Below are positions 1-64,000 of a stretch of DNA of 64,000 nt, piece after piece. The notes below the pieces were generated by a model. It did not search any database, was not told the origin of the DNA, and saw nothing but the letters and a program-made list of their open reading frames with translations. Made by a program: the position numbers and the translations under genes. How positions within the stretch are numbered: the stretch's first letter is position 1; every line of letters starts with the position of its first letter. The DNA is from Microbacterium sp. SY138 (GTDB lineage: Bacteria > Actinomycetota > Actinomycetes > Actinomycetales > Microbacteriaceae), in contig NZ_CP155793.1 in assembly GCF_039729145.1 (NCBI RefSeq), positions 3,286,001 through 3,350,000 on the forward strand. Reading direction: 5' to 3'.

Positions 1-768
1 CGGAAGCACGTGGGGCATGGTCACCTGTTGTCCGACGCCGATCAATGCCCGCTCATCAGTCGTGTAATACGGCGACAGTCCGGCCGCGTCCGTGAAGTAG
101 GCGAAGTCTGAGCGGTAGGCGGAGAGTCCGCCGTAGTGCTGCGCCCATCTCCGGCACGTCACGATGCGCTCGATCGTGAGAGGCTGCGTGCCGGGATACT
201 CGCCGAGCGACTGCAGTTCGGCGATGGCCTGCTCATTCCCGTCCGTGAGTGCGCTGCGCATCGCGAAACCGAAGCTCTCGGCCTCGTTCTCCGGACCGGA
301 GATCACCTGCCCGACCCCGATGTAGGCCCAGAGCAGGTCGGGCCGCCGCTCCGCCAGGGTGAGGCCGACGATCGTTCCCCAGCTGTGCCCGAGCACGCCG
401 ACCGTGCTCACCCCGAGTTCATGCCGGAGCCAGGCGATCAGTTCCTCGAGGTCTTCGACGTACCGCTCGACGCTCAGATCCATCCCGTCGTGCGCCCCCG
501 CCGCAGACCTCCCACTGGCGCGCTGGTCGTAGTTCACGACGGTGAAGTAGTCCTCGACCGCGCGTTGCCAGATCCACGATGACGGCAGCGAAGGGAGGGC
601 CGGGCCGCCATGGCAGACGATGAGCACAGGGTTGCGGGTGTCGCGCCCTCGAATCGAGACGAACTGCTCGACGCCGCCGAGCTCGACGAAGGTCGTGCGA
701 TCGATCGATTCGGGATTCGGGAGGCGGCAGAGATCGGCGATCACTGCGGGGCCGTTTTCGTCGGTCAT
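1..768 (-). CDS. alpha/beta hydrolase, proline iminopeptidase-like (3' part cut off by window edge)
   Basis: Reading the minus strand from ATG at 768 gives 256 codons with no stop before the window edge, so the C-terminus is missing. The visible part has an oxyanion-hole motif HGGP (residues 53-56), DQRASGRS (81-88, matching the DQRGxGxS of iminopeptidases) and a nucleophile elbow GHSWG (127-131, Ser129). These fit the alpha/beta hydrolase fold, peptidase S33 subgroup. The catalytic Asp and His should lie beyond the edge. The start is supported by a -10-like TAGTGT six bases before the ATG, which suggests leaderless transcription. The substrate cannot be told; peptidase or esterase are both possible. 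Confidence 0.85.
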   Translation of the reverse strand, partial: MTDENGPAVIADLCRLPNPESIDRTTFVELGGVEQFVSIRGRDTRNPVLIVCHGGPALPSLPSSWIWQRAVEDYFTVVNYDQRASGRSAAGAHDGMDLSVERYVEDLEELIAWLRHELGVSTVGVLGHSWGTIVGLTLAERRPDLLWAYIGVGQVISGPENEAESFGFAMRSALTDGNEQAIAELQSLGEYPGTQPLTIERIVTCRRWAQHYGGLSAYRSDFAYFTDAAGLSPYYTTDERALIGVGQQVTMPHVLP

Positions 769-833
769 GCCGTCACACTAGCGAGACGTCGGTACGGTCT
801 TCCCTCTCGCCGCCCTCTCGCTCGCCGACGCGT

Positions 834-1517
834 TCAGAGCAGTGCGGCGACCTTCTCGGCCGTCTCCTTCGCGGAGCCGGGGTTCTGGCCCGTGACGAGA
901 TTCCCATCGACGACGGCATAGGAGACGAACGGCAGCAGCGCCTTCTCGTACAGGGCGCCGCGCTTCTTCATCTCCTCCTCCGCGTTGTACGGCACGAGCT
1001 TGTCCACACGGGCCAGCACCTCCTCTTGCCAGGCGAAGCCGGTGACCTTGCGACCGTCGACCAGGAGAGAGCCGTCCGAGAGTCGCGTGTTGAGCAGACC
1101 GCAGTAGCCATGGCAGACCGAGGACACGATCCCTCCCCGCTCCCAGATCTCCCGTGTGATCCGCTGCAGGCCTTCACTCTCCGGGAAGTCGTACATCACC
1201 GCGTGACCACCGGTGAAGAAGATCGCGTCGTAGTCGGCGGAATCGACTTGGTCGGGCCGCAGAGTGGTCTCCAGCAACGCCATGCGTGCGGGGTCGGCGC
1301 GCCATGCCTTCGCTGTCTTGTCGTAGCTGGGGAACTTCAGCGACCGGGGCTCCAGCGGCGAGAGCCCGCCAGCCGGACTGACGATCCGCTGCTCGAAACC
1401 TCGCTCCTCGAAAACCTCCCATGCATGGGTGAGTTCCGACAACCAGAGCCCGGTGGGGTGGTCGGGGTCGTCGTAGTGTCCGATGTTGGTGACGACGTGC
1501 AGGATGCGTCTGGTCAT
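834..1517 (-). CDS. DJ-1/PfpI family protein (class I glutamine amidotransferase-like)
   Basis: A 227-residue single-domain protein of the DJ-1/PfpI superfamily. The conserved acidic residue is E28 in LSELTHAW, the FFTGGHAVMYDF loop is at 100-111, and the nucleophile elbow is SSVCHGYCG with Cys135-His136 at 132-140. This arrangement is typical of Hsp31/HchA-like chaperones, glyoxalase III-type enzymes and related hydrolases; which activity applies cannot be read from the sequence. Its ATG overlaps the stop of the upstream TetR gene by 4 bp, so the two are translationally coupled. It is probably part of the regulator's response, for example to an electrophile such as methylglyoxal (inference). 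Confidence 0.85.
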   Translation of the reverse strand: MTRRILHVVTNIGHYDDPDHPTGLWLSELTHAWEVFEERGFEQRIVSPAGGLSPLEPRSLKFPSYDKTAKAWRADPARMALLETTLRPDQVDSADYDAIFFTGGHAVMYDFPESEGLQRITREIWERGGIVSSVCHGYCGLLNTRLSDGSLLVDGRKVTGFAWQEEVLARVDKLVPYNAEEEMKKRGALYEKALLPFVSYAVVDGNLVTGQNPGSAKETAEKVAALL

Positions 1518-2146
1518 GCGAGTCTCCCGGGGATCGAATCGGCCGCCGATGGCGGTGCCGCACGGGTGGAGATCGCGAAGATCGCCGCAACGGACGACCG
1601 CACCCGCTCAGCCACCGCTTCGGCGGGTTCGGGACGGAACTTGCCGTCGAGGTGCAGGAAGGCGAGGCCGTGGGCCATGCTCCACAGCGCCGTGGACAGG
1701 CTCGGTGCGTCAGCCCCGGGGAACAGCTCTTCGATCGCGTCGTTCAACACGGCGTGCAACCCATGGGACGCCCGCACACGGTCGCTGTCGGATTCGTCGC
1801 ATTCGTTGCCGAACATCAGCCGGAAGACCGCGGGACGACGCAAGGCGAAGGTCACATAGGCGATTCCGAGCTGCGTGATGACGGCGGGCGCCGGCGAGGC
1901 GGCGGGGACTCGGTCCAGAGCGGCGGCGAGGTCGGCCTGCAGGTCCTTGAAACCTTCGACCGCGACGGCGGAGTCCAAGGCCTCCCGGTCGGCGAAGTGC
2001 CGATACGGGGCGGCCGGCGAGACCCCCGCCCGACGCGCGACGGCGCGAAGCGAAAACGGCTCCCCGGCCTCGAGAGCCTGTATCGCCGCATCCAGAAGAG
2101 CTGCACGGAGATCGCCGTGATGGTAGGTCTTCTCAGAAGTTGACAC
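1514..2146 (-). CDS. TetR/AcrR family transcriptional regulator
   Basis: About 210 residues with an N-terminal TetR helix-turn-helix (LRAVARRAGVSPAAPYRHF) and a C-terminal ligand-binding domain with a large Ala-rich part. An ATG at 2155 directly abuts an AGGGG purine run, leaving no spacing. The GTG at 2146 lies 9 nt after AGGGG and starts at VSTSEKTYHHGDLR, so it is the better start. The gene overlaps the downstream DJ-1/PfpI gene by 4 bp and is divergent from an NAD-dependent epimerase-like gene. It probably represses both, possibly through the imperfect palindrome at 2170-2188 (inference). Confidence 0.85.
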   Translation of the reverse strand: MSTSEKTYHHGDLRAALLDAAIQALEAGEPFSLRAVARRAGVSPAAPYRHFADREALDSAVAVEGFKDLQADLAAALDRVPAASPAPAVITQLGIAYVTFALRRPAVFRLMFGNECDESDSDRVRASHGLHAVLNDAIEELFPGADAPSLSTALWSMAHGLAFLHLDGKFRPEPAEAVAERVRSSVAAIFAISTRAAPPSAADSIPGRLA

Positions 2147-2169
2147 CGATAACATCCCCTCGTACGATC

Positions 2170-2188
2170 ATGTAAGCAGTGTAAACAT
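2170..2188. promoter_or_regulatory. candidate TetR operator in a divergent promoter
   Basis: An imperfect 19-bp palindrome, ATGTnnnCA-n-TGnnnACAT, in the 80-bp gap between the TetR gene and the divergent epimerase-like gene. Six of nine base pairs are symmetric. It also contains a direct repeat TGTAA-gcag-TGTAA. Size and position suit an autoregulatory TetR site. Confidence 0.45.
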
Positions 2189-2226
2189 ACCGTGTCGGAT
2201 ATCGCAATCGAAAGTCGAGTCGAGGA

Positions 2227-3171
2227 ATGCAGACCATACTGGGCGCGAACGGACAGATCGCCGTGGAACTCGCACGCGAGCTGAACCGGAACCACACGTC
2301 CGACCTCAGACTCGTCAGCCGCAACCCCCGCAAGGTCAACGCCACCGACACCCTCGTACGAGCCGATCTTCTCGACGCCGTACAGACCGCCGCCGCGGTC
2401 GACGGCAGCGACGTCGTCTACTTCACCGCCGGCCTGCCCGCAGACACCGAGCTGTGGGAACGGCAGTTCCCGACGATGGTGAGGAACGCCCTCGACGCGG
2501 CCCGCGCCGCCGGCGCGAGTTTCGCCTACTTCGACAACACCTACATGTACCCGCAGGATGACCGGCTGCAGACCGAGGACACGCCCTTCGAACCGGTCGG
2601 CCCGAAGGGCAGGGTGCGTGCAGCGATGGCGTCGATGGTGCTCGACGAGATGGCGCGCGGCGACATCCCCGTGCTGATCGCCCGCGCGCCGGAGTTCTAC
2701 GGCCCCGGGCGAACGCAGAGCTTCACGAACGCGCTCGTCATCGACAGGATCAAGAGCGGCAAACGTCCGCTCGTACCGGTGCGCGACGACCGGCAGCGCA
2801 CTCTGATCTGGACGCCGGACGCGAGTCGTGCCCTCGCGACGCTGGGCAACGCCGCCGATACCTTTCACCAGACGTGGCACCTCCCCACAGACTCCGACCG
2901 TCCCACCTATCGGCAGTTCGTCGCCATGGCAGAGTCCGCCTTCGGTCGACCAGCCGGGTCCGGGTACACCGTCGTCCCGAAGTGGGCGCTGAGCGCGGCC
3001 GGTCTCGCGTCTCGCCAGGCGCGTGAGATCAGAGAGCTCCTGCCGCGGTACGAGCACGACAACAGGTTCGACTCATCGAAGTTCGTCGGGCGATTCCCGG
3101 AGTTCGAGGTCACGAGCTACCGTCGCGGCGTCGACATCATCCGCGAAGAAGCGGTCGCGTCGAGCTTCTGA
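2227..3171 (+). CDS. NAD(P)-dependent epimerase/dehydratase-like protein (SDR superfamily)
   Basis: A 314-residue Rossmann protein starting with a nucleotide-binding loop ILGANGQIAVELA (residues 4-16). It has the acidic/basic LVSRNP strand end that selects the cofactor and a YMYPQDDRLQTED region corresponding to the substrate-facing part of extended or atypical SDRs. The YxxxK catalytic pair is not clear, so it may be an NmrA-like or atypical SDR, not a true epimerase. Its start is 72 bp from the divergent TetR gene. A weak GAGG lies just before the ATG. It is probably part of the same TetR-controlled detoxification unit as the DJ-1/PfpI gene (inference). Confidence 0.75.
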   Translation: MQTILGANGQIAVELARELNRNHTSDLRLVSRNPRKVNATDTLVRADLLDAVQTAAAVDGSDVVYFTAGLPADTELWERQFPTMVRNALDAARAAGASFAYFDNTYMYPQDDRLQTEDTPFEPVGPKGRVRAAMASMVLDEMARGDIPVLIARAPEFYGPGRTQSFTNALVIDRIKSGKRPLVPVRDDRQRTLIWTPDASRALATLGNAADTFHQTWHLPTDSDRPTYRQFVAMAESAFGRPAGSGYTVVPKWALSAAGLASRQAREIRELLPRYEHDNRFDSSKFVGRFPEFEVTSYRRGVDIIREEAVASSF

Positions 3172-3319
3172 CGGGGCGACGCTTACCGCCCGCTCGTCGG
3201 TGCCACGGGCTCGTGGACGTCCCTACGCGTTCAACCGCGCCTCATCCCGGAACTCGATCGCACTCACACGGTGAGTCCGCCATCACGATTCACCGATCCG
3301 AGAGCGATTCATCGCCGCG

Positions 3320-3358
3320 GTCAACCCCCTGACGCTCCCCCTCCGTCAGGAGTAGCTT
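3320..3358 (+). promoter_or_regulatory. promoter-like element with upstream GTCAACCCC box
   Basis: GTCAACCCC (3320-3328) is followed by a -35-like TGACGC (3330-3335), 17 bases, and a -10-like TAGCTT (3353-3358), 26 bp before the ATG at 3385. The same arrangement occurs before the small gene at 29514. The segment also holds a hairpin CCTGACG / CGTCAGG (3328-3350), which could act as a terminator for the upstream epimerase gene. Confidence 0.45.
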
Positions 3359-3384
3359 CGCGAGACCGAACGAAGGAGACGGAG

Positions 3385-3867
3385 ATGAGCGACCCGAAGA
3401 ACACGCAGGGCACACCGGGCCCCGACGAAGAAGCTGACACCGCATCGGGCGGCGCTCCCGGCGACGGGCCCGACACCGAAGAGGTGCTCGAGGCGGAGAC
3501 GACCGACGAGAACGGGAAGCCGCTCGAGAACCCGTCCGGGGGTGACCGATCAGGCCGGAGCCGCCTCCTCGCCGGAGCCTCAGACCCTTGCGGGCACGAG
3601 CTCGTCGCGAAGGATGGCGGCTCCCGCGCTGAGTGCTCGGAGCTTGCCACGCGCGACGTCACGCGACACCGGAGCCATGCCGCAGTTCGTGCTCGGGATG
3701 AGCTTGTCGGCGTCGACGAATCGGAGGGCGTTGCGGAGGGTGTCGGCGACCTCGTCCGGGGTCTCGATGGTCGGGCTGGCCACGTCGATGGCCCCGAGCA
3801 TGACGTTCTTTCCGCGAATGAGCTCGATGAGGTCCAGAGGAACGTGCGAGTGGTGGCTCTCCAGTGA
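3385..3867 (+). CDS. small acidic hypothetical protein; frame probably broken after about residue 53
   Basis: ATG at 3385 follows a good ribosome-binding site (GAAGGAGACGGAG). The first about 53 residues are very acidic and Gly/Pro-rich (for example TSEEVLEAE-like and TTDENGKPLENPSGG). They look like a natural small disordered protein. Beyond 3540 the reading frame runs on for 108 codons antisense to mesD, with a changed, basic composition that looks like shadow coding. One extra G in the five-G run at 3539-3543 would put a TGA in frame right after NPSGG. So either an indel (or read error) removed the stop, or the protein has a recent random extension. The true gene is most likely about 3385-3545. 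Function unknown. Confidence 0.5.
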   Translation: MSDPKNTQGTPGPDEEADTASGGAPGDGPDTEEVLEAETTDENGKPLENPSGGDRSGRSRLLAGASDPCGHELVAKDGGSRAECSELATRDVTRHRSHAAVRARDELVGVDESEGVAEGVGDLVRGLDGRAGHVDGPEHDVLSANELDEVQRNVRVVALQ

Positions 3868-4641
3868 GACGGTGTCGATGATCGAGCGCTGCAGAAGCGG
3901 GAAGGACTTCTCGTACTGCCGCCATTCCGCGCCGAGGGTCGCCTTCCAGTCGGTGTTCGCCTTGATCCCGTATCCGTAGCAGATGTGCACCACGGTCTCC
4001 GCGCGCAGTCCTTCCGCCGCTCGCTCGAGCACCGCCACGCCCCAGTCCTGCACATCGTCGAAGAAGACGTTGAATGCCGGCTCGTCGAACTGGATGATGT
4101 CGACCCCGGCTGCTTCGAGCTCCTTCGCCTCCTGGTTGAGGATGGTCGCGAACTCCCACGCCAGCTTCTCGCGGCTCTTGTAGTGACGATCGTAGAGAGT
4201 GTCGATCATCGTCATCGGGCCGGGCAGCGCCCACTTGATCGGCTGATCGGTCTGCTGACGCAGGAACTTCGCATCCTCCACGAACACGGACTTCTCGCGG
4301 CTCACGGCCCCGACCACCGTCGGCACGCTGGCGTCGTATCGGTCGCGGATCCGCACGGTCTCGCGCTGGTCGAAGTCGACGCCGGAGAGGTGCTCGATGA
4401 ACGTGGTGACGAAGTGCTGTCGGGTCTGCTCCCCGTCGCTGATGATGTCGATGCCGGCCTCGCGCTGCTCTTGGACGGCGATGCGCAGAGCATCCTGCGT
4501 ACCCTCGATCAAGGCGTCGCCCTGCAGTTTCCACGGAGACCAGAGCGTCTCCGGCTCGGCCAGCCAGGAGGGCTTCGGCAGACTGCCGACGATCGAGGTG
4601 GGGAGCAGCTCGCGCACGATCGACGATCTCTGGTTCGTCAT
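3580..4641 (-). CDS. mesD: folate-independent methionine synthase MesD (core MetE domain)
   Basis: A 353-residue protein with only the C-terminal, zinc-binding barrel of cobalamin-independent methionine synthase; the folate-binding N-terminal half of MetE is absent. The zinc ligands are visible: His219 and Cys221 (VHICYGYG), Glu261 (SLESHHSH) and Cys320 (STNCGMAPV). The start chosen is ATG 4641, which overlaps the stop of the upstream DUF1852 gene (ATGA). Adjacency to DUF1852 (MesX) identifies the MesD type. From published work on folate-independent methionine synthases, MesD needs MesX and oxygen to make methionine from homocysteine; the methyl donor is not established. Expected to be cytosolic. 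Confidence 0.85.
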   Translation of the reverse strand: MTNQRSSIVRELLPTSIVGSLPKPSWLAEPETLWSPWKLQGDALIEGTQDALRIAVQEQREAGIDIISDGEQTRQHFVTTFIEHLSGVDFDQRETVRIRDRYDASVPTVVGAVSREKSVFVEDAKFLRQQTDQPIKWALPGPMTMIDTLYDRHYKSREKLAWEFATILNQEAKELEAAGVDIIQFDEPAFNVFFDDVQDWGVAVLERAAEGLRAETVVHICYGYGIKANTDWKATLGAEWRQYEKSFPLLQRSIIDTVSLESHHSHVPLDLIELIRGKNVMLGAIDVASPTIETPDEVADTLRNALRFVDADKLIPSTNCGMAPVSRDVARGKLRALSAGAAILRDELVPARV

Positions 4642-5642
4642 CCGACGGCCACCAGGGATGCGGCGGAGGTGCCGGCGGCCCACTGCTCGAGCAGCTCACC
4701 GTGCGGGGTCATGAGGTGCGCATCGGCGTACTGCCCCTGCTCGGCCGCGAGCCGGCTGCGCTCCTCGCGGTCGTAGGCGATCTTGGTCACCGAGTAGTCC
4801 TGCTGTTCCAGAGTCGGCCGGTAGATGCTCGCGGCCTCGGAGTTCGCATTGTAGATCTCCGGACGGTAGATCTTCTGGAACGTCTCCATCGTGCTGATCG
4901 TGCCGATGAGCTGGAGGTTGGTGTAGTCGCTCAGCAGGTCCCCGCGGAAGTAGAAGGCCAGCGGGGCCACGCTGCCTCGCGGCATGAAGTACCGGACCGA
5001 GAGGCCCATCTTGCCGAAGTACTCGTCGGTCAGCGAGCCGTCCTTCTGCTCGTACTCGACACCGAGGATGGGGTGGTGGTTCTCGGTGCGGCGGTATGTC
5101 TTGCTCGTCGAGACGCTGATGCAGATGACGGGCGACAGCGAGAAGCGCTCCCGGTAGGCCTCGGAATCGAGGAAGTGCTGGAAGAGCTTGCCGTGCAGGT
5201 CGCCGAAGTCGTCGGGGACGGTGAAACCCCCCGCGGCCTCGCTGGCCGCCGGCAACCGCACACTGAAGTCGAAGTCGCGGATGTACGACGAGAAGTTGTT
5301 GCCCACGATCCCCTGGGTGCGCGTGCCCGTCGACCGGTCGACGATGGTCACCTCCAGCACCTCGAGAAGAGGGAACTCCCGATCCTCCCCCTCCGTGGCG
5401 AACTGGATCGCGACCGAGACGATCTCGAGTTCGAGGGTGTAGCGGTCACGGCTCGGGTTGTCCCAGTGCGCCAGATCGTTGAACCGCCGGTCGATCATCG
5501 TCAGTGCATTGCGGAGGTTCTGCTGACGGTGCTCGCCGCGCGCCAGATTGGCGAAGTTCGTGGTGATGCGGGAATCGTCGGAGGGCGAGTAGTCCTCGTC
5601 GAAACGGGTCGTCGTGATGCGGAACGTGAATTCGGATGCCAT
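4638..5642 (-). CDS. mesX: MesX, DUF1852 partner of methionine synthase MesD
   Basis: A 334-residue soluble protein of the DUF1852 family, starting at MASEFTFRITTTRFDEDY. It ends in a 4-bp overlap with mesD, so the two are translationally coupled. No recognisable catalytic motif is visible. The family is known genetically as the obligate partner of MesD in folate-independent methionine synthesis, in an oxygen-dependent way; its biochemical role is open. The divergent LysR gene 122 bp away is the likely regulator. A longer reading frame upstream of 5642 exists but lacks the family's N-terminus, so ATG 5642 is preferred. Confidence 0.85.
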   Translation of the reverse strand: MASEFTFRITTTRFDEDYSPSDDSRITTNFANLARGEHRQQNLRNALTMIDRRFNDLAHWDNPSRDRYTLELEIVSVAIQFATEGEDREFPLLEVLEVTIVDRSTGTRTQGIVGNNFSSYIRDFDFSVRLPAASEAAGGFTVPDDFGDLHGKLFQHFLDSEAYRERFSLSPVICISVSTSKTYRRTENHHPILGVEYEQKDGSLTDEYFGKMGLSVRYFMPRGSVAPLAFYFRGDLLSDYTNLQLIGTISTMETFQKIYRPEIYNANSEAASIYRPTLEQQDYSVTKIAYDREERSRLAAEQGQYADAHLMTPHGELLEQWAAGTSAASLVAVG

Positions 5643-5740
5643 GAGCGGCCAATCGGTGGGATGATCGGCCGGGCTCGGCCTCGATCGGGGGTTTCTCCAT
5701 GATGACGAGTGCGGGCGCCCATCGGGTAATGCGCGCGAAC

Positions 5741-5754
5741 TATGCCGTGACATA
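5741..5754. promoter_or_regulatory. candidate LysR-type binding site
   Basis: The interrupted palindrome TATG-N6-CATA lies in the mesX-LysR divergent promoter and ends 10 bp before the LysR ATG. It overlaps the LysR -10 (TAGGCT, six bases before the start). Such a place suits autorepression. Confidence 0.4.
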
Positions 5755-5764
5755 GGCTGAATCT

Positions 5765-6706
5765 ATGGCCAAGCGTTCGAGCGGCATCACCCTGCAACAG
5801 CTCACCTACTACATCGAGGTCGCTGCGGAGGGATCGATCAGCGCCGCCGCCGACCTGCTCTACGTCGCCCAGCCCACCATGTCGGCGGCGATGAAGGATC
5901 TGGAGAGCAGAGTGGGGCGCGTGCTCCTCCTCCGCTCCGCCCGCGGCGTGACGCTCACGACCGACGGTGTGGAGTTCCTCGGATACGCCCGGCAGGTCGT
6001 CGAGCAGGTCGCGCTCCTCGAACAGCGCTACCTCGGTCGTCCGCCGTCGCGACGCCTGCTCGGAGTGTCGACCCAGCACTACTCGTTCGCTGTCGACGCG
6101 TTAGTGCGGATGGTGAAGGCGACCTCGGCTGCCGAGTACGAGTTCTCTCTGCGGGAGACGCGGACGTGGGACATCATCGAAGACGTCCGCACGCTCCGCA
6201 GCGAGCTGGGGATCCTCTACCGGAACGACTTCAACCGCAACGTGATCGACAAGCTGCTCCGCGACTCCGGGCTCACCTTCCACCCGCTCTTCGTCGCACA
6301 GCCGCACATCTTCATCTCCCGCAAGAACCCCCTTGCCACCCGAGATCGCGTGACCCTCGACGATCTCGCCGACGTGCCGAGGCTCACCTTCGACCAGGGT
6401 GCGAACAACTCCTTCTACTTCGCCGAGGAGATCCTCTCCACCCTCTCCAGCCCCCAGGACATCCGCGTCTCCGACCGCGCGACCATCTTCAACCTGATGA
6501 TCGGCCTCGACGGCTACACCATCTCGACGGGCATCATCAGCGACGACCTCGACCCCGAGATCGTCGCCATCCCGCTCGACGTCGACGAGAACATCGAGAT
6601 CGGCTGGATCGGGCATGCGGCGATCCCCCTCACCGAGCAGGCACAGCGCTACCTCGCCGAACTGCGCACGGTGGTCTCCGAGTTCGGGGTGGAGTTGCTC
6701 GGGTGA
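5765..6706 (+). CDS. LysR family transcriptional regulator
   Basis: A 313-residue protein with the LysR winged helix-turn-helix at about residues 8-67 (LTYYIEVAAEGSISAAADLL, then VAQPTMSAAMKDLE) and a periplasmic-binding-protein-like effector domain from about 95. TAGGCT ends six bases before ATG 5765, so a leaderless transcript is likely. It is divergent from mesX-mesD and is likely to control methionine or sulfur supply, in the manner of MetR/CysB-type proteins (inference from context). Confidence 0.9.
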   Translation: MAKRSSGITLQQLTYYIEVAAEGSISAAADLLYVAQPTMSAAMKDLESRVGRVLLLRSARGVTLTTDGVEFLGYARQVVEQVALLEQRYLGRPPSRRLLGVSTQHYSFAVDALVRMVKATSAAEYEFSLRETRTWDIIEDVRTLRSELGILYRNDFNRNVIDKLLRDSGLTFHPLFVAQPHIFISRKNPLATRDRVTLDDLADVPRLTFDQGANNSFYFAEEILSTLSSPQDIRVSDRATIFNLMIGLDGYTISTGIISDDLDPEIVAIPLDVDENIEIGWIGHAAIPLTEQAQRYLAELRTVVSEFGVELLG

Positions 6707-6753
6707 GGGGTACGCCTCCGGGGGGAGAGGAGCTCCGCCTCCACAGGGCACCG

Positions 6754-6799
6754 AAAGATCGTGCACCCCGCCAAAGATCTTTATACAATGGCTTATACA
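6754..6799. promoter_or_regulatory. vapBC promoter/operator repeats
   Basis: Two direct repeats lie just upstream of vapB: AAAGATC at 6754-6760 and 6773-6779, and TTATACA at 6781-6787 and 6793-6799 (12 bp apart, about one helical turn). The TATACA elements can also serve as -10. Repeats of this kind are expected for a VapB/VapBC autorepression site. The AT-rich patch stands out in a GC-rich surrounding. Confidence 0.45.
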
Positions 6800-6821
6800 G
6801 AGCTTCCGCGAAGGAGGAGCC

Positions 6822-7076
6822 ATGGCCGTCACATCGATTGACATCGACCCCGACGAGCTTCAGCAGGCCAAGAAGCTTGCCGGCACGACCTCCAACCGCG
6901 AGACGGTGGATCTCGCGCTGCGCACGCTCATCGCGGTGCGCCGCCAGCCCGCCACCGTGGAGCGCATCATCGCTCGCCACTTCGACACTGACCAGATCGA
7001 CGCGCCGACGATCGCTCCGGACACGGGTCCGGATCCCGACAAGAGCGCTCCCCGGGAGAAGAGCACCGTTCGGTGA
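6822..7076 (+). CDS. vapB: VapB-type antitoxin
   Basis: An 84-residue protein preceded by a strong ribosome-binding site (AAGGAGGAG, 6 nt before the ATG). The N-terminal part (MAVTSIDIDPDELQQAKKL, then TSNRETVDLALRTLI) is a ribbon-helix-helix DNA-binding fold of the VapB/DUF2191 kind. The rest is polar and probably neutralises the toxin. Its TGA overlaps the GTG of the PIN-domain gene (GTGA), the usual layout for type II toxin-antitoxin pairs. A much longer frame upstream is not credible. Confidence 0.85.
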   Translation: MAVTSIDIDPDELQQAKKLAGTTSNRETVDLALRTLIAVRRQPATVERIIARHFDTDQIDAPTIAPDTGPDPDKSAPREKSTVR

Positions 7077-7477
7077 CCACTTACCTCGTCGACAACAGCA
7101 TCTGGCAGAAGGCAGGCAGGAGCACGGCGATCGGCGAGAGGCTCCGGGCCCTGTCGCCGAATCACCTGATCATCACGTGCCCGCCGCAGGTCCTCGAGTA
7201 CTGCCACTCCGCGCGCAATGCGAAGGAGTACGCAGAGTTGCGTGCGGACATGGAGGGGCTGCTCCCCGCGTGGGAACACCCCGACGAGCGCGACGCCCTC
7301 GACCTTCAGCAGGCGCTGTGGGACACAGGGCTCATGAGAGCAGCCGCAGCCTTCGACTGCCTCATCGCCGCATACGCGGTCGCCAACGACGCAGTGATCC
7401 TGAACTCGGACCAGGATTTCGGGTACATAGAGATGGCGACTGAGGGACGAGTCCGCCAGGAGTACGTCGCGGCCTGA
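7073..7477 (+). CDS. vapC: VapC-type PIN-domain ribonuclease toxin
   Basis: A 134-residue PIN domain with all expected acidic metal-binding residues: Asp7 (LVDNSIW), Glu42 (QVLEYC), Asp95 (AAFDCLIAAYA) and Asp113/Asp115 (LNSDQDFG). PIN toxins are Mg/Mn-dependent endoribonucleases that cut tRNA or rRNA and stop growth when the antitoxin is degraded. It is translated from GTG 7073, coupled to vapB by a 4-bp overlap. It appears intact, so the pair is probably functional. The RNA target cannot be read from the sequence. Confidence 0.9.
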   Translation: MTTYLVDNSIWQKAGRSTAIGERLRALSPNHLIITCPPQVLEYCHSARNAKEYAELRADMEGLLPAWEHPDERDALDLQQALWDTGLMRAAAAFDCLIAAYAVANDAVILNSDQDFGYIEMATEGRVRQEYVAA

Positions 7478-7558
7478 GGTCAGACACATGTGAGCGTGCG
7501 GCGCCATCGAACTTCCAGGCAAGAGCGCTCGCTCTCGGAGAGCCCCGTGATGATACGG

Positions 7559-7582
7559 AAAAACCCCCTCACTCGGAGGGGG
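7559..7582 (-). terminator. rho-independent terminator after tRNA-Ser
   Basis: On the minus strand, CCCCCTC-CGAGT-GAGGGGG is followed by TTTTT, 6 bp past the tRNA 3' end. This is one of the few canonical terminators with a U-tract in the window. Confidence 0.9.
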
Positions 7583-7588
7583 CTTCCA

Positions 7589-7679
7589 TGGCGGTGACGG
7601 TGGGATTTGAACCCACGGTAGGGGGTTACCCTACACAACTTTTCGAGAGTTGCACCTTCGGCCGCTCGGACACGTCACC
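7589..7679 (-). tRNA. tRNA-Ser (anticodon CGA)
   Basis: The 7-bp acceptor stem is GGTGACG / CGTCACC. The anticodon arm CAACT-CTCGAAA-AGTTG gives anticodon CGA. There is a long variable arm (GTAGGGTAACCCCCTAC), as in type II serine tRNAs, and a T arm GTGGG-TTCAAAT-CCCAC. The discriminator is G, and CCA is encoded at 7591-7589. It reads UCG serine codons. Confidence 0.95.
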
Positions 7680-7742
7680 GCGGAATAGCTTACGCGACGC
7701 GGGGCCCGCACGCGAATCGAGACCCGCACGCCGCCGCGCACG

Positions 7743-8789
7743 TCACCAGGCGGCGGCGACGTCGGCGTGCGTGCGCAGGATGCCCTCGGTCGATCCTGCG
7801 GGCGCGCGCCCGATGCCGCACTCGGTCGCGACCCCGAACTCGGTGGCGAACGGAGTCGCGGCGGCGACGCGACGGGCGGCGCCCTCCACCCCGTCCTCGC
7901 GGTGCACGAGGCCCAGGTAGAGCTCGCCGACCGGGGCGAGGCCTGTGAGCGGGGCGAAGTAGGCCTCGTCGTCGTGGTCGATCGGCACCGGCAGGTGCAG
8001 CCACGTGAGCGGACGGGCGGATGCCGCCACCACGGCGTTCGCGTAGCGGACCAGGTTCGCGGCGTCGCGCGGCTCGAAGAAGTGCTTCTCCCCCGCGTCG
8101 CCGTAGCAGAGGTGCACACCCACCTCGACGTCGGCGGGCACCGCATCGACCAGTGCGGCCAGGCGCGAGACCAGACCGTCGAACGGGTCGCCGGGCCACC
8201 ACGCCTCCATGACCGCTCCGTAGCCGGCGGCGCGCTCGATGATGCCCATCTCGCTCGCGACGTCCCACTGCACCGCGAGGTCCTCGTGCGGGATGGCCTC
8301 GAGGATCTCGTCGAGCTCGCGCAGGATCGCGGCGGTGTAGACGGGCTCGATGGCCGCGCGGTCATCGCCGTGGAAGAACGAGGAGATCACGGCGAGGGGC
8401 GTCGGCAGCGACACCTGGAACCGCACGCCGGCGGGCACCGCGCCCTCGGCCCGCAGCCGCTCGAACACCGCATACGACTCGATCGCGGCGGCGGCATACC
8501 CCAGCGGCGGCATCTTGATGCTCGCAGCATCCACTCCCTCGGCGATGCGCAGGCCGCGGGCGTCGATGCCGGCGGGGAACGGGATGGGTTCGTCGCCTGT
8601 GCGCTCGATGCCCTCGGCCTCACCGATCACGTCGGGCTGGAACATGATCCAGTGGAACCGCTTGCCGACCTCGCCGTCCGGAATGCGACGGAGCCGGGTG
8701 CCGAGCAGTTCCGCAGCGGTGCGGATCGTGGTCTCGGCATCGTCGTAATTCACGCTGCCCACGAGGAGGGCACCCTGCGGCTGAGTCAT
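7743..8789 (-). CDS. MetE/UROD-fold barrel protein of unknown function
   Basis: A 348-residue protein from ATG 8789. It opens with LVGSVNYDDAETTIRTAAE and RRIPDGEVGKRFHWI, which recalls the entry of cobalamin-independent methionine synthase-like barrels. It continues with PPLGYAAAAIESYAVF, FQVSLPTPLAVISSFF, VQWDVASEMG and GVHLCYGDAGEKHFFE. HLCYGD corresponds to the H-x-C zinc motif of MetE, and VATECGIGR near the C-terminus to the second Cys. So it may bind zinc and transfer methyl groups, but no specific substrate is evident. TATCCT ends 7 bases before the ATG (leaderless). It is divergent from a putative Fe(II) oxygenase-like gene. It is not mesD; that gene lies 3 kb to the left. Confidence 0.75.
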   Translation of the reverse strand: MTQPQGALLVGSVNYDDAETTIRTAAELLGTRLRRIPDGEVGKRFHWIMFQPDVIGEAEGIERTGDEPIPFPAGIDARGLRIAEGVDAASIKMPPLGYAAAAIESYAVFERLRAEGAVPAGVRFQVSLPTPLAVISSFFHGDDRAAIEPVYTAAILRELDEILEAIPHEDLAVQWDVASEMGIIERAAGYGAVMEAWWPGDPFDGLVSRLAALVDAVPADVEVGVHLCYGDAGEKHFFEPRDAANLVRYANAVVAASARPLTWLHLPVPIDHDDEAYFAPLTGLAPVGELYLGLVHREDGVEGAARRVAAATPFATEFGVATECGIGRAPAGSTEGILRTHADVAAAW

Positions 8790-8862
8790 ACCCCTCAGGA
8801 TATCGACGCTCCCGTCGGGCCTTTTCCCCGGCGAGACCCCCACGCTGCGATGGGCATTCGAG

Positions 8863-8876
8863 TTAGGATGGCCTAA
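8863..8876. promoter_or_regulatory. TTAGG-N4-CCTAA inverted repeat over a -10 element
   Basis: A perfect 5+5 inverted repeat that contains the hexamer TAGGAT, a good -10, 45 bp before the ATG at 8922. The half-site TTAGG resembles iron-regulator (DtxR/IdeR) half-sites, but the spacing differs from the 19-bp iron box. It is a repressor-site candidate only. Confidence 0.4.
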
Positions 8877-8921
8877 GAACCCGCCGCCTGTGGGGGCAGC
8901 GATGACGGGAAGGTATTCATC

Positions 8922-9698
8922 ATGGGCTTCATCACGTCCGAGGCGCTGTCCGAGACCGGCTACGTGGTCCTCGACGACCACACCTCCGCCACGGATCCCG
9001 CCGAATGGTTGGGCCTGGAGTACGTCGGCTGGCGCTCCTCCGGCATCACGCGCTTCGCCCCGCTCACCAGCTATGCCGGCGACGTCGACTGCAACGGCTT
9101 CTGGAACCACACCCCGCCGCGCACCGACAAGGATGGCGTGTGGGTCGCCTCGCAGGTCGCGGTCGCCCCGACGCTCCAACGCCGGGCACAGGAGCCGGGC
9201 GCCGGCATCGGCCGCTGCCGCGTGATCGAGCTGCAGCCGAACGAGTACGCCGACGCGATCTACAACCTGCACCAGGACGACAACAACCGCCTCAACGAAG
9301 AGGGCACCGGCTGGGTCGTCCGCGGGTTCTTCAACCTCTCCGACGACACCGAGTCGATGCTGATCCTGCGCGCCGACCGTTTCGATCCGGCGACCGAGAT
9401 CCGCCTGCCGCTGCGCGCCGGCTCGCGCATCATCGTCGACACCCAGCGCTTCTGGCACGCGGTCTGGCACCGCGGCACCGCCCCGCGGTACGCGCTCATC
9501 ACGTCATGGACCAGCGGCCCCGAGCTCGACGCCTACATCGCCGCCAACCACGGCGACCCGCACCCGAAGACCGTCGACCTCGACCCGCAGTTCGTCGACG
9601 ATGCGCAGGTCGAGCTGCACCGCCGCATCGAGGAGCGCCGTCGCGCGTTCGAGGCTCAGGGCATCGTGATGGAACCGCCCGTCGACATGAACGTCTGA
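8922..9698 (+). CDS. conserved hypothetical protein, possible Fe(II)/2-oxoglutarate dioxygenase-like fold
   Basis: A 258-residue soluble protein with a GGGAAGG ribosome-binding site 9 nt before ATG 8922. Around residue 113 it has LHQDDNNR, and about 60 residues later FWHAVWHRGTAPRYALITSW. An H-x-D followed by a distal His and then Arg is the metal- and cosubstrate-binding pattern of double-stranded beta-helix dioxygenases of the phytanoyl-CoA type. Strands such as WVVRGFFNLSDD fit that fold. This is pattern reading, not a firm assignment. The gene stands alone, divergent from the MetE-fold gene. Confidence 0.6.
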   Translation: MGFITSEALSETGYVVLDDHTSATDPAEWLGLEYVGWRSSGITRFAPLTSYAGDVDCNGFWNHTPPRTDKDGVWVASQVAVAPTLQRRAQEPGAGIGRCRVIELQPNEYADAIYNLHQDDNNRLNEEGTGWVVRGFFNLSDDTESMLILRADRFDPATEIRLPLRAGSRIIVDTQRFWHAVWHRGTAPRYALITSWTSGPELDAYIAANHGDPHPKTVDLDPQFVDDAQVELHRRIEERRRAFEAQGIVMEPPVDMNV

Positions 9699-9743
9699 GG
9701 CGACGGCCCGCGGGTCTCCCCACAGGTTCCTTCTCGCTGCCCC

Positions 9744-11432
9744 TCAGATCGTGCGGCCGTCGTGAATCCGCACCACGCGGTCGACCGTCCCCTCGGGAGG
9801 CGCCACGTGCGAGATCAGCAGCACCGACTGCTCCCCCGCGGCCTGCAGCAGATCACGCAGCAGGGCATTCGATGCTTCCGGATCGACCCCCGCCGTCGGC
9901 TCGTCGAGGACCAGCACGGGGAAGCCGCGCAGCAGCGCCCTGGCGAGCGCGATCCGCTGCGCCTGGCCACCGGACACCAGCGCGCCGCGGTCGCCGACCC
10001 GCGCATCGAGGCCCCCACGCTCCCGTACCCAGTCACCGAGGCCGACCCGCTCGAGCACCGCCTGCAGGTCTTCGTCCGAGGCGGAGTCCCGCGCGAAGAG
10101 CAGGTTCTGGCGGATGTCCTCGTCGAACAGCTGAGGGCTCTGCTCGCACAACCCGATCACGCGTCGCAGCGCCGGACCCGAGAGCTCCGCGGCATCGCGA
10201 CCACCGACCAGATACTCGCCCTCCACGCGCAGGAAGCCGACCAGGGTCGCCGCGAGCGAACTCTTGCCCGCCCCGCTCGGCCCCGCGACCAGCACGCGCT
10301 CACCGGCGCGGAGGTCGAGGTCGACCCCCTTCAGAGCGGGCGTCCCGCCAGGCCAGGTCGCACGCGCGTCGCGCAGGCTTACAGCCGGGGTGCCTTCGAA
10401 CTCGACGTCTTCACCCGCGTCGGCGCGCAGCTCGGCCGGCATCCGCTCGGGCAGCACGTCGACGATGCGCTCCGCGCTGGAACGCACGCTCCGCCACGAT
10501 GCGGCGGCGATCGGCACCGCGCCGAAGATCTCGAACACCACCATCGGCACGAGCACGGCCACGGCCAGCCACGGCCCGTCGATCGAGCCGTCCGAGAGGC
10601 CGGGAGCCGCCGCGGCGAGTGCCCAGACCGAAGCGACTCCGGCGACCGCGGAGACCACGCCGGCGGCTACGGCCTGCGCGAGCGAGGCCCGGTCGACAAC
10701 GCGTCGCAGCGCGGCATCCGCTGCGGTGATCCGTGCACGGGCCTGCTCCTCCGCGCCATAGGCGATGAGCACGTCGAGGCTGCCGAAGTAGTCGACGAGG
10801 GCCGCCGAGAGCTCGGCGCGACGTTCCGAGACCTGCGCTTCGGCGCGTGAGCCGAACACCCACCCCAAACCGATCGCGGCTGCCGCAGCGACGAGCAGGC
10901 ACACGGCCAGCGTGAGCGCGGCGGCGGGCGATACGAACGCGATGAACCCGACGGCCCCGACAGCGACCAGAGCGGCGACCCCGAGCGGCTGCACCACCCG
11001 CAGCGGCAGGTTCTGCAGGTTCTCGACGTCGTCGACGAGAGCTGCGAGCACCTGTCCGCGATCCGTCGCGCCGAGTCCCGCTGGCGACAGCGGGATGAGT
11101 CGGCGCACCATGTCGGCGCGGGTCGAGGCAAGCTGACGCAGCGCGGCATCGTGTCCGCTCAGGCGCTCCAGATAGCGGGTGACCGCGCGCGAGACGGCGA
11201 AGAAGCGCACACCGACGACGGCGATGGACAGCGGCACCAGCGAGTCGACGATCGATGCGCTCACGATCAGCCACCCGCTGACGGCGAGCAGGCTCACGGC
11301 GGCGGCGGCCGAGAGCAGACCCCAGATCAGACCCGGCACGAAGCGGCCGAGCGGCGGTTGCGCGAGTCGCAGGATGGCGCCGACCCGGTGACCGCGGGAA
11401 TGCACTGTGTCGGTTGTGCGGGGTGCAGTCAT
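9744..11432 (-). CDS. cydC: heterodimeric ABC exporter subunit CydC
   Basis: A 562-residue half-ABC transporter: six membrane helices in residues about 20-300 and a C-terminal ATPase with Walker A GPSGAGKSSLAATL, signature VSGGQAQRIALARAL and Walker B LVLDEPTAGVD. The ATG at 11432 overlaps the cydD stop (ATGA). CydDC exports glutathione/cysteine in proteobacteria (more recently proposed to act on heme) and is needed to assemble cytochrome bd oxidase. The position at the end of the cyd operon confirms the assignment over a generic exporter. Confidence 0.9.
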   Translation of the reverse strand: MTAPRTTDTVHSRGHRVGAILRLAQPPLGRFVPGLIWGLLSAAAAVSLLAVSGWLIVSASIVDSLVPLSIAVVGVRFFAVSRAVTRYLERLSGHDAALRQLASTRADMVRRLIPLSPAGLGATDRGQVLAALVDDVENLQNLPLRVVQPLGVAALVAVGAVGFIAFVSPAAALTLAVCLLVAAAAAIGLGWVFGSRAEAQVSERRAELSAALVDYFGSLDVLIAYGAEEQARARITAADAALRRVVDRASLAQAVAAGVVSAVAGVASVWALAAAAPGLSDGSIDGPWLAVAVLVPMVVFEIFGAVPIAAASWRSVRSSAERIVDVLPERMPAELRADAGEDVEFEGTPAVSLRDARATWPGGTPALKGVDLDLRAGERVLVAGPSGAGKSSLAATLVGFLRVEGEYLVGGRDAAELSGPALRRVIGLCEQSPQLFDEDIRQNLLFARDSASDEDLQAVLERVGLGDWVRERGGLDARVGDRGALVSGGQAQRIALARALLRGFPVLVLDEPTAGVDPEASNALLRDLLQAAGEQSVLLISHVAPPEGTVDRVVRIHDGRTI

Positions 11433-13087
11433 GCGTTCACCCCCAGCTCCACGATCTGATCCGCGATCTCCCGTGCGGTCCGACGGTGGGAGACGAGGAG
11501 GATCGTCGCACCGGCATCCGCCTTCTCGCGCAGCGATCGCCACAGCCGGTCCTCGGTCTCGGGGTCGAGTGCACTCGACGGCTCATCGAGTGCGAGCACG
11601 CGTCCGGACGCCGATGCCTGGCGATACAGGGCTCGAGCGACAGCCACTCGCTGCGCCTGCCCACCCGACAGCCCCGCTCCCTGCACGCCGAGCTCCAGCG
11701 CGGGGTCGATGCCCTCGGCGCAGGCATCGTCGAGCGCATCGCGCACCCGGTCGGCGTCCGGCTCAGGATCACCGAGGGTGACGTTCGCCGCCACGGTCCC
11801 GCGCGTGAGGCCAGGTGCCTGTCCCGCCCAGGCGAGCCACACCGACGGCGCGATCCCCCTCACGTCCGCGCCGCCGTAGGACGCTGTCCCCTCGAACTCG
11901 ACCGCGCCCCGGAGCGCGGCCAGCAGCGACGACTTCCCCGACCCGCTCGGCCCTTCGAGGACCGTGATGGTCCCCGGCCCGGCAGCGAACGACACGGGCG
12001 GCAGGTCGCGCACCCGCAGACCCTCGACCACGAGGTTTCCGCCCTTCGCCGGTTCCCCCTGCATGACCGATTCCCGGATGCCGGGGGCTTCGACGGCGAT
12101 TCCTCCGGCATCCGTCGAAAGCTCCTGCAGCCGTGCGCGCTCCCCCGCCGCATCCAGCACCTCGAACACGTCCTCCGTTGCCGCAACCCCTTCGGCGGCA
12201 GCGTGGAACTGCACCCCCACCTGCCGGATGGGCAGGAACGCCTCGGGAGCGAGCAGCAGCACGAACAGCCCGACCTCGAGAGTCAGATCACCCGACAGCA
12301 GCCGGAACCCGACCGACACCGCGATCAGGGCCACCGCGATCGAGGCCAGCAGCTCCATCGCGAAGCCGGACAGGAACGAGAACCGCAGCACCTTCATGGT
12401 CTCGCGGCGGTACTCGTCCGCGGTGACCTCGATGCGGTCGACAGCGCGACGATCGCGCCCGAACAGTCGCAGCGTCGACAGCCCCTGCACCGTGTCGGCG
12501 AAGCGTGCCGCGAGGCGCTGCAGCGTCTGCCACTGCCGCGTCTGGACGGTGCGGGTCGCCATGCCGATCAGGATGAGGAACAGCGGGATCAGCGGCAGCG
12601 TGATCACCGCGGTGAGTCCGCTCGGCCAGTCCTGCCACCACATGACCGCGACGAGCACCGGCGTCGCGATCACGGTCAGCACGAGCTGCGGGATGTAACG
12701 CGCGAAGTAGGCGTCGAGCGCTTCGAGTCCGTGGCCCGCGGTCACCGCGAGCGCGGTCTGGTTGCGTTGCGCGAGCCACCCTGGCCCGAGTTTCCCGACC
12801 GCAGCCACGAGCGCCGTGCGCAGCTGCATCCCCGTCTTGGCGGCCGCCCGTGTCCCCGCCGCATCAGAGGCCGCGATGAGCAGGCCTCGCAGCAGAGCCG
12901 TGAGCAGCAGCCAGAGCAGCGACGAGGTGACGTCCCGCCCCGCGAGCGCCCCCGTGATCGCTTCGGTCAACAGCCACGCGAAGGCGATCGTGACCGCGGT
13001 CTGGACGACGCCGATCAACGCGGATGCCGCGAGGAAACCCCTCGCGGCACCCGCGTATCTCAGCAGTCTCGGATCGACGGGTTTCAC
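11429..13087 (-). CDS. cydD: heterodimeric ABC exporter subunit CydD
   Basis: A 552-residue half-ABC transporter. GTG 13087 is chosen because it overlaps the cydB stop (GTGA) and starts at VKPVDPRLLRYAG; the frame upstream is not credible. Membrane helices lie in the first 300 residues. The ATPase domain has GPSGSGKSSLLAAL, LSGGQAQRVAVARAL and ALDEPSSALDPETE. It pairs with CydC and is coupled to it by a 4-bp overlap. It is required for cytochrome bd maturation. Confidence 0.9.
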   Translation of the reverse strand: MKPVDPRLLRYAGAARGFLAASALIGVVQTAVTIAFAWLLTEAITGALAGRDVTSSLLWLLLTALLRGLLIAASDAAGTRAAAKTGMQLRTALVAAVGKLGPGWLAQRNQTALAVTAGHGLEALDAYFARYIPQLVLTVIATPVLVAVMWWQDWPSGLTAVITLPLIPLFLILIGMATRTVQTRQWQTLQRLAARFADTVQGLSTLRLFGRDRRAVDRIEVTADEYRRETMKVLRFSFLSGFAMELLASIAVALIAVSVGFRLLSGDLTLEVGLFVLLLAPEAFLPIRQVGVQFHAAAEGVAATEDVFEVLDAAGERARLQELSTDAGGIAVEAPGIRESVMQGEPAKGGNLVVEGLRVRDLPPVSFAAGPGTITVLEGPSGSGKSSLLAALRGAVEFEGTASYGGADVRGIAPSVWLAWAGQAPGLTRGTVAANVTLGDPEPDADRVRDALDDACAEGIDPALELGVQGAGLSGGQAQRVAVARALYRQASASGRVLALDEPSSALDPETEDRLWRSLREKADAGATILLVSHRRTAREIADQIVELGVNA

Positions 13088-14112
13088 GCGTGTGCCGGAG
13101 CCCCCTCGATCGACTTCCGGGTGACCCGCTTGCGGAAGACCCAGTAGGTCCACGCCTGGTATGCGAGCACGAGCGGCATCGCGATCAAGGCCGTCCAGCT
13201 CATGATCTGCAGTGTGTACGGGGTGCTCGACGCGTTGGCGATCGTGAGGCTGTACGCCGGGTCGATCGTCGACGGCATCACGTACGGGAACAGCGCGGAG
13301 AAGAGCATGACCACGGCGAACAGCACCGTGAGCATCCCGGAGAAGAACGCCCACCCGTCGCGACGGACCATGGAGAGCCCGACAGCCGCGATCAGACTGA
13401 CCGCCGCGAGCGCGCCGGCGCCGATGACCAGCCAGAGCAGCGGAGCCTCACGGCCCATCGCGATCGCGACCGTCCAGATCACCGTCGCGGCTGCGACGAG
13501 GATCGTCGGGATGGCGGCCTTCTTCGCGAGCTTCTGCGCGTCCTCGTGCACCTGACCATCGGTCTTGAGCGCCACGAACAGCACGCCGTGCAGGAAGAAG
13601 AGCAGCAGCGTGGTGACGCCGACCAGCAGTGCGTACGGGTTCAGCAGGGCGAAGAACCCGCCGACGTAGATGTGGTTCTCATCGATGGCCACGCCCTGCA
13701 CGATGTTGCCGAACGCGACGCCCCACAGCAGTGCGGGAACGACCGAGCCGATGACGATCATCCGGTCGAAGCCGGCCTTCCACTTCGCGCTGTCACGCTG
13801 GTGTCGGTACTCGAACGAGACACCGCGCAGGATCAGCGCGAGCAGGATCAGCAGCAGCGGCAGGTAGAAGCCGCTGAACAGCGTGGCGTACCACTCGGGG
13901 AACGACGCGAACAGCACGGCGCCGGCCACGATGACCCAGGTCTCGTTGAGATCCCAGACCGGGCCGATCGTGTTGATGACCTGTCGGCGCGAGACGTCGT
14001 TCTTGCCGAGGAATGGCAGGGACATGCCGACGCCGAAGTCGAAGCCGTCGAGCACGAAGTAGCCCACGAAGAAGAAGGCGACGATGAAGAACCAGAGTGT
14101 TGCGAGATCCAT
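13084..14112 (-). CDS. cydB: cytochrome bd ubiquinol/menaquinol oxidase subunit II
   Basis: A 342-residue integral membrane protein starting MDLATLWFFIVAFFFVGYFV, with LDGFDFGVGM and GPVWDLNETWVI, which are hallmarks of CydB. About nine membrane helices are visible. A GGGAGGAG ribosome-binding site precedes the ATG, 14 bp after cydA. With CydA it forms the high-affinity terminal oxidase of the respiratory chain, which in Gram-positive actinobacteria uses menaquinol. Confidence 0.95.
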   Translation of the reverse strand: MDLATLWFFIVAFFFVGYFVLDGFDFGVGMSLPFLGKNDVSRRQVINTIGPVWDLNETWVIVAGAVLFASFPEWYATLFSGFYLPLLLILLALILRGVSFEYRHQRDSAKWKAGFDRMIVIGSVVPALLWGVAFGNIVQGVAIDENHIYVGGFFALLNPYALLVGVTTLLLFFLHGVLFVALKTDGQVHEDAQKLAKKAAIPTILVAAATVIWTVAIAMGREAPLLWLVIGAGALAAVSLIAAVGLSMVRRDGWAFFSGMLTVLFAVVMLFSALFPYVMPSTIDPAYSLTIANASSTPYTLQIMSWTALIAMPLVLAYQAWTYWVFRKRVTRKSIEGAPAHA

Positions 14113-14126
14113 GATGCTCCTCCCTC

Positions 14127-15542
14127 TCAGTAGACGACCGACGGCAGCTGGGCCGTCTCGTCATGCGGCTTCTCTTCGGTGTCGGGCCCCTTCTGGGCGG
14201 CCCGGATGATGAGGCGGATCTCGACGACGGCGAGCGCCGCGTAGATCGCCGTGAACGCGATGAGCGATATCAGCACTTCGAGGCCGCTGACGCCCGGCGA
14301 GACGCCGTCCTGCGTGGTCATCAGCCCGAACACGATCCAGGGTTGTCTTCCCATCTCGGTGAAGACCCAGCCCATGATGTTGGCGGCCAGCGCGAGCGGG
14401 AACGACCAGATCGCGACCTTCCACATCCACGGTGCGACCGGCTTCTTGGCGCCCTTGCGGGTGACCCAGAGGCCCGCGACGGCGACGAGCGCTGCGGCGA
14501 TGCCCAGGCCGATCATCCAGCGGAAGGCCCAGTACGTGATCCACAGGATCGGGGCGAAGTCGGTCAGACCGGTGGAGGCGTACGTCTGTGCGTACTCGGC
14601 GTTGAGGTCGTTGATGCCGTGCACGCACGCGTCGAGCGTGTGCGTCGACAGCAGCGAGAGCAGATACGGCACGCGGATCGAGAACAGCTCCGAGCTGCCG
14701 TCCGGTGTGCCGAGCGTGAAGATGCTGAACGAGGCATCCGGCCCGCACACGGTGTTGAAGGTCGCCTCGGCGGCGGCCATCTTCATCGGCTGCGCGGCGT
14801 ACATCGCGAGGCCGAGCTGGTCGCCCGTGAGCACGACGCCCGCGGTGGAGACGATCATGGCCCACAGCCCGAACTTCAGCGAGATGCGCATGGTGTCGAA
14901 GTGCTGACCGCGGGACAGGTGCCAGGCCGAGACCGAGATGACGACACCGGCGGCGAACATGAACGCGCCGAAGATCGTGTGCGGGAACGCGGCGAGCGCG
15001 ACCGGGTTGGTCAGCAGCGCCCAGAAGTCGGTCAGCTCCGCGCGGTTGGTCGCCTCGTTGAACGTGTAGCCCACCGGGTTCTGCATGAAGGCGTTGGCGG
15101 CGATGATGAAGTACGCCGAAAGGATGCTGCCGATCGAGACGCACCAGATCGTGGCGAGGTGCAGTTTCTGCGGGAGCTTGTCCCAGCCGAAGATCCACAA
15201 CCCGATGAAGGTCGCCTCGAAGAAGAAGGCCAATAGTCCCTCGAATGCGAGCGGAGCACCGAAGACGTCGCCGACGAAGCGGGAGTAGTCCGACCAGTTC
15301 ATGCCGAACTGGAACTCCTGCACGATGCCGGTGACCACGCCCATGGCGAAGTTGATCAGGAAGATCTTGCCGAAGAAGCGGGTCAGGTGCAGGTACTGCA
15401 CCTTCGCGGTGCGCACCCACGCCGTCTGGAAGATCGCGGCGACCAGCGCCATGCCGATCGTCAGCGGCACGAAGAGGTAGTGGTAGACGGTCGTCAGCCC
15501 GAATTGCCATCGGGCCAGAGCGAGCGGATCAAGCCATTCCAT
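14127..15542 (-). CDS. cydA: cytochrome bd ubiquinol/menaquinol oxidase subunit I
   Basis: A 471-residue heme-bearing subunit. The first helix carries the heme ligand His21 in LTTVYHYLFVPLTIG, equivalent to E. coli His19. VTGIVQEFQFGMNWSDYSRFVGDVFGAP is conserved in the family (segment at residues about 60-88), as is GRQPWIVFGLMTTQDGVSP. The Q-loop is of the short type. AGGAG stands 8 nt before ATG 15542. Its start overlaps the last 14 bp of the upstream helix-turn-helix regulator gene, so oxidase synthesis is tied to regulator translation. Confidence 0.95.
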   Translation of the reverse strand: MEWLDPLALARWQFGLTTVYHYLFVPLTIGMALVAAIFQTAWVRTAKVQYLHLTRFFGKIFLINFAMGVVTGIVQEFQFGMNWSDYSRFVGDVFGAPLAFEGLLAFFFEATFIGLWIFGWDKLPQKLHLATIWCVSIGSILSAYFIIAANAFMQNPVGYTFNEATNRAELTDFWALLTNPVALAAFPHTIFGAFMFAAGVVISVSAWHLSRGQHFDTMRISLKFGLWAMIVSTAGVVLTGDQLGLAMYAAQPMKMAAAEATFNTVCGPDASFSIFTLGTPDGSSELFSIRVPYLLSLLSTHTLDACVHGINDLNAEYAQTYASTGLTDFAPILWITYWAFRWMIGLGIAAALVAVAGLWVTRKGAKKPVAPWMWKVAIWSFPLALAANIMGWVFTEMGRQPWIVFGLMTTQDGVSPGVSGLEVLISLIAFTAIYAALAVVEIRLIIRAAQKGPDTEEKPHDETAQLPSVVY

Positions 15543-16248
15543 GCACGACTCCTGTTCTGTGGTGCCGCTGCGTCGTGCGGTGACGCGGCGGCTCCGTTCC
15601 CTCGACCAGCGGCGCGGTGGTGTCGCGCAGCTGCACGGTGCAGTCCGACGGGAGGACAGCATCGCGTACGCACTCGGCTTCGAGTGGTCCGCCTGCCTCG
15701 TTCAGGACGCCTTGCATGAGTTCGAGGTGCACGCGGCACAGCATCGGGCGGTCTTCCGATCGTCCGGCGGCATGCGGGCACGGGCTGAGGTCGACGGTGA
15801 GGCGACGGTCGTCGAGGACGGGCTCGAAGCCGCTCTCCTCGAGGTGCTCCACGAGCGCGTCGAGCTGATAGGTGGCTTCTCGGCCGAGTCCGGACGCCAC
15901 GGCATCCGGGAGCATGCTCCGCATCAGGTCCCCACGGCGCGCAGCGGCCTTGGCCTTGTCCCGCGCCACCGGACTGGAAGCTCCCGGCGCCCCGGTGGCG
16001 GCGCTGTACAGCGTGCGCGGCCGCCCTCTCGTGGTGCGGTGCTCGATCGTGGGGATCACGTAGCCGCCCTCGATCAGGCGCTGCAGGTGCTCGCGGACCG
16101 TGTTGGCGTGGAGCCCTGTGGCGTCGCACAGTTCGGTGATCGAGAGCTCTCCTCGGGTCTGCGAACTTCCCGCTTCGAAGAGCAAGTGCAGGATCTGCAC
16201 CCGGGAGTAGCTCGAGATCGGCCCGCACACGGGCCCGCCGTTGGCCAT
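15529..16248 (-). CDS. helix-turn-helix regulator with Cys-rich C-terminus (SufR/COG2345-like), first gene of the cyd operon
   Basis: A 239-residue protein with an ArsR-like winged helix (residues about 17-75: SRVQILHLLFEAG, SITELCDATGLHANTVREHLQRL, RGRPRTLY wing). The C-terminal region has Cys157-Cys171-x2-His174 and later Cys193 and Cys203. The spacing resembles iron-sulfur regulators of the SufR type. The ATG at 16248 has GATACT six bases upstream, so the mRNA is probably leaderless. It overlaps cydA by 14 bp. The likely role is oxygen, redox or iron-sulfur sensing for cydABDC (inference). Confidence 0.75.
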   Translation of the reverse strand: MANGGPVCGPISSYSRVQILHLLFEAGSSQTRGELSITELCDATGLHANTVREHLQRLIEGGYVIPTIEHRTTRGRPRTLYSAATGAPGASSPVARDKAKAAARRGDLMRSMLPDAVASGLGREATYQLDALVEHLEESGFEPVLDDRRLTVDLSPCPHAAGRSEDRPMLCRVHLELMQGVLNEAGGPLEAECVRDAVLPSDCTVQLRDTTAPLVEGTEPPRHRTTQRHHRTGVVHGMA

Positions 16249-16294
16249 GAACCCAGTATCCCGCGACGCTGCGAGTTTGCCGAGAGGTATGGCC

Positions 16295-16306
16295 GTGAAT
16301 AAACAC
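16295..16306. promoter_or_regulatory. small inverted repeat in the cyd-radA divergent promoter
   Basis: GTG-AATAAA-CAC lies within a larger GGCC...GGCC frame (16291-16312), 47 bp upstream of the cyd regulator start and 43 bp upstream of radA. It resembles the core of redox regulator boxes (GTGAnnnnnnTCAC) only loosely. It is a candidate operator for the cyd operon. Confidence 0.3.
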
Positions 16307-16348
16307 CTGGCCGATAGGGATGTCTGATGCCGGCGATAGCCTGGGGGC

Positions 16349-17716
16349 ATGGCCACCCGGAAACCCGCTCCTCCCGCGTACGTGTGCACGGAATGCGGGT
16401 GGACGACCGCGAAGTGGGTCGGCCGCTGCGGCGAGTGTCAGCAGTGGGGAACGGTGCAGGAACAGGCGGCGCAGACCGGCATCCTCCGTCGCGTCGGCCC
16501 CGTCGCCCCGACGGCCGACCGTGCCGCTCGGCCCATCACGCAGATCACGACGCAGGATGCTCCGCGGCGCTCGAGCGGCGTCGGCGAGTTCGACCGTGTG
16601 CTCGGCGGCGGCATCGTGCCCGGCGCCGCCATCCTGCTCAGCGGAGAGCCGGGCGTCGGCAAGTCGACGCTGCTGCTCGAGGTCGCCGCCCAGGCCGCGC
16701 GCGGCGGGCGGCGCGTGCTCTACGCGAGCGCCGAGGAGTCCCCTGGCCAGGTGCGCCTGCGCGCCGAACGCACCGGCGCCCTGCACGACGAGCTCTACCT
16801 CGCCAGCGAGACCGATCTGGCGACGATCCTCGGCCACATCGACGAGGTCAAGCCTCAGCTGGTGATCGTCGACTCGGTGCAGACCGTCTCGTCGTCACTG
16901 ATCGACGGTGCCGCCGGGCAGCCGAGCCAGGTGCGCGAGGTCGCGGCCACCCTGATCCGCATCGCCAAGGACCGCGATCTGCCGATCATCATCGTCGGCC
17001 ACGTCACGAAAGACGGTCAGGTCGCCGGTCCCCGCGTGCTCGAGCACCTGGTCGACGTCGTCTGCCACTTCGAGGGCGACCGACAGACCTCGCTGCGCTT
17101 CATCCGCGCGCTCAAGAACCGCTTCGGCCCCACCGACGAGGTCGGCTGCTTCGAGATGACCGGAGACGGCATCGCCGAGGTGCCCGACCCCTCGGGGCTG
17201 TTCCTCTCGCAAGGGGCCACCGAGCCGGGTACCTGCGTCGCGATCTCGCTCGAAGGACGACGTGCGCTCCCTGTCGAGGTGCAGGCGCTGACGGTTCCCA
17301 GCAACGCACCGAATCCTCGCCGCATCGTGCACGGCCTCGACTCCTCACGGGTGGCGATGGTGCTGGCGATCCTCGAACGGCGCGCAGGCGTGCCCACCGG
17401 CAGCCTCGACGTGTACGTGTCGACGGTCGGCGGCGTGCGCTTCACCGAACCGGCAGCCGACCTTGCGATCGCCATCGCCGTGGCCGGTTCCATCCAACAG
17501 ATATCGGTGCCGCGCACCGTCGCGGCGGTGGGCGAGCTCAGTCTCGCGGGCGAGATCCGTCCGGTGACCCAGGCGGCACAGCGGCGGTCCGAGGCTGCGC
17601 GTCTCGGCTACGAGCAGGTGGTCGACGATCGCTCGAAGACGCTCCGCGCCGCGCTCGGCGATGTGCGGGCGCGCAACACCTCACGCCGCGCCGACCGCGA
17701 CATCCCGCCGTTCTGA
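16349..17716 (+). CDS. radA: DNA repair protein RadA
   Basis: A 455-residue protein of typical RadA length. It has an N-terminal zinc finger with Cys13, Cys16, Cys27 and Cys30 (CTECGW, RCGEC), Walker A GEPGVGKST, Walker B-like LVIVDSVQT, the RadA-specific KNRFG motif (KNRFGPTDEVGCFEM) and a C-terminal Lon-like domain (LDVYVSTVGGVRFTEPAADL). RadA is a DnaB-like helicase helping branch migration during recombination repair. TAGCCT ends six bases before the ATG, pointing to a leaderless mRNA. It is divergent from the cyd operon. Confidence 0.97.
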   Translation: MATRKPAPPAYVCTECGWTTAKWVGRCGECQQWGTVQEQAAQTGILRRVGPVAPTADRAARPITQITTQDAPRRSSGVGEFDRVLGGGIVPGAAILLSGEPGVGKSTLLLEVAAQAARGGRRVLYASAEESPGQVRLRAERTGALHDELYLASETDLATILGHIDEVKPQLVIVDSVQTVSSSLIDGAAGQPSQVREVAATLIRIAKDRDLPIIIVGHVTKDGQVAGPRVLEHLVDVVCHFEGDRQTSLRFIRALKNRFGPTDEVGCFEMTGDGIAEVPDPSGLFLSQGATEPGTCVAISLEGRRALPVEVQALTVPSNAPNPRRIVHGLDSSRVAMVLAILERRAGVPTGSLDVYVSTVGGVRFTEPAADLAIAIAVAGSIQQISVPRTVAAVGELSLAGEIRPVTQAAQRRSEAARLGYEQVVDDRSKTLRAALGDVRARNTSRRADRDIPPF

Positions 17717-17744
17717 CCGGTACCGCGCCGACGGGAGGCTGGTC

Positions 17745-18155
17745 TCAGGCGTCGAGCGCCTTGAGCAGTTCGGCGGGGTCCGCCTGCATCGGGTGGGGCC
17801 CTGCGATGTCGAGGAAGACCGTGGTGATCGGATGCGCCGCCAGGAACTTCCGCAGCCACTCCGCGCTGTAGATGCCCACGCCCGGCGGCAGATTGGCCGG
17901 CTTGTTCTTCGCGTCGCTGAACAGCAGCAGCGCGAGGTCACCGGTCTTCGGGTCACGGTATGTCCACACCTCGCCGCTGTCGAGCGGGTTGTCACGCGCC
18001 CCGGGCTTGATCAGCGGCACGACGGTGGTGCCGTGACGGAGAGCGAGAGCGACCGCGGCGACGTCCTGCTTCTCCAGGGCCTGTGCCAGAGCATCCGACC
18101 GGAAGTCCTCGGGTGCGGGCTTGTTCTTCGCGGACTTCGCCTTCTTCGCTGCCAT
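17745..18155 (-). CDS. SseB-like hypothetical protein
   Basis: A 136-residue protein with a Lys/Ala-rich start (MAAKKAKSAKNKPAPEDF) and a folded remainder. LAQALEKQDVAAVALAL, VVPLIKPGA, VWTYRDPKTGDLALLLFSDA and the end IAGPHPMQADPAELLKALD are typical of the SseB N-terminal domain family seen in many actinobacteria, where it is of unknown function. TAAGCT ends six bases before the ATG (leaderless). It faces radA tail to tail, 28 bp apart. The upstream 352-bp gap holds a candidate small RNA. Confidence 0.7.
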   Translation of the reverse strand: MAAKKAKSAKNKPAPEDFRSDALAQALEKQDVAAVALALRHGTTVVPLIKPGARDNPLDSGEVWTYRDPKTGDLALLLFSDAKNKPANLPPGVGIYSAEWLRKFLAAHPITTVFLDIAGPHPMQADPAELLKALDA

Positions 18156-18212
18156 GTGTCCAGCTTATTCACGGCGCAACGCGCAGAGCACCGATTCGGC
18201 CGTGGATACGAT

Positions 18213-18351
18213 TGGGGCCCTCTCGAGTCCCACATTGGGGACTGGGGTACTCGAGAGGGCCCTCGGACTCTCGGGCGGCGGTGTCGAAGCGCTGGGGACG
18301 CTGTAGTTCGACGCCACTGGGGATGGCTTGGTGCCGCTAATGCGGAGAGTC
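18213..18351 (-). ncRNA. candidate small RNA with repeated C-rich hairpin loops
   Basis: Within the 352-bp gap 18156-18507, a strong promoter on the minus strand (18358-18386) would start a transcript near 18351. It would fold into a hairpin AGCG-TCCCCAG-CGCT (18288-18302), a hairpin GCCA-TCCCCAG-TGGC (18313-18327) and a long final hairpin with perfect 14-bp arms GGGCCCTCTCGAGT / ACTCGAGAGGGCCC (18215-18262) and another C-rich loop. Two hairpins share the identical loop TCCCCAG. C-rich loops that pair with G-rich ribosome-binding sites are known from the actinobacterial 6C RNA. No reading frame here looks like protein. The end is set by the long hairpin, which lacks a U-tract. Confidence 0.55.
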
Positions 18352-18357
18352 GCTTCT

Positions 18358-18386
18358 ATGGTATCCCAAAGACCCACGGATGTCAG
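18358..18386 (-). promoter_or_regulatory. promoter of the candidate small RNA
   Basis: On the minus strand CTGACA (18386-18381) and TACCAT (18363-18358) are separated by exactly 17 bp, which is close to the sigma-A consensus. The promoter points toward the C-rich hairpins. Confidence 0.6.
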
Positions 18387-18507
18387 CATCGCGGGGGGAT
18401 GACCGCCGATGTCGCTCCGTTTCGTGCGAGATCCGCCGATTCGCAACGATTTCCGACGAGGTTCACCGGGATCCCTTCGAACTCAGCGGAGCGCGATCCG
18501 GCACGAC

Positions 18508-19158
18508 TCAGTAGAGCAGGATCTGCGCGCTCGACGGGCTCGTGAACCCGCCGATCGAGACCTCGACGTGGTACGAGGCTCCCCCGCCCGGTGCCCGCTG
18601 TCGGTTCTCCTGCGCGCAGGTCTCGACGCTCGAACGCGTGCGATCCCAGGTGACCGGGTCCTTGCTCGTGACGGTCGTGCCGGCCGTGAGCGTGGCGATC
18701 ATGCTGCTCGGGTTCTCCTGGCAGTCGGTCGAACGCCACCACACGTCGGCACCGCTGGAGATGGTGAAGGACTGGGTCGTCGATCCCACGTCGATCGTGC
18801 AGTCCTTCGTGCCCTTGTTCGTGAGCGAGATCGAGAGCTTCGGCAGCACGCCGGCTGCGTACGTCTCGGCGTCGGTCACGGCCGCGACCTCGATGTCGGC
18901 CGCCTCGCAGGGCGCGACCGCCGGAGTCTGCTCGGCGGACGGATCGGGGGTCGGCGACTCTCCGTCAGCGGTGGAGCTGGAGGAGGGCGAGGGAGATGTC
19001 GACGGCGTCGGAGACGGGGTGGACGCCGTGCCTGCGGCAGCCCACGGTCGCGCGATCAGAAGCCACGCTCCGATGCCGATGGCGGCGACGGCCAGCACGA
19101 GCGCGATCAGGACGACCAGTCGCCGACGACGGTACACGGCGGCGGAAGGACGAGGCAT
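18508..19158 (-). CDS. membrane-anchored extracellular protein, hypothetical
   Basis: A 216-residue protein. A basic start (MPRPSAAVYRRRR) is followed by a membrane helix (about 13-37), then a Ser/Thr/Pro linker (about 42-80) and a globular domain with Cys84, two further Cys near the middle and one near the end, suggesting disulfides. The domain (LSISLTNKGTKDCTIDVGS) resembles the DUF4232-like beta-sandwich domains common on actinobacterial surfaces. So it is probably tethered outside the membrane. TAGCCT ends six bases before ATG 19158 (leaderless). Function unknown. Confidence 0.75.
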   Translation of the reverse strand: MPRPSAAVYRRRRLVVLIALVLAVAAIGIGAWLLIARPWAAAGTASTPSPTPSTSPSPSSSSTADGESPTPDPSAEQTPAVAPCEAADIEVAAVTDAETYAAGVLPKLSISLTNKGTKDCTIDVGSTTQSFTISSGADVWWRSTDCQENPSSMIATLTAGTTVTSKDPVTWDRTRSSVETCAQENRQRAPGGGASYHVEVSIGGFTSPSSAQILLY

Positions 19159-19226
19159 GTCTCCAGGCTAAGCGATCCTCTGCCACGACCCGGGGAGGCC
19201 CCTCGGCACGGACCGGCGAAGGAGTG

Positions 19227-19727
19227 TCAGAGCACCTTGAGCATGCGGGTGTTGCCGAGGGTGTTCGGCTTCACGTGCGCGAGATCGAGGAACTCCTCGA
19301 CACCCGCGTCACCGCTGCGCAACAGCTGCGAGTACACGTCGGGGTCGACGACCTGCTCACCGATCGGCGTGTAGCCGCGTCGTCCGAAGAACTCCACCTC
19401 GAAGGTGAGGCAGAACAGGCGGGTCAGGCCGAGCATCCTGGCGTTCTCCTCGAGGCGGTCGACGATCGCACGTCCGACGCCGTGGTGCAGCCAGTCGTCG
19501 CGCACGAGCAGGGTGCGCACCTCGCCGAGGTCTTCCCAGATCACGTGCAGGGCACCGCACCCGATCAGCACCCCGTCGGCCTCTGCCACGACGAACTCCT
19601 GCACGGCGCCGTACAGCACCGCCAGATCCTTGCCGAGCAGGATGCGCTGCTCGACGAGCGGCTGCAGCAGGGTGCGGATGCCGACGATGTCAGCGCTGCG
19701 CGCCGGTCGGACGATGTACTCGCTCAC
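19227..19727 (-). CDS. argA: amino-acid N-acetyltransferase (ArgA-like GNAT)
   Basis: A 166-residue GNAT protein: IVRPARSADIVGIRTLLQPL at the start and the acetyl-CoA loop VRDDWLHHGVGRAIVDRLEE near residue 75-95. The sequence RLFCLTFEVEFFGRRGYTPI resembles the short, single-domain N-acetylglutamate synthases of actinobacteria, of the mycobacterial ArgA type. These catalyse the first step of arginine synthesis without a kinase-like domain. GTG 19727 is preceded by TAGGCT six bases upstream (leaderless). It stands alone between a membrane protein gene and clpC. Confidence 0.8.
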   Translation of the reverse strand: MSEYIVRPARSADIVGIRTLLQPLVEQRILLGKDLAVLYGAVQEFVVAEADGVLIGCGALHVIWEDLGEVRTLLVRDDWLHHGVGRAIVDRLEENARMLGLTRLFCLTFEVEFFGRRGYTPIGEQVVDPDVYSQLLRSGDAGVEEFLDLAHVKPNTLGNTRMLKVL

Positions 19728-19777
19728 ACCACAAGCCTAGAACCCGAGACCCGGCGGCACCTGTACCGGACACAGGA

Positions 19778-19807
19778 AAGGGGCGGATGCCGCAGCATCC
19801 GCCCCTT
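19778..19807. terminator. bidirectional-type hairpin after clpC
   Basis: Perfect 13-bp arms AAGGGGCGGATGC / GCATCCGCCCCTT around a 4-base loop, 20 bp beyond the clpC stop. On the minus strand the stem ends in TT with TCC following. Confidence 0.8.
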
Positions 19808-19826
19808 CTCATGAATCGACCGGAGG

Positions 19827-22361
<2,535 letters not shown>

Positions 22362-22375
22362 GCTGTGACTCCTTA

Positions 22376-22390
22376 TTCGCACGGGGCGAA
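22376..22390. promoter_or_regulatory. ClgR-like box upstream of clpC
   Basis: TTCGC-N5-GCGAA, a perfect 5+5 palindrome matching the core of the ClgR site, GTTCGC-N5-GCGAAC. It is centred 22 bp upstream of the clpC ATG. ClgR activates clp genes in Streptomyces, Corynebacterium and Mycobacterium. Confidence 0.6.
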
Positions 22391-22451
22391 GCGCTGACAC
22401 CTGTGGCGTTCTCTGCGCCTGTACATCGAGAGTAACCACCGTGCGGGGCAC

Positions 22452-22478
22452 GTATGCCCGTGTTCGCCGTGGGCATAC
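22452..22478. promoter_or_regulatory. inverted repeat GTATGCCC / GGGCATAC
   Basis: Perfect 8-bp arms around an 11-base centre that contains GTTCGCC, about 100 bp upstream of clpC. It could be a second regulator site for clpC. A GTCAACCCCC stretch on the minus strand follows directly (22490-22481). Confidence 0.4.
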
Positions 22479-22484
22479 CGGGGG

Positions 22485-22529
22485 TTGACCGAGTTATCGA
22501 CAGTCGTTATGTTAACGACTGTCGATAAC
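22485..22529 (+). promoter_or_regulatory. promoter buried in a 37-bp perfect palindrome (operator of the DUF2975/Xre operon)
   Basis: TTGACC (22485-22490), 17 bp, then TATGTT (22508-22513) form a sigma-A promoter for the genes from 22567. Positions 22493-22529 form a perfect palindrome: arm GTTATCGACAGTCGTTA, centre TGT, arm TAACGACTGTCGATAAC. Each arm is itself nearly palindromic (TAnCGACnGTCGnTA). So the site can also be seen as two operators 18 bp apart. It covers the spacer, the -10 and the start point, so a bound repressor would block transcription. The Xre protein at the end of the operon is the natural candidate. Confidence 0.75.
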
Positions 22530-22566
22530 AACGAGTCCGGAGCGGACCGTGCAGGAGGGGGACGAA

Positions 22567-23196
22567 ATGACCGAGGCACCGACGGCGACCAGAGCTGCGA
22601 GCCTGGTGGAGAAGACCGTCCTTGGCGTCATCGCCGGAGTAGCGGGGGCCATAGCCGTGGTCGATCTGGTCGGCGTCAGCATCCGCTCCGCCGTCCTCGT
22701 GACGAGCCCGGCGATCACGATTCCATCGATGCGGCTGCGGTCGGTCGACGCACCCGCGGTGCTCGCGGCATCCTCCAACATCTCCGAAGCGCAGTACGAC
22801 ACCGTCACGCTCACGACCGTGGGCCTGAGCCTGTCTCCCCGCCTGCTGCTCGCGATCGCCGACGGACTGGCGGTCCTGGGACCGATCGTGCTGTGCATCG
22901 CGGTCGCGTGGCTGTGCGTCCGTCTCTTCATCGGCCGCCCCTTCGGCACGGCGGCCACCTGGGGGATCGGCGTCGCAGCCATCACCGTCATGGCGGGTGG
23001 TCTGCTGAGCCAGGCCGTGCGCGCCAACGCGTTCAGCGAGATCGCCTACGAGCTGGACCTCGCATCCGCGGGAGTCCCCACATTCGAGATGTCGATCGAC
23101 CTCGCTCCACTCGGTTGGGCATTCGCGCTCGCGGTGGTCGCCGGCGCCTTCGAGATCGGTCAGCGTCTGCAGCGCGACACGGAAGGCCTCGTCTGA
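22567..23196 (+). CDS. DUF2975-like membrane protein (first of three paralogs)
   Basis: A 209-residue protein with about four membrane helices (about 15-37, 98-120, 128-150, 175-197) and a short outward loop (30-95). ALADG-like helix LLLAIADGLAVLGPIVLCI followed by WLCVRLFIGRPFGTAATWG recalls the DUF2975 family, usually found next to a small Xre regulator as here. It ends with RLQRDTEGLV, a tail shared by the next two proteins. Its stop overlaps the next ATG by one base (TGATG). Function unknown; related pairs are common in Gram-positive bacteria. Confidence 0.75.
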   Translation: MTEAPTATRAASLVEKTVLGVIAGVAGAIAVVDLVGVSIRSAVLVTSPAITIPSMRLRSVDAPAVLAASSNISEAQYDTVTLTTVGLSLSPRLLLAIADGLAVLGPIVLCIAVAWLCVRLFIGRPFGTAATWGIGVAAITVMAGGLLSQAVRANAFSEIAYELDLASAGVPTFEMSIDLAPLGWAFALAVVAGAFEIGQRLQRDTEGLV

Positions 23197-23831
23197 TGAC
23201 CAGCACCACCAACGCGCGCTCCGAGAAGGCGGATGCGATCACCGTGATCCTGTACGCCGCCGTGGCGCTGGTCACGGTCGGGCTCGCCACCGTTCTGCGC
23301 GTCGGCAGCACCTTCCGCGAGACCGGGATCGCTTGGACGGTCCCGATCGACCAGCAGCCGATCTCCGCCACGACCGACTCCGGTGCCATCTCGATCGAGG
23401 GGTTCGCGGACGAGGCGATGGTCATCGCCGACGGGGTGAACGCGGCCTCGGTCACGGCCATCATCGCCGCCATCGCGCTGTGGGCTCTCGCGGCCGTCGC
23501 GGTCATCGCGGCGGTGACGCTGGTCGCCTGGAACTTCCTCCGCGGACGCTTCTTCGTCCGTCCGAACGCGCGAGCCTTCGACGTGATCGGTTGGACGCTC
23601 GTCGGCGCTCCGATCCTGATCGTGATGTTGGAGACGATGGGCCGCAACGGCGTCACCTCCGCTCTCGGCATCGGCGACGGGGAACCGGTGCATCCGATCG
23701 AGTTCTGGAGCGTCGCGCCGATCTTCGCCACCGGGGTGACGGTGGGTCTGATCGCGGTGGCATTCCGCCGCGGCATCCGGTTACAGAACGAGAAGCTCGC
23801 GCTCGAGAAGGAAACGGAAGGACTCGTCTGA
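23196..23831 (+). CDS. DUF2975-like membrane protein (second of three paralogs)
   Basis: A 211-residue protein with four predicted membrane helices (about 14-35, 84-112, 130-150, 178-197). FLRGRFFVRPNARAFDVIGW corresponds to the loop after the second helix in its neighbours. The basic segment FRRGIRLQNEKLALEKETEGLV (first half within the last 25 residues) ends with ETEGLV. Start ATG and previous stop share one base, as do its stop and the next ATG, so all are translated together. Function unknown. Confidence 0.75.
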   Translation: MTSTTNARSEKADAITVILYAAVALVTVGLATVLRVGSTFRETGIAWTVPIDQQPISATTDSGAISIEGFADEAMVIADGVNAASVTAIIAAIALWALAAVAVIAAVTLVAWNFLRGRFFVRPNARAFDVIGWTLVGAPILIVMLETMGRNGVTSALGIGDGEPVHPIEFWSVAPIFATGVTVGLIAVAFRRGIRLQNEKLALEKETEGLV

Positions 23832-24604
23832 TGCTCAGCTTCGGTTCGGACGAGGTGTGGCCGTCCCTGCTCAACATCGGGATCGCGCTCGCGGTGATCG
23901 CGGTCATCCTCGGTGTCGTCGTGTGGAGAGGGCGCCGGAGGGGCAGCCGCACGATCGCGCTCGACGCGGCACTCACGCTCTCCGGGTGGTGGATCCTGAT
24001 GTCGGCGGTGGGCGCTGTGATCTACATCTTCAAGGCGTTCACCGTCCCCTGGGCGGAGTTCGACGGTCAGACCCACGTGTATCTGGATTGGCCGGCCGGT
24101 CTGGCGTGCTCGGAGTTCGGTGACAGCGCAACGACGATGCTGACCTGTGGCAGCGAGCAGCTCTCCGAGTTCACTGTCGGCCAGGCGTCGCTGGAGCTCC
24201 GGCTGCTCGCGGCGTCCGCACAACTGAGCAGCCTTGCTCTGGCCACCATGCCCGCGGTCATCGTGGCGGTCATCTGCTTCCAGACGTTGCGGGGCCGCGC
24301 GTTCTCACGCTCCGTGACGCGTGGCCTCACCGGCGGCGCGATCGCCGTGCTCGTGTTCGGCGTGGCGGCCGACCTCCTGAGCGGTATCGCAGCCACAGCC
24401 GGCCTTCGCGAGGTCTTCTCACCGGACAGCGAGTGGTACCCATCGTTCTACCAACTGACCGTCACGCCGCTCCCCTTCGTCGGCGCGCTCGGGCTGCTCG
24501 CTCTCGCCGCCGTGTTCCGTCAGGGCACACGTCTCGAGCAGGAAAGGGCGCAACTGCAGCAGGAGAAGGCGGTTCTCGAGAAGGACACGGAGGGACTGGT
24601 GTGA
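23831..24604 (+). CDS. DUF2975-like membrane protein (third of three paralogs)
   Basis: A 257-residue protein, longer than its two relatives by an outward segment with two Cys (about residues 84-115: LACSEF and MLTCGSEQL), which could form a disulfide. There are four to five membrane helices. CFQTLRGRAFSRSVTRGLTG matches the positive loop of the paralogs. A C-terminal coiled segment with EQERAQLQQEKAVLEKDTEGLV-type repeats (last about 22 residues) ends with the shared DTEGLV. GTGA overlap with the Xre gene. Function unknown. Confidence 0.75.
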   Translation: MLSFGSDEVWPSLLNIGIALAVIAVILGVVVWRGRRRGSRTIALDAALTLSGWWILMSAVGAVIYIFKAFTVPWAEFDGQTHVYLDWPAGLACSEFGDSATTMLTCGSEQLSEFTVGQASLELRLLAASAQLSSLALATMPAVIVAVICFQTLRGRAFSRSVTRGLTGGAIAVLVFGVAADLLSGIAATAGLREVFSPDSEWYPSFYQLTVTPLPFVGALGLLALAAVFRQGTRLEQERAQLQQEKAVLEKDTEGLV

Positions 24605-24837
24605 GCCCGGCGGAGAGCGACGACGAGTTCACCGGCATCCACTGCCGACTCGACGAGCTGCTCGCCGAACGCGGCATGACGCTCACCGAGCTGAGCGCCG
24701 CGGTCGGGGTGAGCATCGTGAACCTGTCGGTGCTGAAGAACGACCGCGCCCGTGCCATCCGCTACTCCACGCTGCGCGCGATCTGCGAGGCCCTCGACTG
24801 CGAGGTCGGCGAGCTGCTGGTGCTCGCCCCGCGCTGA
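24601..24837 (+). CDS. Xre-family helix-turn-helix regulator
   Basis: A 78-residue single-domain regulator starting from GTG 24601, coupled by GTGA to the third membrane gene. The helix-turn-helix is MTLTELSAAVGVSIVNLSVL followed by KNDRARAIRYSTLRAICEAL and DCEVGELLVL, the usual ending of small YozG-like Xre proteins found with DUF2975. It probably binds the palindrome at 22493-22529 and represses its own operon, with the membrane proteins perhaps sequestering or controlling it (inference). Confidence 0.85.
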   Translation: MSPAESDDEFTGIHCRLDELLAERGMTLTELSAAVGVSIVNLSVLKNDRARAIRYSTLRAICEALDCEVGELLVLAPR

Positions 24838-24852
24838 CGGGGAACGCTCCCG

Positions 24853-24907
24853 CCGGTCGCAGTTCCTGCCGCCCGTGGCGCGTTCAGGCGGCAGGAAGTG
24901 CGACCGG
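24853..24907. repeat. long near-perfect hairpin (21-bp arms)
   Basis: The left arm at 24853-24873 (CCGGTCGCAGTTCCTGCCGCC is 21 bases; key halves CCGGTCGCA and TTCCTGCCGCC) pairs with the right arm at 24887-24907. There is a single mismatch and a 13-base loop. It lies 15 bp after the Xre stop. It may be a terminator, or a copy of a dispersed palindromic repeat because the arms contain a peculiar GGCAGGAA core. No U-tract. Confidence 0.6.
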
Positions 24908-25051
24908 AACCGGGCCTCCCCGCCGCACCGAACGGATTCCGGCTCACAACGTCATCCTTCGTCATATCCACCCAGGGAATTCTCAGGGAGTCATAGCGTT
25001 GGGCCTCATGGCGCGCACACGGTGCGCCGCGATTCTGGAGTCCCCACCCTC

Positions 25052-26476
25052 ATGAGCACCACCGCACGCGCCCAGAAGGCGCCTGATACCCGCGGACCGG
25101 TCCGGAAGCTGCTGACCTCGTTCGGCTTCCAGATCCTCGCCGCTCTCGTCCTCGGCATCGCCGCCGGTCTGATCGGCCGCCAGCTCGGCGCGACCGCCGA
25201 GAACCCGACCGGGCTGTCCGCGACACTCGACACCATCGGCAACTCGTATGTGACGCTGCTGCGCGCCGCCGTGGTCCCCCTGATCTTCACAGCGATCGTC
25301 GCCAGCATCTCGAACCTGCGTCGCGTGCAGAACGCCGCACGCCTGGCGGGCCAGACGATCCTGTGGTTCGCGATCACCGCGTTCATCGCCGTGATCATCG
25401 GCATCGTCCTCGGCCTCGTGATCCAGCCCGGCAACCGCGCCGGTGAGGGCCTCGAACCGGGCGACCCGTACACCGTGGGCACCTGGTGGAACTTCCTGCT
25501 CGGGCTCATCCCGCAGAACTTCCTCGGCCTCACCGTGAGCACCAACCCCGGAGCGGCTGAGGGCACCTTCTCGTCGAGCGTCGGCTTCAACATCCTGCAG
25601 GTCATCGTGGTCGCGGCCGTCGTCGGCATCGCCGCACTCAAGGCCGGCAAGAAGGCGGAGCCGTTCCTCGTCTTCACCGAGTCGCTGCTGAAGGTCATCC
25701 AGCGCGTGCTGTGGTGGATCATCCGCATCGCCCCGCTCGGCACGTTCGGCCTCATCGGCTCTGCGGTCATCAAGTACGGCTGGGAGAAGCTCGCCTCCCT
25801 CGGCTGGTTCGCCGCCGCCGTCTACATCGGTCTGGCCCTCGTGCTGTTCGTGGTCTACCCGATCCTCGTGCGCACGCACGGCCTCTCGATCAAGCAGTAC
25901 TTCTCGGGCGTCTGGCCCGCCGTGCAGCTGGCCTTCGTCAGCCGCTCCTCGATCGGCACCCTGCCGCTCACCGAGCGCGTGACCGAGCGCAACCTCGGTG
26001 TGCCCCGCTCGTACGCCTCGTTCGCCGTGCCGCTGGGCGCGACGACCAAGATGGACGGCTGCGCCGCGATCTACCCGGCCATCGCCGCGATCTTCGTCGC
26101 GCAGTTCTTCGGCATCGAGCTGAACTTCGTGCAGTACCTGCTGATCGTCATCGTCTCGGTCGTCGGCTCGGCCGCCACCGCCGGCACCACGGGTGCTGTG
26201 GTGATGCTCACGCTGACGCTGTCGACCCTGGGGCTGCCGCTCGAGGGCGTCGGGCTGCTGCTCGCGATCGACCCGATCCTCGACATGGGCCGCACGGCGG
26301 TCAACGTCGCCGGTCAGGCGCTGATCCCGACGATCGTCGCCAAGCGCGAGGGCATCCTGAACGAGGAGCTCTACAACGCGCCGCGTGAGGGCCTGCCCTT
26401 CGCCGACGACTCCGGAGACGACGACGCTCCCGAAGCGGATGCCTCCGCCGACAAGGAACCGGTCAGCGCCCGCTGA
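25052..26476 (+). CDS. dicarboxylate/amino acid:cation symporter (DAACS family)
   Basis: A 474-residue transporter with eight helices and two re-entrant loops. The loop motifs are RSSIGTLPLTERV (the serine-rich HP1 tip), GATTKMDGCA (helix 7, NMDGT-like) and GSAATAGTTGAVVM (HP2); DPILDMGRTAVNVAGQA carries the substrate-binding Asp/Arg region of helix 8. These fit sodium- or proton-coupled symport of C4-dicarboxylates or acidic amino acids. The tail is acidic and disordered. ATG 25052 has GGAG 12 nt upstream. Monocistronic, with a strong terminator behind it. Confidence 0.9.
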   Translation: MSTTARAQKAPDTRGPVRKLLTSFGFQILAALVLGIAAGLIGRQLGATAENPTGLSATLDTIGNSYVTLLRAAVVPLIFTAIVASISNLRRVQNAARLAGQTILWFAITAFIAVIIGIVLGLVIQPGNRAGEGLEPGDPYTVGTWWNFLLGLIPQNFLGLTVSTNPGAAEGTFSSSVGFNILQVIVVAAVVGIAALKAGKKAEPFLVFTESLLKVIQRVLWWIIRIAPLGTFGLIGSAVIKYGWEKLASLGWFAAAVYIGLALVLFVVYPILVRTHGLSIKQYFSGVWPAVQLAFVSRSSIGTLPLTERVTERNLGVPRSYASFAVPLGATTKMDGCAAIYPAIAAIFVAQFFGIELNFVQYLLIVIVSVVGSAATAGTTGAVVMLTLTLSTLGLPLEGVGLLLAIDPILDMGRTAVNVAGQALIPTIVAKREGILNEELYNAPREGLPFADDSGDDDAPEADASADKEPVSAR

Positions 26477-26487
26477 CCTCGCCGCGG

Positions 26488-26534
26488 AACGGCAGAGCGC
26501 CTCGTCCCCTCGTGGGGCGAGGCGCTCTGCCGTT
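26488..26534. terminator. bidirectional hairpin between convergent genes
   Basis: The arm AACGGCAGAGCGCCTCG plus CCCC pairs with GGGG plus CGAGGCGCTCTGCCGTT around TCGT, with a single T bulge. It lies between the symporter and antiporter stops. Confidence 0.8.
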
Positions 26535-26557
26535 CGAGCATCGAAGCGGTCAGGGGA

Positions 26558-28288
26558 TCAGGCGCGGCCCTCCTGGCGCGTGGCGCCGCGGGTGTCGAGA
26601 GCGAGTTCCTCGGCGTCCATCGCGGCGATCAGCTCGCGCATGACCTCCTCATCGAGGTTGCCCGCGTCGCGTTCCGCGAGGAGGATGTCGCGACGCACCT
26701 GCAGCCACCCCTTCGACAGGGCAACGAGGTCTTCGTAGGAGGGTCGGCTCGCGGCATCCTCCACCTTCTGCGCCTCGTCGGTGTCCTTCTCGACCCGTGT
26801 CATCCGCTTGGTGAAGGCATCGAACACCCGGAGGTCGACCTCGCCGTACTTCGCCTCCCACTCGACCCGCTTCTCGGCGAGGAACTTCTTGCCGGCCTCT
26901 CGGCTCTTCGCGCGCACTTCGGCGAGCGCCGCCTCATCCTCCTCCTCGTCGACATCGCTGGCGATGCCGAGGCTGCGAATGAGAAGAGGCAGGGTCAGAC
27001 CCTGGATCAGCAGCGTTCCGACGGTGACGATGAAGGCCACCACGACGATGGCGTGCGATGCCTGCGCGTCGAGGGTCGCGAGGTCGGCGGCGGCCACCGC
27101 GATCGCCAGCGTCACGACGCCGCGCATGCCGGCCCACGAGATGACGGCACTGTCCTTCCACGTGAGCGTGAGTCCGGCCATCCGGTCGCGCACGATCTGA
27201 CTGCGCAGCTCGTCGGCGGTGTAATTGCCCCAGCGCCGCGACTTCTGATGCCGTTTCTCGAACTCGCCGGACTCGACACCACGATCCCAGCGCTCGAGCT
27301 TGCGGCGGTCCTGGAAGTTCGCCCACGCACTGGTCGGATAGATGTAGAGCGGCCGCACGATGACGACCACGAGCAGCACCGCCCCGGAGAGCAGCAGGAT
27401 CTGCCCGACCGACTCGCTGCCCAGGTCGCTGAGCACACGGGGGAACTGCAGCCCGATGTAGGCGAACACGAAGCTCTCCAGCAGCAGGTCGGCCGAAAGC
27501 CACAGCGGCTTCTCCTGCTGGCGGGTGGTGTAGTCGGTGCGCGGCGAGTTGTAGCCGACGTACAGCCCCATCGCCACGACCGCCAGGACGCCCGATCCGA
27601 GCAGATGCTCGGCGATCGCATAAGCCCCGAACGGCGCGAGGAGTCCGAACGTGCCGATCACCACGGGATCGCTGATGCGCATGCGCAGCTGGTGCAGGAC
27701 GATCCCGAACACCAGACCGACGGCCACACCCACTCCGACCGCCACCAGGAACTGCCAGATGCCGCCCCAGATCGAGACGGTGGCGCCCGCGAGGATCGCG
27801 GCGAAGACGCGGTACAGCGTGAGCGAGGTCGCATCGTTGATGAGGCTCTCGCCCGAGAGCACGGTCATGATGCGTCGCGGCAGCCCGAGCCGACGACCGA
27901 TCGCCGCCGCGGAGACCGCGTCCGGCGGAGCCACGATCGCGCCCAGGAGCAGCGCGCCGGGGAGGGTGAGGGACGGCAGGATCCACCATGCGACGAAGCC
28001 GACGGCCACGGCGGTGAGAAGCACCAGCCAGATCCCGAGCCGGCGGATCTGCGGCAGGCTGCGCTTGAATCCGACGAACGACACATCGAGCGCGGCCGAG
28101 TACAGCAGCGGCGGCAGCACGAGGCTCAGGAGCACATACCCATCGATGTCGAGGTCGGGCACGAAGGGCAGGAAGGATGCGGCGAGCGCCACGATCGTCA
28201 CCAGCAGCGGGGCCGGCCAGCCTCGCCAGCGTGCGAACGCGGCGATCGCGACGGACCCGACGAGGACGTAGAAGATGCCTGCTTCCAT
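26558..28288 (-). CDS. Na+/H+ antiporter, CPA1 family
   Basis: A 576-residue protein with about 12 helices in the first 400 residues. It contains the CPA1 ion-binding motif GAIVAPPDAVSAAAIG, followed by VLSGESLINDATSLTLYRVF, and the helix FAYIGLQFPRVLSD. SWAGMRGVVTLAIAVA is another hallmark. The last about 130 residues form a charged cytoplasmic tail with coiled segments. TACCGT ends six bases before ATG 28288 (leaderless). It serves pH and sodium homeostasis. It is divergent from the luciferase-like gene, only 53 bp away. Confidence 0.93.
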   Translation of the reverse strand: MEAGIFYVLVGSVAIAAFARWRGWPAPLLVTIVALAASFLPFVPDLDIDGYVLLSLVLPPLLYSAALDVSFVGFKRSLPQIRRLGIWLVLLTAVAVGFVAWWILPSLTLPGALLLGAIVAPPDAVSAAAIGRRLGLPRRIMTVLSGESLINDATSLTLYRVFAAILAGATVSIWGGIWQFLVAVGVGVAVGLVFGIVLHQLRMRISDPVVIGTFGLLAPFGAYAIAEHLLGSGVLAVVAMGLYVGYNSPRTDYTTRQQEKPLWLSADLLLESFVFAYIGLQFPRVLSDLGSESVGQILLLSGAVLLVVVIVRPLYIYPTSAWANFQDRRKLERWDRGVESGEFEKRHQKSRRWGNYTADELRSQIVRDRMAGLTLTWKDSAVISWAGMRGVVTLAIAVAAADLATLDAQASHAIVVVAFIVTVGTLLIQGLTLPLLIRSLGIASDVDEEEDEAALAEVRAKSREAGKKFLAEKRVEWEAKYGEVDLRVFDAFTKRMTRVEKDTDEAQKVEDAASRPSYEDLVALSKGWLQVRRDILLAERDAGNLDEEVMRELIAAMDAEELALDTRGATRQEGRA

Positions 28289-28341
28289 GCCCCCACGGTA
28301 TCGGGGGAATGGAGGCGCTCAGGTGCGCGTTGTGGTTGGGG

Positions 28342-29388
28342 ATGTCCGATACAGCTCTCTCCGTCCTCGACCTCGTCCCGGTGCGCACCGGCCAGACCAG
28401 CGCGGAGGCCATCGCCGCCTCCCTCGCGCTCGCGGAGACTGCCGACCGTCTCGGCTATCGCCGCTACTGGTTCGCCGAGCACCACAACATGCCGTCGGTG
28501 GCATCGACCACTCCCCCGGTGCTGATCGCCGCTGCGGCCACCCGCACCTCGCGCCTGCGTCTGGGCTCTGGCGGCGTGATGCTGCCCAACCACGCACCGC
28601 TCATCGTCGCCGAGCAGTTCGCGGCACTCGAAGCGATCGCGCCGGGACGCATCGACCTGGGCCTCGGCCGGGCACCGGGAAGCGACCCGGTGATCACGCA
28701 GCTGTTGCGCGGCTCGGGGACCACCAGCGACGTCGAGCAGTTCCCCCGCCACGTGCAGGACATCGCGGCCCTGCTGTCGGCAGACGGGGCTGAGCTGCGT
28801 TTCACCTCCGGTGGGGAGTACACGGTGCGTGCGACGCCGGCCGCGACCGGCACCCCCGAGGTGTGGCTGCTCGGGTCGAGCGACTATTCCGCGCAGCTCG
28901 CCGCCTCGCACGGGCTGCCCTATGTCTTCGCCAACCATTTCTCGGGGCAGGGCCTCGAGCGCGCGCTCGACCTGTACCGCACCGGCTACCGTCCGAGTGA
29001 GGAGCACCCGGAGCCGCGCACGTTCCTCACCGTGAACGCGGTCGCCGCGCCCACGCAGGAGGAAGCGGAGGCCCGTGCACTCCCCCAGCTGCGGATGATG
29101 GCACGGCTGCGGCTGAACCAGCCGCTCGCCGCTCTCGAGACCGTCGAGCAGGCGGCGGCGGCCGTGACGGATGCCGCCACCGACGAGGTCGTGCGGGCCG
29201 CCCGTTCGCGCTGGTTCGTCGGCACCGGCGAGAGCGTCGCCGCCGAGCTGCATTCCTTCGCCGAGCGCTACGGCGTCGACGAGGTCATGCTCTCCCCCGT
29301 CGCCGGCGCCTACGACGCCGAGGCGAACGATGCACCGATTGGTCGCGCACAGACACTGGAACTGATCTCCGCCGCACTTCGCAGCTGA
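28342..29388 (+). CDS. LLM-class flavin-dependent oxidoreductase (luciferase-like)
   Basis: A 348-residue TIM-barrel protein of the bacterial luciferase-like family. SVLDLVPVRTGQTSAEAI at the start, RYWFAEHHNMPSVASTTP (substrate/flavin loop), RLRLGSGGVMLPNHAPLIVAEQ and RIDLGLGRAPGSDP are characteristic of the MsnO8 subgroup. It is expected to use FMNH2 or F420; the substrate is unknown. The start at MSDTALSVLDLVP is preferred because of family N-termini; another ATG lies at 28309. Confidence 0.9.
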   Translation: MSDTALSVLDLVPVRTGQTSAEAIAASLALAETADRLGYRRYWFAEHHNMPSVASTTPPVLIAAAATRTSRLRLGSGGVMLPNHAPLIVAEQFAALEAIAPGRIDLGLGRAPGSDPVITQLLRGSGTTSDVEQFPRHVQDIAALLSADGAELRFTSGGEYTVRATPAATGTPEVWLLGSSDYSAQLAASHGLPYVFANHFSGQGLERALDLYRTGYRPSEEHPEPRTFLTVNAVAAPTQEEAEARALPQLRMMARLRLNQPLAALETVEQAAAAVTDAATDEVVRAARSRWFVGTGESVAAELHSFAERYGVDEVMLSPVAGAYDAEANDAPIGRAQTLELISAALRS

Positions 29389-29400
29389 CGTCGCGCGCCT

Positions 29401-29438
29401 GTCAACCCCTGGCTTTCCCGGCGGCACAGGCGTAGCGT
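29401..29438 (+). promoter_or_regulatory. promoter-like element with upstream GTCAACCCC box
   Basis: GTCAACCCC (29401-29409), -35-like TGGCTT (29410-29415), 17 bp, -10-like TAGCGT (29433-29438). The downstream bases CAGGCGTAGCGTC match CAGGAGTAGCTTC before the small gene at 3385 in 11 of 13 positions. Confidence 0.5.
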
Positions 29439-29513
29439 CACGACCAGTGCCGACGACAGGGGCGCGGCCCCTTCGGCGAACGCACTGTCGGCAGCAGCAG
29501 AAGGAGTTCGACG

Positions 29514-29723
29514 ATGAGCACGACCAAGACTCTCGCCCTCTGGGTCGCCTACGGACGCAACGGTGTCGTCGGCAGCATCCGCCACGACGAGGACGGCTAC
29601 ACGGTCACGATGGTCGGATCGGATGCGACGACCGGAACCTACCCGAGCCTGGCCTCCGCGAAGGGTGCTCTGCACTCCCATATGGCTCCGGGCAGCGACT
29701 GGCCGCGCTTCCAGGAGCACTGA
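29514..29723 (+). CDS. small conserved hypothetical protein (69 aa)
   Basis: A 69-residue protein with a good ribosome-binding site (AGAAGGAG, 8 nt before ATG 29514). The sequence (LALWVAYGRNGVVGSIRHDE, then DGYTVTMVGSDATTGTYPSL, ASAKGALHSHMAPGSDWPRF) reads as a compact alpha/beta mini-domain. It looks like a natural gene: codon use and start context are good. Its promoter shares an unusual upstream box with the gene at 3385, so both may belong to the same, perhaps stress-related, regulon (inference). Function unknown. Confidence 0.75.
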   Translation: MSTTKTLALWVAYGRNGVVGSIRHDEDGYTVTMVGSDATTGTYPSLASAKGALHSHMAPGSDWPRFQEH

Positions 29724-29756
29724 ACCACCCGCACTGAACCACCCGCACTGGACCAC
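29721..29756. repeat. 14-bp tandem repeat at the gene end
   Basis: TGAACCACCCGCAC is present twice exactly (29721-29734, 29735-29748) and a third partial copy follows (TGGACCAC). The first TGA is the stop codon of the 69-residue gene, so slippage duplicated the stop region. Confidence 0.7.
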
Positions 29757-29806
29757 GGCATCCGCCCGGGTCCCGCACGGGGATGGCGCGCAGCGGGCGG
29801 GTGACG

Positions 29807-30748
29807 TCAGGCTTCCGGCTCGCCGGAGAGGATGCCGCGCAGCCAGTCGCGCGCCTCGACGAACACGTCATCGGAGTAGCGGTCGGGGTACTGCACGATC
29901 TGCCGGTCCGCGCGCGGATACGACCCGAGGAAGACCACACGAGGGCTGAATCGACGGATGCCGAGCAGCGCGTCGGCCATGCGCTCGTGCTCGATGTGTC
30001 CGTCGGCGTCGATCACGAATCGGTAGCGCCCGAGTTCGTCGCCGATCGGCCGCGACTCGATGAGCGACAGGTTGATGCCGCGGGTCGAGAACTGCTCGAG
30101 CATCTCCAGGAGCGAACCGGGGTGGTCGTGCGGGAGCTCCACGATCAGCGAGGTCTTGTCGGCACCGGTCGGCTCGGGCGAACGGGTCGTGCGGGTGACC
30201 AGCACGAAGCGGGTCACGGCCTGCGCGTTGTCGCCGATGCCGTCTGCCAGCACCTCGACGTCGTAGTGGTTGACGATGCCGGGTGCCGCGATGGCCGCCT
30301 GCGCGGGCAGCGTGCCGTCGAGGACGCCGATCGCGGAGGCGACGTTGCTCGACGCGGGAACGTGCGAGTGCGACGGCAGGTGCGCGCCGAGCCACCCATG
30401 ACACTGGGCGTAGGCGACCGGATGCGCCGCGATCACCTCGACCTGGTCGAGCGTCGTCCCCCGCGGAGCGACCAGCACGAAGTTCACCCGCACGAGATAT
30501 TCGCCGATGATGCGCAGCCCCGGAAGCGTGGCCAGAGCATCCTGCGTGGTGGACACCCCGCCCTCGATCGAGTTCTCGATTGCGATCATCGCGGCGTCGC
30601 TCCGACCCTCGAGCACGTCGGCCAGAGCCTCGCCCACGTTGTGCACGGGGCGCCAGTTCTGGCCGCGGGCCTCGGCCACCTGATCGAGCGCCGCCTCCGT
30701 GAAGGTTCCGGCAGGGCCGAGATAGCTGTAGGTACGGCGTTCAGTCAC
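29807..30748 (-). CDS. pheA: prephenate dehydratase
   Basis: A 313-residue enzyme turning prephenate into phenylpyruvate for phenylalanine synthesis. Its prephenate dehydratase domain starts [15 protein letters not shown], with [16 protein letters not shown] and the catalytic TRF triad in [12 protein letters not shown]-terminal ACT domain ([25 protein letters not shown] with the ESRP feedback motif) binds phenylalanine. GTG 30748 lies 8 nt after AAGGTG; another in-frame GTG at 30757 would add three residues. Followed by a 57-bp gap to a small-gene repeat. Confidence 0.93.
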
Positions 30749-30836
30749 GGGTTTCACCTTAGCCCTCGGCGGGCCGACGGCTCGTCCGGGCGACTTCTCG
30801 GATGCGGTCCCGCCGAACAGGGGGCAGACTGAGAGG

Positions 30837-32480
30837 ATGACCAGCCGTGCCGGCCTCCCCGCGGAGGAAAGTGACCTGATCGATGTCGACGAACTGATCG
30901 CCGCCTACTACGACCGCACGCCGAACCCCGAGGTTCCCGCGGAACGCGTCGTGTTCGGCACCAGCGGTCATCGCGGTTCCTCGCTGTCGAACAGCTTCAA
31001 CGAGAATCACATCCTCGCCACGACGCAGGCGATCGTGGACTACCGCGACGCGCAGGGCATCACCGGCCCGCTCTTCCTCGGCCGCGACACGCACGCGTTG
31101 TCGCTGCCCGCCGAGCGCAGCGCGATCGAGGTGCTGCTGGCGAACGGCATCGACGTGCGGGTCGACTCCCGCGACTCGTGGGTGCCCACTCCGGCGCTCA
31201 GTCACGCCATCCTCACCTACAACCGCGGCAAGGCGGCCGACGACCCGAGCCGCGCGGACGGCATCGTCGTCACCCCCTCGCACAACCCTCCGCGCGACGG
31301 CGGCTTCAAGTACAACCCGCCGCACGGCGGCCCCGCCGACACCGACGCCACGGGCTGGATCGCCGACCGCGCGAACGCCCTCATCGCCGCCGGACTCGAC
31401 GGCGTGAAGCTCGAGCGCTTCGCCGACATCGACTGGGATGCCCTCACCGGCTACGACTTCCGAGACGCCTACGTGCGCGACCTGCCGTCGATCATCGACA
31501 TCGACGCCATCCGCAGCGCCGGGGTGAGCATCGGCGCCGACCCGCTCGGCGGAGCCTCCGTCGAGTACTGGGCACTCATCGCCGAGATGCACGACCTCGA
31601 CCTGACCGTCGTGAACCCTGAGGTCGATCCGACGTGGCGCTTCATGACGCTGGACTGGGACGAGAAGATCCGGATGGATCCGTCCTCACCGTCGGCAATG
31701 GCCTCCCTGGTCGCGAAGAAGGGGTCGTACGACGTGCTCACCGGGAACGACGCCGACGCCGACAGGCACGGAATCGTGACCCCCGACGCCGGACTGATGA
31801 ACCCGAACCACTATCTCGCGGTCGCCATCGACTATCTGTTCTCGCACCGCGACGGCTGGCCGCGCGACGCCGCGATCGGCAAGACCCTGGTCTCGTCGAT
31901 GATCATCGACCGGGTCGCCGAGTCGCTCGGACGGCGTCTGCTGGAGGTTCCGGTCGGGTTCAAGTGGTTCGTGCCCGGACTCCTCGACGGCTCGGTCGCC
32001 TTCGGTGGCGAGGAGTCGGCCGGGGCCTCGTTCCTCCGCAAGGACGGCTCGGTCTGGTCCACCGACAAGGACGGCATCCTGCTGTGTCTGCTGGCTGCCG
32101 AGATCATCGCCGTCACCGGCAAGACCCCGTCGGAGCGGTACCGCGAGCTGGAGACCGCCTTCGGTGCCTCCGCGTACCAGCGGGTGGACGCCCCGGCGAC
32201 GCCCGAGCAGAAGGCCACGCTCGGCCAGCTCGCCCCCGAGGCCGTCACGGCGACCACGCTCGCGGGCGAGGACATCACCGCGAAGCTCTCGCATGCGCCC
32301 GGCAACGGCGCGGCGATCGGGGGCCTCAAGGTGCAGACCGAGCATGCCTGGTTCGCCGCCCGCCCGTCGGGCACCGAAGACGTCTACAAGCTCTACGCCG
32401 AGAGCCTGCGCGGCCCGGAGCACCTCGCCGAGGTGCAGGCCGAGGCGCGCGCCGTGGTCTCCGCCGCCCTCGAAGGCTGA
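30837..32480 (+). CDS. pgm: phosphoglucomutase (alpha-D-glucose phosphate-specific)
   Basis: A 547-residue alpha-D-phosphohexomutase. The N-terminal [10 protein letters not shown], the active-site phosphoserine loop [13 protein letters not shown], the metal-binding loop [10 protein letters not shown], the sugar-binding [10 protein letters not shown] and the phosphate-binding [13 protein letters not shown] appear in order. Length and motifs agree with actinobacterial Pgm. It interconverts glucose 1- and 6-phosphate, linking the Leloir genes 6 kb away to glycolysis and glycogen or wall precursors. The start has GAGAGG directly upstream. Confidence 0.95.
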
Positions 32481-32487
32481 GCGGGCT

Positions 32488-32548
32488 CCGACCGTCGGAG
32501 GGAGGGCCGACGGTCGGCGGGCCGGCGGTCCGGAGGGCCGACGGTCGG
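32488..32548. repeat. GC-rich hairpin and direct repeats between pgm and glycerate kinase
   Basis: CCGACCGTCGG (32488-32498) pairs perfectly with CCGACGGTCGG (32507-32517). GGGCCGACGGTCGG occurs twice (32504-32517, 32535-32548). It lies between convergent genes, so it probably serves as a terminator. Confidence 0.6.
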
Positions 32549-32561
32549 GACGCTTCTCGGC

Positions 32562-33695
32562 TCAGCCCCGCACGCTCCTGCGCGCTCGATCCTGCGCGGC
32601 CCGTGCCAGATCGGCACCTGCGACGCGCAGCCAGCGCACGGGTTCGGCGCGCGCAGCCTCTGACGATCCGGCCAGACCGGTGAGGGAGGCGGTGGCCGCG
32701 AACAGCGCGGTGTCGGCGTCCGGGGTGATCCGACCGGCCGCGAGCATCGCGTCGGTCCCCGCGACGGCGGCGAGTCCGGCGAGGAACGAGGGGACCTTGC
32801 CGTCACCCGACTGCCCATCGTACGAACCCTCCCCCGTGATGACCACGTCGGCGCCGGAGATCGCGGCGTCGAGGCCGATGAGGTCGGCCACCTCGGCGGC
32901 ACCGGGAGCGAGCACGCCTCCCCAGACCACGAGCGCAGCGCCCGTGCCCCCGGCCGCACCGTTGCCCTCGCCCGCGGGATCGACGCCGAGCAGCGCGGCG
33001 AGACGACGAAGCCCGTCGTCGACGCGAGCGATGTCGTCCGGCGATCGCAGGCCCTTCTGCGGGCCGAACACCGCGGCGGCACCGCGCGGACCGGTGAGCG
33101 GATTGGTGACGTCGGTGAGCACGCGCACCTCGGGTGCCGGGCGCAGGGCGGTCAGATCCGCGGATGCGATGGAGTCGAGTCCCCGCGCGCCGCGGGGAAC
33201 CGGCGCCCCTGCGGCATCGAGGAACACTGCACCGAGCGCCGAGAGCATCCCGGTGCCACCGTCGGTGGAGGCGCTGGAGCCGATGCCGACGACGAGTCGC
33301 GAGACGCCATGGTCGAGAGCCGCGGCCAGTGCCTGCCCCAGACCGGTCGTGTCGGCATCCCACGGACGCAGCTCGCGCAGCAATTCGATCCCGGAGGTCG
33401 ACCCGAGATCGATCACGGCCGTGCCCGCCGGGGCATCGCGCGTCGGCGGGAGCAGCAACCAGGAGGTGTCGATCTTCTCGCCGGCCGGTCCGTCGACCGT
33501 GATCGGCATCCGCACGGCGCCGGGCACCGCCGCCTCGAACGCAGCCACCGTGCCCTCGCCTCCGTCCGCCATCGGCCGGTGCACGAACTCGGCGGTGGGA
33601 TCGACCGTCGCCCAGCCGTCGGCGAGGGCCGTCGCGGCATCCGCCGCCGTGATCGTGCCCTTGAAGCTGTCCGGGGCCAGCACGACCCGCGTCAC
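32562..33695 (-). CDS. glxK: glycerate kinase
   Basis: A 377-residue type I (GarK/GlxK) glycerate kinase. VVLAPDSFKGTITAADAA at the start, RPMADGGEGTVAAFEA, LVVGIGSSASTDGGTGMLSAL and VVITGEGSYDGQS are family motifs. It phosphorylates D-glycerate from glyoxylate, glucarate or hydroxypyruvate routes. Start GTG 33695 overlaps the stop of the LacI gene (GTGA), so enzyme and repressor are made together. This points to carbohydrate-controlled expression. Confidence 0.93.
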   Translation of the reverse strand: MTRVVLAPDSFKGTITAADAATALADGWATVDPTAEFVHRPMADGGEGTVAAFEAAVPGAVRMPITVDGPAGEKIDTSWLLLPPTRDAPAGTAVIDLGSTSGIELLRELRPWDADTTGLGQALAAALDHGVSRLVVGIGSSASTDGGTGMLSALGAVFLDAAGAPVPRGARGLDSIASADLTALRPAPEVRVLTDVTNPLTGPRGAAAVFGPQKGLRSPDDIARVDDGLRRLAALLGVDPAGEGNGAAGGTGAALVVWGGVLAPGAAEVADLIGLDAAISGADVVITGEGSYDGQSGDGKVPSFLAGLAAVAGTDAMLAAGRITPDADTALFAATASLTGLAGSSEAARAEPVRWLRVAGADLARAAQDRARRSVRG

Positions 33696-34762
33696 CGGGT
33701 GATCCCCGGGGTGCTGTCGCGCACGATGATCTCGAGCGGCAGGGGCGCCTGCTCCCATTCCGCATCGACCGTCGCGCGGAAAGCCTGATATCCGACCTCG
33801 CTCAACGGCACGCGCACGGTCGTCAACCGCGGGGTGGCGTCACTGCTCGCCGGCACGTCGTCGAACCCGCAGACCGCGATGTCGCTGCCGACCTCGCGCC
33901 CGGATTCACGGATCGCGGACATCGCACCGAGGGCCACCACGTCACTGATCGCGAAGATCAGGGTGCCGGGTTCGATGCCGTCGACGAGAGCTTCTCTCAT
34001 CTGGGCCGCCCCCGACTCCCGGCGGAAGTCACCCCGTCGCACGCTCTCGACCGCACCGCCTGCCGCCTCGAACCCGGCGTGGAAGCCGGCCAGACGATCA
34101 TCCGAGGTCCGGACTCCGGCCGCCGCCCCGAGCGCGATCGCCGAACGGTACCCGAGCTCGGCCATCCGTCGGCCGAGCGCCTCCGCCCCGGCGCGGTTGT
34201 CGATCTCGATTCGACGCTCGCCCTCGCCGTCCGGCCCGAACGCCACGACCCGGCCGCCCAGGCGGACGAACTCCGCGAGTTCCTGCGCGGTCTCGGTCTC
34301 CGTGGGCTCCTGTGTGCGCGAGGCGGCGAGGATCAGACCTCGCGGCCGCTGCCCGCGAAGCGCACGCACGATCCGTGCCTCACGCGCCTGGTCGCGCTCG
34401 GTGATCGCGATCGTCACGACCAGGCCCTCCTCGTCGGCGCCGCGGGCCACACCCGACGCGATCAACCCGAAGTAGGGGTCGGCGATATCGGCGACGAGGA
34501 GGGCGACGACCGGTGATGTGCCGCGGGCGATCGACTGGGCCGAGACGTTCGCGGTGTATCCGAGCTTCTCCGCCGCTGATTCGACGCGTTCCCGGAACGA
34601 CTCGGCGACTCGGCGCTCGGAACCGTTGAGCACCCGGGAAGCTGTCGCCAGGGAGACCCCGGCTTCTCGGGCGACGTCGTGCAGTGTGGGCGCCGGCCCC
34701 CGGGCGTGGCGCGGAGACCGCGTCGGCGACGGCCGCTCCGCGGACGTTGCGGGCTTGGTCAT
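33692..34762 (-). CDS. LacI family transcriptional regulator
   Basis: A 356-residue LacI-type repressor: helix-turn-helix and hinge helix in TLHDVAREAGVSLATASRVL and NGSERRVAESFRERVESAAE (about residues 25-65), then a sugar-binding-protein-like effector domain (VVALLVADIADPYFGLIASG, LIFAISDVVALGAMSAI). TAGGAT ends seven bases before the ATG (leaderless). It is coupled to glycerate kinase, and lies 142 bp downstream of the isomerase/DUF993 operon, whose LacI-type operator it may bind. Confidence 0.92.
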   Translation of the reverse strand: MTKPATSAERPSPTRSPRHARGPAPTLHDVAREAGVSLATASRVLNGSERRVAESFRERVESAAEKLGYTANVSAQSIARGTSPVVALLVADIADPYFGLIASGVARGADEEGLVVTIAITERDQAREARIVRALRGQRPRGLILAASRTQEPTETETAQELAEFVRLGGRVVAFGPDGEGERRIEIDNRAGAEALGRRMAELGYRSAIALGAAAGVRTSDDRLAGFHAGFEAAGGAVESVRRGDFRRESGAAQMREALVDGIEPGTLIFAISDVVALGAMSAIRESGREVGSDIAVCGFDDVPASSDATPRLTTVRVPLSEVGYQAFRATVDAEWEQAPLPLEIIVRDSTPGITR

Positions 34763-34813
34763 GACCCAGATCCTACTTCCCGACACATGCGCCCGCCGGT
34801 ACGGACGTCGGGT

Positions 34814-34867
34814 GGATGCACGGCAGTCGGCCCGGATCCGCGGTCTTCTCCCTGCATCCGTGCATCC
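34814..34867 (-). terminator. inverted repeat after the isomerase gene
   Basis: Perfect 10-bp arms GGATGCACGG / CCGTGCATCC around a 34-base loop, in the 142-bp gap before the LacI gene. It is probably a terminator, or part of the LacI control region. Confidence 0.4.
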
Positions 34868-34904
34868 TCCCGAGAGGCGGTACGAGACCGGTGTCCGAAC
34901 ACCT

Positions 34905-35837
34905 TCACGCGAGATGCGGAGAGACCGCGGCGGCGAACGTCTCGGCAGTGCGGCGCACCACGCTCTCGGGATCATCGGCCCAGATCTCGGCGTTGAAGAT
35001 CTCGACCTCGATGTCGCGGTCGTACCCGGTCGCGACCACCGCGCGGGTGAGGGTGCCGAAATCGATCACGCCCTCGCCGGTGTAGTGCCGTGAGAGCAGC
35101 ACGTCGGATGCGAGAGGCGTCTTCCAGTCGCACACCTGGTACGTGGCGATGCGTCCTTCACGACCGGCCCTCGCGATCTGCTCGAGCACCTGCGGGTCCC
35201 ACCAGATGTGGAAGGTGTCGACGGCGGCGCCGACCACCTCCGGATCGAAGTCCGCTGCGATGTCGAGCGCCTGGCCGAGCGTCGAGACGACGGCGCGATC
35301 GGACGCGTACATCGGGTGCAGCGGTTCGATCGCGAGCGTCACACCAGCCGCCTTCGCCTCGGGAGCCAGCACACCGATCGCATCGCGCACGCGCTGCCGA
35401 GCCCCGATCAGGTCGCGCGATCCCGCGGGCAGGCCGCCCACGACCAGGACGAGCACAGCGGTCGAGCCCTCGGCACCGGCCGCGGCCAGCGTCGCGGTCT
35501 CCTCGATCGCCCGGCGGTTGTCGTCCAGCGCCGCCGCCCGCTCCGCCCCGTCCGGCAGCGTGAAGAACCCACCACGGCAGTACGTCGAGAAGCGCAGGCC
35601 CGAGTCGCCGAGCATGCGGGCCGCGACGTCGAGGCCGACGTCGTTCACCGGCTCACGCCACAGTCCGATCGCCTCCACACCCGCGGCCGTCGTGACCCGC
35701 AGGGCCGTCGCGAGGTCGGCATGCTTGATGGTCGCCTGATTGATCGACAGGCGCGGGTCCGGGGCCGGCGCCTGGGCCTGGGCCTGGGCCTGCACCGGCG
35801 CCTGGCCCTGGGCCTGGGCCTGGGAGGGGAGGCTCAT
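34905..35837 (-). CDS. sugar phosphate isomerase/epimerase-like TIM barrel protein
   Basis: A 310-residue protein of the xylose isomerase-like TIM barrel family. LSINQATIKHADLATALRVT starts the barrel; VEAIGLWREPVND, VLVLVVGGLPAG, LAIEPLHPMYASDRAVV (metal-binding Glu), GAAVDTFHIWWDP (Asp/His) and DIEVEIFNAEIW (Glu) give the metal site. The first about 27 residues are a Gln-Ala repeat (QAQAQGQAP, VQAQAQAQAP) encoded by GGCCTG-rich tandem repeats at 35765-35822, so this end is likely length-variable. ATG 35837 overlaps the DUF993 stop (ATGA). Confidence 0.85.
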   Translation of the reverse strand: MSLPSQAQAQGQAPVQAQAQAQAPAPDPRLSINQATIKHADLATALRVTTAAGVEAIGLWREPVNDVGLDVAARMLGDSGLRFSTYCRGGFFTLPDGAERAAALDDNRRAIEETATLAAAGAEGSTAVLVLVVGGLPAGSRDLIGARQRVRDAIGVLAPEAKAAGVTLAIEPLHPMYASDRAVVSTLGQALDIAADFDPEVVGAAVDTFHIWWDPQVLEQIARAGREGRIATYQVCDWKTPLASDVLLSRHYTGEGVIDFGTLTRAVVATGYDRDIEVEIFNAEIWADDPESVVRRTAETFAAAVSPHLA

Positions 35838-37111
35838 GCGTCCACGCCGTTCAGACGCAGCATGCCGTGCCACCGCTCGCGGGCGAGGTCGGGCTGCTCC
35901 AGCGCCAGGGAGGCGTTGGCGAGCTCGATGATCCGGCTCAGGTGCGGCAGGCTGCGCGCGGAGTGCAGCCCGCCCACCATCTGAAAACCGGGCTGATGGC
36001 CGTTCATCCACGAAAGGAAGGCGACGCCCGTCTTGTAGTAGAACGTGGGAGTCGCGAAGACCTGCCTGCTCAGTTCCTCGGTCGGTCCGAGGATGCGTCG
36101 ATACCGTTCCGGGTCGCCGGCGTCGAGTGCCTGGATCGCCGCCGACGCGACCGGGGTGATCGCAGCGAAGGCGCCGAGCAGGGCGTCGGAGTGCGTGCGC
36201 ACGCCCGTTGCGTCCCCCGTGTCTTCCCCGAGTGCACGACCTGTCGCCGAGTGCACGGCCTGTTCACGCGAGGGAGCCGTCCGCTCGGCGAGATCGCGTG
36301 CAGTCGACGAGCCCGCCGCGGCACCTCCGATCAGGCTCACGTAGTTGAAGTCGTCGCCCGTGAACATCCGGACGCCCTCGGGGAGACGATCGCGTACCGA
36401 GACCTCGGACTCGGCGTTCAACAGGCTCATCTTGACTCCCGCCACCTTGTCCGGATTCTCGGCGATGATCTCCAGGAGCACGTCCGACGCCGCCTGCCAG
36501 TCGTCGGCGCCGAAGTAGCCCGCGAGCTCGGGATCGAACGCCGCACCGAGCCAATGCAGCACGACCGGAGTGGTCGCACGCGAGAGGACCTCTCGATACA
36601 CACGCCGGTAGTCGTCCGCGTCCGTCGCGGCACGGGCCAGGTGACGGGAGGCCATGAGCACGGGGCCGGCGCCCTGCTCCTCGGTGAAGTGCAGTTGCTC
36701 GAGGTAGGCGGAGATGAGCTGGTCGAGCGAGATGTGCGGTTCGGCGATGTGGTCGGTGTTGACACCCACCACGACGGATCCGCCCTCCTCACGGGCGACC
36801 TCGGCGCTGCGGGCGATCAGCTCGCGGGTGGCAGCGGCGTCCAACCCCATGTTCCGCTGCGCGGTGTCCATGGCATCGGCGACGCCGAGACCCCACGAGT
36901 ACACGTTGCGGCGGAACGCGAGCGTGGCGTCCCAGTCGATGTCGGCCGCCTGCCCGGGAGTGTTGTCGGCGTGCACCTTCGGCACGACGTGTGCGGCGGC
37001 ATACGCGACGCGGCTCTGCAGCGGGCCGGTCGGGCGCGTGTAGGTGCCGGAGTCGTTGAGGGCGACGTCAGCGACATCGCCGTTCGCGCGGAGGAGGCGC
37101 AGGGTGCTCAT
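35834..37111 (-). CDS. DUF993 family protein (dihydrodipicolinate synthase-like aldolase)
   Basis: A 425-residue protein of the DUF993 family, of unproven function, related to the DapA-like aldolase barrels. Visible segments are RNVYSWGLGVADAMDTAQRN, VVVGVNTDHIAEPHISLDQL, PVVLHWLGAAFDPELAGYF, VAGVKMSLLNAESEVSVRDR (candidate Schiff-base Lys in GVKMS) and FTGDDFNYVSLIGG. GAGGTGAG precedes ATG 37111. It is coupled to the isomerase gene. A perfect LacI-type operator lies 21 bp upstream. Together these suggest breakdown of a sugar or polyol-derived acid. Confidence 0.8.
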   Translation of the reverse strand: MSTLRLLRANGDVADVALNDSGTYTRPTGPLQSRVAYAAAHVVPKVHADNTPGQAADIDWDATLAFRRNVYSWGLGVADAMDTAQRNMGLDAAATRELIARSAEVAREEGGSVVVGVNTDHIAEPHISLDQLISAYLEQLHFTEEQGAGPVLMASRHLARAATDADDYRRVYREVLSRATTPVVLHWLGAAFDPELAGYFGADDWQAASDVLLEIIAENPDKVAGVKMSLLNAESEVSVRDRLPEGVRMFTGDDFNYVSLIGGAAAGSSTARDLAERTAPSREQAVHSATGRALGEDTGDATGVRTHSDALLGAFAAITPVASAAIQALDAGDPERYRRILGPTEELSRQVFATPTFYYKTGVAFLSWMNGHQPGFQMVGGLHSARSLPHLSRIIELANASLALEQPDLARERWHGMLRLNGVDA

Positions 37112-37131
37112 GCTCACCTCAGTCTCGGATG

Positions 37132-37145
37132 GGAAAGCGCTTTCC
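37132..37145. promoter_or_regulatory. LacI-type operator upstream of DUF993 gene
   Basis: GGAAAGCGCTTTCC, a perfect 14-bp palindrome with the central CG typical of LacI-family sites. It sits 21 bp before the DUF993 start. Confidence 0.75.
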
Positions 37146-37352
37146 GAGATCATGGCATGAGACGAGCGACGATCGCAACTATGGGTGGGGATCCCACGAT
37201 CGGCCCGCTGGCAGGCAGACGATCGCGCGCGGCGGACGCTGCAGCGTGCGCGGCAGCTGCGTCGTACGATTCGACGCACAGGAGGGAGGACCGATTCGAC
37301 GCGCAGGGCCGCCGACCGGTTCGCTGCGCGGGGCGGCCGGCCCGCACGGGAA

Positions 37353-38396
37353 TCAGCGCGACGCGGTACTGGCGCGCTCGACGAGTGCCGTCGGGATGAC
37401 TCCGGATCCCTCTGCGGGCGCAGCGCCTTCGATCGCGTCCACCAGCGCTGACACCGCACACTGGGCGAGCGCGGCGAAGTCCTGCCGGATGGTGGTCAGC
37501 GGCGGGCGGTAGTTCGCGGCGTCCGGCACATCATCGAAACCGATCACGCCGACGTCTTCCGGCACCCGACGGCCGTAGTCGGACAGCGCCCGCAGCAGCC
37601 CGAGCGCCATCTGATCGTTGGCGCAGAAGACGGCGGATGCCGTGCGCAGTTCCGCGCCGGCGGCGTACCCCGAGTCAGCGCTCCAGTCACCCCGGACGAC
37701 GGCGGGCGGACGGACGCCGGCGGAGACGAGCGTCTCCCGCCATCCGCGTTCCCTCTCGGCCGACGCGAAGGAGTCGGCTGGACCGGCGAGATGATGCACC
37801 CCGCCTCCCCCGAGGGCGAGAAGCCGGCGTGTGGCTGCGGCGGCGCCGCCCGCGTGATCGCTGTGCACCGACGTGAACCCGTCCTCGCTCGGGGCGTCGA
37901 CGACCACGAGGTGCAGCCCGGCAGGCCGCTGCGCGCCGGAGACCAGGGCCGATGCCTCGTTCAGGACGATCGCACCGTCGACCTCCTGCTCCGCGAGCCG
38001 ATCGAACGCGTCAGCGACGCCGCGGGTGGCGGTCACGAGGGTCACCGCGTACCCCCGTTCCGCCGCAGCTTCGGCCGTGGCCTGCAACATCCGGGAGTTG
38101 CCGACGGTGGCGAGGGTGGTGACGACGAGTCCGATCGTCTGCGAGCGCCCGGTGCGCAGGGCTCGGGCCGCGCGGTGGGGGCGATAACCGAGCTCCGCCA
38201 TCGCGTGCTCGACGCGGACACGGGTGTCGGGGTCGACGCGGGGGCTGCCGTTGACGACCCGCGAGACAGTCTGTCCCGAGACACCGGCCCGGGCAGCGAC
38301 CATGGCCATGGACACACGTCCGGACGGGGGATTCCGACGGTTCGAACCCGATCCGTCGACGCGGTCGCGTCTGCTCTGCCCCACCTCATCCTCCAT
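37353..38396 (-). CDS. LacI family transcriptional regulator, divergent from galT
   Basis: A 347-residue LacI repressor with a longer basic N-terminus. The helix-turn-helix is SMAMVAARAGVSGQTVSRVV, with VDPDTRVRVEHAMAELGYRP as hinge (residues about 28-70). The effector domain follows (TIGLVVTTLATVGNSRMLQA, AVFCANDQMALGLLRAL, DVGVIGFDDVPDAANY). Starts at ATG 38396 or GTG 38384 (GGAGG 5 nt before it). Divergent position suggests it represses galTKE and itself (inference). Confidence 0.9.
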   Translation of the reverse strand: MEDEVGQSRRDRVDGSGSNRRNPPSGRVSMAMVAARAGVSGQTVSRVVNGSPRVDPDTRVRVEHAMAELGYRPHRAARALRTGRSQTIGLVVTTLATVGNSRMLQATAEAAAERGYAVTLVTATRGVADAFDRLAEQEVDGAIVLNEASALVSGAQRPAGLHLVVVDAPSEDGFTSVHSDHAGGAAAATRRLLALGGGGVHHLAGPADSFASAERERGWRETLVSAGVRPPAVVRGDWSADSGYAAGAELRTASAVFCANDQMALGLLRALSDYGRRVPEDVGVIGFDDVPDAANYRPPLTTIRQDFAALAQCAVSALVDAIEGAAPAEGSGVIPTALVERASTASR

Positions 38397-38430
38397 CCGC
38401 TACGACGTCGCGCGGGCCCCGCCTTCTATC

Positions 38431-38463
38431 TCAGAAGCGTGCGATCTGCCTCAGAGGCGTGCG
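38431..38463. repeat. direct repeat TCAGARGCGTGCG in the LacI-galT promoter
   Basis: TCAGAAGCGTGCG (38431-38443) and TCAGAGGCGTGCG (38451-38463), 20 bp apart, about two helical turns. Possible activator or repressor sites in the divergent region. Confidence 0.45.
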
Positions 38464-38474
38464 CGCAACTCCGT

Positions 38475-38516
38475 CATGTTGACGTTACCACGGCGCTATG
38501 CGTACCATGTTGACGT
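38475..38516 (+). promoter_or_regulatory. galT promoter with two CATGTTGACGT repeats
   Basis: TTGACG (38479-38484), 18 bp, TACCAT (38503-38508), then six bases to GTG 38515. CATGTTGACGT is repeated exactly at 38475-38485 and 38506-38516, 31 bp apart (three helical turns), covering the -35 and the start point. This is a strong operator candidate for the divergent LacI protein. Confidence 0.6.
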
Positions 38517-39713
38517 GAACACGGACGATCTTCCTGAGTTGCGTACCGAGACTCTCGGCGCCGGCGTGGTCAGACGCGCCACCACCCTCGCCGACGGCCG
38601 CGACCTCATCTACTACGACGACCCCGGCACCGCGCTGGGCGCCGACCGAGCCGTCGACGCGCGCGCCCTCGACCCCCGCCCGGAGACCGCGACGATGCGT
38701 CTCGACGTGCTCACCGGCGACTGGATCACGGTCGCCGCGAACCGACAGAACCGCGTGATGATGCCCGGCGCCGACGCCGACCCGCTGGCCCCGCAGACAC
38801 CCGGAAACCCCTCCGAGGTGCCCTCGCGGTACGACGTCGCCGTGTTCGAGAACCGCTCGCCCGCGTTCGGACCTGCCCTGGCCGCAGCGACGGGCGCCGC
38901 ACCCCGGGCGTCGAACGCTCCTCGCGGGCTCGACGACCTCGCGGCCCTCGGCCTCGGCCGCACGCGCACCGCCGTCGGCCGCTGCGAGGTCGTCTGCTTC
39001 AGCCCCGAGCATGCCGGATCCTTCGGTACACAGACCGTCACCCGGGCGCGCACCGTGATCGAAGCATGGGCCGACCGCACCGCCGCACTCTCACAGCTGC
39101 CCGGCATCGAGCAGATCTTCCCGTTCGAGAACCGGGGCGAGGCGATCGGCGTGACCCTGCCGCACCCGCACGGGCAGATCTACGCCTACCCGTATGTGAC
39201 CCCGCGCACCACCCGCGTGCTGGAGACGATCGGCCGCACCGCCCCCGACCTGTTCCAGCACATCCTCGAGTCCGAGCAGGCGTCCGAGCGCGTGGTGTTC
39301 CGCGGCGAGCACTGGACCGCCTTCGTGCCGTTCGCCGCACGCTGGCCACTCGAGGTGCACCTGATGCCGCACCGCCATGTGCCCGACTTCGCCGAGACCA
39401 CTGAAGCCGAGCGTGACGAGCTCGCCCCGCTCTACCTGCGGCTGCTGCGCGGCGTCGATGCCCTCTACGACTCCCCGACGCCCTACATCGCCGCGTGGCA
39501 CCAGGCCCCCGTGCACGTCGGGCGCGACACCGTGCGCCTGCACCTTCAACTCACGAGCCCGCGCCGTGCCGCCGACAAGCTGAAATTCCTCGCCGGCTCG
39601 GAAGCGGCGATGTGGGCCTGGGCCGCCGAAGTGCCTCCGGAAGTCGGTGCCGCACGCCTCCGCGAAGCGATCGAGCGCGCCTCGCACGACCAGCCCGACA
39701 CCGGAGATTCTGC

Positions 39714-39717
<4 letters not shown>
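38515..39717 (+). CDS. galT: galactose-1-phosphate uridylyltransferase
   Basis: A 400-residue HIT-superfamily GalT. The N-terminal part carries DVLTGDWITVAANRQNR; VAVFENRSPAFGP and VVCFSPEHAGSF follow, and the catalytic His triad sits in GVTLPHPHGQIYAYPY. VHLMPHRHVPDFAETT adds further metal/phosphate contacts. It moves UMP between UDP-glucose and galactose 1-phosphate. GTG 38515 is chosen because a -10 (TACCAT) lies six bases before it; an ATG at 38476 would lie upstream of that start point. ATGA overlap with galK. Confidence 0.95.
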
Positions 39718-40907
<1,190 letters not shown>

Positions 40908-40956
40908 CAGAATGATCCATCGGGCCGCGACGACTCCGCGGCAGGAGAGGAATGCA

Positions 40957-41937
40957 ATGTCCTGGATAGTCACCGGAGGCGCCGGCTACATCGGCGCCCA
41001 CGTCGTCCGCGCTCTCGCGGATGCCGGGCTCACCCCGGTCGTGCTCGATGACCTGTCCAGCGGCGTCGAGTCCTTCGTGCCCGAGGGCGTGGCATTCGTG
41101 CGGGGCAGCATCCTGGACCGTGAGCTGGTCGAGAAGACGCTGCGCGACCACGGTGCCGAGGGTGTGATCCACGTCGCGGGCTTCAAGTACGCCGGCGTCT
41201 CGATGCACCGCCCCCTGCACACCTACGCGCAGAACGTCGAGGGCACGCGGGTGATCCTCGAGGCCATGGAGGCCGCGGGAGTCTCGAACATCGTGTTCTC
41301 CTCCTCCGCCGCCGTGTTCGGCACGCCCGATGTGGCCCTCGTCGTGGAAGACACCGCCAAGAAGCCGGCCAGCCCTTACGGCGAATCGAAGCTCATCGGC
41401 GAATGGCTGCTGCGCGACCAGGCGATCGCGACGGCGGAATCCGAGCGGCCCCTGCGACACACCTCTCTGCGGTACTTCAACGTGGTGGGTTCCGCCGATC
41501 CGACGGTCTACGACGTCAGCCCGCACAACCTCTTCCCGATCGTGTTCGAGGCGCTGCTGGCCGGGAAGACGCCCCGCATCAACGGCGACGACTACGCGAC
41601 GGAAGACGGGACGAACGTGCGCGACTACGTGCACGTCGGCGACATCGCGGCCGCCCACGTCGCGGCCGCGCAGCGTCTGTCCGACGGACGCCCGATCGAA
41701 GCCGCCTACAACCTCGGCTCCGGTGACGGACTGAGTGTGAAGCAGATCATGGATGCCGTCGCCCGCGTGACCGGCATCGACTTCACGCCCGAGATCGGCC
41801 CGCGCCGCCCCGGTGACCCCGACCGCATCGTCGCGACCGGTGAGCTCGCAGCCCGCGACCTCGACTGGACCATGCGGTACTCGGTCGACGAGATGGTGCG
41901 CACGGGGTGGGAAGCGCGGCAGGCCGCCCGCCCCTGA
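40957..41937 (+). CDS. galE: UDP-glucose 4-epimerase
   Basis: A 326-residue extended SDR enzyme: NAD loop VTGGAGYIGAHVV, VIHVAGFKYAGVS, catalytic Ser in NIVFSSSAAVFG and YxxxK in ASPYGESKLIGEW; then NVRDYVHVGDIAAAHV and NLGSGDGLSVKQIM. It recycles UDP-galactose to UDP-glucose and closes the Leloir pathway with galT and galK. GGAGAGG lies 8 nt before ATG 40957. It ends 3 bp from the convergent transporter gene. Confidence 0.93.
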   Translation: MSWIVTGGAGYIGAHVVRALADAGLTPVVLDDLSSGVESFVPEGVAFVRGSILDRELVEKTLRDHGAEGVIHVAGFKYAGVSMHRPLHTYAQNVEGTRVILEAMEAAGVSNIVFSSSAAVFGTPDVALVVEDTAKKPASPYGESKLIGEWLLRDQAIATAESERPLRHTSLRYFNVVGSADPTVYDVSPHNLFPIVFEALLAGKTPRINGDDYATEDGTNVRDYVHVGDIAAAHVAAAQRLSDGRPIEAAYNLGSGDGLSVKQIMDAVARVTGIDFTPEIGPRRPGDPDRIVATGELAARDLDWTMRYSVDEMVRTGWEARQAARP

Positions 41938-41940
41938 CGG

Positions 41941-43278
41941 TCAGAGGTCGCGGGAGCGGATCGGGTACGCCCAGAAGCAGAGCCAGGCGAGGGCGGTGAA
42001 CCCGAGCGGGATCACTGCGAGCATCAGCCGGATGCCGCCGTCGACGCTGTCGGGCTGCGTGTCACCGAGGGCGGCGTCGAAGCCGGAGGCCGTGAGCACC
42101 ACGGCAGCGACGATCGCCTGCAGCACCACCGAGCCGCGCACCACGAACCCGTTCACCCCGAAGTAGGCGCCTTCGCGACGGTGACCAGTGCGCACGGCAT
42201 CGTCGTCGATGATCTGCGCGAGCATGACCTCGAGCAACTGCAGCAGGCCCCCGACCCCCACGCCGACCGCGACACCGACCAGAGCCGCGCCGATCACGTT
42301 CGACGGCGCGAGGTAGCCGAGCACGGAGACCCCGAACACCGCGACGCTCCACAGCACAGCGGTGCGGGGGGAGGTGCGGCGGACGACCGCGCTCCACAGC
42401 ATGATCGACGGGATCGCGGTGGCGAAGATGGCACCGAGCAGCAGGCTGCCCTGCCCCTCCGGCGCATGCAGGGAGTAGCGCACGTAGAAGGGGATCGCGG
42501 CGAGGATCACCGCGATCGAGGTCTGCACGAACAGCGAACCGAGCACATACGGAACGAACGCCCGGTTGCGGAACGTGTACTTCAGCTGGTCTGCCCAGCG
42601 CATCGCTTCCGACGATGCCGTCGACTCCGCATCCGGAAGCCGGCGCTCGATCATCCCGCCGAAGAACGACCAGACGAGCAGCACCAGGCAGACGGCGCCG
42701 AGAACCAAGGCCATTCCTGGCCACCCGATCGCGCTGTACAGCGCAGGGGCGCCCGCGGTGCCCAGGACCATGCCGAAGATCGCGAAGATCTGTCGCGGCA
42801 CGTTGCCGCGGGCGCGTTCCTCCGTGGTGCGGAACATCTCGGGGAACAGTGCCGAGATGTTCAGCACCACCACGACGAACGCGATGTCGTACACCGCCAC
42901 GACGACCAGGAACCAGGTGATGAGGCCGGCGACGGGGAGCTCCGGCGGCATCCAGACCAGCGCGAATGCGACGACCAGCGGCACGATGCCCAGGCCGATC
43001 CACGGGATGCGCCGGCCCCACGGAGTGCGCAGTCGGTCGGAGATCGTGCCGACGACGGGGTTGAGCACGGCGTTCAGGATGCCGTGAGCGATCATCGCGA
43101 CCGCCACCCACGTGGCCGGTACGGCGAGGTGCGAGACGTAGAAGTAGACGACGAAGGCCGAGAACGTCTGCGCCATCAGCTGCGTCGGGAAGCCCGAGGC
43201 TCCGAAGGCGATCGCCTGCGACCTGCTCGGGGCCGCGTCGAGGCGTCGGTCGCGCACCCGATCGCCCAGGGAGGTCAC
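41941..43278 (-). CDS. GPH/MFS sugar:cation symporter
   Basis: A 445-residue transporter with 12 helices. The motif NAVLNPVVGTISDRLRTPWG plus RRIPWIGLGIVPLV between helices 2 and 3 is the GPH-family (MelB-like) signature. The protein starts from GTG 43278, coupled by GTGA to the ChbG-like gene upstream. Together with that deacetylase and the ROK regulator it probably imports a di- or oligosaccharide, perhaps amino sugar-containing (inference). GPH members use Na+, H+ or Li+. Confidence 0.88.
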   Translation of the reverse strand: MTSLGDRVRDRRLDAAPSRSQAIAFGASGFPTQLMAQTFSAFVVYFYVSHLAVPATWVAVAMIAHGILNAVLNPVVGTISDRLRTPWGRRIPWIGLGIVPLVVAFALVWMPPELPVAGLITWFLVVVAVYDIAFVVVVLNISALFPEMFRTTEERARGNVPRQIFAIFGMVLGTAGAPALYSAIGWPGMALVLGAVCLVLLVWSFFGGMIERRLPDAESTASSEAMRWADQLKYTFRNRAFVPYVLGSLFVQTSIAVILAAIPFYVRYSLHAPEGQGSLLLGAIFATAIPSIMLWSAVVRRTSPRTAVLWSVAVFGVSVLGYLAPSNVIGAALVGVAVGVGVGGLLQLLEVMLAQIIDDDAVRTGHRREGAYFGVNGFVVRGSVVLQAIVAAVVLTASGFDAALGDTQPDSVDGGIRLMLAVIPLGFTALAWLCFWAYPIRSRDL

Positions 43279-44222
43279 CGCGCGTCTCCCCGTTGCAGGT
43301 CGCGTCCCCGCTGCAGGTCGCGCAGGTCGCGCCAGCCGATGCGCACGAGCCCCTCATCGTCGATGGCCTGCCGGACCGCGGGGTCCTTCAGCAGACGAAG
43401 CTCATATCCGCGCTTCGTCGCGCTGAAGTCCACGGCGGCGCGGAGCTCATCGTCGTCGACCATCGGATGGAGGTAGATCTCCGTGACCCCTGCCGGCACC
43501 GCGCGCAACAGCGCGATGAAGCCGTCACGCATCTGCGCGTACGTCTCCTCGTCCGGCGTGCCTTCACGCAGCAGCTCGAACGGGTGCGACCAGAGCCGGT
43601 CGATGATCTCGACGCCGGAAGCATCGGCGGCCGCTGCCGCGGCATCGAGTTGAGACTGGAGCGCGGAGTCCTCGCCCACGCCGTCCATGCTGCGGGGCAG
43701 CCGGAACGGGAGGCCGTGGCGTGCAGCGAGCTCGAACACCGGCTGGAGGAAGCCGCGTCCGGTCACGAGTCCGTAGACCGAACCCATGTGATTGTCGAGA
43801 TGCGTCACATCGACGCCGGCATCGAGCGCGGCCTGCACCTGAGCGGCGAGTTCGGCAGCGACGTCGTCGTCGGCGGCGTTCTGCTCGACGGAGAGCACTT
43901 CGGTCGGGAAGAAGCCCGCATCATCGACAAGGGTCGTGGCGGTGCCGGTGAGCGGGCGCCACCGGTAGCGCGCCCATTCGCTGGTGAGCACGAGATGCAC
44001 GCCGATATCGAGATCGGTGCGGGATGCGGCGAAGGCGAGCGCTTCCGGCGACCACGAGCACGGGACCATCACGGTCGACGAGTCGATGCTCCCGGATGTG
44101 AGCAGATCCACGATCGCGGTGTTGGCCGCGTGGCACATGCCGAAGTCGTCCGCATTGAGGATGATCGCCCGTGCGCCGGGCGGGAGGCCGAGTCGGTCGG
44201 CGAGATCGGACGGTGCGGTCAT
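43275..44222 (-). CDS. ChbG/HpnK (YdjC-like) carbohydrate deacetylase
   Basis: A 315-residue protein of the YdjC/ChbG family. AIILNADDFGMCHAANTAI gives the metal-binding Asp-Asp, VHLVLTSEW the next ligand, and DVTHLDNHMGSVYGL the HxDxH-type site. Known relatives remove acetyl groups from diacetylchitobiose or similar glycans. The last residues contain a short tandem repeat (DLRDLQRGRDLQRGDAR) mirrored in the DNA (CTGCAGGTCGCG-type units). It is coupled to the transporter gene downstream. Substrate not certain. Confidence 0.85.
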   Translation of the reverse strand: MTAPSDLADRLGLPPGARAIILNADDFGMCHAANTAIVDLLTSGSIDSSTVMVPCSWSPEALAFAASRTDLDIGVHLVLTSEWARYRWRPLTGTATTLVDDAGFFPTEVLSVEQNAADDDVAAELAAQVQAALDAGVDVTHLDNHMGSVYGLVTGRGFLQPVFELAARHGLPFRLPRSMDGVGEDSALQSQLDAAAAAADASGVEIIDRLWSHPFELLREGTPDEETYAQMRDGFIALLRAVPAGVTEIYLHPMVDDDELRAAVDFSATKRGYELRLLKDPAVRQAIDDEGLVRIGWRDLRDLQRGRDLQRGDAR

Positions 44223-44311
44223 CGGGAGTCCTGTCGGGTGGTTCGAGCGACACTGCTCGGGCGGGCGATGTTCGGCGGGTGGTGTTCAGCAGGCGTTGGG
44301 GGGCGGGGTGT

Positions 44312-45460
44312 TCAGCGGGCGCTTTTGGGGGCGGGGGTGAGGATCCGGGTGAAGAGGTCGCCTCGGAGTGCGGCCGCGGCCTGGTCGACGGCGCCGATGA
44401 GCGGAGCCTCAGGCCCGAAGGAGGAGACGAGGAAACGCAGCGGGAGCTGCGCGTCATACTCGCCGGCGATGCGCTCGATGGCAGCGACGAGCACGGGATG
44501 AGCCGCCTTGCCGCCGAGGACGAACGCCTCAGGGTCGAGCACCAGCCCCACGCTTCCGGCCACGAGAACGATGCGGCGGGCGACCTCGGAGATGATCTGG
44601 AGCGCCCCATCGTCTCCGAGAGCTGCGGCCTCCAGATGATCGCGGAGAGACGCGGCGGGATCGCGACCGACGCCGAGCGCGAGGTCGCTGACGACCGCAT
44701 CGCCCACGAGGGGAGCACCGATCGGGATGGGGGTCTGCGGCAGGTACATGACCTCACCGGCGACGCCGGAGAATCCACGGTGCAGCGCGCCGTCGATCAC
44801 GATGCCCGCTCCGAGTCCGTCGTCGAGGAGCAACAGCGCGAAGCTGGTGAGGCTTCCTCCTCCGCCGCCGGTGAGTTCGGCGAGGGCCGCGAGGTTGACG
44901 TCGTTCTCGATGCGGACAGGACAGTCGAGGGCCGCGGCCAGTGCCGCACGGAAGGCGCCGCCGTCGGGACCGAGGTCGTCACGGATGCCTCCGTCAGCGG
45001 TGACGATGCCGGGCACCCCGACGACCGCGAGGTGCACGGCGCCCTTCGCCGCCTTCAACGAACGGCGGCACTCATCGACGAGCCCGACGATGTGGGCGAC
45101 ACGGTTCTCGGCGTCGGGGAAGGGCGAGTGCGCCTCCGCCCGCACGATCCCGGTCGCGTCGACCAGCACGACGTGCGCCGCGTGGTGATCGACGTGCACG
45201 GCCGCGGCGAATCCGAGGCGCGGATGCAGGGCCACACGTCCGGCGGCGGGACCCCTCGTGTCCCGGTCCACTCCCGCAGGCGCGACTGCTCCGGCGTTCT
45301 CGAGCATCCGCAGCACCTGAGTCACAGCGGTACGCGACAACCCCGTGGCGGACATCAACTCCGAGCGGGTCTGCGGGCCGCTGCGGGCGAGGGCCTCCAG
45401 GATCGCGCGGCCGTTGAGCGTGCGTAGCAGGCCCTGCGGTCCCGCGAGTGGTCTGGACAT
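44312..45460 (-). CDS. ROK family transcriptional regulator
   Basis: A 382-residue NagC/XylR-type repressor. A winged helix-turn-helix (RSELMSATGLSRTAVTQVLR, residues about 30-60) is fused to a sugar kinase-like ROK domain (VGVPGIVTADGGIRDD, RIENDVNLAALAEL, LGAGIVIDGALHRGFSGVAG with GEVMYL). The zinc-binding Cys cluster of many ROK repressors (CxCGxxGC) is not visible. It is the first gene of the operon with the deacetylase and the transporter, 89 bp before the deacetylase, and likely senses the transported sugar. Confidence 0.88.
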   Translation of the reverse strand: MSRPLAGPQGLLRTLNGRAILEALARSGPQTRSELMSATGLSRTAVTQVLRMLENAGAVAPAGVDRDTRGPAAGRVALHPRLGFAAAVHVDHHAAHVVLVDATGIVRAEAHSPFPDAENRVAHIVGLVDECRRSLKAAKGAVHLAVVGVPGIVTADGGIRDDLGPDGGAFRAALAAALDCPVRIENDVNLAALAELTGGGGGSLTSFALLLLDDGLGAGIVIDGALHRGFSGVAGEVMYLPQTPIPIGAPLVGDAVVSDLALGVGRDPAASLRDHLEAAALGDDGALQIISEVARRIVLVAGSVGLVLDPEAFVLGGKAAHPVLVAAIERIAGEYDAQLPLRFLVSSFGPEAPLIGAVDQAAAALRGDLFTRILTPAPKSAR

Positions 45461-45598
45461 AGGTGTTCCGGAGGCGCCTCTCGTTTCGCGTACTTCACCC
45501 GGCTTCTGAGGCGGGCGCAGTGCCCGCCAGCATGCCACATCGCGTCGCACCAGTCGAGACTTCGCGCCGATTCCGGTGCCGGTGAATGCCGTGGGGCA

Positions 45599-45747
45599 AG
45601 TCACGGTCACGGTCACGATCAGAGCCTCGAGTCGGCGCGGCTCGGCTCGAAACGGCACGGCACGGCACGGCTCGGCTCAGCTCGGCTCGAGTCGGCTCGG
45701 TGGCAACAATTCACACCCTGAGTGGTGGCGTCACACTCTGAGTGGTG
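45599..45747. repeat. simple-sequence repeats and a 17-bp direct repeat
   Basis: The 270-bp gap 45461-45730 holds no convincing gene. It contains GGTCAC hexamers (about 45599-45617), a long run of CGGCA and CGGCT pentamers (45626-45701), and the 17-mer TCACAcCCTGAGTGGTG twice, with one mismatch, at 45711-45727 and 45731-45747. The second 17-mer copy covers the stop codon of the HNH gene. Confidence 0.75.
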
Positions 45748-47263
45748 CCGCGCGGCTGATGGCCGGCTCTCTGCGCTCGCCACCTCGGGATCGCCGCGTT
45801 CGCCACTGCCGGGTCGGGTCCCACCAGGCGGGGCCACGGATGTGCGGGATGCCGTGGCGCATGCGGATCTCCCATCCGCTGGTGCCGAGGGTGCGGTGGT
45901 GGTGCCAGCAGAGAGCGACGCCGTTGTCGGTGTGGGTGGGCCCGCCGCGCGCATGCTCTTGGACGTGGTGGATCTCGCACCACGTGGCGGGGACATGACA
46001 GCCGGGAATGAGGCATTCCCCGTCGCGGATGGCGATCGCGCGGCGTTGATGGGCGGTGAAGATCCGGTCGGTGGCGCCGATCCCGATGATGCGCCCGCCG
46101 GAGTCGAACATCACGCGCTGTATTCCGCCGGCGCAGGCGGTGTGCGCGGCGACCCGGATGGGAACGGGGGTGTCGATGCCGTCGATGTGGGCCCATCCGT
46201 TTCCCGTGGCGTAGTCGTCGGCAGCGACGGTCACGACCAGGGTCGGGGCGGCGCCTCCGAGGCGAGGCATGTCGTCATGGCGGGCGGCGATCCCGAGCGC
46301 GGCGGCGAGGATGTCGTGCTGCTTCTGCGCCCGAGATCGGGCGTCGACCATTCGGCCCGGATCACCGGATGGAAGGTCACCGTCGTCCATCCCCGTGGGC
46401 TCGGTATCTCGACAGTGTGATTCTTCCGAGGGTCGGAACACCACTCCGGGGAGGGGAGGCCCGTCGACGTTCGGATTCAGGTAGGCGTCGAAGATGCGTT
46501 GCAGTTGTCCCGCGACTTCGGGCAGGAGCCCGCCTCGGACCGGGATGACCCCGTCTTTCGCCCGCCCGAGGACGATCCCCCGGGCGCGCATCGCGATGTC
46601 GTCCGCGGGTTCGGCTCCATCAGGATCGAGGTACTGCACGATGACCTGCGCCAGAATCCTCAAGTCCTCCGGCGTCGCCGCCGGCGCGGAGTCTCCTTCG
46701 ACGCCCGCACCCGAATCCGCCCCTAGAACGTCTTGCGTTCCCGCACCCGCGGCCGGGATCCCCCGCGAGTATGCCGCCAACTCCCCGTCCACGAGCAACC
46801 GGTCTGCTGTCCCGACACGGATCCCGGCCTGTTCCACCGGCCCGATCGCGGCCAACAACCCGGCCACCCCGACGGCCCCGTCGAGTAGCGCCGCCCGCAG
46901 TTCGGGCCATCGCGCGGGCGAGCGGAACCCGGATGACAACTCCACCTCCCGGCGCACCGCCCGCGCCGCCTTCAGCATCCGCCCTGCACCGGGCCCGTCC
47001 GTCCGCAGGACCCGCTGCAGCAACTCGCTCATCGTCCGGCACCCGAACTTCCCGCAGAATCCGGCCTCTCCCGACCCGGCGGGACGCCCATCGACCGACG
47101 CGACCGCCTCCACGACGACTGCCTCCGCCCGCCGCTGCACCTCGCCCGCCACACGCAACAGGTCCATCTTCACCGCATCGGACATCACCGCCATCGCGTC
47201 AGAGTGCAACACGGCATCCAAGTCGGTCACCACCTGTTCGAGCACTTCCACGGGGTTGTTCAT
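45731..47263 (-). CDS. DUF222 / HNH endonuclease-domain protein
   Basis: A 510-residue member of the DUF222-HNH family (mycobacterial 13E12-repeat type), present in many copies in actinobacteria. The N-terminal half is the DUF222 helical region (residues about 10-330). The C-terminal HNH motif is CLIPGCHVPATWCEIHHV, then HARGGPTHTDNGVALCWHHH. All Cys and His are present, so nuclease activity is possible; the natural role is unknown and some relatives move as repeats. ATG 47263 is chosen because it starts at MNNPVEVLEQVV; longer frames look unnatural. Confidence 0.85.
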   Translation of the reverse strand: MNNPVEVLEQVVTDLDAVLHSDAMAVMSDAVKMDLLRVAGEVQRRAEAVVVEAVASVDGRPAGSGEAGFCGKFGCRTMSELLQRVLRTDGPGAGRMLKAARAVRREVELSSGFRSPARWPELRAALLDGAVGVAGLLAAIGPVEQAGIRVGTADRLLVDGELAAYSRGIPAAGAGTQDVLGADSGAGVEGDSAPAATPEDLRILAQVIVQYLDPDGAEPADDIAMRARGIVLGRAKDGVIPVRGGLLPEVAGQLQRIFDAYLNPNVDGPPLPGVVFRPSEESHCRDTEPTGMDDGDLPSGDPGRMVDARSRAQKQHDILAAALGIAARHDDMPRLGGAAPTLVVTVAADDYATGNGWAHIDGIDTPVPIRVAAHTACAGGIQRVMFDSGGRIIGIGATDRIFTAHQRRAIAIRDGECLIPGCHVPATWCEIHHVQEHARGGPTHTDNGVALCWHHHRTLGTSGWEIRMRHGIPHIRGPAWWDPTRQWRTRRSRGGERREPAISRAAPLRV

Positions 47264-47534
47264 GGGTCGAGTCAACTCGGGGGTACCGACATTCCTTCCC
47301 GGATAAACCCCGATCAGGACAATATTCCGGAACACGCGTAGAGCTCATGCGTCCTCCACGAACTCGCCCCGAATCCGTCTTTCCACATCTCAGGTAGAGG
47401 CGTGATGCCGCCACCCCCGAAGGTCCGACGCCGGAAGCAGAATCTGTACATGCGCATCGACACGACCCACACACAGAAGCCCATGAGCAAGAGCACCGAT
47501 GACCGAGGGGCGAGTCGAATCATCCACCCTCGAT

Positions 47535-47576
47535 TTGACGCTCGCGGTTTCGCGAATTAAATTACAGATCGGTAAC
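47535..47576 (+). promoter_or_regulatory. promoter of the M23 peptidase gene with a possible MtrA-type site
   Basis: The gap 47264-47630 contains TTGACG (47535-47540), 17 bp, TAAATT (47558-47563), a near-consensus sigma-A promoter. ATTAC-N6-GTAAC (47561-47576) lies over the -10 and start point, and resembles binding sites reported for MtrA, which controls cell-wall peptidases. The rest of the gap shows no convincing gene. Confidence 0.6.
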
Positions 47577-47630
47577 GGTGGCATCCGGGGGGATCGACCG
47601 CCGCGCACGCCAGCCTCCCGGAAGGATCCC

Positions 47631-48803
47631 GTCACGAATTCCCTGCCACCCGAGCGCGATCACGACGCCTCGGAAGCTCCCACCGAAGTCCCTGACTCAT
47701 CCCGACCGCTTTTGCGGCGTGACCTGCGACGCTCCGTTTCCGCGGACTCGCAGAGTCGCCGCCCGGCGAACACCGCCCATGCTGCTGCGGTACCGGAGAC
47801 GACCCCGGAACCCGATCCGGCCGCCGCCTCCGCAGCAGTCACAGGGCCCACGCACGCAGCAGACACGGAACCCGCATCCTCTGCAACCCCCACATCCCCC
47901 GCGCCGGAGACAGTCCAGGCCGCACCCGACGCGGCTCCCCCTCGCGCACAGCCACAGCCACAGCCACAGCCACAGGCTCCCCACACCCCTCGCGCCTGGG
48001 ATCCTCGCCTGCGCCCCCACCACATGGCACCGAAGTCGACGCCGAAGACGGCCCCGACCTCTCGCGGCGAAGCCCGGCGACAGAAGCGCCAGTGGGCGAA
48101 GACCAAGGCACTCGGCGCCACGCTGGCGATCGGCGTGATGATCACCGGGGCAGCGCTTCCCGCCCTCAACCCCGCGGGTGGCCCTGCCGCCGCCGCCAGC
48201 TCCAGCGTCTCGACCCTCGCCGACGGCACCGCGCAGTCCTACACGGCGAAGTCCGAGATCCGCGCTGTGATCGACCCACGGGGCAACTTCTCCGCGACCA
48301 CGCCCGAGGAGATCAAGGAGACCCGTTCGCGCGCCGCCGCCGCAGCAGTCGCCGCCGGCATGCCGCTCTCGAGCGCGATGGACATCCCCCTCGCCGGACG
48401 CATCGTGATGCCGATGGCCGATGGGACCTACTCGTTCACCGATGGCTTCGGCGCCTCGCGGCCGGGACGTTCGCACCTCGGGCAGGACTTCGCCGCCCCG
48501 GTCGGCACACCGATCAATGCCGCCATGAAGGGCTGCGTCTCACGGTCCACGGAGAGCTACCAGGGCTACGGCGTGACGATCCAGATCGAGAGCATCGTCG
48601 ACGGGCAGGCCGTGAGTACGGTCTACTCGCACATGACGTACGGAAGCCGTGCGGTCGAGGTCGGTGATTGCGTCGACGAGGGGCAGTACATCGGCGACGT
48701 CGGATCGACCGGCTACGTGTTCGGCTCCTGCCTGCACTTCGAGGTGCACATCAACACCGCGCCCGTCGACCCGCTGCCGTGGCTCAAGAAGAACGTGAGC
48801 TGA
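47631..48803 (+). CDS. M23 family metallopeptidase (membrane-anchored), unusual start
   Basis: About 390 residues. A disordered Pro/Ala/Gln-rich N-terminus (with QPQPQPQPQ near 107-115) is followed by a basic stretch, one membrane helix (about 160-182) and an extracellular LytM/M23 domain. Its zinc site is complete: His281 and Asp285 (RSHLGQDFA), His368 and His372 (LHFEVHI). Such enzymes cut peptide crosslinks in peptidoglycan during growth or division. The promoter at 47535-47563 puts transcription start near 47570, after the only early ATG (47499). GGAAGGA at 47620-47626 is followed by GTC (47631) and ACG (47634), not by a normal start codon. Start therefore uncertain. Confidence 0.8.
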   Translation, partial: VTNSLPPERDHDASEAPTEVPDSSRPLLRRDLRRSVSADSQSRRPANTAHAAAVPETTPEPDPAAASAAVTGPTHAADTEPASSATPTSPAPETVQAAPDAAPPRAQPQPQPQPQAPHTPRAWDPRLRPHHMAPKSTPKTAPTSRGEARRQKRQWAKTKALGATLAIGVMITGAALPALNPAGGPAAAASSSVSTLADGTAQSYTAKSEIRAVIDPRGNFSATTPEEIKETRSRAAAAAVAAGMPLSSAMDIPLAGRIVMPMADGTYSFTDGFGASRPGRSHLGQDFAAPVGTPINAAMKGCVSRSTESYQGYGVTIQIESIVDGQAVSTVYSHMTYGSRAVEVGDCVDEGQYIGDVGSTGYVFGSCLHFEVHINTAPVDPLPWLKKNVS

Positions 48804-48855
48804 TCGGCGTCGACCGCCCCCTTCTCCCGTCTGCGGTTCACCGTAGGGTGGATGG

Positions 48856-49380
48856 ATGAGCTCCCTGGAGATCCGCAACGCCCGCGCGGAGGACGCCGAC
48901 GACATCGCCGGGGTGCATGTCCGCTCGTGGCAGGTCGCCTATCGCGGGCTCATCGACCAAGCCGTGCTCGACGGCCTCTCCATCGACGAGAGAGCTGCGG
49001 GCTGGCGTCGCACCCTCGCCGAACCGTTGCCGACGAGCCTCGGGACCGTCGTCGCCCTGCGCGACGACCGTATCGTCGGATGGGCTTCACTCGGCTCCGG
49101 ACGCGACCCCGACGGGGTCGCCGACGGCGAGGTGTACGGCATCTACGCCGATCCCGCCGCCTGGTCTACGGGCGCGGGTCACGCCCTGTTGGAAGCCGCC
49201 GAACAGCGGATCGCCGAGGCCGGCCACAACCGCGCCTACCTCTGGGTGCTCGACGGCAACGAACGCGCCGATTCGTTCTACGCCCGCCACGGCTGGATCG
49301 AAGACGGCGCGATCAAGATCGAGGAACGCCCCCAGCTCACACTGCGCGAGCATCGTCGCGTGAAGCTGCTCGGCACCTGA
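48856..49380 (+). CDS. GNAT family N-acetyltransferase
   Basis: A 174-residue acetyltransferase. LEIRNARAEDADDIAGVHVR opens the GNAT fold, VHVRSWQVAYRGLIDQAVLD is typical of the subfamily, and EVYGIYADPAAWSTGAGHALLE has the acetyl-CoA loop in a variant form (STGAGHAL). AYLWVLDGNERADSFYARHG and W follow near 135. Substrate unknown. TAGGGT ends six bases before ATG 48856 (leaderless). Confidence 0.88.
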   Translation: MSSLEIRNARAEDADDIAGVHVRSWQVAYRGLIDQAVLDGLSIDERAAGWRRTLAEPLPTSLGTVVALRDDRIVGWASLGSGRDPDGVADGEVYGIYADPAAWSTGAGHALLEAAEQRIAEAGHNRAYLWVLDGNERADSFYARHGWIEDGAIKIEERPQLTLREHRRVKLLGT

Positions 49381-49452
49381 CCTCGCACCTTCCGGCACCT
49401 CCGTCCTGCCTGACCTCGCGCCTTCCGGAACTTCCCGCCTTCCGGAACCTCG
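49377..49452. repeat. imperfect direct repeats between GNAT and aldehyde dehydrogenase genes
   Basis: CCTGACCTCGCACCTTCCGG and CCTGACCTCGCGCCTTCCGG lie about 33 bp apart, followed by a further CGCCTTCCGGAAC. It fills the gap of convergent genes. No clear hairpin with U-tract. Confidence 0.55.
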
Positions 49453-49460
49453 GGCGCCCC

Positions 49461-50912
49461 TCAGTCGAGAGCGCTCATGACGTGCTTGATGCGGGTGTAG
49501 TCGTCGAACCCGTATTGCGACAGGTCCTTGCCGTAACCGGAGTGCTTGAACCCGCCGTGGGGCATGTCCGACACGAACGGGATGTGGGTGTTGATCCACA
49601 CGCAGCCGAAGTCGAGGTCACGAGAGAACCGCATCGCCCGGGCATGATCCGTGGTCCACACCGAGGCGGCGAGCGCGTAGGGCACGTCGTTCGCCATCCG
49701 CAGAGCCTCGTCGTCCTCCGAGAACGCCTGCACCGTGAGCACGGGTCCGAAGATCTCCCCCTGCACGACCTCGTCGTCCTGTCGTACTCCCGACACGATC
49801 GTGGGCTCCCAGAAGTACCCTCGATCGCCCTGGCGGCGTCCGCCGGTCTCGATCGTCGCGTGCGCGGGGAGCCGGTCGATGAATCCCTGCACCTGCGAGA
49901 GCTGCGCCGCACTGCTCAGGGGCCCGTACAGCACCCCCTCCTCGTGCGGGCCGCCGGTGCGAGCGTGCGTCTTCGCCCGGGCGACCAGAGCGGCGACCAG
50001 CTCGTCGTGCTTCGATCCGTGCACCAGCACCCTGGTGGCGGCGGTGCAGTCCTGTCCGCCGTTGAAGAAGGCACCGGTGATGATGCCCTCGACGGCCTTC
50101 TCGATCGACGCATCCGAGAACACGATCGCCGGAGCCTTGCCGCCGAGCTCGAGGTGCACCCGCTTGACGTCGTTCGCCGCCGAACGAGCCACGGCCATAC
50201 CGGCCCGCACGGAACCGGTGATCGCCACCATCTGCGGCGTCGGGTGCTCGACCAGCGCGACACCGGTGTCACGGTCGCCGAGCACGACGTTGAGCGTCCC
50301 GGCCGGCGTATGCAGCGCGACGATCTCCGCGAGCAACAGCGTGGTCAGTGGCGTGGACTCCGCGGGCTTCAGCACGACGGTGTTGCCGGCGGCCAGCGCG
50401 GGGGCGATCTTCCACACGGCCATGTTCAGCGGGTAGTTCCACGGCGTGACCTGACCGATCACGCCGACGGGCTCGCGCCGCACGAACGAGGTATGCCCGG
50501 CGAGGTACTCCCCCGCCGCCCGACCCTCGAGGCTGCGCGCCGCACCCGCGAAGAAGCGCAACTGGTCGACCGACTGCATGATCTCGTCGGCCACCAGGCT
50601 CGCGCGCGGCTTACCCGTGTCCTGCGATTCCAGGTCGGCGAACTCCTCCGCCCGCGCCTCCATCTCATCGGCGATGCGGAACAGCGCCAGCTGGCGGTCG
50701 GCGGGCGTCGTGTCGCGCCAGATCGGGAAGGCGGCGGATGCGGCGGCGTAGGCGGCATCGACGTCGACGGCGTCCGACACCGGGAGTTCCCCGTACGTCT
50801 CTTCGGTGACAGGATCGAGGAGCGGCATCCGCTCGGCACCACGCGCGTCGACGAAACGGCCGCCGATGAAGTTCTGCAGCGGCGCGGAGTTCTTCAGAAG
50901 ATGACTGGGCAT
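49461..50912 (-). CDS. aldehyde dehydrogenase, gamma-aminobutyraldehyde/succinate-semialdehyde type
   Basis: A 483-residue NAD(P)-dependent aldehyde dehydrogenase: GQVTPWNYPLNMAVWKIAPA, ITGSVRAGMAVARSA (cofactor loop), LELGGKAPAIVF with the general base Glu, and the catalytic Cys in FFNGGQDCTAATRV. EIFGPVLTV closes the set. It resembles PatD/PuuC-like gamma-aminobutyraldehyde dehydrogenases. TACGAT ends six bases before ATG 50912 (leaderless). It is divergent from the Lrp regulator and the amine oxidase-like gene, which supports a role in putrescine breakdown (inference). Confidence 0.9.
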   Translation of the reverse strand: MPSHLLKNSAPLQNFIGGRFVDARGAERMPLLDPVTEETYGELPVSDAVDVDAAYAAASAAFPIWRDTTPADRQLALFRIADEMEARAEEFADLESQDTGKPRASLVADEIMQSVDQLRFFAGAARSLEGRAAGEYLAGHTSFVRREPVGVIGQVTPWNYPLNMAVWKIAPALAAGNTVVLKPAESTPLTTLLLAEIVALHTPAGTLNVVLGDRDTGVALVEHPTPQMVAITGSVRAGMAVARSAANDVKRVHLELGGKAPAIVFSDASIEKAVEGIITGAFFNGGQDCTAATRVLVHGSKHDELVAALVARAKTHARTGGPHEEGVLYGPLSSAAQLSQVQGFIDRLPAHATIETGGRRQGDRGYFWEPTIVSGVRQDDEVVQGEIFGPVLTVQAFSEDDEALRMANDVPYALAASVWTTDHARAMRFSRDLDFGCVWINTHIPFVSDMPHGGFKHSGYGKDLSQYGFDDYTRIKHVMSALD

Positions 50913-50920
50913 GGCACCAT

Positions 50921-50938
50921 CGTACCGACATCAGTACG
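50921..50938. promoter_or_regulatory. inverted repeat CGTAC-N8-GTACG near the dehydrogenase start
   Basis: Perfect 5+5 arms, 9-26 bp upstream of the dehydrogenase ATG. The left arm overlaps the TACGAT -10 on the minus strand, so binding would block that promoter. Confidence 0.4.
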
Positions 50939-50964
50939 GAATCTGAAGATCCAGCAATATGAAA

Positions 50965-50979
50965 CAACTGAATCAGTTG
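50965..50979. promoter_or_regulatory. CAACTG-AAT-CAGTTG palindrome, candidate Lrp site
   Basis: A perfect 6+3+6 palindrome in the 99-bp gap between the divergent aldehyde dehydrogenase and the Lrp/AsnC gene, 33 bp before the latter. Lrp-type sites are often 15-bp AT-rich palindromes like this. Confidence 0.55.
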
Positions 50980-51011
50980 CAGAGGGTGGGAATGACTGAC
51001 AATATCGACAC

Positions 51012-51479
51012 ATGAGTACGAAGTCTTCCCAGCCTGCCCTTGATGACATCTCGAAGCGCATCGTCGAGCTGCTGCAGGAGGACGGGCGACGCCCCTACGC
51101 CGAGATCGCCCGCGAGGTCGGCCTCAGCGAGGCTGCGGCGCGCCAGCGGGTGCAGCGGATGACTGAAGCCGGGATCATCCAGATCGTCGCGGTCACCGAC
51201 CCGATGCAGCTCGGCTTCCACCGTATGTCGATGATCGGAATCCGCGTCTCGGGCGATCCGCGGGAGATCGCCGAAGAACTCACCCGGATCCCCGAGCTGG
51301 CGTACGTCGTCGTCACGCTCGGCACGTTCGACATCCTCGTGGAGGCCGTGTGTGAGAACGACGAGCACCTGATCGACCTCATCGCGACCCGCATCCGCAC
51401 CATCCCCGGCATCACCCACACCGAGAGCATGCTCTACGCCGGTCTCTACAAAGACCTCTACAACTGGGGCACGCGCTGA
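51012..51479 (+). CDS. Lrp/AsnC family transcriptional regulator
   Basis: A 155-residue feast/famine regulator: helix-turn-helix in ISKRIVELLQEDGRRPYAEI followed by AREVGLSEAAARQRVQRM (residues about 12-55), and an effector (RAM) domain, RMSMIGIRVSGDPREIAEEL, VVVTLGTFDILVEAVCEND. It lies between the divergent dehydrogenase and the FAD oxidoreductase, 49 bp before the latter, and probably controls both in response to an amine or amino acid. Confidence 0.92.
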   Translation: MSTKSSQPALDDISKRIVELLQEDGRRPYAEIAREVGLSEAAARQRVQRMTEAGIIQIVAVTDPMQLGFHRMSMIGIRVSGDPREIAEELTRIPELAYVVVTLGTFDILVEAVCENDEHLIDLIATRIRTIPGITHTESMLYAGLYKDLYNWGTR

Positions 51480-51528
51480 CGCGCACCCCGCTCCCGTACC
51501 TCGCACCCGCACACCACGGAGAGAAACC

Positions 51529-52932
51529 ATGGGCACCACCGTCTTCGAACGTCAGCAGCCGTCGCCGTCCGTCATCGACGACTCCCTCCGGGACACCGCC
51601 CTGCGGGTGTTCTGGCTCGACGATGTCGACCGGCCGACACATCCGCGGCTGAACGGCACGGTCCGCGCCGACCTCGCCATCGTCGGCGGCGGGTACGCCG
51701 GACTGTGGACGGCGGTGCGCGCCAAGGAGCGCGACCCCGAACGCCGCGTCATGCTGCTCGAGGCCTCGCGCATCGCCTGGGCGGCCTCCGGCCGCAACGG
51801 CGGCTTCTGCGAGTCGAGCCTCACACACGGACACGAGAACGGCGTGAACCGCTGGCCGGAGGAGATCGACCGCCTCGAAGAGCTGGGACACGCGAACCTC
51901 GACGCCATCGGCGAGACCGTCGAGCGCTACCGGATGGATGCGGAGTTCGAGCGCACCGGACAGCTGGCCGTCGCCATCGAGCCCCACCAGGTGGAGTGGT
52001 ACCGCGATGAGCCGGGCTTCCTCGACCGCGCAGCGGTGCAGGCCGAGGTGCACTCCGAGACGTTCCTCGCCGGCGACTGGGACCGCGACGGCTGCGCGAT
52101 GGTGCATCCGGCCAAGCTGGCTGTGGAGCTGGCCCGCGTGGCCGCCGACCTGGGCGTCGAGATCTACGAGCACAGTCTGGTCCGCGCCATCGAGGGCGAC
52201 GGATCGGGACCGATCACGCTGGTCACTGCGAACGGCCGCGTGATCGCGGATGCCGTGGCGCTCGGGACGAACGTCTTCCCCTCGCTCCTCAAACGCAACC
52301 GCCTGATGACCGTGCCCGTGTACGACTACGTGCTGATGACCGAGCCGCTCTCCTCCGAGCAACTGGCCTCGATCGGCTGGTCGAACCGACAGGGGCTCGC
52401 CGACAGCGCGAACCAGTTCCACTACTACCGGCTCACGGGCGACAACCGCATCCTGTTCGGCGGCTACGACGCCATCTACCACTTCGGCGGCAAAGTGCGC
52501 GCGGAGTACGAGGACCGCATGGAGAGCCACCGCAAGCTCGCCTCGCACTTCTTCACGACCTTCCCGCAGCTGGAGGGCCTGCGCTTCACCCACCGCTGGG
52601 CCGGAGCGATCGACTCGTCGAGCCGCTTCTGCGCGTTCTTCGGCACCGCCCGCAAGGGCCGCGTGGCCTACGCGACCGGCTTCACCGGGCTCGGCGTCGG
52701 GGCCGCACGCTTCGCGGCCGACGTCATGCTCGACAAGCTGTCCGGTGAGGAGACCGAGCGCACCGCGCTGCGGATGGTGCGTGAGAAGCCCATCCCGTTC
52801 CCGCCCGAGCCTGCCGCCTCGATCGGCGTCAACCTCGTCCGCGCCGCGATGAACCAGGCCGATCACAACGAGGGCAGGCGCAACCTGTTCCTCAAGACGC
52901 TCGACGCCGTCGGCATGGGCTTCGACTCGTGA
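51529..52932 (+). CDS. FAD-dependent oxidoreductase (DAO superfamily, PuuB-like)
   Basis: A 467-residue flavoprotein. FAD-binding loop LAIVGGGYAGLWTAVRAKE (near 45), WAASGRNGGFCESSLTHGHE after the second strand (the SGRNGGF motif of amine/D-amino acid oxidases), FHYYRLTGDNRILFGGYDA and a C-terminal GVGAARFAADVMLDKL. The layout is that of gamma-glutamylputrescine or other amine oxidases. GAGAGAAACC precedes the ATG. Coupled by GTGA to the cupin gene. With the aldehyde dehydrogenase it could turn an aminated substrate into an acid via an aldehyde. Confidence 0.85.
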   Translation: MGTTVFERQQPSPSVIDDSLRDTALRVFWLDDVDRPTHPRLNGTVRADLAIVGGGYAGLWTAVRAKERDPERRVMLLEASRIAWAASGRNGGFCESSLTHGHENGVNRWPEEIDRLEELGHANLDAIGETVERYRMDAEFERTGQLAVAIEPHQVEWYRDEPGFLDRAAVQAEVHSETFLAGDWDRDGCAMVHPAKLAVELARVAADLGVEIYEHSLVRAIEGDGSGPITLVTANGRVIADAVALGTNVFPSLLKRNRLMTVPVYDYVLMTEPLSSEQLASIGWSNRQGLADSANQFHYYRLTGDNRILFGGYDAIYHFGGKVRAEYEDRMESHRKLASHFFTTFPQLEGLRFTHRWAGAIDSSSRFCAFFGTARKGRVAYATGFTGLGVGAARFAADVMLDKLSGEETERTALRMVREKPIPFPPEPAASIGVNLVRAAMNQADHNEGRRNLFLKTLDAVGMGFDS

Positions 52933-53276
52933 ACGGTCTCGCCGCCGGGGCGGGACTGGATGCCGCAACCCTGCCTCTGGCACACGAGTCACTGCCTGCG
53001 GATGAGGTGCTCGCCGGCGCGCCCACGACCGCCGCGCAGGAACTCGCGACACTCGGCGGGACCGAGATCGGCGTCTGGGAGATGACCCCCGGCACCGCGA
53101 CCGACACCGAGGCCGACGAGGTGTTCGTCGTGCTGTCAGGCCGCGCCACGATCGCGTTCGCCTCGTCCGGACTGCCCGACCTCGAGGTCGGTCCCGGCTC
53201 GGTCGTGCGCCTCGCCGAGGGCATGCGCACCACCTGGACCGTCACCGAGACCCTCCGCAAGATCTACATCACCTGA
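52929..53276 (+). CDS. cupin domain protein
   Basis: A 115-residue single cupin, COG3450-like. EIGVWEMTPGTATDTEADEV and FVVLSGRATIAFA form the first cupin motif in a variant form, lacking the usual His pair (TDTEADEVF), and DLEVGPGSVVRLAEGMRTTW the second. So metal binding may be weak or missing. Translated from GTG 52929, overlapping the stop of the amine oxidase-like gene. Such cupins accompany putrescine oxidases in several bacteria. Confidence 0.85.
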   Translation: MNGLAAGAGLDAATLPLAHESLPADEVLAGAPTTAAQELATLGGTEIGVWEMTPGTATDTEADEVFVVLSGRATIAFASSGLPDLEVGPGSVVRLAEGMRTTWTVTETLRKIYIT

Positions 53277-53280
53277 CGCT

Positions 53281-53341
53281 CTTCGAATCGCGCGAAGGGC
53301 TGCATCCCCGGGCGCGATGGAGCCGTTCGCGCGATTCGAAG
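53281..53341. terminator. long hairpin between convergent genes
   Basis: Perfect 16-bp arms CTTCGAATCGCGCGAA / TTCGCGCGATTCGAAG, then GGCT/AGCC after one mismatch, loop of 19 bases. It separates the cupin and PAP2 genes. Confidence 0.75.
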
Positions 53342-53349
53342 GCGAGAGA

Positions 53350-54087
53350 TCAGCCTTTCCGAAGGAACCAGACGCGGCGCTCCTGATCGCGCCGCAGCCA
53401 GGGCAGGAACGCCCACCAGAGCAGGAACGCGACCGCCGCCCCGCCGATCAGTCCGGCGCACGTGTCGGTGAACCAGTGCGCATTGATGAGCGTGCGCTGC
53501 CACACCATGCCGACGGCCAGGAGCACTCCGAGCACGATCCAGACGCGGCGCGCCCAGACCGCGGATGCCGGGATCAGTGCGAGCACCGTGATGATGATCG
53601 CGGCCATGCTCACGGAATGTCCGGACGGGAACGAACCGTGGTCGACCTGCACGAGCGGGCCGAAGAGTCCACCGGCCACGTCTTCGGCCGGGCGCGGCCT
53701 GTCGACGAGGTTCTTCGTGAGCTGCGACAGCAGCCCTGGGCCGGCGAGCTGCACCGCGATCACGAACAGCGCGGAACGCCAACGCCCCATCAGCGACAGC
53801 ACCAGCGGGAGGAGGATCATCATGAGCACCGCCCCAGGGAGCTGACCGAGATGCTGGAACATCTGCGCCAGCACGAAGCCGGGCAGCGTCGATTCCGGCC
53901 CGACCCCGACACCTCTGCGCCACAGGTCGTCGAGGCCCTGCGTCCACGGCGCATCGGGCGCTGCGAGCACGCCGACCGCGAGAGCCACGAACACCGCGAG
54001 CAGCCCGAGAGCGGTCCACAGCATCCACCGAGGGCGCGGCGAGGCCACCGGTCTGGTGGCATCCCCGACCGCGACAGCCGTGGTCAC
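53350..54087 (-). CDS. PAP2 family lipid phosphatase
   Basis: A 245-residue integral membrane protein with about six helices and the PAP2 phosphatase triad: KNLVDRPRP (motif 1), HGSFPSGHSVSMA (motif 2, His in PSGH) and RTLINAHWFTD (motif 3, His). It would remove phosphate from lipids such as phosphatidate or undecaprenyl pyrophosphate. GTG 54087 overlaps the stop of the carboxylesterase gene. Third gene of the MFS-esterase-PAP2 operon. Confidence 0.88.
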   Translation of the reverse strand: MTTAVAVGDATRPVASPRPRWMLWTALGLLAVFVALAVGVLAAPDAPWTQGLDDLWRRGVGVGPESTLPGFVLAQMFQHLGQLPGAVLMMILLPLVLSLMGRWRSALFVIAVQLAGPGLLSQLTKNLVDRPRPAEDVAGGLFGPLVQVDHGSFPSGHSVSMAAIIITVLALIPASAVWARRVWIVLGVLLAVGMVWQRTLINAHWFTDTCAGLIGGAAVAFLLWWAFLPWLRRDQERRVWFLRKG

Positions 54088-55595
54088 GACGGCGTTCCCA
54101 GCAGCGGCCGCACGGAGGCGTAGGCATCGGACATGTCGCGGGTCGGCACGTCGTAGACCCGCGCGATGCCCTTCGATCCCTGGTGACGCGGCCAACCGGG
54201 GTCTCCTCCGACGATGAACGCGACAGCGGCGCCGTGCACCTCGTCAGCCAGCTCCTGCGGCGGGTTCGGACCCGCGAGCGGCTCCATCGCCGGACCGTCG
54301 AGGCAGTCGAAGAAGAACGGCACATCGAGGCAGTGCTCGGCGAAGCCGAAGTGTCCGGACGGCCACGAGAAGCGGTACAGCCAGGTGGGAGCGGCACCGC
54401 GGTCGGCGACGATCTTCAGCAGCGCCGAGCGGAACATCCGGTCCGTCAGCAGCCGACCGCCCACCCGGGCGTTGCCGAGTCCGGTGATGTCGGCGTTGGC
54501 GGCGAGGTACTGCCGACGCGCACTCTTCGGCAAGCCGAGCTTGTTCAACAGCAGCGACCTCGGCACCCAGCGCAGCTTCTTCTCGGAGCCTGCGAAGACC
54601 ATCGTGAACTCGTCGTCGGTCGCACCGATCACGAGCGGCTTGTCGGCACCGACACCGGCGCGGAGGGCCTCACGCGTCGGGCGTGGCAGCAGGTCGCCGT
54701 CGACGGCCGGACCGAGCGGAAGGCCCTCTTCGACCACACTCCCGAGCGAATCAGGACCGAGCTCGGTCGCCTTCTTCTGCAGTTCGAGGATGCGGTCCTC
54801 GGACAGCGTCGAGAACCCGGCCACGGTGGGCGCGACCCGGGCCGCTGCGGCGAGTCCGCGCCCGAAGGCCTCGGCGCGGGCCGGAGCCACGTCGGCGAGC
54901 GCACCGGAGATCGCGTACACGCCGTGGAACAGATGCTGCGCCTTCTCCATGCCGAGCAGGGTCAGCACGGCTCCTCCGCCGGCGGATTGCCCGGCGATCG
55001 TGACGCGCGACGGATCCCCGCCGAACTCGGCGATGTTCTGCTGCACCCATTCGAGGGCGAGCAGCCAGTCGCGCACGCCCCGGTTCGAGGGGGCATCCTC
55101 GATCCAGCCGAAGCCGTCGAAGCCCAGGCGGTAGGAGAGCGACACGGTCACGACGCCGTCACGGTTGAAGTTGCGGCCGTCATACCAGGGGCTCGCGGGT
55201 GAGCCGGCGAAGTATCCGCCGCCGTGGATCCAGACGAGAACGGGAAGACCGGCGCCCTGCGCGGCAGGGGCCGGGTCCGGCGTGAAGACGTTCACGTTGA
55301 GCGTCGAGTCGCCCTCGACGCTCGGTTCGGGGATGAGCGTCACACCGGGGTCGCCGCGCTGGGCCGTGGCGGCGAACTCGAGCGCATCGCGCACTCCCTC
55401 CCACGGCGCTTTCGGCACGGGCGCCTGAAAACGCAGCGCGCCTGTCGGCGCCTCCGCGAACGGGATGCCCAGGAACGCCGCCGACCGCGGATTCCCGCGC
55501 CCGCCCGTGGTCGGGCGCCAGCGGCCCCGCACCCGTCCGGCGGCCGTGGCCACCTCGACGAAGTCGGCGGTCGTCTCGAAGTCGGTATCCGTCAT
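54084..55595 (-). CDS. type B carboxylesterase/lipase
   Basis: A 503-residue esterase of the carboxylesterase type B family. IPFAEAPTGALRFQAP, the oxyanion loop LPVLVWIHGGGYFAGSP and nucleophile GQSAGGGAVL (Ser in GQSAG) are standard; His of the triad likely in DPGWPRHQGSKG or a nearby HGAAVAFI. There is no signal peptide, so it acts inside. ATG 55595 has AGGAG 9 nt upstream; another ATG at 55625 shares a base with the transporter stop (TGATGA). It is probably paired with the transporter for an imported ester. Confidence 0.88.
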   Translation of the reverse strand: MTDTDFETTADFVEVATAAGRVRGRWRPTTGGRGNPRSAAFLGIPFAEAPTGALRFQAPVPKAPWEGVRDALEFAATAQRGDPGVTLIPEPSVEGDSTLNVNVFTPDPAPAAQGAGLPVLVWIHGGGYFAGSPASPWYDGRNFNRDGVVTVSLSYRLGFDGFGWIEDAPSNRGVRDWLLALEWVQQNIAEFGGDPSRVTIAGQSAGGGAVLTLLGMEKAQHLFHGVYAISGALADVAPARAEAFGRGLAAAARVAPTVAGFSTLSEDRILELQKKATELGPDSLGSVVEEGLPLGPAVDGDLLPRPTREALRAGVGADKPLVIGATDDEFTMVFAGSEKKLRWVPRSLLLNKLGLPKSARRQYLAANADITGLGNARVGGRLLTDRMFRSALLKIVADRGAAPTWLYRFSWPSGHFGFAEHCLDVPFFFDCLDGPAMEPLAGPNPPQELADEVHGAAVAFIVGGDPGWPRHQGSKGIARVYDVPTRDMSDAYASVRPLLGTPS

Positions 55596-55624
55596 CACAG
55601 CATTCTCCTGCTCATTCCCGGTCA

Positions 55625-56932
55625 TCAGCGCACTCCCTTGATCGGCGCGGTCGCGACGGCGGCGAGGATCACGAACACGATCGCGAAGACGAAGAGCATC
55701 GCGTAGCCGCCGACGGACGTGATGATGACACCGCCGATGGCGGGACTCAACGCCTGCGGCACGTTGGTCGCGACGTTGAGGATGCCGAGATCCTTGCCCG
55801 CCGAGACGCCCTCGTTCGGCAGCACCTCGGTCATGAGCGCCGCATCCACCGACATGTACAGGCCGAAACCGACGCCGTTGATGATGCTCATCAGGACCAT
55901 GCCGGTCATGTTCGGCTGCAGCAGCGGCATCGCGAGGCCCGCGACCATCACGGCGGAGGCGGCGTAGATGAACACCTTACGGCGCCCGACCCTGTCGCTC
56001 CACCACCCGGAGAGGGCGATCGCGATGAGCGTCGGGATGAAGGCCACGAGTGTGAGGGTGACGACGGCCCCCTGGGCATCCGCGAGTGGCAGGCCGATGT
56101 AGTCGGTGAGCATGTACAGCTGATACGCGCTGACGACGAAGTAACCGAGGATCAGCAGGAACCGCGCGGCGAACGCCCAGGCGAAGTCCGGGTGACGGCG
56201 CGGGTCGATCCAGAATCCTCGGAAGAATGCACCCCAGCGGAACGCATCCACGGCCGCGTGCTTCGACGACCAGTCGCGGTTCACGAGTGCGAACAGCAGT
56301 GCCGCCACGATCACGGCACCGCCGAACACCGCGTAGCCGATGCCGATCTGCGCGGCGAAGGCACCGGCGAGCATGATGCCGACGGTCATGCCGACCTGCG
56401 TGCCGAGTCCGATCATCGCGCTCGCCCCGCCGCGCTTCGAACGCGGGAACCGATCGGCGGTGATCGCGGTCAGGGGCGCCTGGAAGAAGTTCAGCGCCAC
56501 CTGGATGATCACCCAGAACACCGTGATCCAGAGGATGTCGGTCAGCGAGCCCAGCCCGAACAGAAAGATGCCGCCGATGATCGCGCCGAGCACCATCCAC
56601 GGCACGCGGCGTCCGAAGCGCGAGCGCGTGCGGTCGCTCAACGCCCCCACGATCGGCTGCGCGAACAGCGTGAACACGAAGGAGATCGTGGTCACGACGG
56701 CGAGGTTGCCGACCTTGTTCGCCTCGTCGATCATCAGGATCTGGCTGGGAAGAAGGATCGCGATGAGTCCGCCGTAAGTGGCGAACAGCGTGAGGGAGGC
56801 GATCAGCAGGCTGGGCAGCAGCCGCCGGTTCGCCGGCGGACTCGCCGCCGGCTCCCCCGCTTCGGGCGGGACGGCGCGGATGGTGCCGGTCGGCGCCAGT
56901 TCGGCGGCGGGGTCGAGCGGGGACACGGACAT
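55625..56932 (-). CDS. MFS transporter
   Basis: A 435-residue transporter with 12 helices. LFAQPIVGALSDRTRSRFG followed by RRVPWMVLGAIIGG is the loop motif between helices 2 and 3, closest to the SLC45/GPH-like sugar carriers, and GWWSDRVGRRKVFIYA repeats it after helix 8. GAGGAG lies 7 nt before ATG 56932, starting at MSVSPLDPAAEL. First gene of an operon with the carboxylesterase and PAP2 protein. Probably repressed by the divergent TetR through the operator at 56985-57007. Confidence 0.88.
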   Translation of the reverse strand: MSVSPLDPAAELAPTGTIRAVPPEAGEPAASPPANRRLLPSLLIASLTLFATYGGLIAILLPSQILMIDEANKVGNLAVVTTISFVFTLFAQPIVGALSDRTRSRFGRRVPWMVLGAIIGGIFLFGLGSLTDILWITVFWVIIQVALNFFQAPLTAITADRFPRSKRGGASAMIGLGTQVGMTVGIMLAGAFAAQIGIGYAVFGGAVIVAALLFALVNRDWSSKHAAVDAFRWGAFFRGFWIDPRRHPDFAWAFAARFLLILGYFVVSAYQLYMLTDYIGLPLADAQGAVVTLTLVAFIPTLIAIALSGWWSDRVGRRKVFIYAASAVMVAGLAMPLLQPNMTGMVLMSIINGVGFGLYMSVDAALMTEVLPNEGVSAGKDLGILNVATNVPQALSPAIGGVIITSVGGYAMLFVFAIVFVILAAVATAPIKGVR

Positions 56933-56943
56933 GTCGGCTCCTC

Positions 56944-56977
56944 GTTGAGCGGAATGTTGAGCGGAATGTTGAGCGGA
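56944..56977. repeat. 12-bp tandem repeat in the transporter leader
   Basis: GTTGAGCGGAAT occurs twice in full (56944-56955, 56956-56967) and then GTTGAGCGGA, between the operator and the transporter ribosome-binding site. Confidence 0.75.
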
Positions 56978-56984
56978 TCTGATC

Positions 56985-57007
56985 AATACCAAACGGCATT
57001 CGGTATT
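56985..57007. promoter_or_regulatory. TetR-type operator (palindrome AATACC-N11-GGTATT)
   Basis: A 23-bp palindrome with nine of eleven pairs symmetric: AATACCnAAnG / CnTTnGGTATT. It lies 53 bp before the transporter ATG and 97 bp before the divergent TetR ATG. Confidence 0.65.
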
Positions 57008-57103
57008 CACCCGACATGCTGACAGATCGTCTCCACCCTTCGCAAGTCATTCACGAACGTTGTTTGGTTTTTGTGATCTGGTCGTGACGGTTACCCTGGA
57101 GCC

Positions 57104-57673
57104 ATGGCGACACGAGGGGCGTATGCGAAGGGTGTCGCCAAACGCGAGGAGATCCTCGAGGCCGCCCTCGCCGTCGTCGCGGAGCACGGATACCGCAAGG
57201 CTTCCGTACGCGAGATCGCGGATGCCGCCGGACTCAGCCCCGCGGGACTCCTGCACTACTTCGGCAGCAAGGAAGAGCTCTTCGTCGCGATCCTCCGCGC
57301 CAGAGACGACCGCGACGAGCAGGAATACGCGGGCGAAGACGCCTCCTCCGCGTTCCTCGCGGTCATGCGCCACAACACCTCGGTACCCGGTCTCGTGCAG
57401 CTGTACGCACAGCTGGCCGCCGAGGCCGGAGACCCCTCCCACCCCGCCCACGCCTATTTCCGCGAGCGCACCGAGCGGGTCGAGGCCTTCACCCGCGCCC
57501 AGGTCGCCGAAGACCAGAAGGCCGGACGGATGCGCGACGACCTCGACCCCGCCTGGGTGGTGCGCACTCTGCACGCCCTGGCCGACGGGCTCCAGGCCGC
57601 GTGGATGCTCGATCCGTCCCTCGACATGGCCGCCGAGATCGAGCAGTTCCTGGTGCTGCTGCGTCCGGCCTGA
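57104..57673 (+). CDS. TetR/AcrR family regulator
   Basis: A 189-residue regulator: helix-turn-helix KASVREIADAAGLSPAGLLH followed by YFGSKEELF (residues about 30-65), then a C-terminal ligand pocket with FRERTERVEAFTRAQVAED. TACCCT ends six bases before ATG 57104 (leaderless). Divergent from the transporter-esterase-PAP2 operon, which it probably represses. It ends 9 bp from the methyltransferase stop. Confidence 0.92.
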   Translation: MATRGAYAKGVAKREEILEAALAVVAEHGYRKASVREIADAAGLSPAGLLHYFGSKEELFVAILRARDDRDEQEYAGEDASSAFLAVMRHNTSVPGLVQLYAQLAAEAGDPSHPAHAYFRERTERVEAFTRAQVAEDQKAGRMRDDLDPAWVVRTLHALADGLQAAWMLDPSLDMAAEIEQFLVLLRPA

Positions 57674-57682
57674 CGACCCGCC

Positions 57683-58711
57683 TCAGTCGAGCGTCGTCGC
57701 GACGGCGTGCGGCATTCTGGCCCTCATGATTCGGACCGCCTCGGGGTTGTCGTCGACGAGCACGGCGTCGCGGCCGAGCGCCGAGGCGACAGCTCCCGTC
57801 GTGCCACTCCCCGCGAACAGATCGAGCACCCGGTCGCCGGGGCGACTCGACGCCGTGATGATACGCCGCAGGATCCCCTCAGGCTTCTGCGTGGGGTAGC
57901 CGGTCTTCTCCCGTCCGGTCGTCGGCACGATGGTGTGCCACCAGACGTCGGTGGGGAGTTTGCCGCGCGCGGCCTTCTCGGCCGTGACCAGCCCGGGCGC
58001 CATGTAGGGCTCGCGGTCGACCTCGTCGGAGTTGAAGACATACTCCCGTGGGTTCTTCACGTAGACCAGGATCGTGTCGTGCTTGGTCGGCCAGCGGCTG
58101 CGCGACTTGGCACCGTAGTCGTAGGCCCAGATCAGCTCGTTGAGGAAGCAGTCCCGTCCGAAGACCGCGTCGAGCATGACCTTCGCGTAGTGCGCCTCGC
58201 GATAGTCGAGGTGCAGGTACAGAGTGCCGTCGTCGGCGAGCAGCCGCCAGGCCTCCTCGAGCCGCGGCATCAGGAAGGCGCCGTAGTCGTCGAAGCGGTC
58301 GTCATAGGCACGCAGCATCCCGCGTACGCGCTCGTACGCATGGCCGTGGAAGCCGTGCCGCACCTCGGTCCCCGGCTCGGACTCGCCGGCACCCGGGGCA
58401 GAACTCAGGACGACCGGCTCCGCGTTCCCGGTTCGGACGGCTGCCGTGCCTGAATCCGCGCTCTCCTCCTGAGTCATGAACGTCCGCCGCGCAGTGACCA
58501 CCTGCCGCTCCTGCGTGCGGCCGGTGTTGAACGGCGGATCGAGGTACACCAGGCTGAAGGACCCGGAGGGCAGGGTCGCCGCGACGGCGAGGTTGTCGCC
58601 CTCGACGATCGTCACCGCCCCCGGCACGACCGGCGCGATCACCGGCATGACGTCAGGCGCCGCGCCCTGCGGGTCCGCCGCGGCGGGAACAACCGGGTCC
58701 GGCGCCGTCAC
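57683..58711 (-). CDS. site-specific DNA methyltransferase (N6-adenine or N4-cytosine), beta class
   Basis: A 342-residue enzyme. SLVYLDPPFNTGRTQ (motif IV, DPPF) comes first, around residue 60, and VLDLFAGSGTTGAVASALG (motif I, binds AdoMet) near the C-terminus, with ILRRIITASSRPGD before it. This IV-to-I order defines the beta class. A hydrophilic insert of about 45 residues after DPPF is unusual. GTG 58711 overlaps the lipoate ligase stop (GTGA). No restriction enzyme is next to it, so it is an orphan methylase. Recognition site unknown. Confidence 0.85.
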   Translation of the reverse strand: MTAPDPVVPAAADPQGAAPDVMPVIAPVVPGAVTIVEGDNLAVAATLPSGSFSLVYLDPPFNTGRTQERQVVTARRTFMTQEESADSGTAAVRTGNAEPVVLSSAPGAGESEPGTEVRHGFHGHAYERVRGMLRAYDDRFDDYGAFLMPRLEEAWRLLADDGTLYLHLDYREAHYAKVMLDAVFGRDCFLNELIWAYDYGAKSRSRWPTKHDTILVYVKNPREYVFNSDEVDREPYMAPGLVTAEKAARGKLPTDVWWHTIVPTTGREKTGYPTQKPEGILRRIITASSRPGDRVLDLFAGSGTTGAVASALGRDAVLVDDNPEAVRIMRARMPHAVATTLD

Positions 58712-59757
58712 GGCACCCGATGCAGCCACGCCTCGGTGGCGAACTTCGACTCGACGAGCGCCTCGGCGTCGGCGTACTCGTCCGCAGAGATCGAACCGGT
58801 CTCGGCATGGGTCAGCGAGCGGAAGGTGTCCTTGAAGCGCTCGATAATCTCGGCGCGCTCGAGTCCGGTCTGGCTGCGCAGCGGATCGACGCGCTTGGCG
58901 GCGGATGCAGTGCCCTTGTCGCTGAGCTTCTCGCGGCCGATGCGCAGCACCTCGGTCATCATCTGCCCGTCGATGTCGTACGAGAGGGTGGCGTGGTGCA
59001 GGACGCCGCCGTTGGCGAGGCGCTTCTGGGCGGCACCGCCGATCTTGCCGGTCGGGCTCGCGATGTCGTTGAGCGGCTGGTAGACCGCGTCGATGCCGAG
59101 CGAGCGCAGCGCCTGCAGCACCCAGTCGTCGAGGAAGGCGTAGGAGTCGGCGAAGGTCATCCCCGCGACCAGGGATGCCGGCACATAGAGCGAGTACGTG
59201 ATGATCTGCCCGGCGGCCATGAGCATCGCACCCCCGCCGGAGATGCGGCGGACGACGTCGAATCCGTGCTTCGCGGCACCCTCGGGGTCGACCTCGTTGC
59301 GGTACGACTGGAACGAGCCGATCACCACGGCCGACTCGTCCCACTCCCAGATGCGCAGGGTGGGTCGGCGGCGCCCTTCGCCCACGCGGGAGGTGAGCAC
59401 CTCGTCGAGGGCCAGGTTCATGCGCGGCGAGACCGCCTTCTCGTGCACGATCTCCCAGTCGAAGTCACGCCACCCCGGGGCGGTCACGAGTGCGCGGCGC
59501 ACCGCGGTGCCCACGGCTTCGGGCGTGAAGCCGAGCAGCTGAGCCCCGTCGGGGAGGGCTTCGCGCACTGCGGTCGCGATCGCGGTCGCATCGGACTCCA
59601 CGGGCAGCCCGTCGACCGCGGCGTTGATGTCGTCGAGCGCCGAGTCGGGTTCGAGGAAGAAGTCTCCGGCGAGGCGGAAGCGCGAGATCCGGTCGTCTTC
59701 GATCTCGAGGTCGACGACGACGAGCTTTCCCCCTGGGACCTTGTATTCACCGTGCAC
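58708..59757 (-). CDS. lplA: lipoate-protein ligase, fused accessory and catalytic domains
   Basis: A 349-residue protein. The N-terminal about 90 residues (MHGEYKVPGGKLVVVDLEIE) are the accessory domain usually found at the C-terminus of LplA or as a separate protein. The rest is the ligase domain: MNLALDEVL, RRISGGGAMLMAAGQI and TGKIGGAAQKRLANG with the catalytic Lys. It attaches lipoate to 2-oxoacid dehydrogenases or the glycine cleavage protein. GTG 59757 has TAAGCT six bases upstream (leaderless). The order is circularly permuted relative to E. coli LplA. Confidence 0.88.
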   Translation of the reverse strand: MHGEYKVPGGKLVVVDLEIEDDRISRFRLAGDFFLEPDSALDDINAAVDGLPVESDATAIATAVREALPDGAQLLGFTPEAVGTAVRRALVTAPGWRDFDWEIVHEKAVSPRMNLALDEVLTSRVGEGRRRPTLRIWEWDESAVVIGSFQSYRNEVDPEGAAKHGFDVVRRISGGGAMLMAAGQIITYSLYVPASLVAGMTFADSYAFLDDWVLQALRSLGIDAVYQPLNDIASPTGKIGGAAQKRLANGGVLHHATLSYDIDGQMMTEVLRIGREKLSDKGTASAAKRVDPLRSQTGLERAEIIERFKDTFRSLTHAETGSISADEYADAEALVESKFATEAWLHRVP

Positions 59758-59794
59758 GGTTCCAGCTTAAGGCGCGCAGCCCTCGTTCCGGCGG

Positions 59795-60586
59795 TCAGCC
59801 TCCGAGCACCACCACGCGCTCTCCCGCCCTGATCGGCGTCGAATACCTGTTGCCGGCAGGCGGCAGCGGGCACACGAACTGATCCGAGAACGCGCACGGT
59901 GGCAGATAGGCGCGGTTGAAGTCGATCACGGCCGTGCCGTCGGCGGCGGGTTCGTCGACAGGGAGGAAGCGGAAGCGGTAGGTCTCGAGCCCGTTCGTCC
60001 CGTCGGCGAACACGGCGCTCAACGCGCCCTGAGCACTCCTGGTCACGGTGAGCGTCTGCGGCGCCCCCGCCAGCTCGAACCGCAGCCGCCCGGCGACGGG
60101 AGTCTCGCGCGCATCGCCGTCGACCGAGGTGATCACGATCCGCTCGTCCGGGGTCTCCTCGAACACGGCCGGCAGCCGCCAGCGCTCATCGGGGGCGTAG
60201 GCGTCGATCGCCGTGAACCACTCGCGCTGCGGGCGCGCCGGATTCAGCACACGCAGGGCGAGCGTGCCGTGGCGCTCGAACACCCGCAGCTCACGCCGGC
60301 CGAGACGGATGCTCTCGCCTCCGCGCAGCACGACGGTGGATCCCGCCTGGCCAAGCTCGCTGCCACGGATACCCCCGTCGCCGGTGAGCGCCCAGAGCCC
60401 GGGGATGCCGTCGACGGCCGCCGCTTCGGTGATGAGCCAGTTCGTCGACTCGAGCGCCGACGGACCGTACTCCGAGCCCGCATAGCGTTCGCGTGACGCG
60501 TGCCAGTCCTGCCAGTCCTTCACGAAGCTCAACGGAGCGCTCCCTCCCGGCGAGGGAACCGCACAGCGGGGGCTCTCCTCGCTCAT
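59795..60586 (-). CDS. DUF1684 family protein
   Basis: A 263-residue protein of the DUF1684 family. LSFVKDWQDWHASRERYA near the start, RELRVFERHGTLALRVLNPA, and the family hallmark DFNRAYLPPCAFSDQFVCPL followed by PPAGNRYSTPIRAGE close the protein. Two Cys flank SDQFV and could bind metal. DUF1684 proteins are found in bacteria and fungi without established function. AATATT lies six bases before the ATG. Separated by 37 bp from lplA. Confidence 0.8.
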   Translation of the reverse strand: MSEESPRCAVPSPGGSAPLSFVKDWQDWHASRERYAGSEYGPSALESTNWLITEAAAVDGIPGLWALTGDGGIRGSELGQAGSTVVLRGGESIRLGRRELRVFERHGTLALRVLNPARPQREWFTAIDAYAPDERWRLPAVFEETPDERIVITSVDGDARETPVAGRLRFELAGAPQTLTVTRSAQGALSAVFADGTNGLETYRFRFLPVDEPAADGTAVIDFNRAYLPPCAFSDQFVCPLPPAGNRYSTPIRAGERVVVLGG

Positions 60587-60702
60587 GCGCGGAATATTGC
60601 CCCGAATCTACGGGGGCTCCGCGGCCGGCGAGGCGGTCGTGTCACACGCCTTCACCGCGCGTAACGCCGCGTCATACCGGCATCGTCGGAAAGATCTCAC
60701 AC

Positions 60703-60780
60703 CGAGACCCACGCTCTCCGCCGACACCCATGTTCACGTACGCGCGCCACGGTGGGTATGGGCGCGGGCCGTGGGTCTCG
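60703..60780. repeat. large inverted repeat downstream of the hydrolase gene
   Basis: Perfect 11-bp arms CGAGACCCACG / CGTGGGTCTCG enclose 56 bases with a further ACCCA/TGGGT pairing. The 212-bp gap 60587-60798 has no gene. It ends 19 bp past the hydrolase stop, so it may be its terminator. Confidence 0.45.
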
Positions 60781-60798
60781 CCGATGGCGACGTGAGTC

Positions 60799-61653
60799 TC
60801 AGCGCGCGGGGATGTGCGTGTCGAGCCAGGCGAGCACGTCGGCGCGCACCTCTTCCTGCTGCAGCTCGGCGAAGATCTCGTGCCGCGCATCCGGGTAGAC
60901 GAGCGTCGTGACGTCGGTGAGACCGGAACGGCTGCGGTACTCGTCGGCGAGCTTGTGCACGCTGCGGGGTCCACCCACCGGGTCGTCGCGACCCACGAGC
61001 AGCAGCATCGGGATGTCGTGTCCCAGGTCCTTGGCCGGACGACCGTAGAGCTTCGCGGCCTCGATCGGGCCGAAGAGCTTGAGCAGCGGCACGTCGGTGG
61101 TCAGCGGATCCTCATCGAACGCGGCCCAGACGGCGGGGTCGCGGCTGAGCCATTCGAGGCCGGTCGCGCCCTCGCCTGCCCAGCGCGCGTTCAGGGGCGC
61201 GGCGTTGAGCGACCCCGGCATCCGCAGTGCCGAGCCGGAGAGGATGACGGCGTCCCAGGCTTCCGGGTGGTCGTTGACGAGCATCTGCGCCAGGAACGAA
61301 CCCCAGGAATGACCGAGCAGCACGAGGGGCAGATCGGGGTTCTCGTCGCGGATGATGCCCGTCAGCTGCCAGACGGCCTCCTCGGCCGCGCGCAGCCCGC
61401 CCTTGCCCAGACGGCCGAGCTTCTCCGGGCCGCCGTGCTGACGGATGCCGGTGCGACCGTGTCCACGATGGTCATCGGCGTAGACGTGGAAACCGGCAGC
61501 GGTGAGCGCCGCGATCAGCGCGCCGTACCTCCCCGCATGCTCGCCGACGCCGTGCAGCAGCTGCACCACGCCGCGGGGAGTCCCCTCGGCGGGATGGACG
61601 TCGTAGACGATGTCGACGCCATAGGCATCGGTGAACTCACGGGTATCCATCAC
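60799..61653 (-). CDS. alpha/beta hydrolase, monoacylglycerol lipase-like
   Basis: A 284-residue serine hydrolase. VVQLLHGVGEHAGRYGALIA (oxyanion loop), YADDHRGHGRTG, nucleophile GHSWGSFLAQM, LLLVGRDDPVGG (catalytic Asp) and YPDARHEIFAE (catalytic His) are all present. These match the YtpA/monoglyceride lipase group. TAGGCT ends six bases before GTG 61653, which is directly followed by ATG 61650, so a leaderless start at 61653 is likely. Expected to be cytosolic. Confidence 0.9.
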   Translation of the reverse strand: MMDTREFTDAYGVDIVYDVHPAEGTPRGVVQLLHGVGEHAGRYGALIAALTAAGFHVYADDHRGHGRTGIRQHGGPEKLGRLGKGGLRAAEEAVWQLTGIIRDENPDLPLVLLGHSWGSFLAQMLVNDHPEAWDAVILSGSALRMPGSLNAAPLNARWAGEGATGLEWLSRDPAVWAAFDEDPLTTDVPLLKLFGPIEAAKLYGRPAKDLGHDIPMLLLVGRDDPVGGPRSVHKLADEYRSRSGLTDVTTLVYPDARHEIFAELQQEEVRADVLAWLDTHIPAR

Positions 61654-61705
61654 GGTGCGAGCCTACCCATCACGCGAGAGGGCGGCTACCGGGCGAGGCG
61701 GGCGG

Positions 61706-62443
61706 CTACCGCGCGAGGGCATCCCGGATCGCGAAGGCGATGTCGCGATCGGTGACCTCGTATCCGCCGACCCCGTCGGAGGCGGAGCCCATGCGCACGC
61801 CGCCGTCCTGGGTCACGGCGCGCTTGGCGGAGAAGTGGATCGCATCGACCCCCGCCGCCGCCAGAACCGGGGCGCTGGCCACGTCGACGCCGCTGCCCGC
61901 CATGATCTCGATCTCGCCCTCGGCTGCGGCGACGAGGGCACGCAGCGTGTCGATGCCGTCGATCGCCGCGGACGCTCCCCCGGACGTGAGCACACGACGC
62001 AGGCCCAGCTCGCGGGCGCTCTGCAGTGTCGCGACAGGGTCGGCCGTCACATCGATCGCACGGTGCAGCGTGGCGGGCGCTCCCCCGGCCGCATCACGCA
62101 GACGCGCCATCGCGAACAGGTCGAGACGCCCGTCGGCATCCAGGGCACCGATGACCACACCGGAGGCACCGGAGGCGATCGCACGGCGCACGTCGAGCTC
62201 GGCGACCGCCAGCTCGTCGTCGTCGTAGTGGAATCCACCCGCGCGTGGGCGGATCAGCACGTGCACCTCGGGGCCGTCGGCTCCTGCCGCCTCGACGGCG
62301 AGTTCGAGCGTCGCCGGCGACGGGGTCAGTCCGCCGAGGGCGAGGGCGGTGGCGAGTTCGACGCGTGCAGCGCCGACCTCCTTGGCGATCCGCACTCCGG
62401 CGGGGTCCTGCACGGCGATTTCCAAGGCGAGCGATCGGGTCAC
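61706..62443 (-). CDS. cutC: CutC family protein (copper homeostasis)
   Basis: A 245-residue TIM barrel of the CutC family: LALEIAVQDPAGVRIAKEVG, ARVELATALALGGLTPS, VHVLIRPRAGGFHYDDDEL, LHRAIDVTADP, RVLTSGGASAAIDGIDTL and IMAGSGVDVASAPVLAAAGV. The reported link of CutC to copper tolerance is weak, and its reaction is unknown. GTG 62443 has GGAGGG immediately upstream. Divergent from the MarR gene, 59 bp away. Confidence 0.92.
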   Translation of the reverse strand: MTRSLALEIAVQDPAGVRIAKEVGAARVELATALALGGLTPSPATLELAVEAAGADGPEVHVLIRPRAGGFHYDDDELAVAELDVRRAIASGASGVVIGALDADGRLDLFAMARLRDAAGGAPATLHRAIDVTADPVATLQSARELGLRRVLTSGGASAAIDGIDTLRALVAAAEGEIEIMAGSGVDVASAPVLAAAGVDAIHFSAKRAVTQDGGVRMGSASDGVGGYEVTDRDIAFAIRDALAR

Positions 62444-62482
62444 CCCTCCATTGTGCCCGCTCCCCTGCCGGCATCCGGAAAA

Positions 62483-62499
62483 TTAGATAGGCTATCTAA
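62483..62499. promoter_or_regulatory. MarR operator, perfect 17-bp palindrome
   Basis: TTAGATAG-G-CTATCTAA, 3 bp before the MarR ATG and overlapping its likely -10. A canonical autorepression site of the MarR family. Confidence 0.8.
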
Positions 62500-62502
62500 G
62501 TA

Positions 62503-62943
62503 ATGTCTGCGTCTGATGAATCCCTCGACCTCACCGCCACAGACCTTCGCATGGCCACGTTCCGGCTGGCCCGCCGCCTTCGCTGCGCCCGCGCCGCCGA
62601 CTCGATGAGCGACGCGCAGCTGGCGGTGCTCGCCGACCTGCGCATGAACGGACGCCGTACGATCTCGACCCTCGCCCAGCGCGAGCGCGTCACCGCACCG
62701 TCGATGACCAGCACGATCAACGGCCTCGAAGAGCAGGGCTTCGTCGTGCGCACCCCCGATGAGGACGATCGCCGCCGCGTGCAGGTCGACATCACCGAGG
62801 CCGGGAGCGAGATCGTCGTCGAGACCATCCGCCGTCGCGACGAGCTGCTCGCCGACATGCTGCGCGAGGTCGACTACTCCGAGGCCGAGCTGACCACGCT
62901 GCGTGAAGCCAGCGCCCTGATGAGGCGGGTGGTGGAGCGATGA
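62503..62943 (+). CDS. MarR family transcriptional regulator
   Basis: A 146-residue MarR protein: LAVLADLRMNGRRTISTLAQ and RERVTAPSMTSTINGLEEQG (helix-turn-helix), wing VRTPDEDDRRRVQVDITEAG, and DELLADMLREVDYSEAELTT dimer helices. Its TGA overlaps the ATG of an MFS exporter gene. It likely represses both through the palindrome just upstream. Ligands are probably toxic phenolic or drug-like compounds (family knowledge). Confidence 0.93.
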   Translation: MSASDESLDLTATDLRMATFRLARRLRCARAADSMSDAQLAVLADLRMNGRRTISTLAQRERVTAPSMTSTINGLEEQGFVVRTPDEDDRRRVQVDITEAGSEIVVETIRRRDELLADMLREVDYSEAELTTLREASALMRRVVER

Positions 62944-64000
62944 GCGCCATGTTCCGCTCCTTCGCGAACATCAACTACCGGATCTGGTTCGCGGGCGCCC
63001 TGATCTCCAACGTCGGCGGGTGGATGCAGGCCACGGCGCAGGACTGGGTGGTGCTCACCGAGCTCACCGACAACGACGCCACCGCGATGGGCGTCACGAT
63101 GGCCCTGCAGTTCGGGCCCCCGCTCGTGCTCGTGAGCCTGACCGGGTGGGTGGCCGACCGCTTCGACCGGCGGCACATCCTGTTCGCCACCCAGTCGGCG
63201 CTGCTCGCCCTCGCGATCGCGGTCGGCGCGCTGCTGCTCGGCGGCCTCATGACCCTGCCGATGATGTTCGGCTTCGCCCTCGGATTCGGCATCGTGAACG
63301 CGTTCGACGCTCCGGCTCGACAGGCGTTCGTCTCCGACATGGTCTCCACCGGCGACACCTCCAACGCGGTGGCCCTCAACTCCGCGTCGTTCAACCTCGC
63401 CCGTATGGTCGGACCCGCCGTCGGCGGCCTGCTGATCGTGGCGATCGGCTCGGGCTGGGTGTTCATCGTGAACGCGGCGACGTTCCTGGCGATGCTGCTC
63501 GCCCTGCTGCTCATGCGCCGCAGCCTGCTCGCCCCGCGTCTGAAGAACCGCAATCGCGGCGGGCTCGCCGACGGGTTCCGGTATGTGTGGGGGCGCAGCG
63601 ACCTGCGCGTGGTGTTCGTGACGGTCTTCCTGATCGGCGCCTTCGGCATGAACTTCCCGATCTTCGCCTCGACCATGGCGCTCGAGTTCGGCGCGGGCGC
63701 CGACGGCTACGGCGTGCTCAGCTCGGTGCTCGCGATCGGATCCCTCATCGGGGCGCTCCTCGCCGCCCGGCGCGATCGCGCCAGAGTGCGCGTGGTGATC
63801 CTCGCTGCCGGAGGTTTCGGCATCGCCGCGTTCGTGTCGTCGGCCATGCCCACGTATGCCTCCTACGCCGTCACTTTGACCTTCACCGGCTTCATGATCG
63901 TGACGCTGCTCACCACCGCCAACGGCTACGTGCAGATCACGACCGACCCCGCTCTGCGCGGACGCGTGCTCGCCCTGTATATGGCCGTCATCATGGGTTC
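62940..64000 (+). CDS. MFS transporter, multidrug/siderophore exporter-like (cut by window edge)
   Basis: The first 353 codons of an MFS transporter of the enterobactin exporter/MFS_3 type. SNVGGWMQATAQDWVVLTEL, LTGWVADRFDRRHILFATQS (loop after helix 2), FGIVNAFDAPARQAFVSDMV and FNLARMVGPAVGGLLIVAIG (antiporter motif C-like) are typical. At least nine helices are visible. ATG 62940 is coupled to the MarR gene (ATGA). The 3' end lies beyond the window. Confidence 0.93.
   Translation, partial: MSAMFRSFANINYRIWFAGALISNVGGWMQATAQDWVVLTELTDNDATAMGVTMALQFGPPLVLVSLTGWVADRFDRRHILFATQSALLALAIAVGALLLGGLMTLPMMFGFALGFGIVNAFDAPARQAFVSDMVSTGDTSNAVALNSASFNLARMVGPAVGGLLIVAIGSGWVFIVNAATFLAMLLALLLMRRSLLAPRLKNRNRGGLADGFRYVWGRSDLRVVFVTVFLIGAFGMNFPIFASTMALEFGAGADGYGVLSSVLAIGSLIGALLAARRDRARVRVVILAAGGFGIAAFVSSAMPTYASYAVTLTFTGFMIVTLLTTANGYVQITTDPALRGRVLALYMAVIMG

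Follow-up and report, generated by a model that had tools for sequence, protein, structure and literature searches.

An operon of exchangeable membrane genes with a conserved operator, a conserved C-terminal tail and an HTH_26 regulator gene beside clpC in Microbacterium

The operon and its predicted operator

In the window (the whole stretch of 64,000 nucleotides of Microbacterium sp. SY138 analysed here), three membrane-protein genes and a small regulator gene of the HTH_26 (Xre) family, which follows directly 3' of them, form a compact array divergent from clpC (Table 1). Such a four-gene array with overlaps of 1-4 bp had been described in an earlier note made from the sequence alone, and is borne out by the junctions, which are 1-bp (TGATG) and 4-bp overlaps. 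The regulator, gene 4, matches HTH_26 (PF13443) with 64.5 bits (E 1.1e-17), above the gathering cut-off of 22. The segment from 24835 to 24930, behind the operon, folds with -62.1 kcal/mol (z -4.85), and its hairpin is absent from the terminator-scan output. On the side opposite clpC the array is bounded by a symporter-like gene, recognized by eye; the genome carrying the operon is a single contig of 3.92 Mb.

Table 1. Features of the operon and its surroundings, in window coordinates
Feature	Position	Strand	Remarks
clpC, divergent neighbour	19827..22361	-	start at 22361
Promoter-like site TTGACC-17-TATGTT	22485..22513	+	sigma-70-like match
37-bp palindrome, predicted tandem operator	22493..22529	.	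17-nt perfect arms (22493-22509 and 22513-22529), spacer TGT
Operator unit 1, TATCGACAGTCGTTA	22495..22509	.	predicted
Operator unit 2, TAACGACTGTCGATA	22513..22527	.	predicted; centre 18 bp from unit 1
Decayed third-unit site, only CAACG left	22529..22543	.	from comparison with relatives
Shine-Dalgarno AGGAGGG of gene 1	22553..22559	+	by eye
Gene 1, membrane protein, 209 aa	22567..23196	+	C-terminus RDTEGLV; type 12
Gene 2, DUF2975-like membrane protein, 211 aa	23196..23831	+	C-terminus KETEGLV; type 3
Gene 3, DUF2975-like membrane protein, 257 aa	23831..24604	+	C-terminus KDTEGLV; type 5
Gene 4, HTH_26 (YozG-like Xre) regulator, 78 aa	24601..24837	+	GTG start; PF13443
Strong hairpin after the operon, possible transcript end	24853..24907	+	no T-run

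The same note had placed a promoter within a perfect palindrome whose arms are themselves nearly palindromic, and all three parts of this description hold. The arms are 100% complementary, and by a rough hand estimate the chance of such an inverted repeat in 64 kb is, for each spacer length, 1e-5 to 1e-4. The promoter-like site is the only such match in positions 22300-25060 (shuffled sequence yields a mean of 0.2), and the palindrome overlies its spacer and -10. Each arm is a 15-bp pseudo-palindrome, so that the palindrome consists of two copies of a unit TAWCG-N5-CGWTA lying before the first membrane gene. Only three places in the 3.92-Mb genome match the unit exactly, and two of them are the palindrome arms; places within at most one mismatch number 59, against 26 for a reversed control pattern, and may include further targets. 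The TTGAC found 5' of unit 1 recurs in many relatives, and many have, 16 bp further on, a third unit of the form CAACG-N5-CGATA that overlaps the Shine-Dalgarno sequence.

The three membrane proteins had been read as three copies of DUF2975, which holds in part: they are related to one another by profiles, but none reaches the Pfam cut-off. Against a gathering cut-off of 27 bits for PF11188, gene 2 scores 17.7 and gene 3 scores 16, gene 1 gives no hit, and a search of the whole genome yields no PF11188 hit at E <= 0.001. Pairwise BLAST links genes 2 and 3 at E 1e-6 and genes 1 and 3 at 0.002; genes 1 and 2 match at 0.026, through the tail only. In profile-profile comparison the gene-2 type matches a set of 83 canonical DUF2975 sequences, chosen partly by their tail, at 95% (E 1.9e-8); no direct match to it is seen for the gene-1 and gene-3 types (0.4% and 6.4%), which match the gene-2 type at 93% (a profile of only 3 sequences) and 98%, respectively. 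From these sequence comparisons we call genes 1-3 a putative diverged branch of DUF2975.

An AlphaFold2 model of gene 3 (pLDDT 79.7, pTM 0.71) shows five long helices, and short strands occupy the loop that joins helices 2 and 3; this loop has the highest mean column entropy of the protein (1.52), and the helix pattern suggests that it would lie outside the membrane. The model matches no known fold in the PDB at E <= 0.001, its weak resemblance to the claudin/TARP-like theme may reflect a common arrangement, and by sequence no solved homologue was found for gene 3 (best E 0.45) and weak Xre matches only for gene 4. A function in defence was considered and rejected, as PADLOC returned nothing for genes 1-3 and two weak HTH models for gene 4.

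Operator, tail and gene turnover among relatives

For comparison we assembled 121 loci of the genus, including that of the window, and 40 from other genera of the family. Sixty of the genus loci come from 76 genomes other than our own with a hit to gene 3, a further 60 from genomes not yet taken among the listed hits to gene 4, and the 40 family loci from 132 matching family genomes; with such sampling, copy-number fractions are not genus frequencies. At E <= 1e-3 the HTH protein is matched in 195 of 198 genus genomes (180 of the 180 good ones), mostly below 1e-30, with a weak hit or none in about 40 of the 198; gene 3 is matched in 77. The position next to clpC, pointed out before, proves to be a constant one: a divergent clpC lies upstream in 120/121 genus loci and 35/40 loci of other genera, and three of the six loci without it (L178, L255 and L233) come from stretches that are short or cut.

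The operator is phylogenetically conserved. Counting matches of 9 of 10 positions or better, the window and 60 genus loci hold 144 units in 25,620 bp beside clpC versus 14 in 737,937 bp elsewhere; over genus and family there are 370 units in 46,036 bp near the first gene versus 46 in 1,645,293 bp elsewhere. Of 161 loci examined, two have no called membrane gene; among the remaining 159, a unit lies within -200 to +90 of the first gene in 152, and some of the seven misses are due to the rule by which first-gene start codons were set, for L062, L084 and L089 do have units. Two or three units are present in 147 of the 159, spaced by 18 and 16 bp in 64 loci, by 16 bp alone in 57 and by 18 bp alone in 16. 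Seven loci (L040, L041, L044, L045, L047, L048 and L049) have single units shortly 5' of the next gene, at a distance of about 2.8-3.5 kb from where clpC starts; these read TAGCG, lack a partner unit and were judged chance or another element.

The unit extends to distant DUF2975 loci. PF11188 was found in 150 of 393 genomes of the class and 33 of 296 of the phylum, it also hits the genomes of Bacillus subtilis and Corynebacterium glutamicum, and nearly all DUF2975 genes in the loci examined adjoin an HTH_26 gene. Two weak PF11188 hits that lack an HTH, L153 and L154, were left out of the analysis. The class search took 48 loci, 28 best-scoring and 20 weaker and hand-picked; 44 have an adjacent HTH gene, and of these 28 carry the unit and 16 lack it at 9 of 10 or better. 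In the phylum search (30 loci fetched), 21 of 28 DUF2975 loci with an HTH gene, two of them nearly identical, have the unit, and GATTGAC variants matching at 8 of 10 occur in three of the seven that lack it at 9 of 10. When named genomes were scanned with an HTH alignment, 80 loci emerged, most of them in Firmicutes, Bacteroidota and Alphaproteobacteria and some in Actinobacteria and others; the HTH protein itself is well conserved among these groups, and in 51 of the loci the unit matches at no fewer than 9 of 10 positions. In 47 of the 72 usable loci the exact form TATYG-N5-CRATA stands upstream, a pattern that ranks best among 60 half-site permutations, occurs 0 times in 167,031 bp taken downstream as a control and averages 0.12 of 72 in shuffles; of the 25 loci without it, L317, L346 and L348 have one just beyond the scanned stretch.

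The membrane genes between operator and regulator vary in number and kind. The earlier note had regarded a triple set as unusual, a view that the comparison does not uphold: by counts that recognize membrane genes by their tail, in a non-random sample, the 121 genus operons contain one membrane gene in 39 cases, two in 60, three in 21 and four in 1. The 40 family loci have one membrane gene in 31 cases, two in 6, three in 1 and none called in 2. It had also asked whether relatives carry unrelated genes in place of the three paralogs; only other members of the same superfamily were found there. Fifty-four types were distinguished among 226 membrane genes, and median identities of genus loci to the window are 84% for the HTH protein, 94% for ClpC and 31-33% for the best membrane match; the HTH gene closes the operon throughout the 60-locus set.

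The membrane genes turn over combinatorially between the conserved operator and the regulator gene. Among the nearest relatives the first slot has at least three alternatives and the second and third members are optional. Relative to the window, whose string of types is [12,3,5], one locus (L035; ClpC 99.8%, HTH 96%) has a different first gene (38%), no second and a third at 90%; another (L155; ClpC 99.4%) has the first gene at 83% and the second at 82% and lacks the third; L156 (ClpC 99.3%) has only the second in common, at 95%; and L071 (ClpC 98.0%) has a single membrane gene at 30% or less. The next 15 relatives by ClpC read [1,5], [1,3,5], [1,3,5], [12,3], [0,3], [1,3,5], [1,5], [1,5], [0,3,5], [1,5], [0,3], [1,3,5], [0,5], [36] and [0]. 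Thirty-nine genus pairs have ClpC of 99.5% identity or more; they are not independent and measure turnover at the DUF2975-HTH locus alone. Of these pairs, 64% differ in their membrane set and 36% have the same type string; copy number differs in 38%, and 23% have no type in common.

These fast-diverging proteins carry a near-invariant tail at their end (DTEGLV in the window), of an acidic/aliphatic kind that is present on each membrane protein of the window operon. Because membrane genes were recognized partly by their tail in the operon counts and the junction analysis, the conservation of the tail was also assessed independently of that rule. Among the 161 genus and family loci, 152 of 157 reading frames directly 5' of the HTH gene have [GAL]L[VI] as their end; of the five misses, L083 and L185 are mis-picked frames, since the tail-rule search finds tails there. 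Exceptions seen at the junctions are that the frame of L252 continues past DTEGLV, that L249 has no tail gene called, and that L210 has a gap of 352 nt ahead of the HTH gene. In an alignment of 272 genus and family membrane proteins, picked by a tail rule that tolerates other residues at those positions, the final L is kept in about 100% and the final V in 98%, as are F158 and G232 of gene 3 (98%), most other columns being poorly kept. Database relatives of gene 3, the close ones being from Microbacterium, end in GL[VI] in 120/120 among the matches listed; for a canonical DUF2975 protein, 40 relatives end in DLV[VI].

The tail goes with the HTH neighbour. All 44 HTH-adjacent proteins of the class search have an acidic/aliphatic end (43 by regular expression, the 44th being QDDVVGMV); the four loci without an HTH gene, two of which are weak family hits, end in HTDHRRPC, EGLEPPTF, ILRADSLI (borderline) and QTRVSPAA, and none of the four has an operator unit. 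Among the named loci, 72 of 78 upstream reading frames end in LTI, LTV or similar. As a clpC-like gene was seen in 0 of 158 loci outside the genus and family sample (flanks of about 1.5-2.5 kb), the tail appears tied to the HTH protein and not to ClpC.

A proposed mechanism and its alternatives

We think it fairly probable, from sequence comparison, that gene 4 encodes an autorepressor of its own promoter, under the control of membrane proteins that are exchangeable and dock through a common tail. The earlier note had proposed a self-contained membrane sensor-repressor module; its compact membrane/HTH unit, promoter-embedded operator and clpC neighbourhood stand, and the rarity of triple sets does not. 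The adjacent HTH protein is the simplest candidate binder of the operator unit. It would bind as dimers to the 15-bp units, which are located 3' of the -35 and 5' of the gene-1 start, and would repress its own operon, probably the main or sole target of this regulator. Outside, the membrane proteins would show an ectodomain that varies, and inside a conserved face made up of the C-terminal tail LQRDTEGLV together with an RGRxF loop; the tail would be a docking peptide by which each membrane protein, whatever its ectodomain, holds or releases the single repressor. A ligand or membrane disturbance sensed by any of them would then lift repression and yield more membrane protein. As no part but the tail would have to fit the repressor, ectodomain genes could disappear, be acquired or be swapped, with operator and repressor remaining near-constant. 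If the operon is the sole target, the membrane proteins would either be sensor and effector in one or be immunity-like effectors.

The latter choice leads to a possible but rather unlikely reading, in which the effector role falls to the membrane proteins, which would form an exchangeable set for immunity or protection against membrane-active toxins or antibiotics of competitors, induced through the HTH protein and SdpI-like in role. It would accord with a genome that has no second strong operator, with membrane genes that turn over between nearly identical species and with the variable helix 2-3 loop of gene 3; a precedent is SdpRI, where, in the part of PMC6818787 available, an immunity membrane protein is encoded with its own repressor, and the DUF2975-HTH pair cppC-cppD is placed by the available gene table in a Streptomyces cacaoi peptide-antibiotic cluster. 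However, genes 1-3 match no immunity family of Pfam or NCBIfam, and the linkage to clpC is left unexplained. Immunity and tail-docking autorepression can both hold, and the two readings may overlap. That the operon is a membrane toxin with an Xre antitoxin is very unlikely: it is compact and has its own predicted operator, and the listing by Makarova et al. (2009), as far as available, includes Xre with YoaS-like membrane proteins, but the HTH gene comes last, PADLOC has no hits for genes 1-3, and several membrane paralogs per HTH at a constant chromosomal site beside clpC speak against an addiction module.

Two further readings bear on the tail itself. It might be kept only because its DNA (GARGG) is the Shine-Dalgarno sequence of the overlapping next gene; most junction gaps are indeed -4 or -1, and the TEG codons of the window yield a correctly placed GGAAGG or GGAGGG. 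Nevertheless, the final L and V are kept in 12/12 cases at junction gaps above 15 bp (partly pre-selected by the tail rule), the NDLTI-type tails of other phyla cannot, by the genetic code, encode GGAGG, and the DUF2975 proteins of the four HTH-less loci have no such tail; on these three grounds we reject a pure Shine-Dalgarno effect, and consider the reading highly improbable. Least probable of those considered is that the module serves ClpC, its HTH protein also controlling clpC or its GLV tails being ClpC degrons. The divergent clpC of nearly all genus and family loci would favour this, yet most of the 158 outside loci have the tail and many the unit, and the units, about 130 bp away from the start of clpC, overlie the promoter of the operon. 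The absence of a clpC-like gene from the short flanks of those loci led us to reject ClpC as the tail's partner.

The autorepressor with tail docking may also be one case of something wider. Since the same DNA switch and kind of tail occur in very different bacteria, they look like a common, unstudied control system; more tentatively, this might be a pan-bacterial one with one repressor and many receptors, in which the HTH_26 switch reads any tail-bearing membrane protein and lineages swap ectodomains against competitors' toxins and the like. The defined operator and six-residue tail give DUF2975 direct tests (gel shift, tail deletion), and membrane genes that are swapped while their flanks stay near-constant would add a new bacterial case of modular sensing or immunity.

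Relation to known systems

The closest counterparts are pairs of HTH_26 (PF13443) and DUF2975 (PF11188) proteins like YozG and YoaS, which we take to be one pair in Bacillus subtilis. As in the window, the HTH gene of such pairs directly follows the membrane gene, most have the same operator unit, and the tail is of the same kind; here, in contrast, there are one to four exchangeable membrane genes, tandem operators at 18/16 bp and a fixed site by clpC, and genes 1-3 fall below the Pfam cut-off. In the LytTR systems HdrRM and BrsRM of Streptococcus mutans, a small DNA-binding protein is likewise encoded with a membrane protein that antagonises it, but the regulator is a LytTR activator and not Xre, and the membrane proteins are unrelated. 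In SdpR-SdpI the membrane protein controls the repressor, which is of the ArsR type and paired with the SdpI family instead of HTH_26 with DUF2975-like proteins. Neither SdpI-type nor ArsR-type families were found by Pfam/NCBIfam in the window operon at E <= 1. The likeness lies in the plan, a repressor and a membrane protein in one operon, as the available part of PMC6818787 describes for Bacillus subtilis.

The available part of Makarova et al. (2009) counts 32 occurrences of Xre with a YoaS-like membrane protein, termed a 'likely permease', and sets such pairs aside because of the membrane part. In the portions available, PMC2701414, PMC6818787, PMC9239279, PMC4326333 and PMC7827011 give no mechanism for the pair, and the gene table of the Streptomyces cacaoi cluster lists cppC-cppD as a DUF2975-HTH pair. 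In the accessible parts of the open literature, 'DUF2975' is barely mentioned (e.g. PMC12708576) and YozG appears only in passing (also PMC12376442); that literature, which most subscription journals lie outside, holds no report of the operator, the tail or the gene exchange.

One resemblance concerns the neighbourhood. Gene 4 scores 21 bits against ClgR (NCBIfam NF041677), far below the cut-off of 170. ClgR is an Xre activator of clp genes in actinobacteria, and gene 4 is like it in being a small Xre-type HTH protein, weakly similar, encoded beside a clp gene; it differs in sitting within a membrane-protein operon.

A second dyad between clpC and the operon

Besides the palindrome, the spacer between clpC and the operon holds a second dyad, the core of which (TGTTCGCCGT) is conserved across the nine relatives compared. 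This dyad looks like a candidate control element for clpC.

Position and structure of the second dyad
Feature	Coordinates	Structure	Location
Second dyad	22452-22478	GTATGCCC-N11-GGGCATAC around TGTTCGCCGTG	clpC-operon spacer

Variants of the membrane genes in relatives

At one locus (L252) no stop codon follows DTEGLV, the near-invariant end of the membrane proteins, and the frame reads on so that the tail is not C-terminal; this is either a true exception or a sequencing error. At another (L077, genome G001), a gene-3-like frame in the gene-3 region matches over approximately its first 46 residues only, contains an in-frame stop, and adjoins one apparently intact membrane gene; this frame is perhaps a decayed member of the exchangeable cassette.

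Related pairs and regulators elsewhere

Some members of the genus carry an additional canonical DUF2975-HTH pair at another genomic site (L135, L137 and L139, in G043, G034 and G045, respectively), with its own operator unit and a tail of the ELxEV[IV] type. Relatives of the HTH_26 protein, searched with the L140 protein as query, occur in 172 plasmid records (E <= 1e-12), including 64 from Klebsiella and 29 from Streptomyces.
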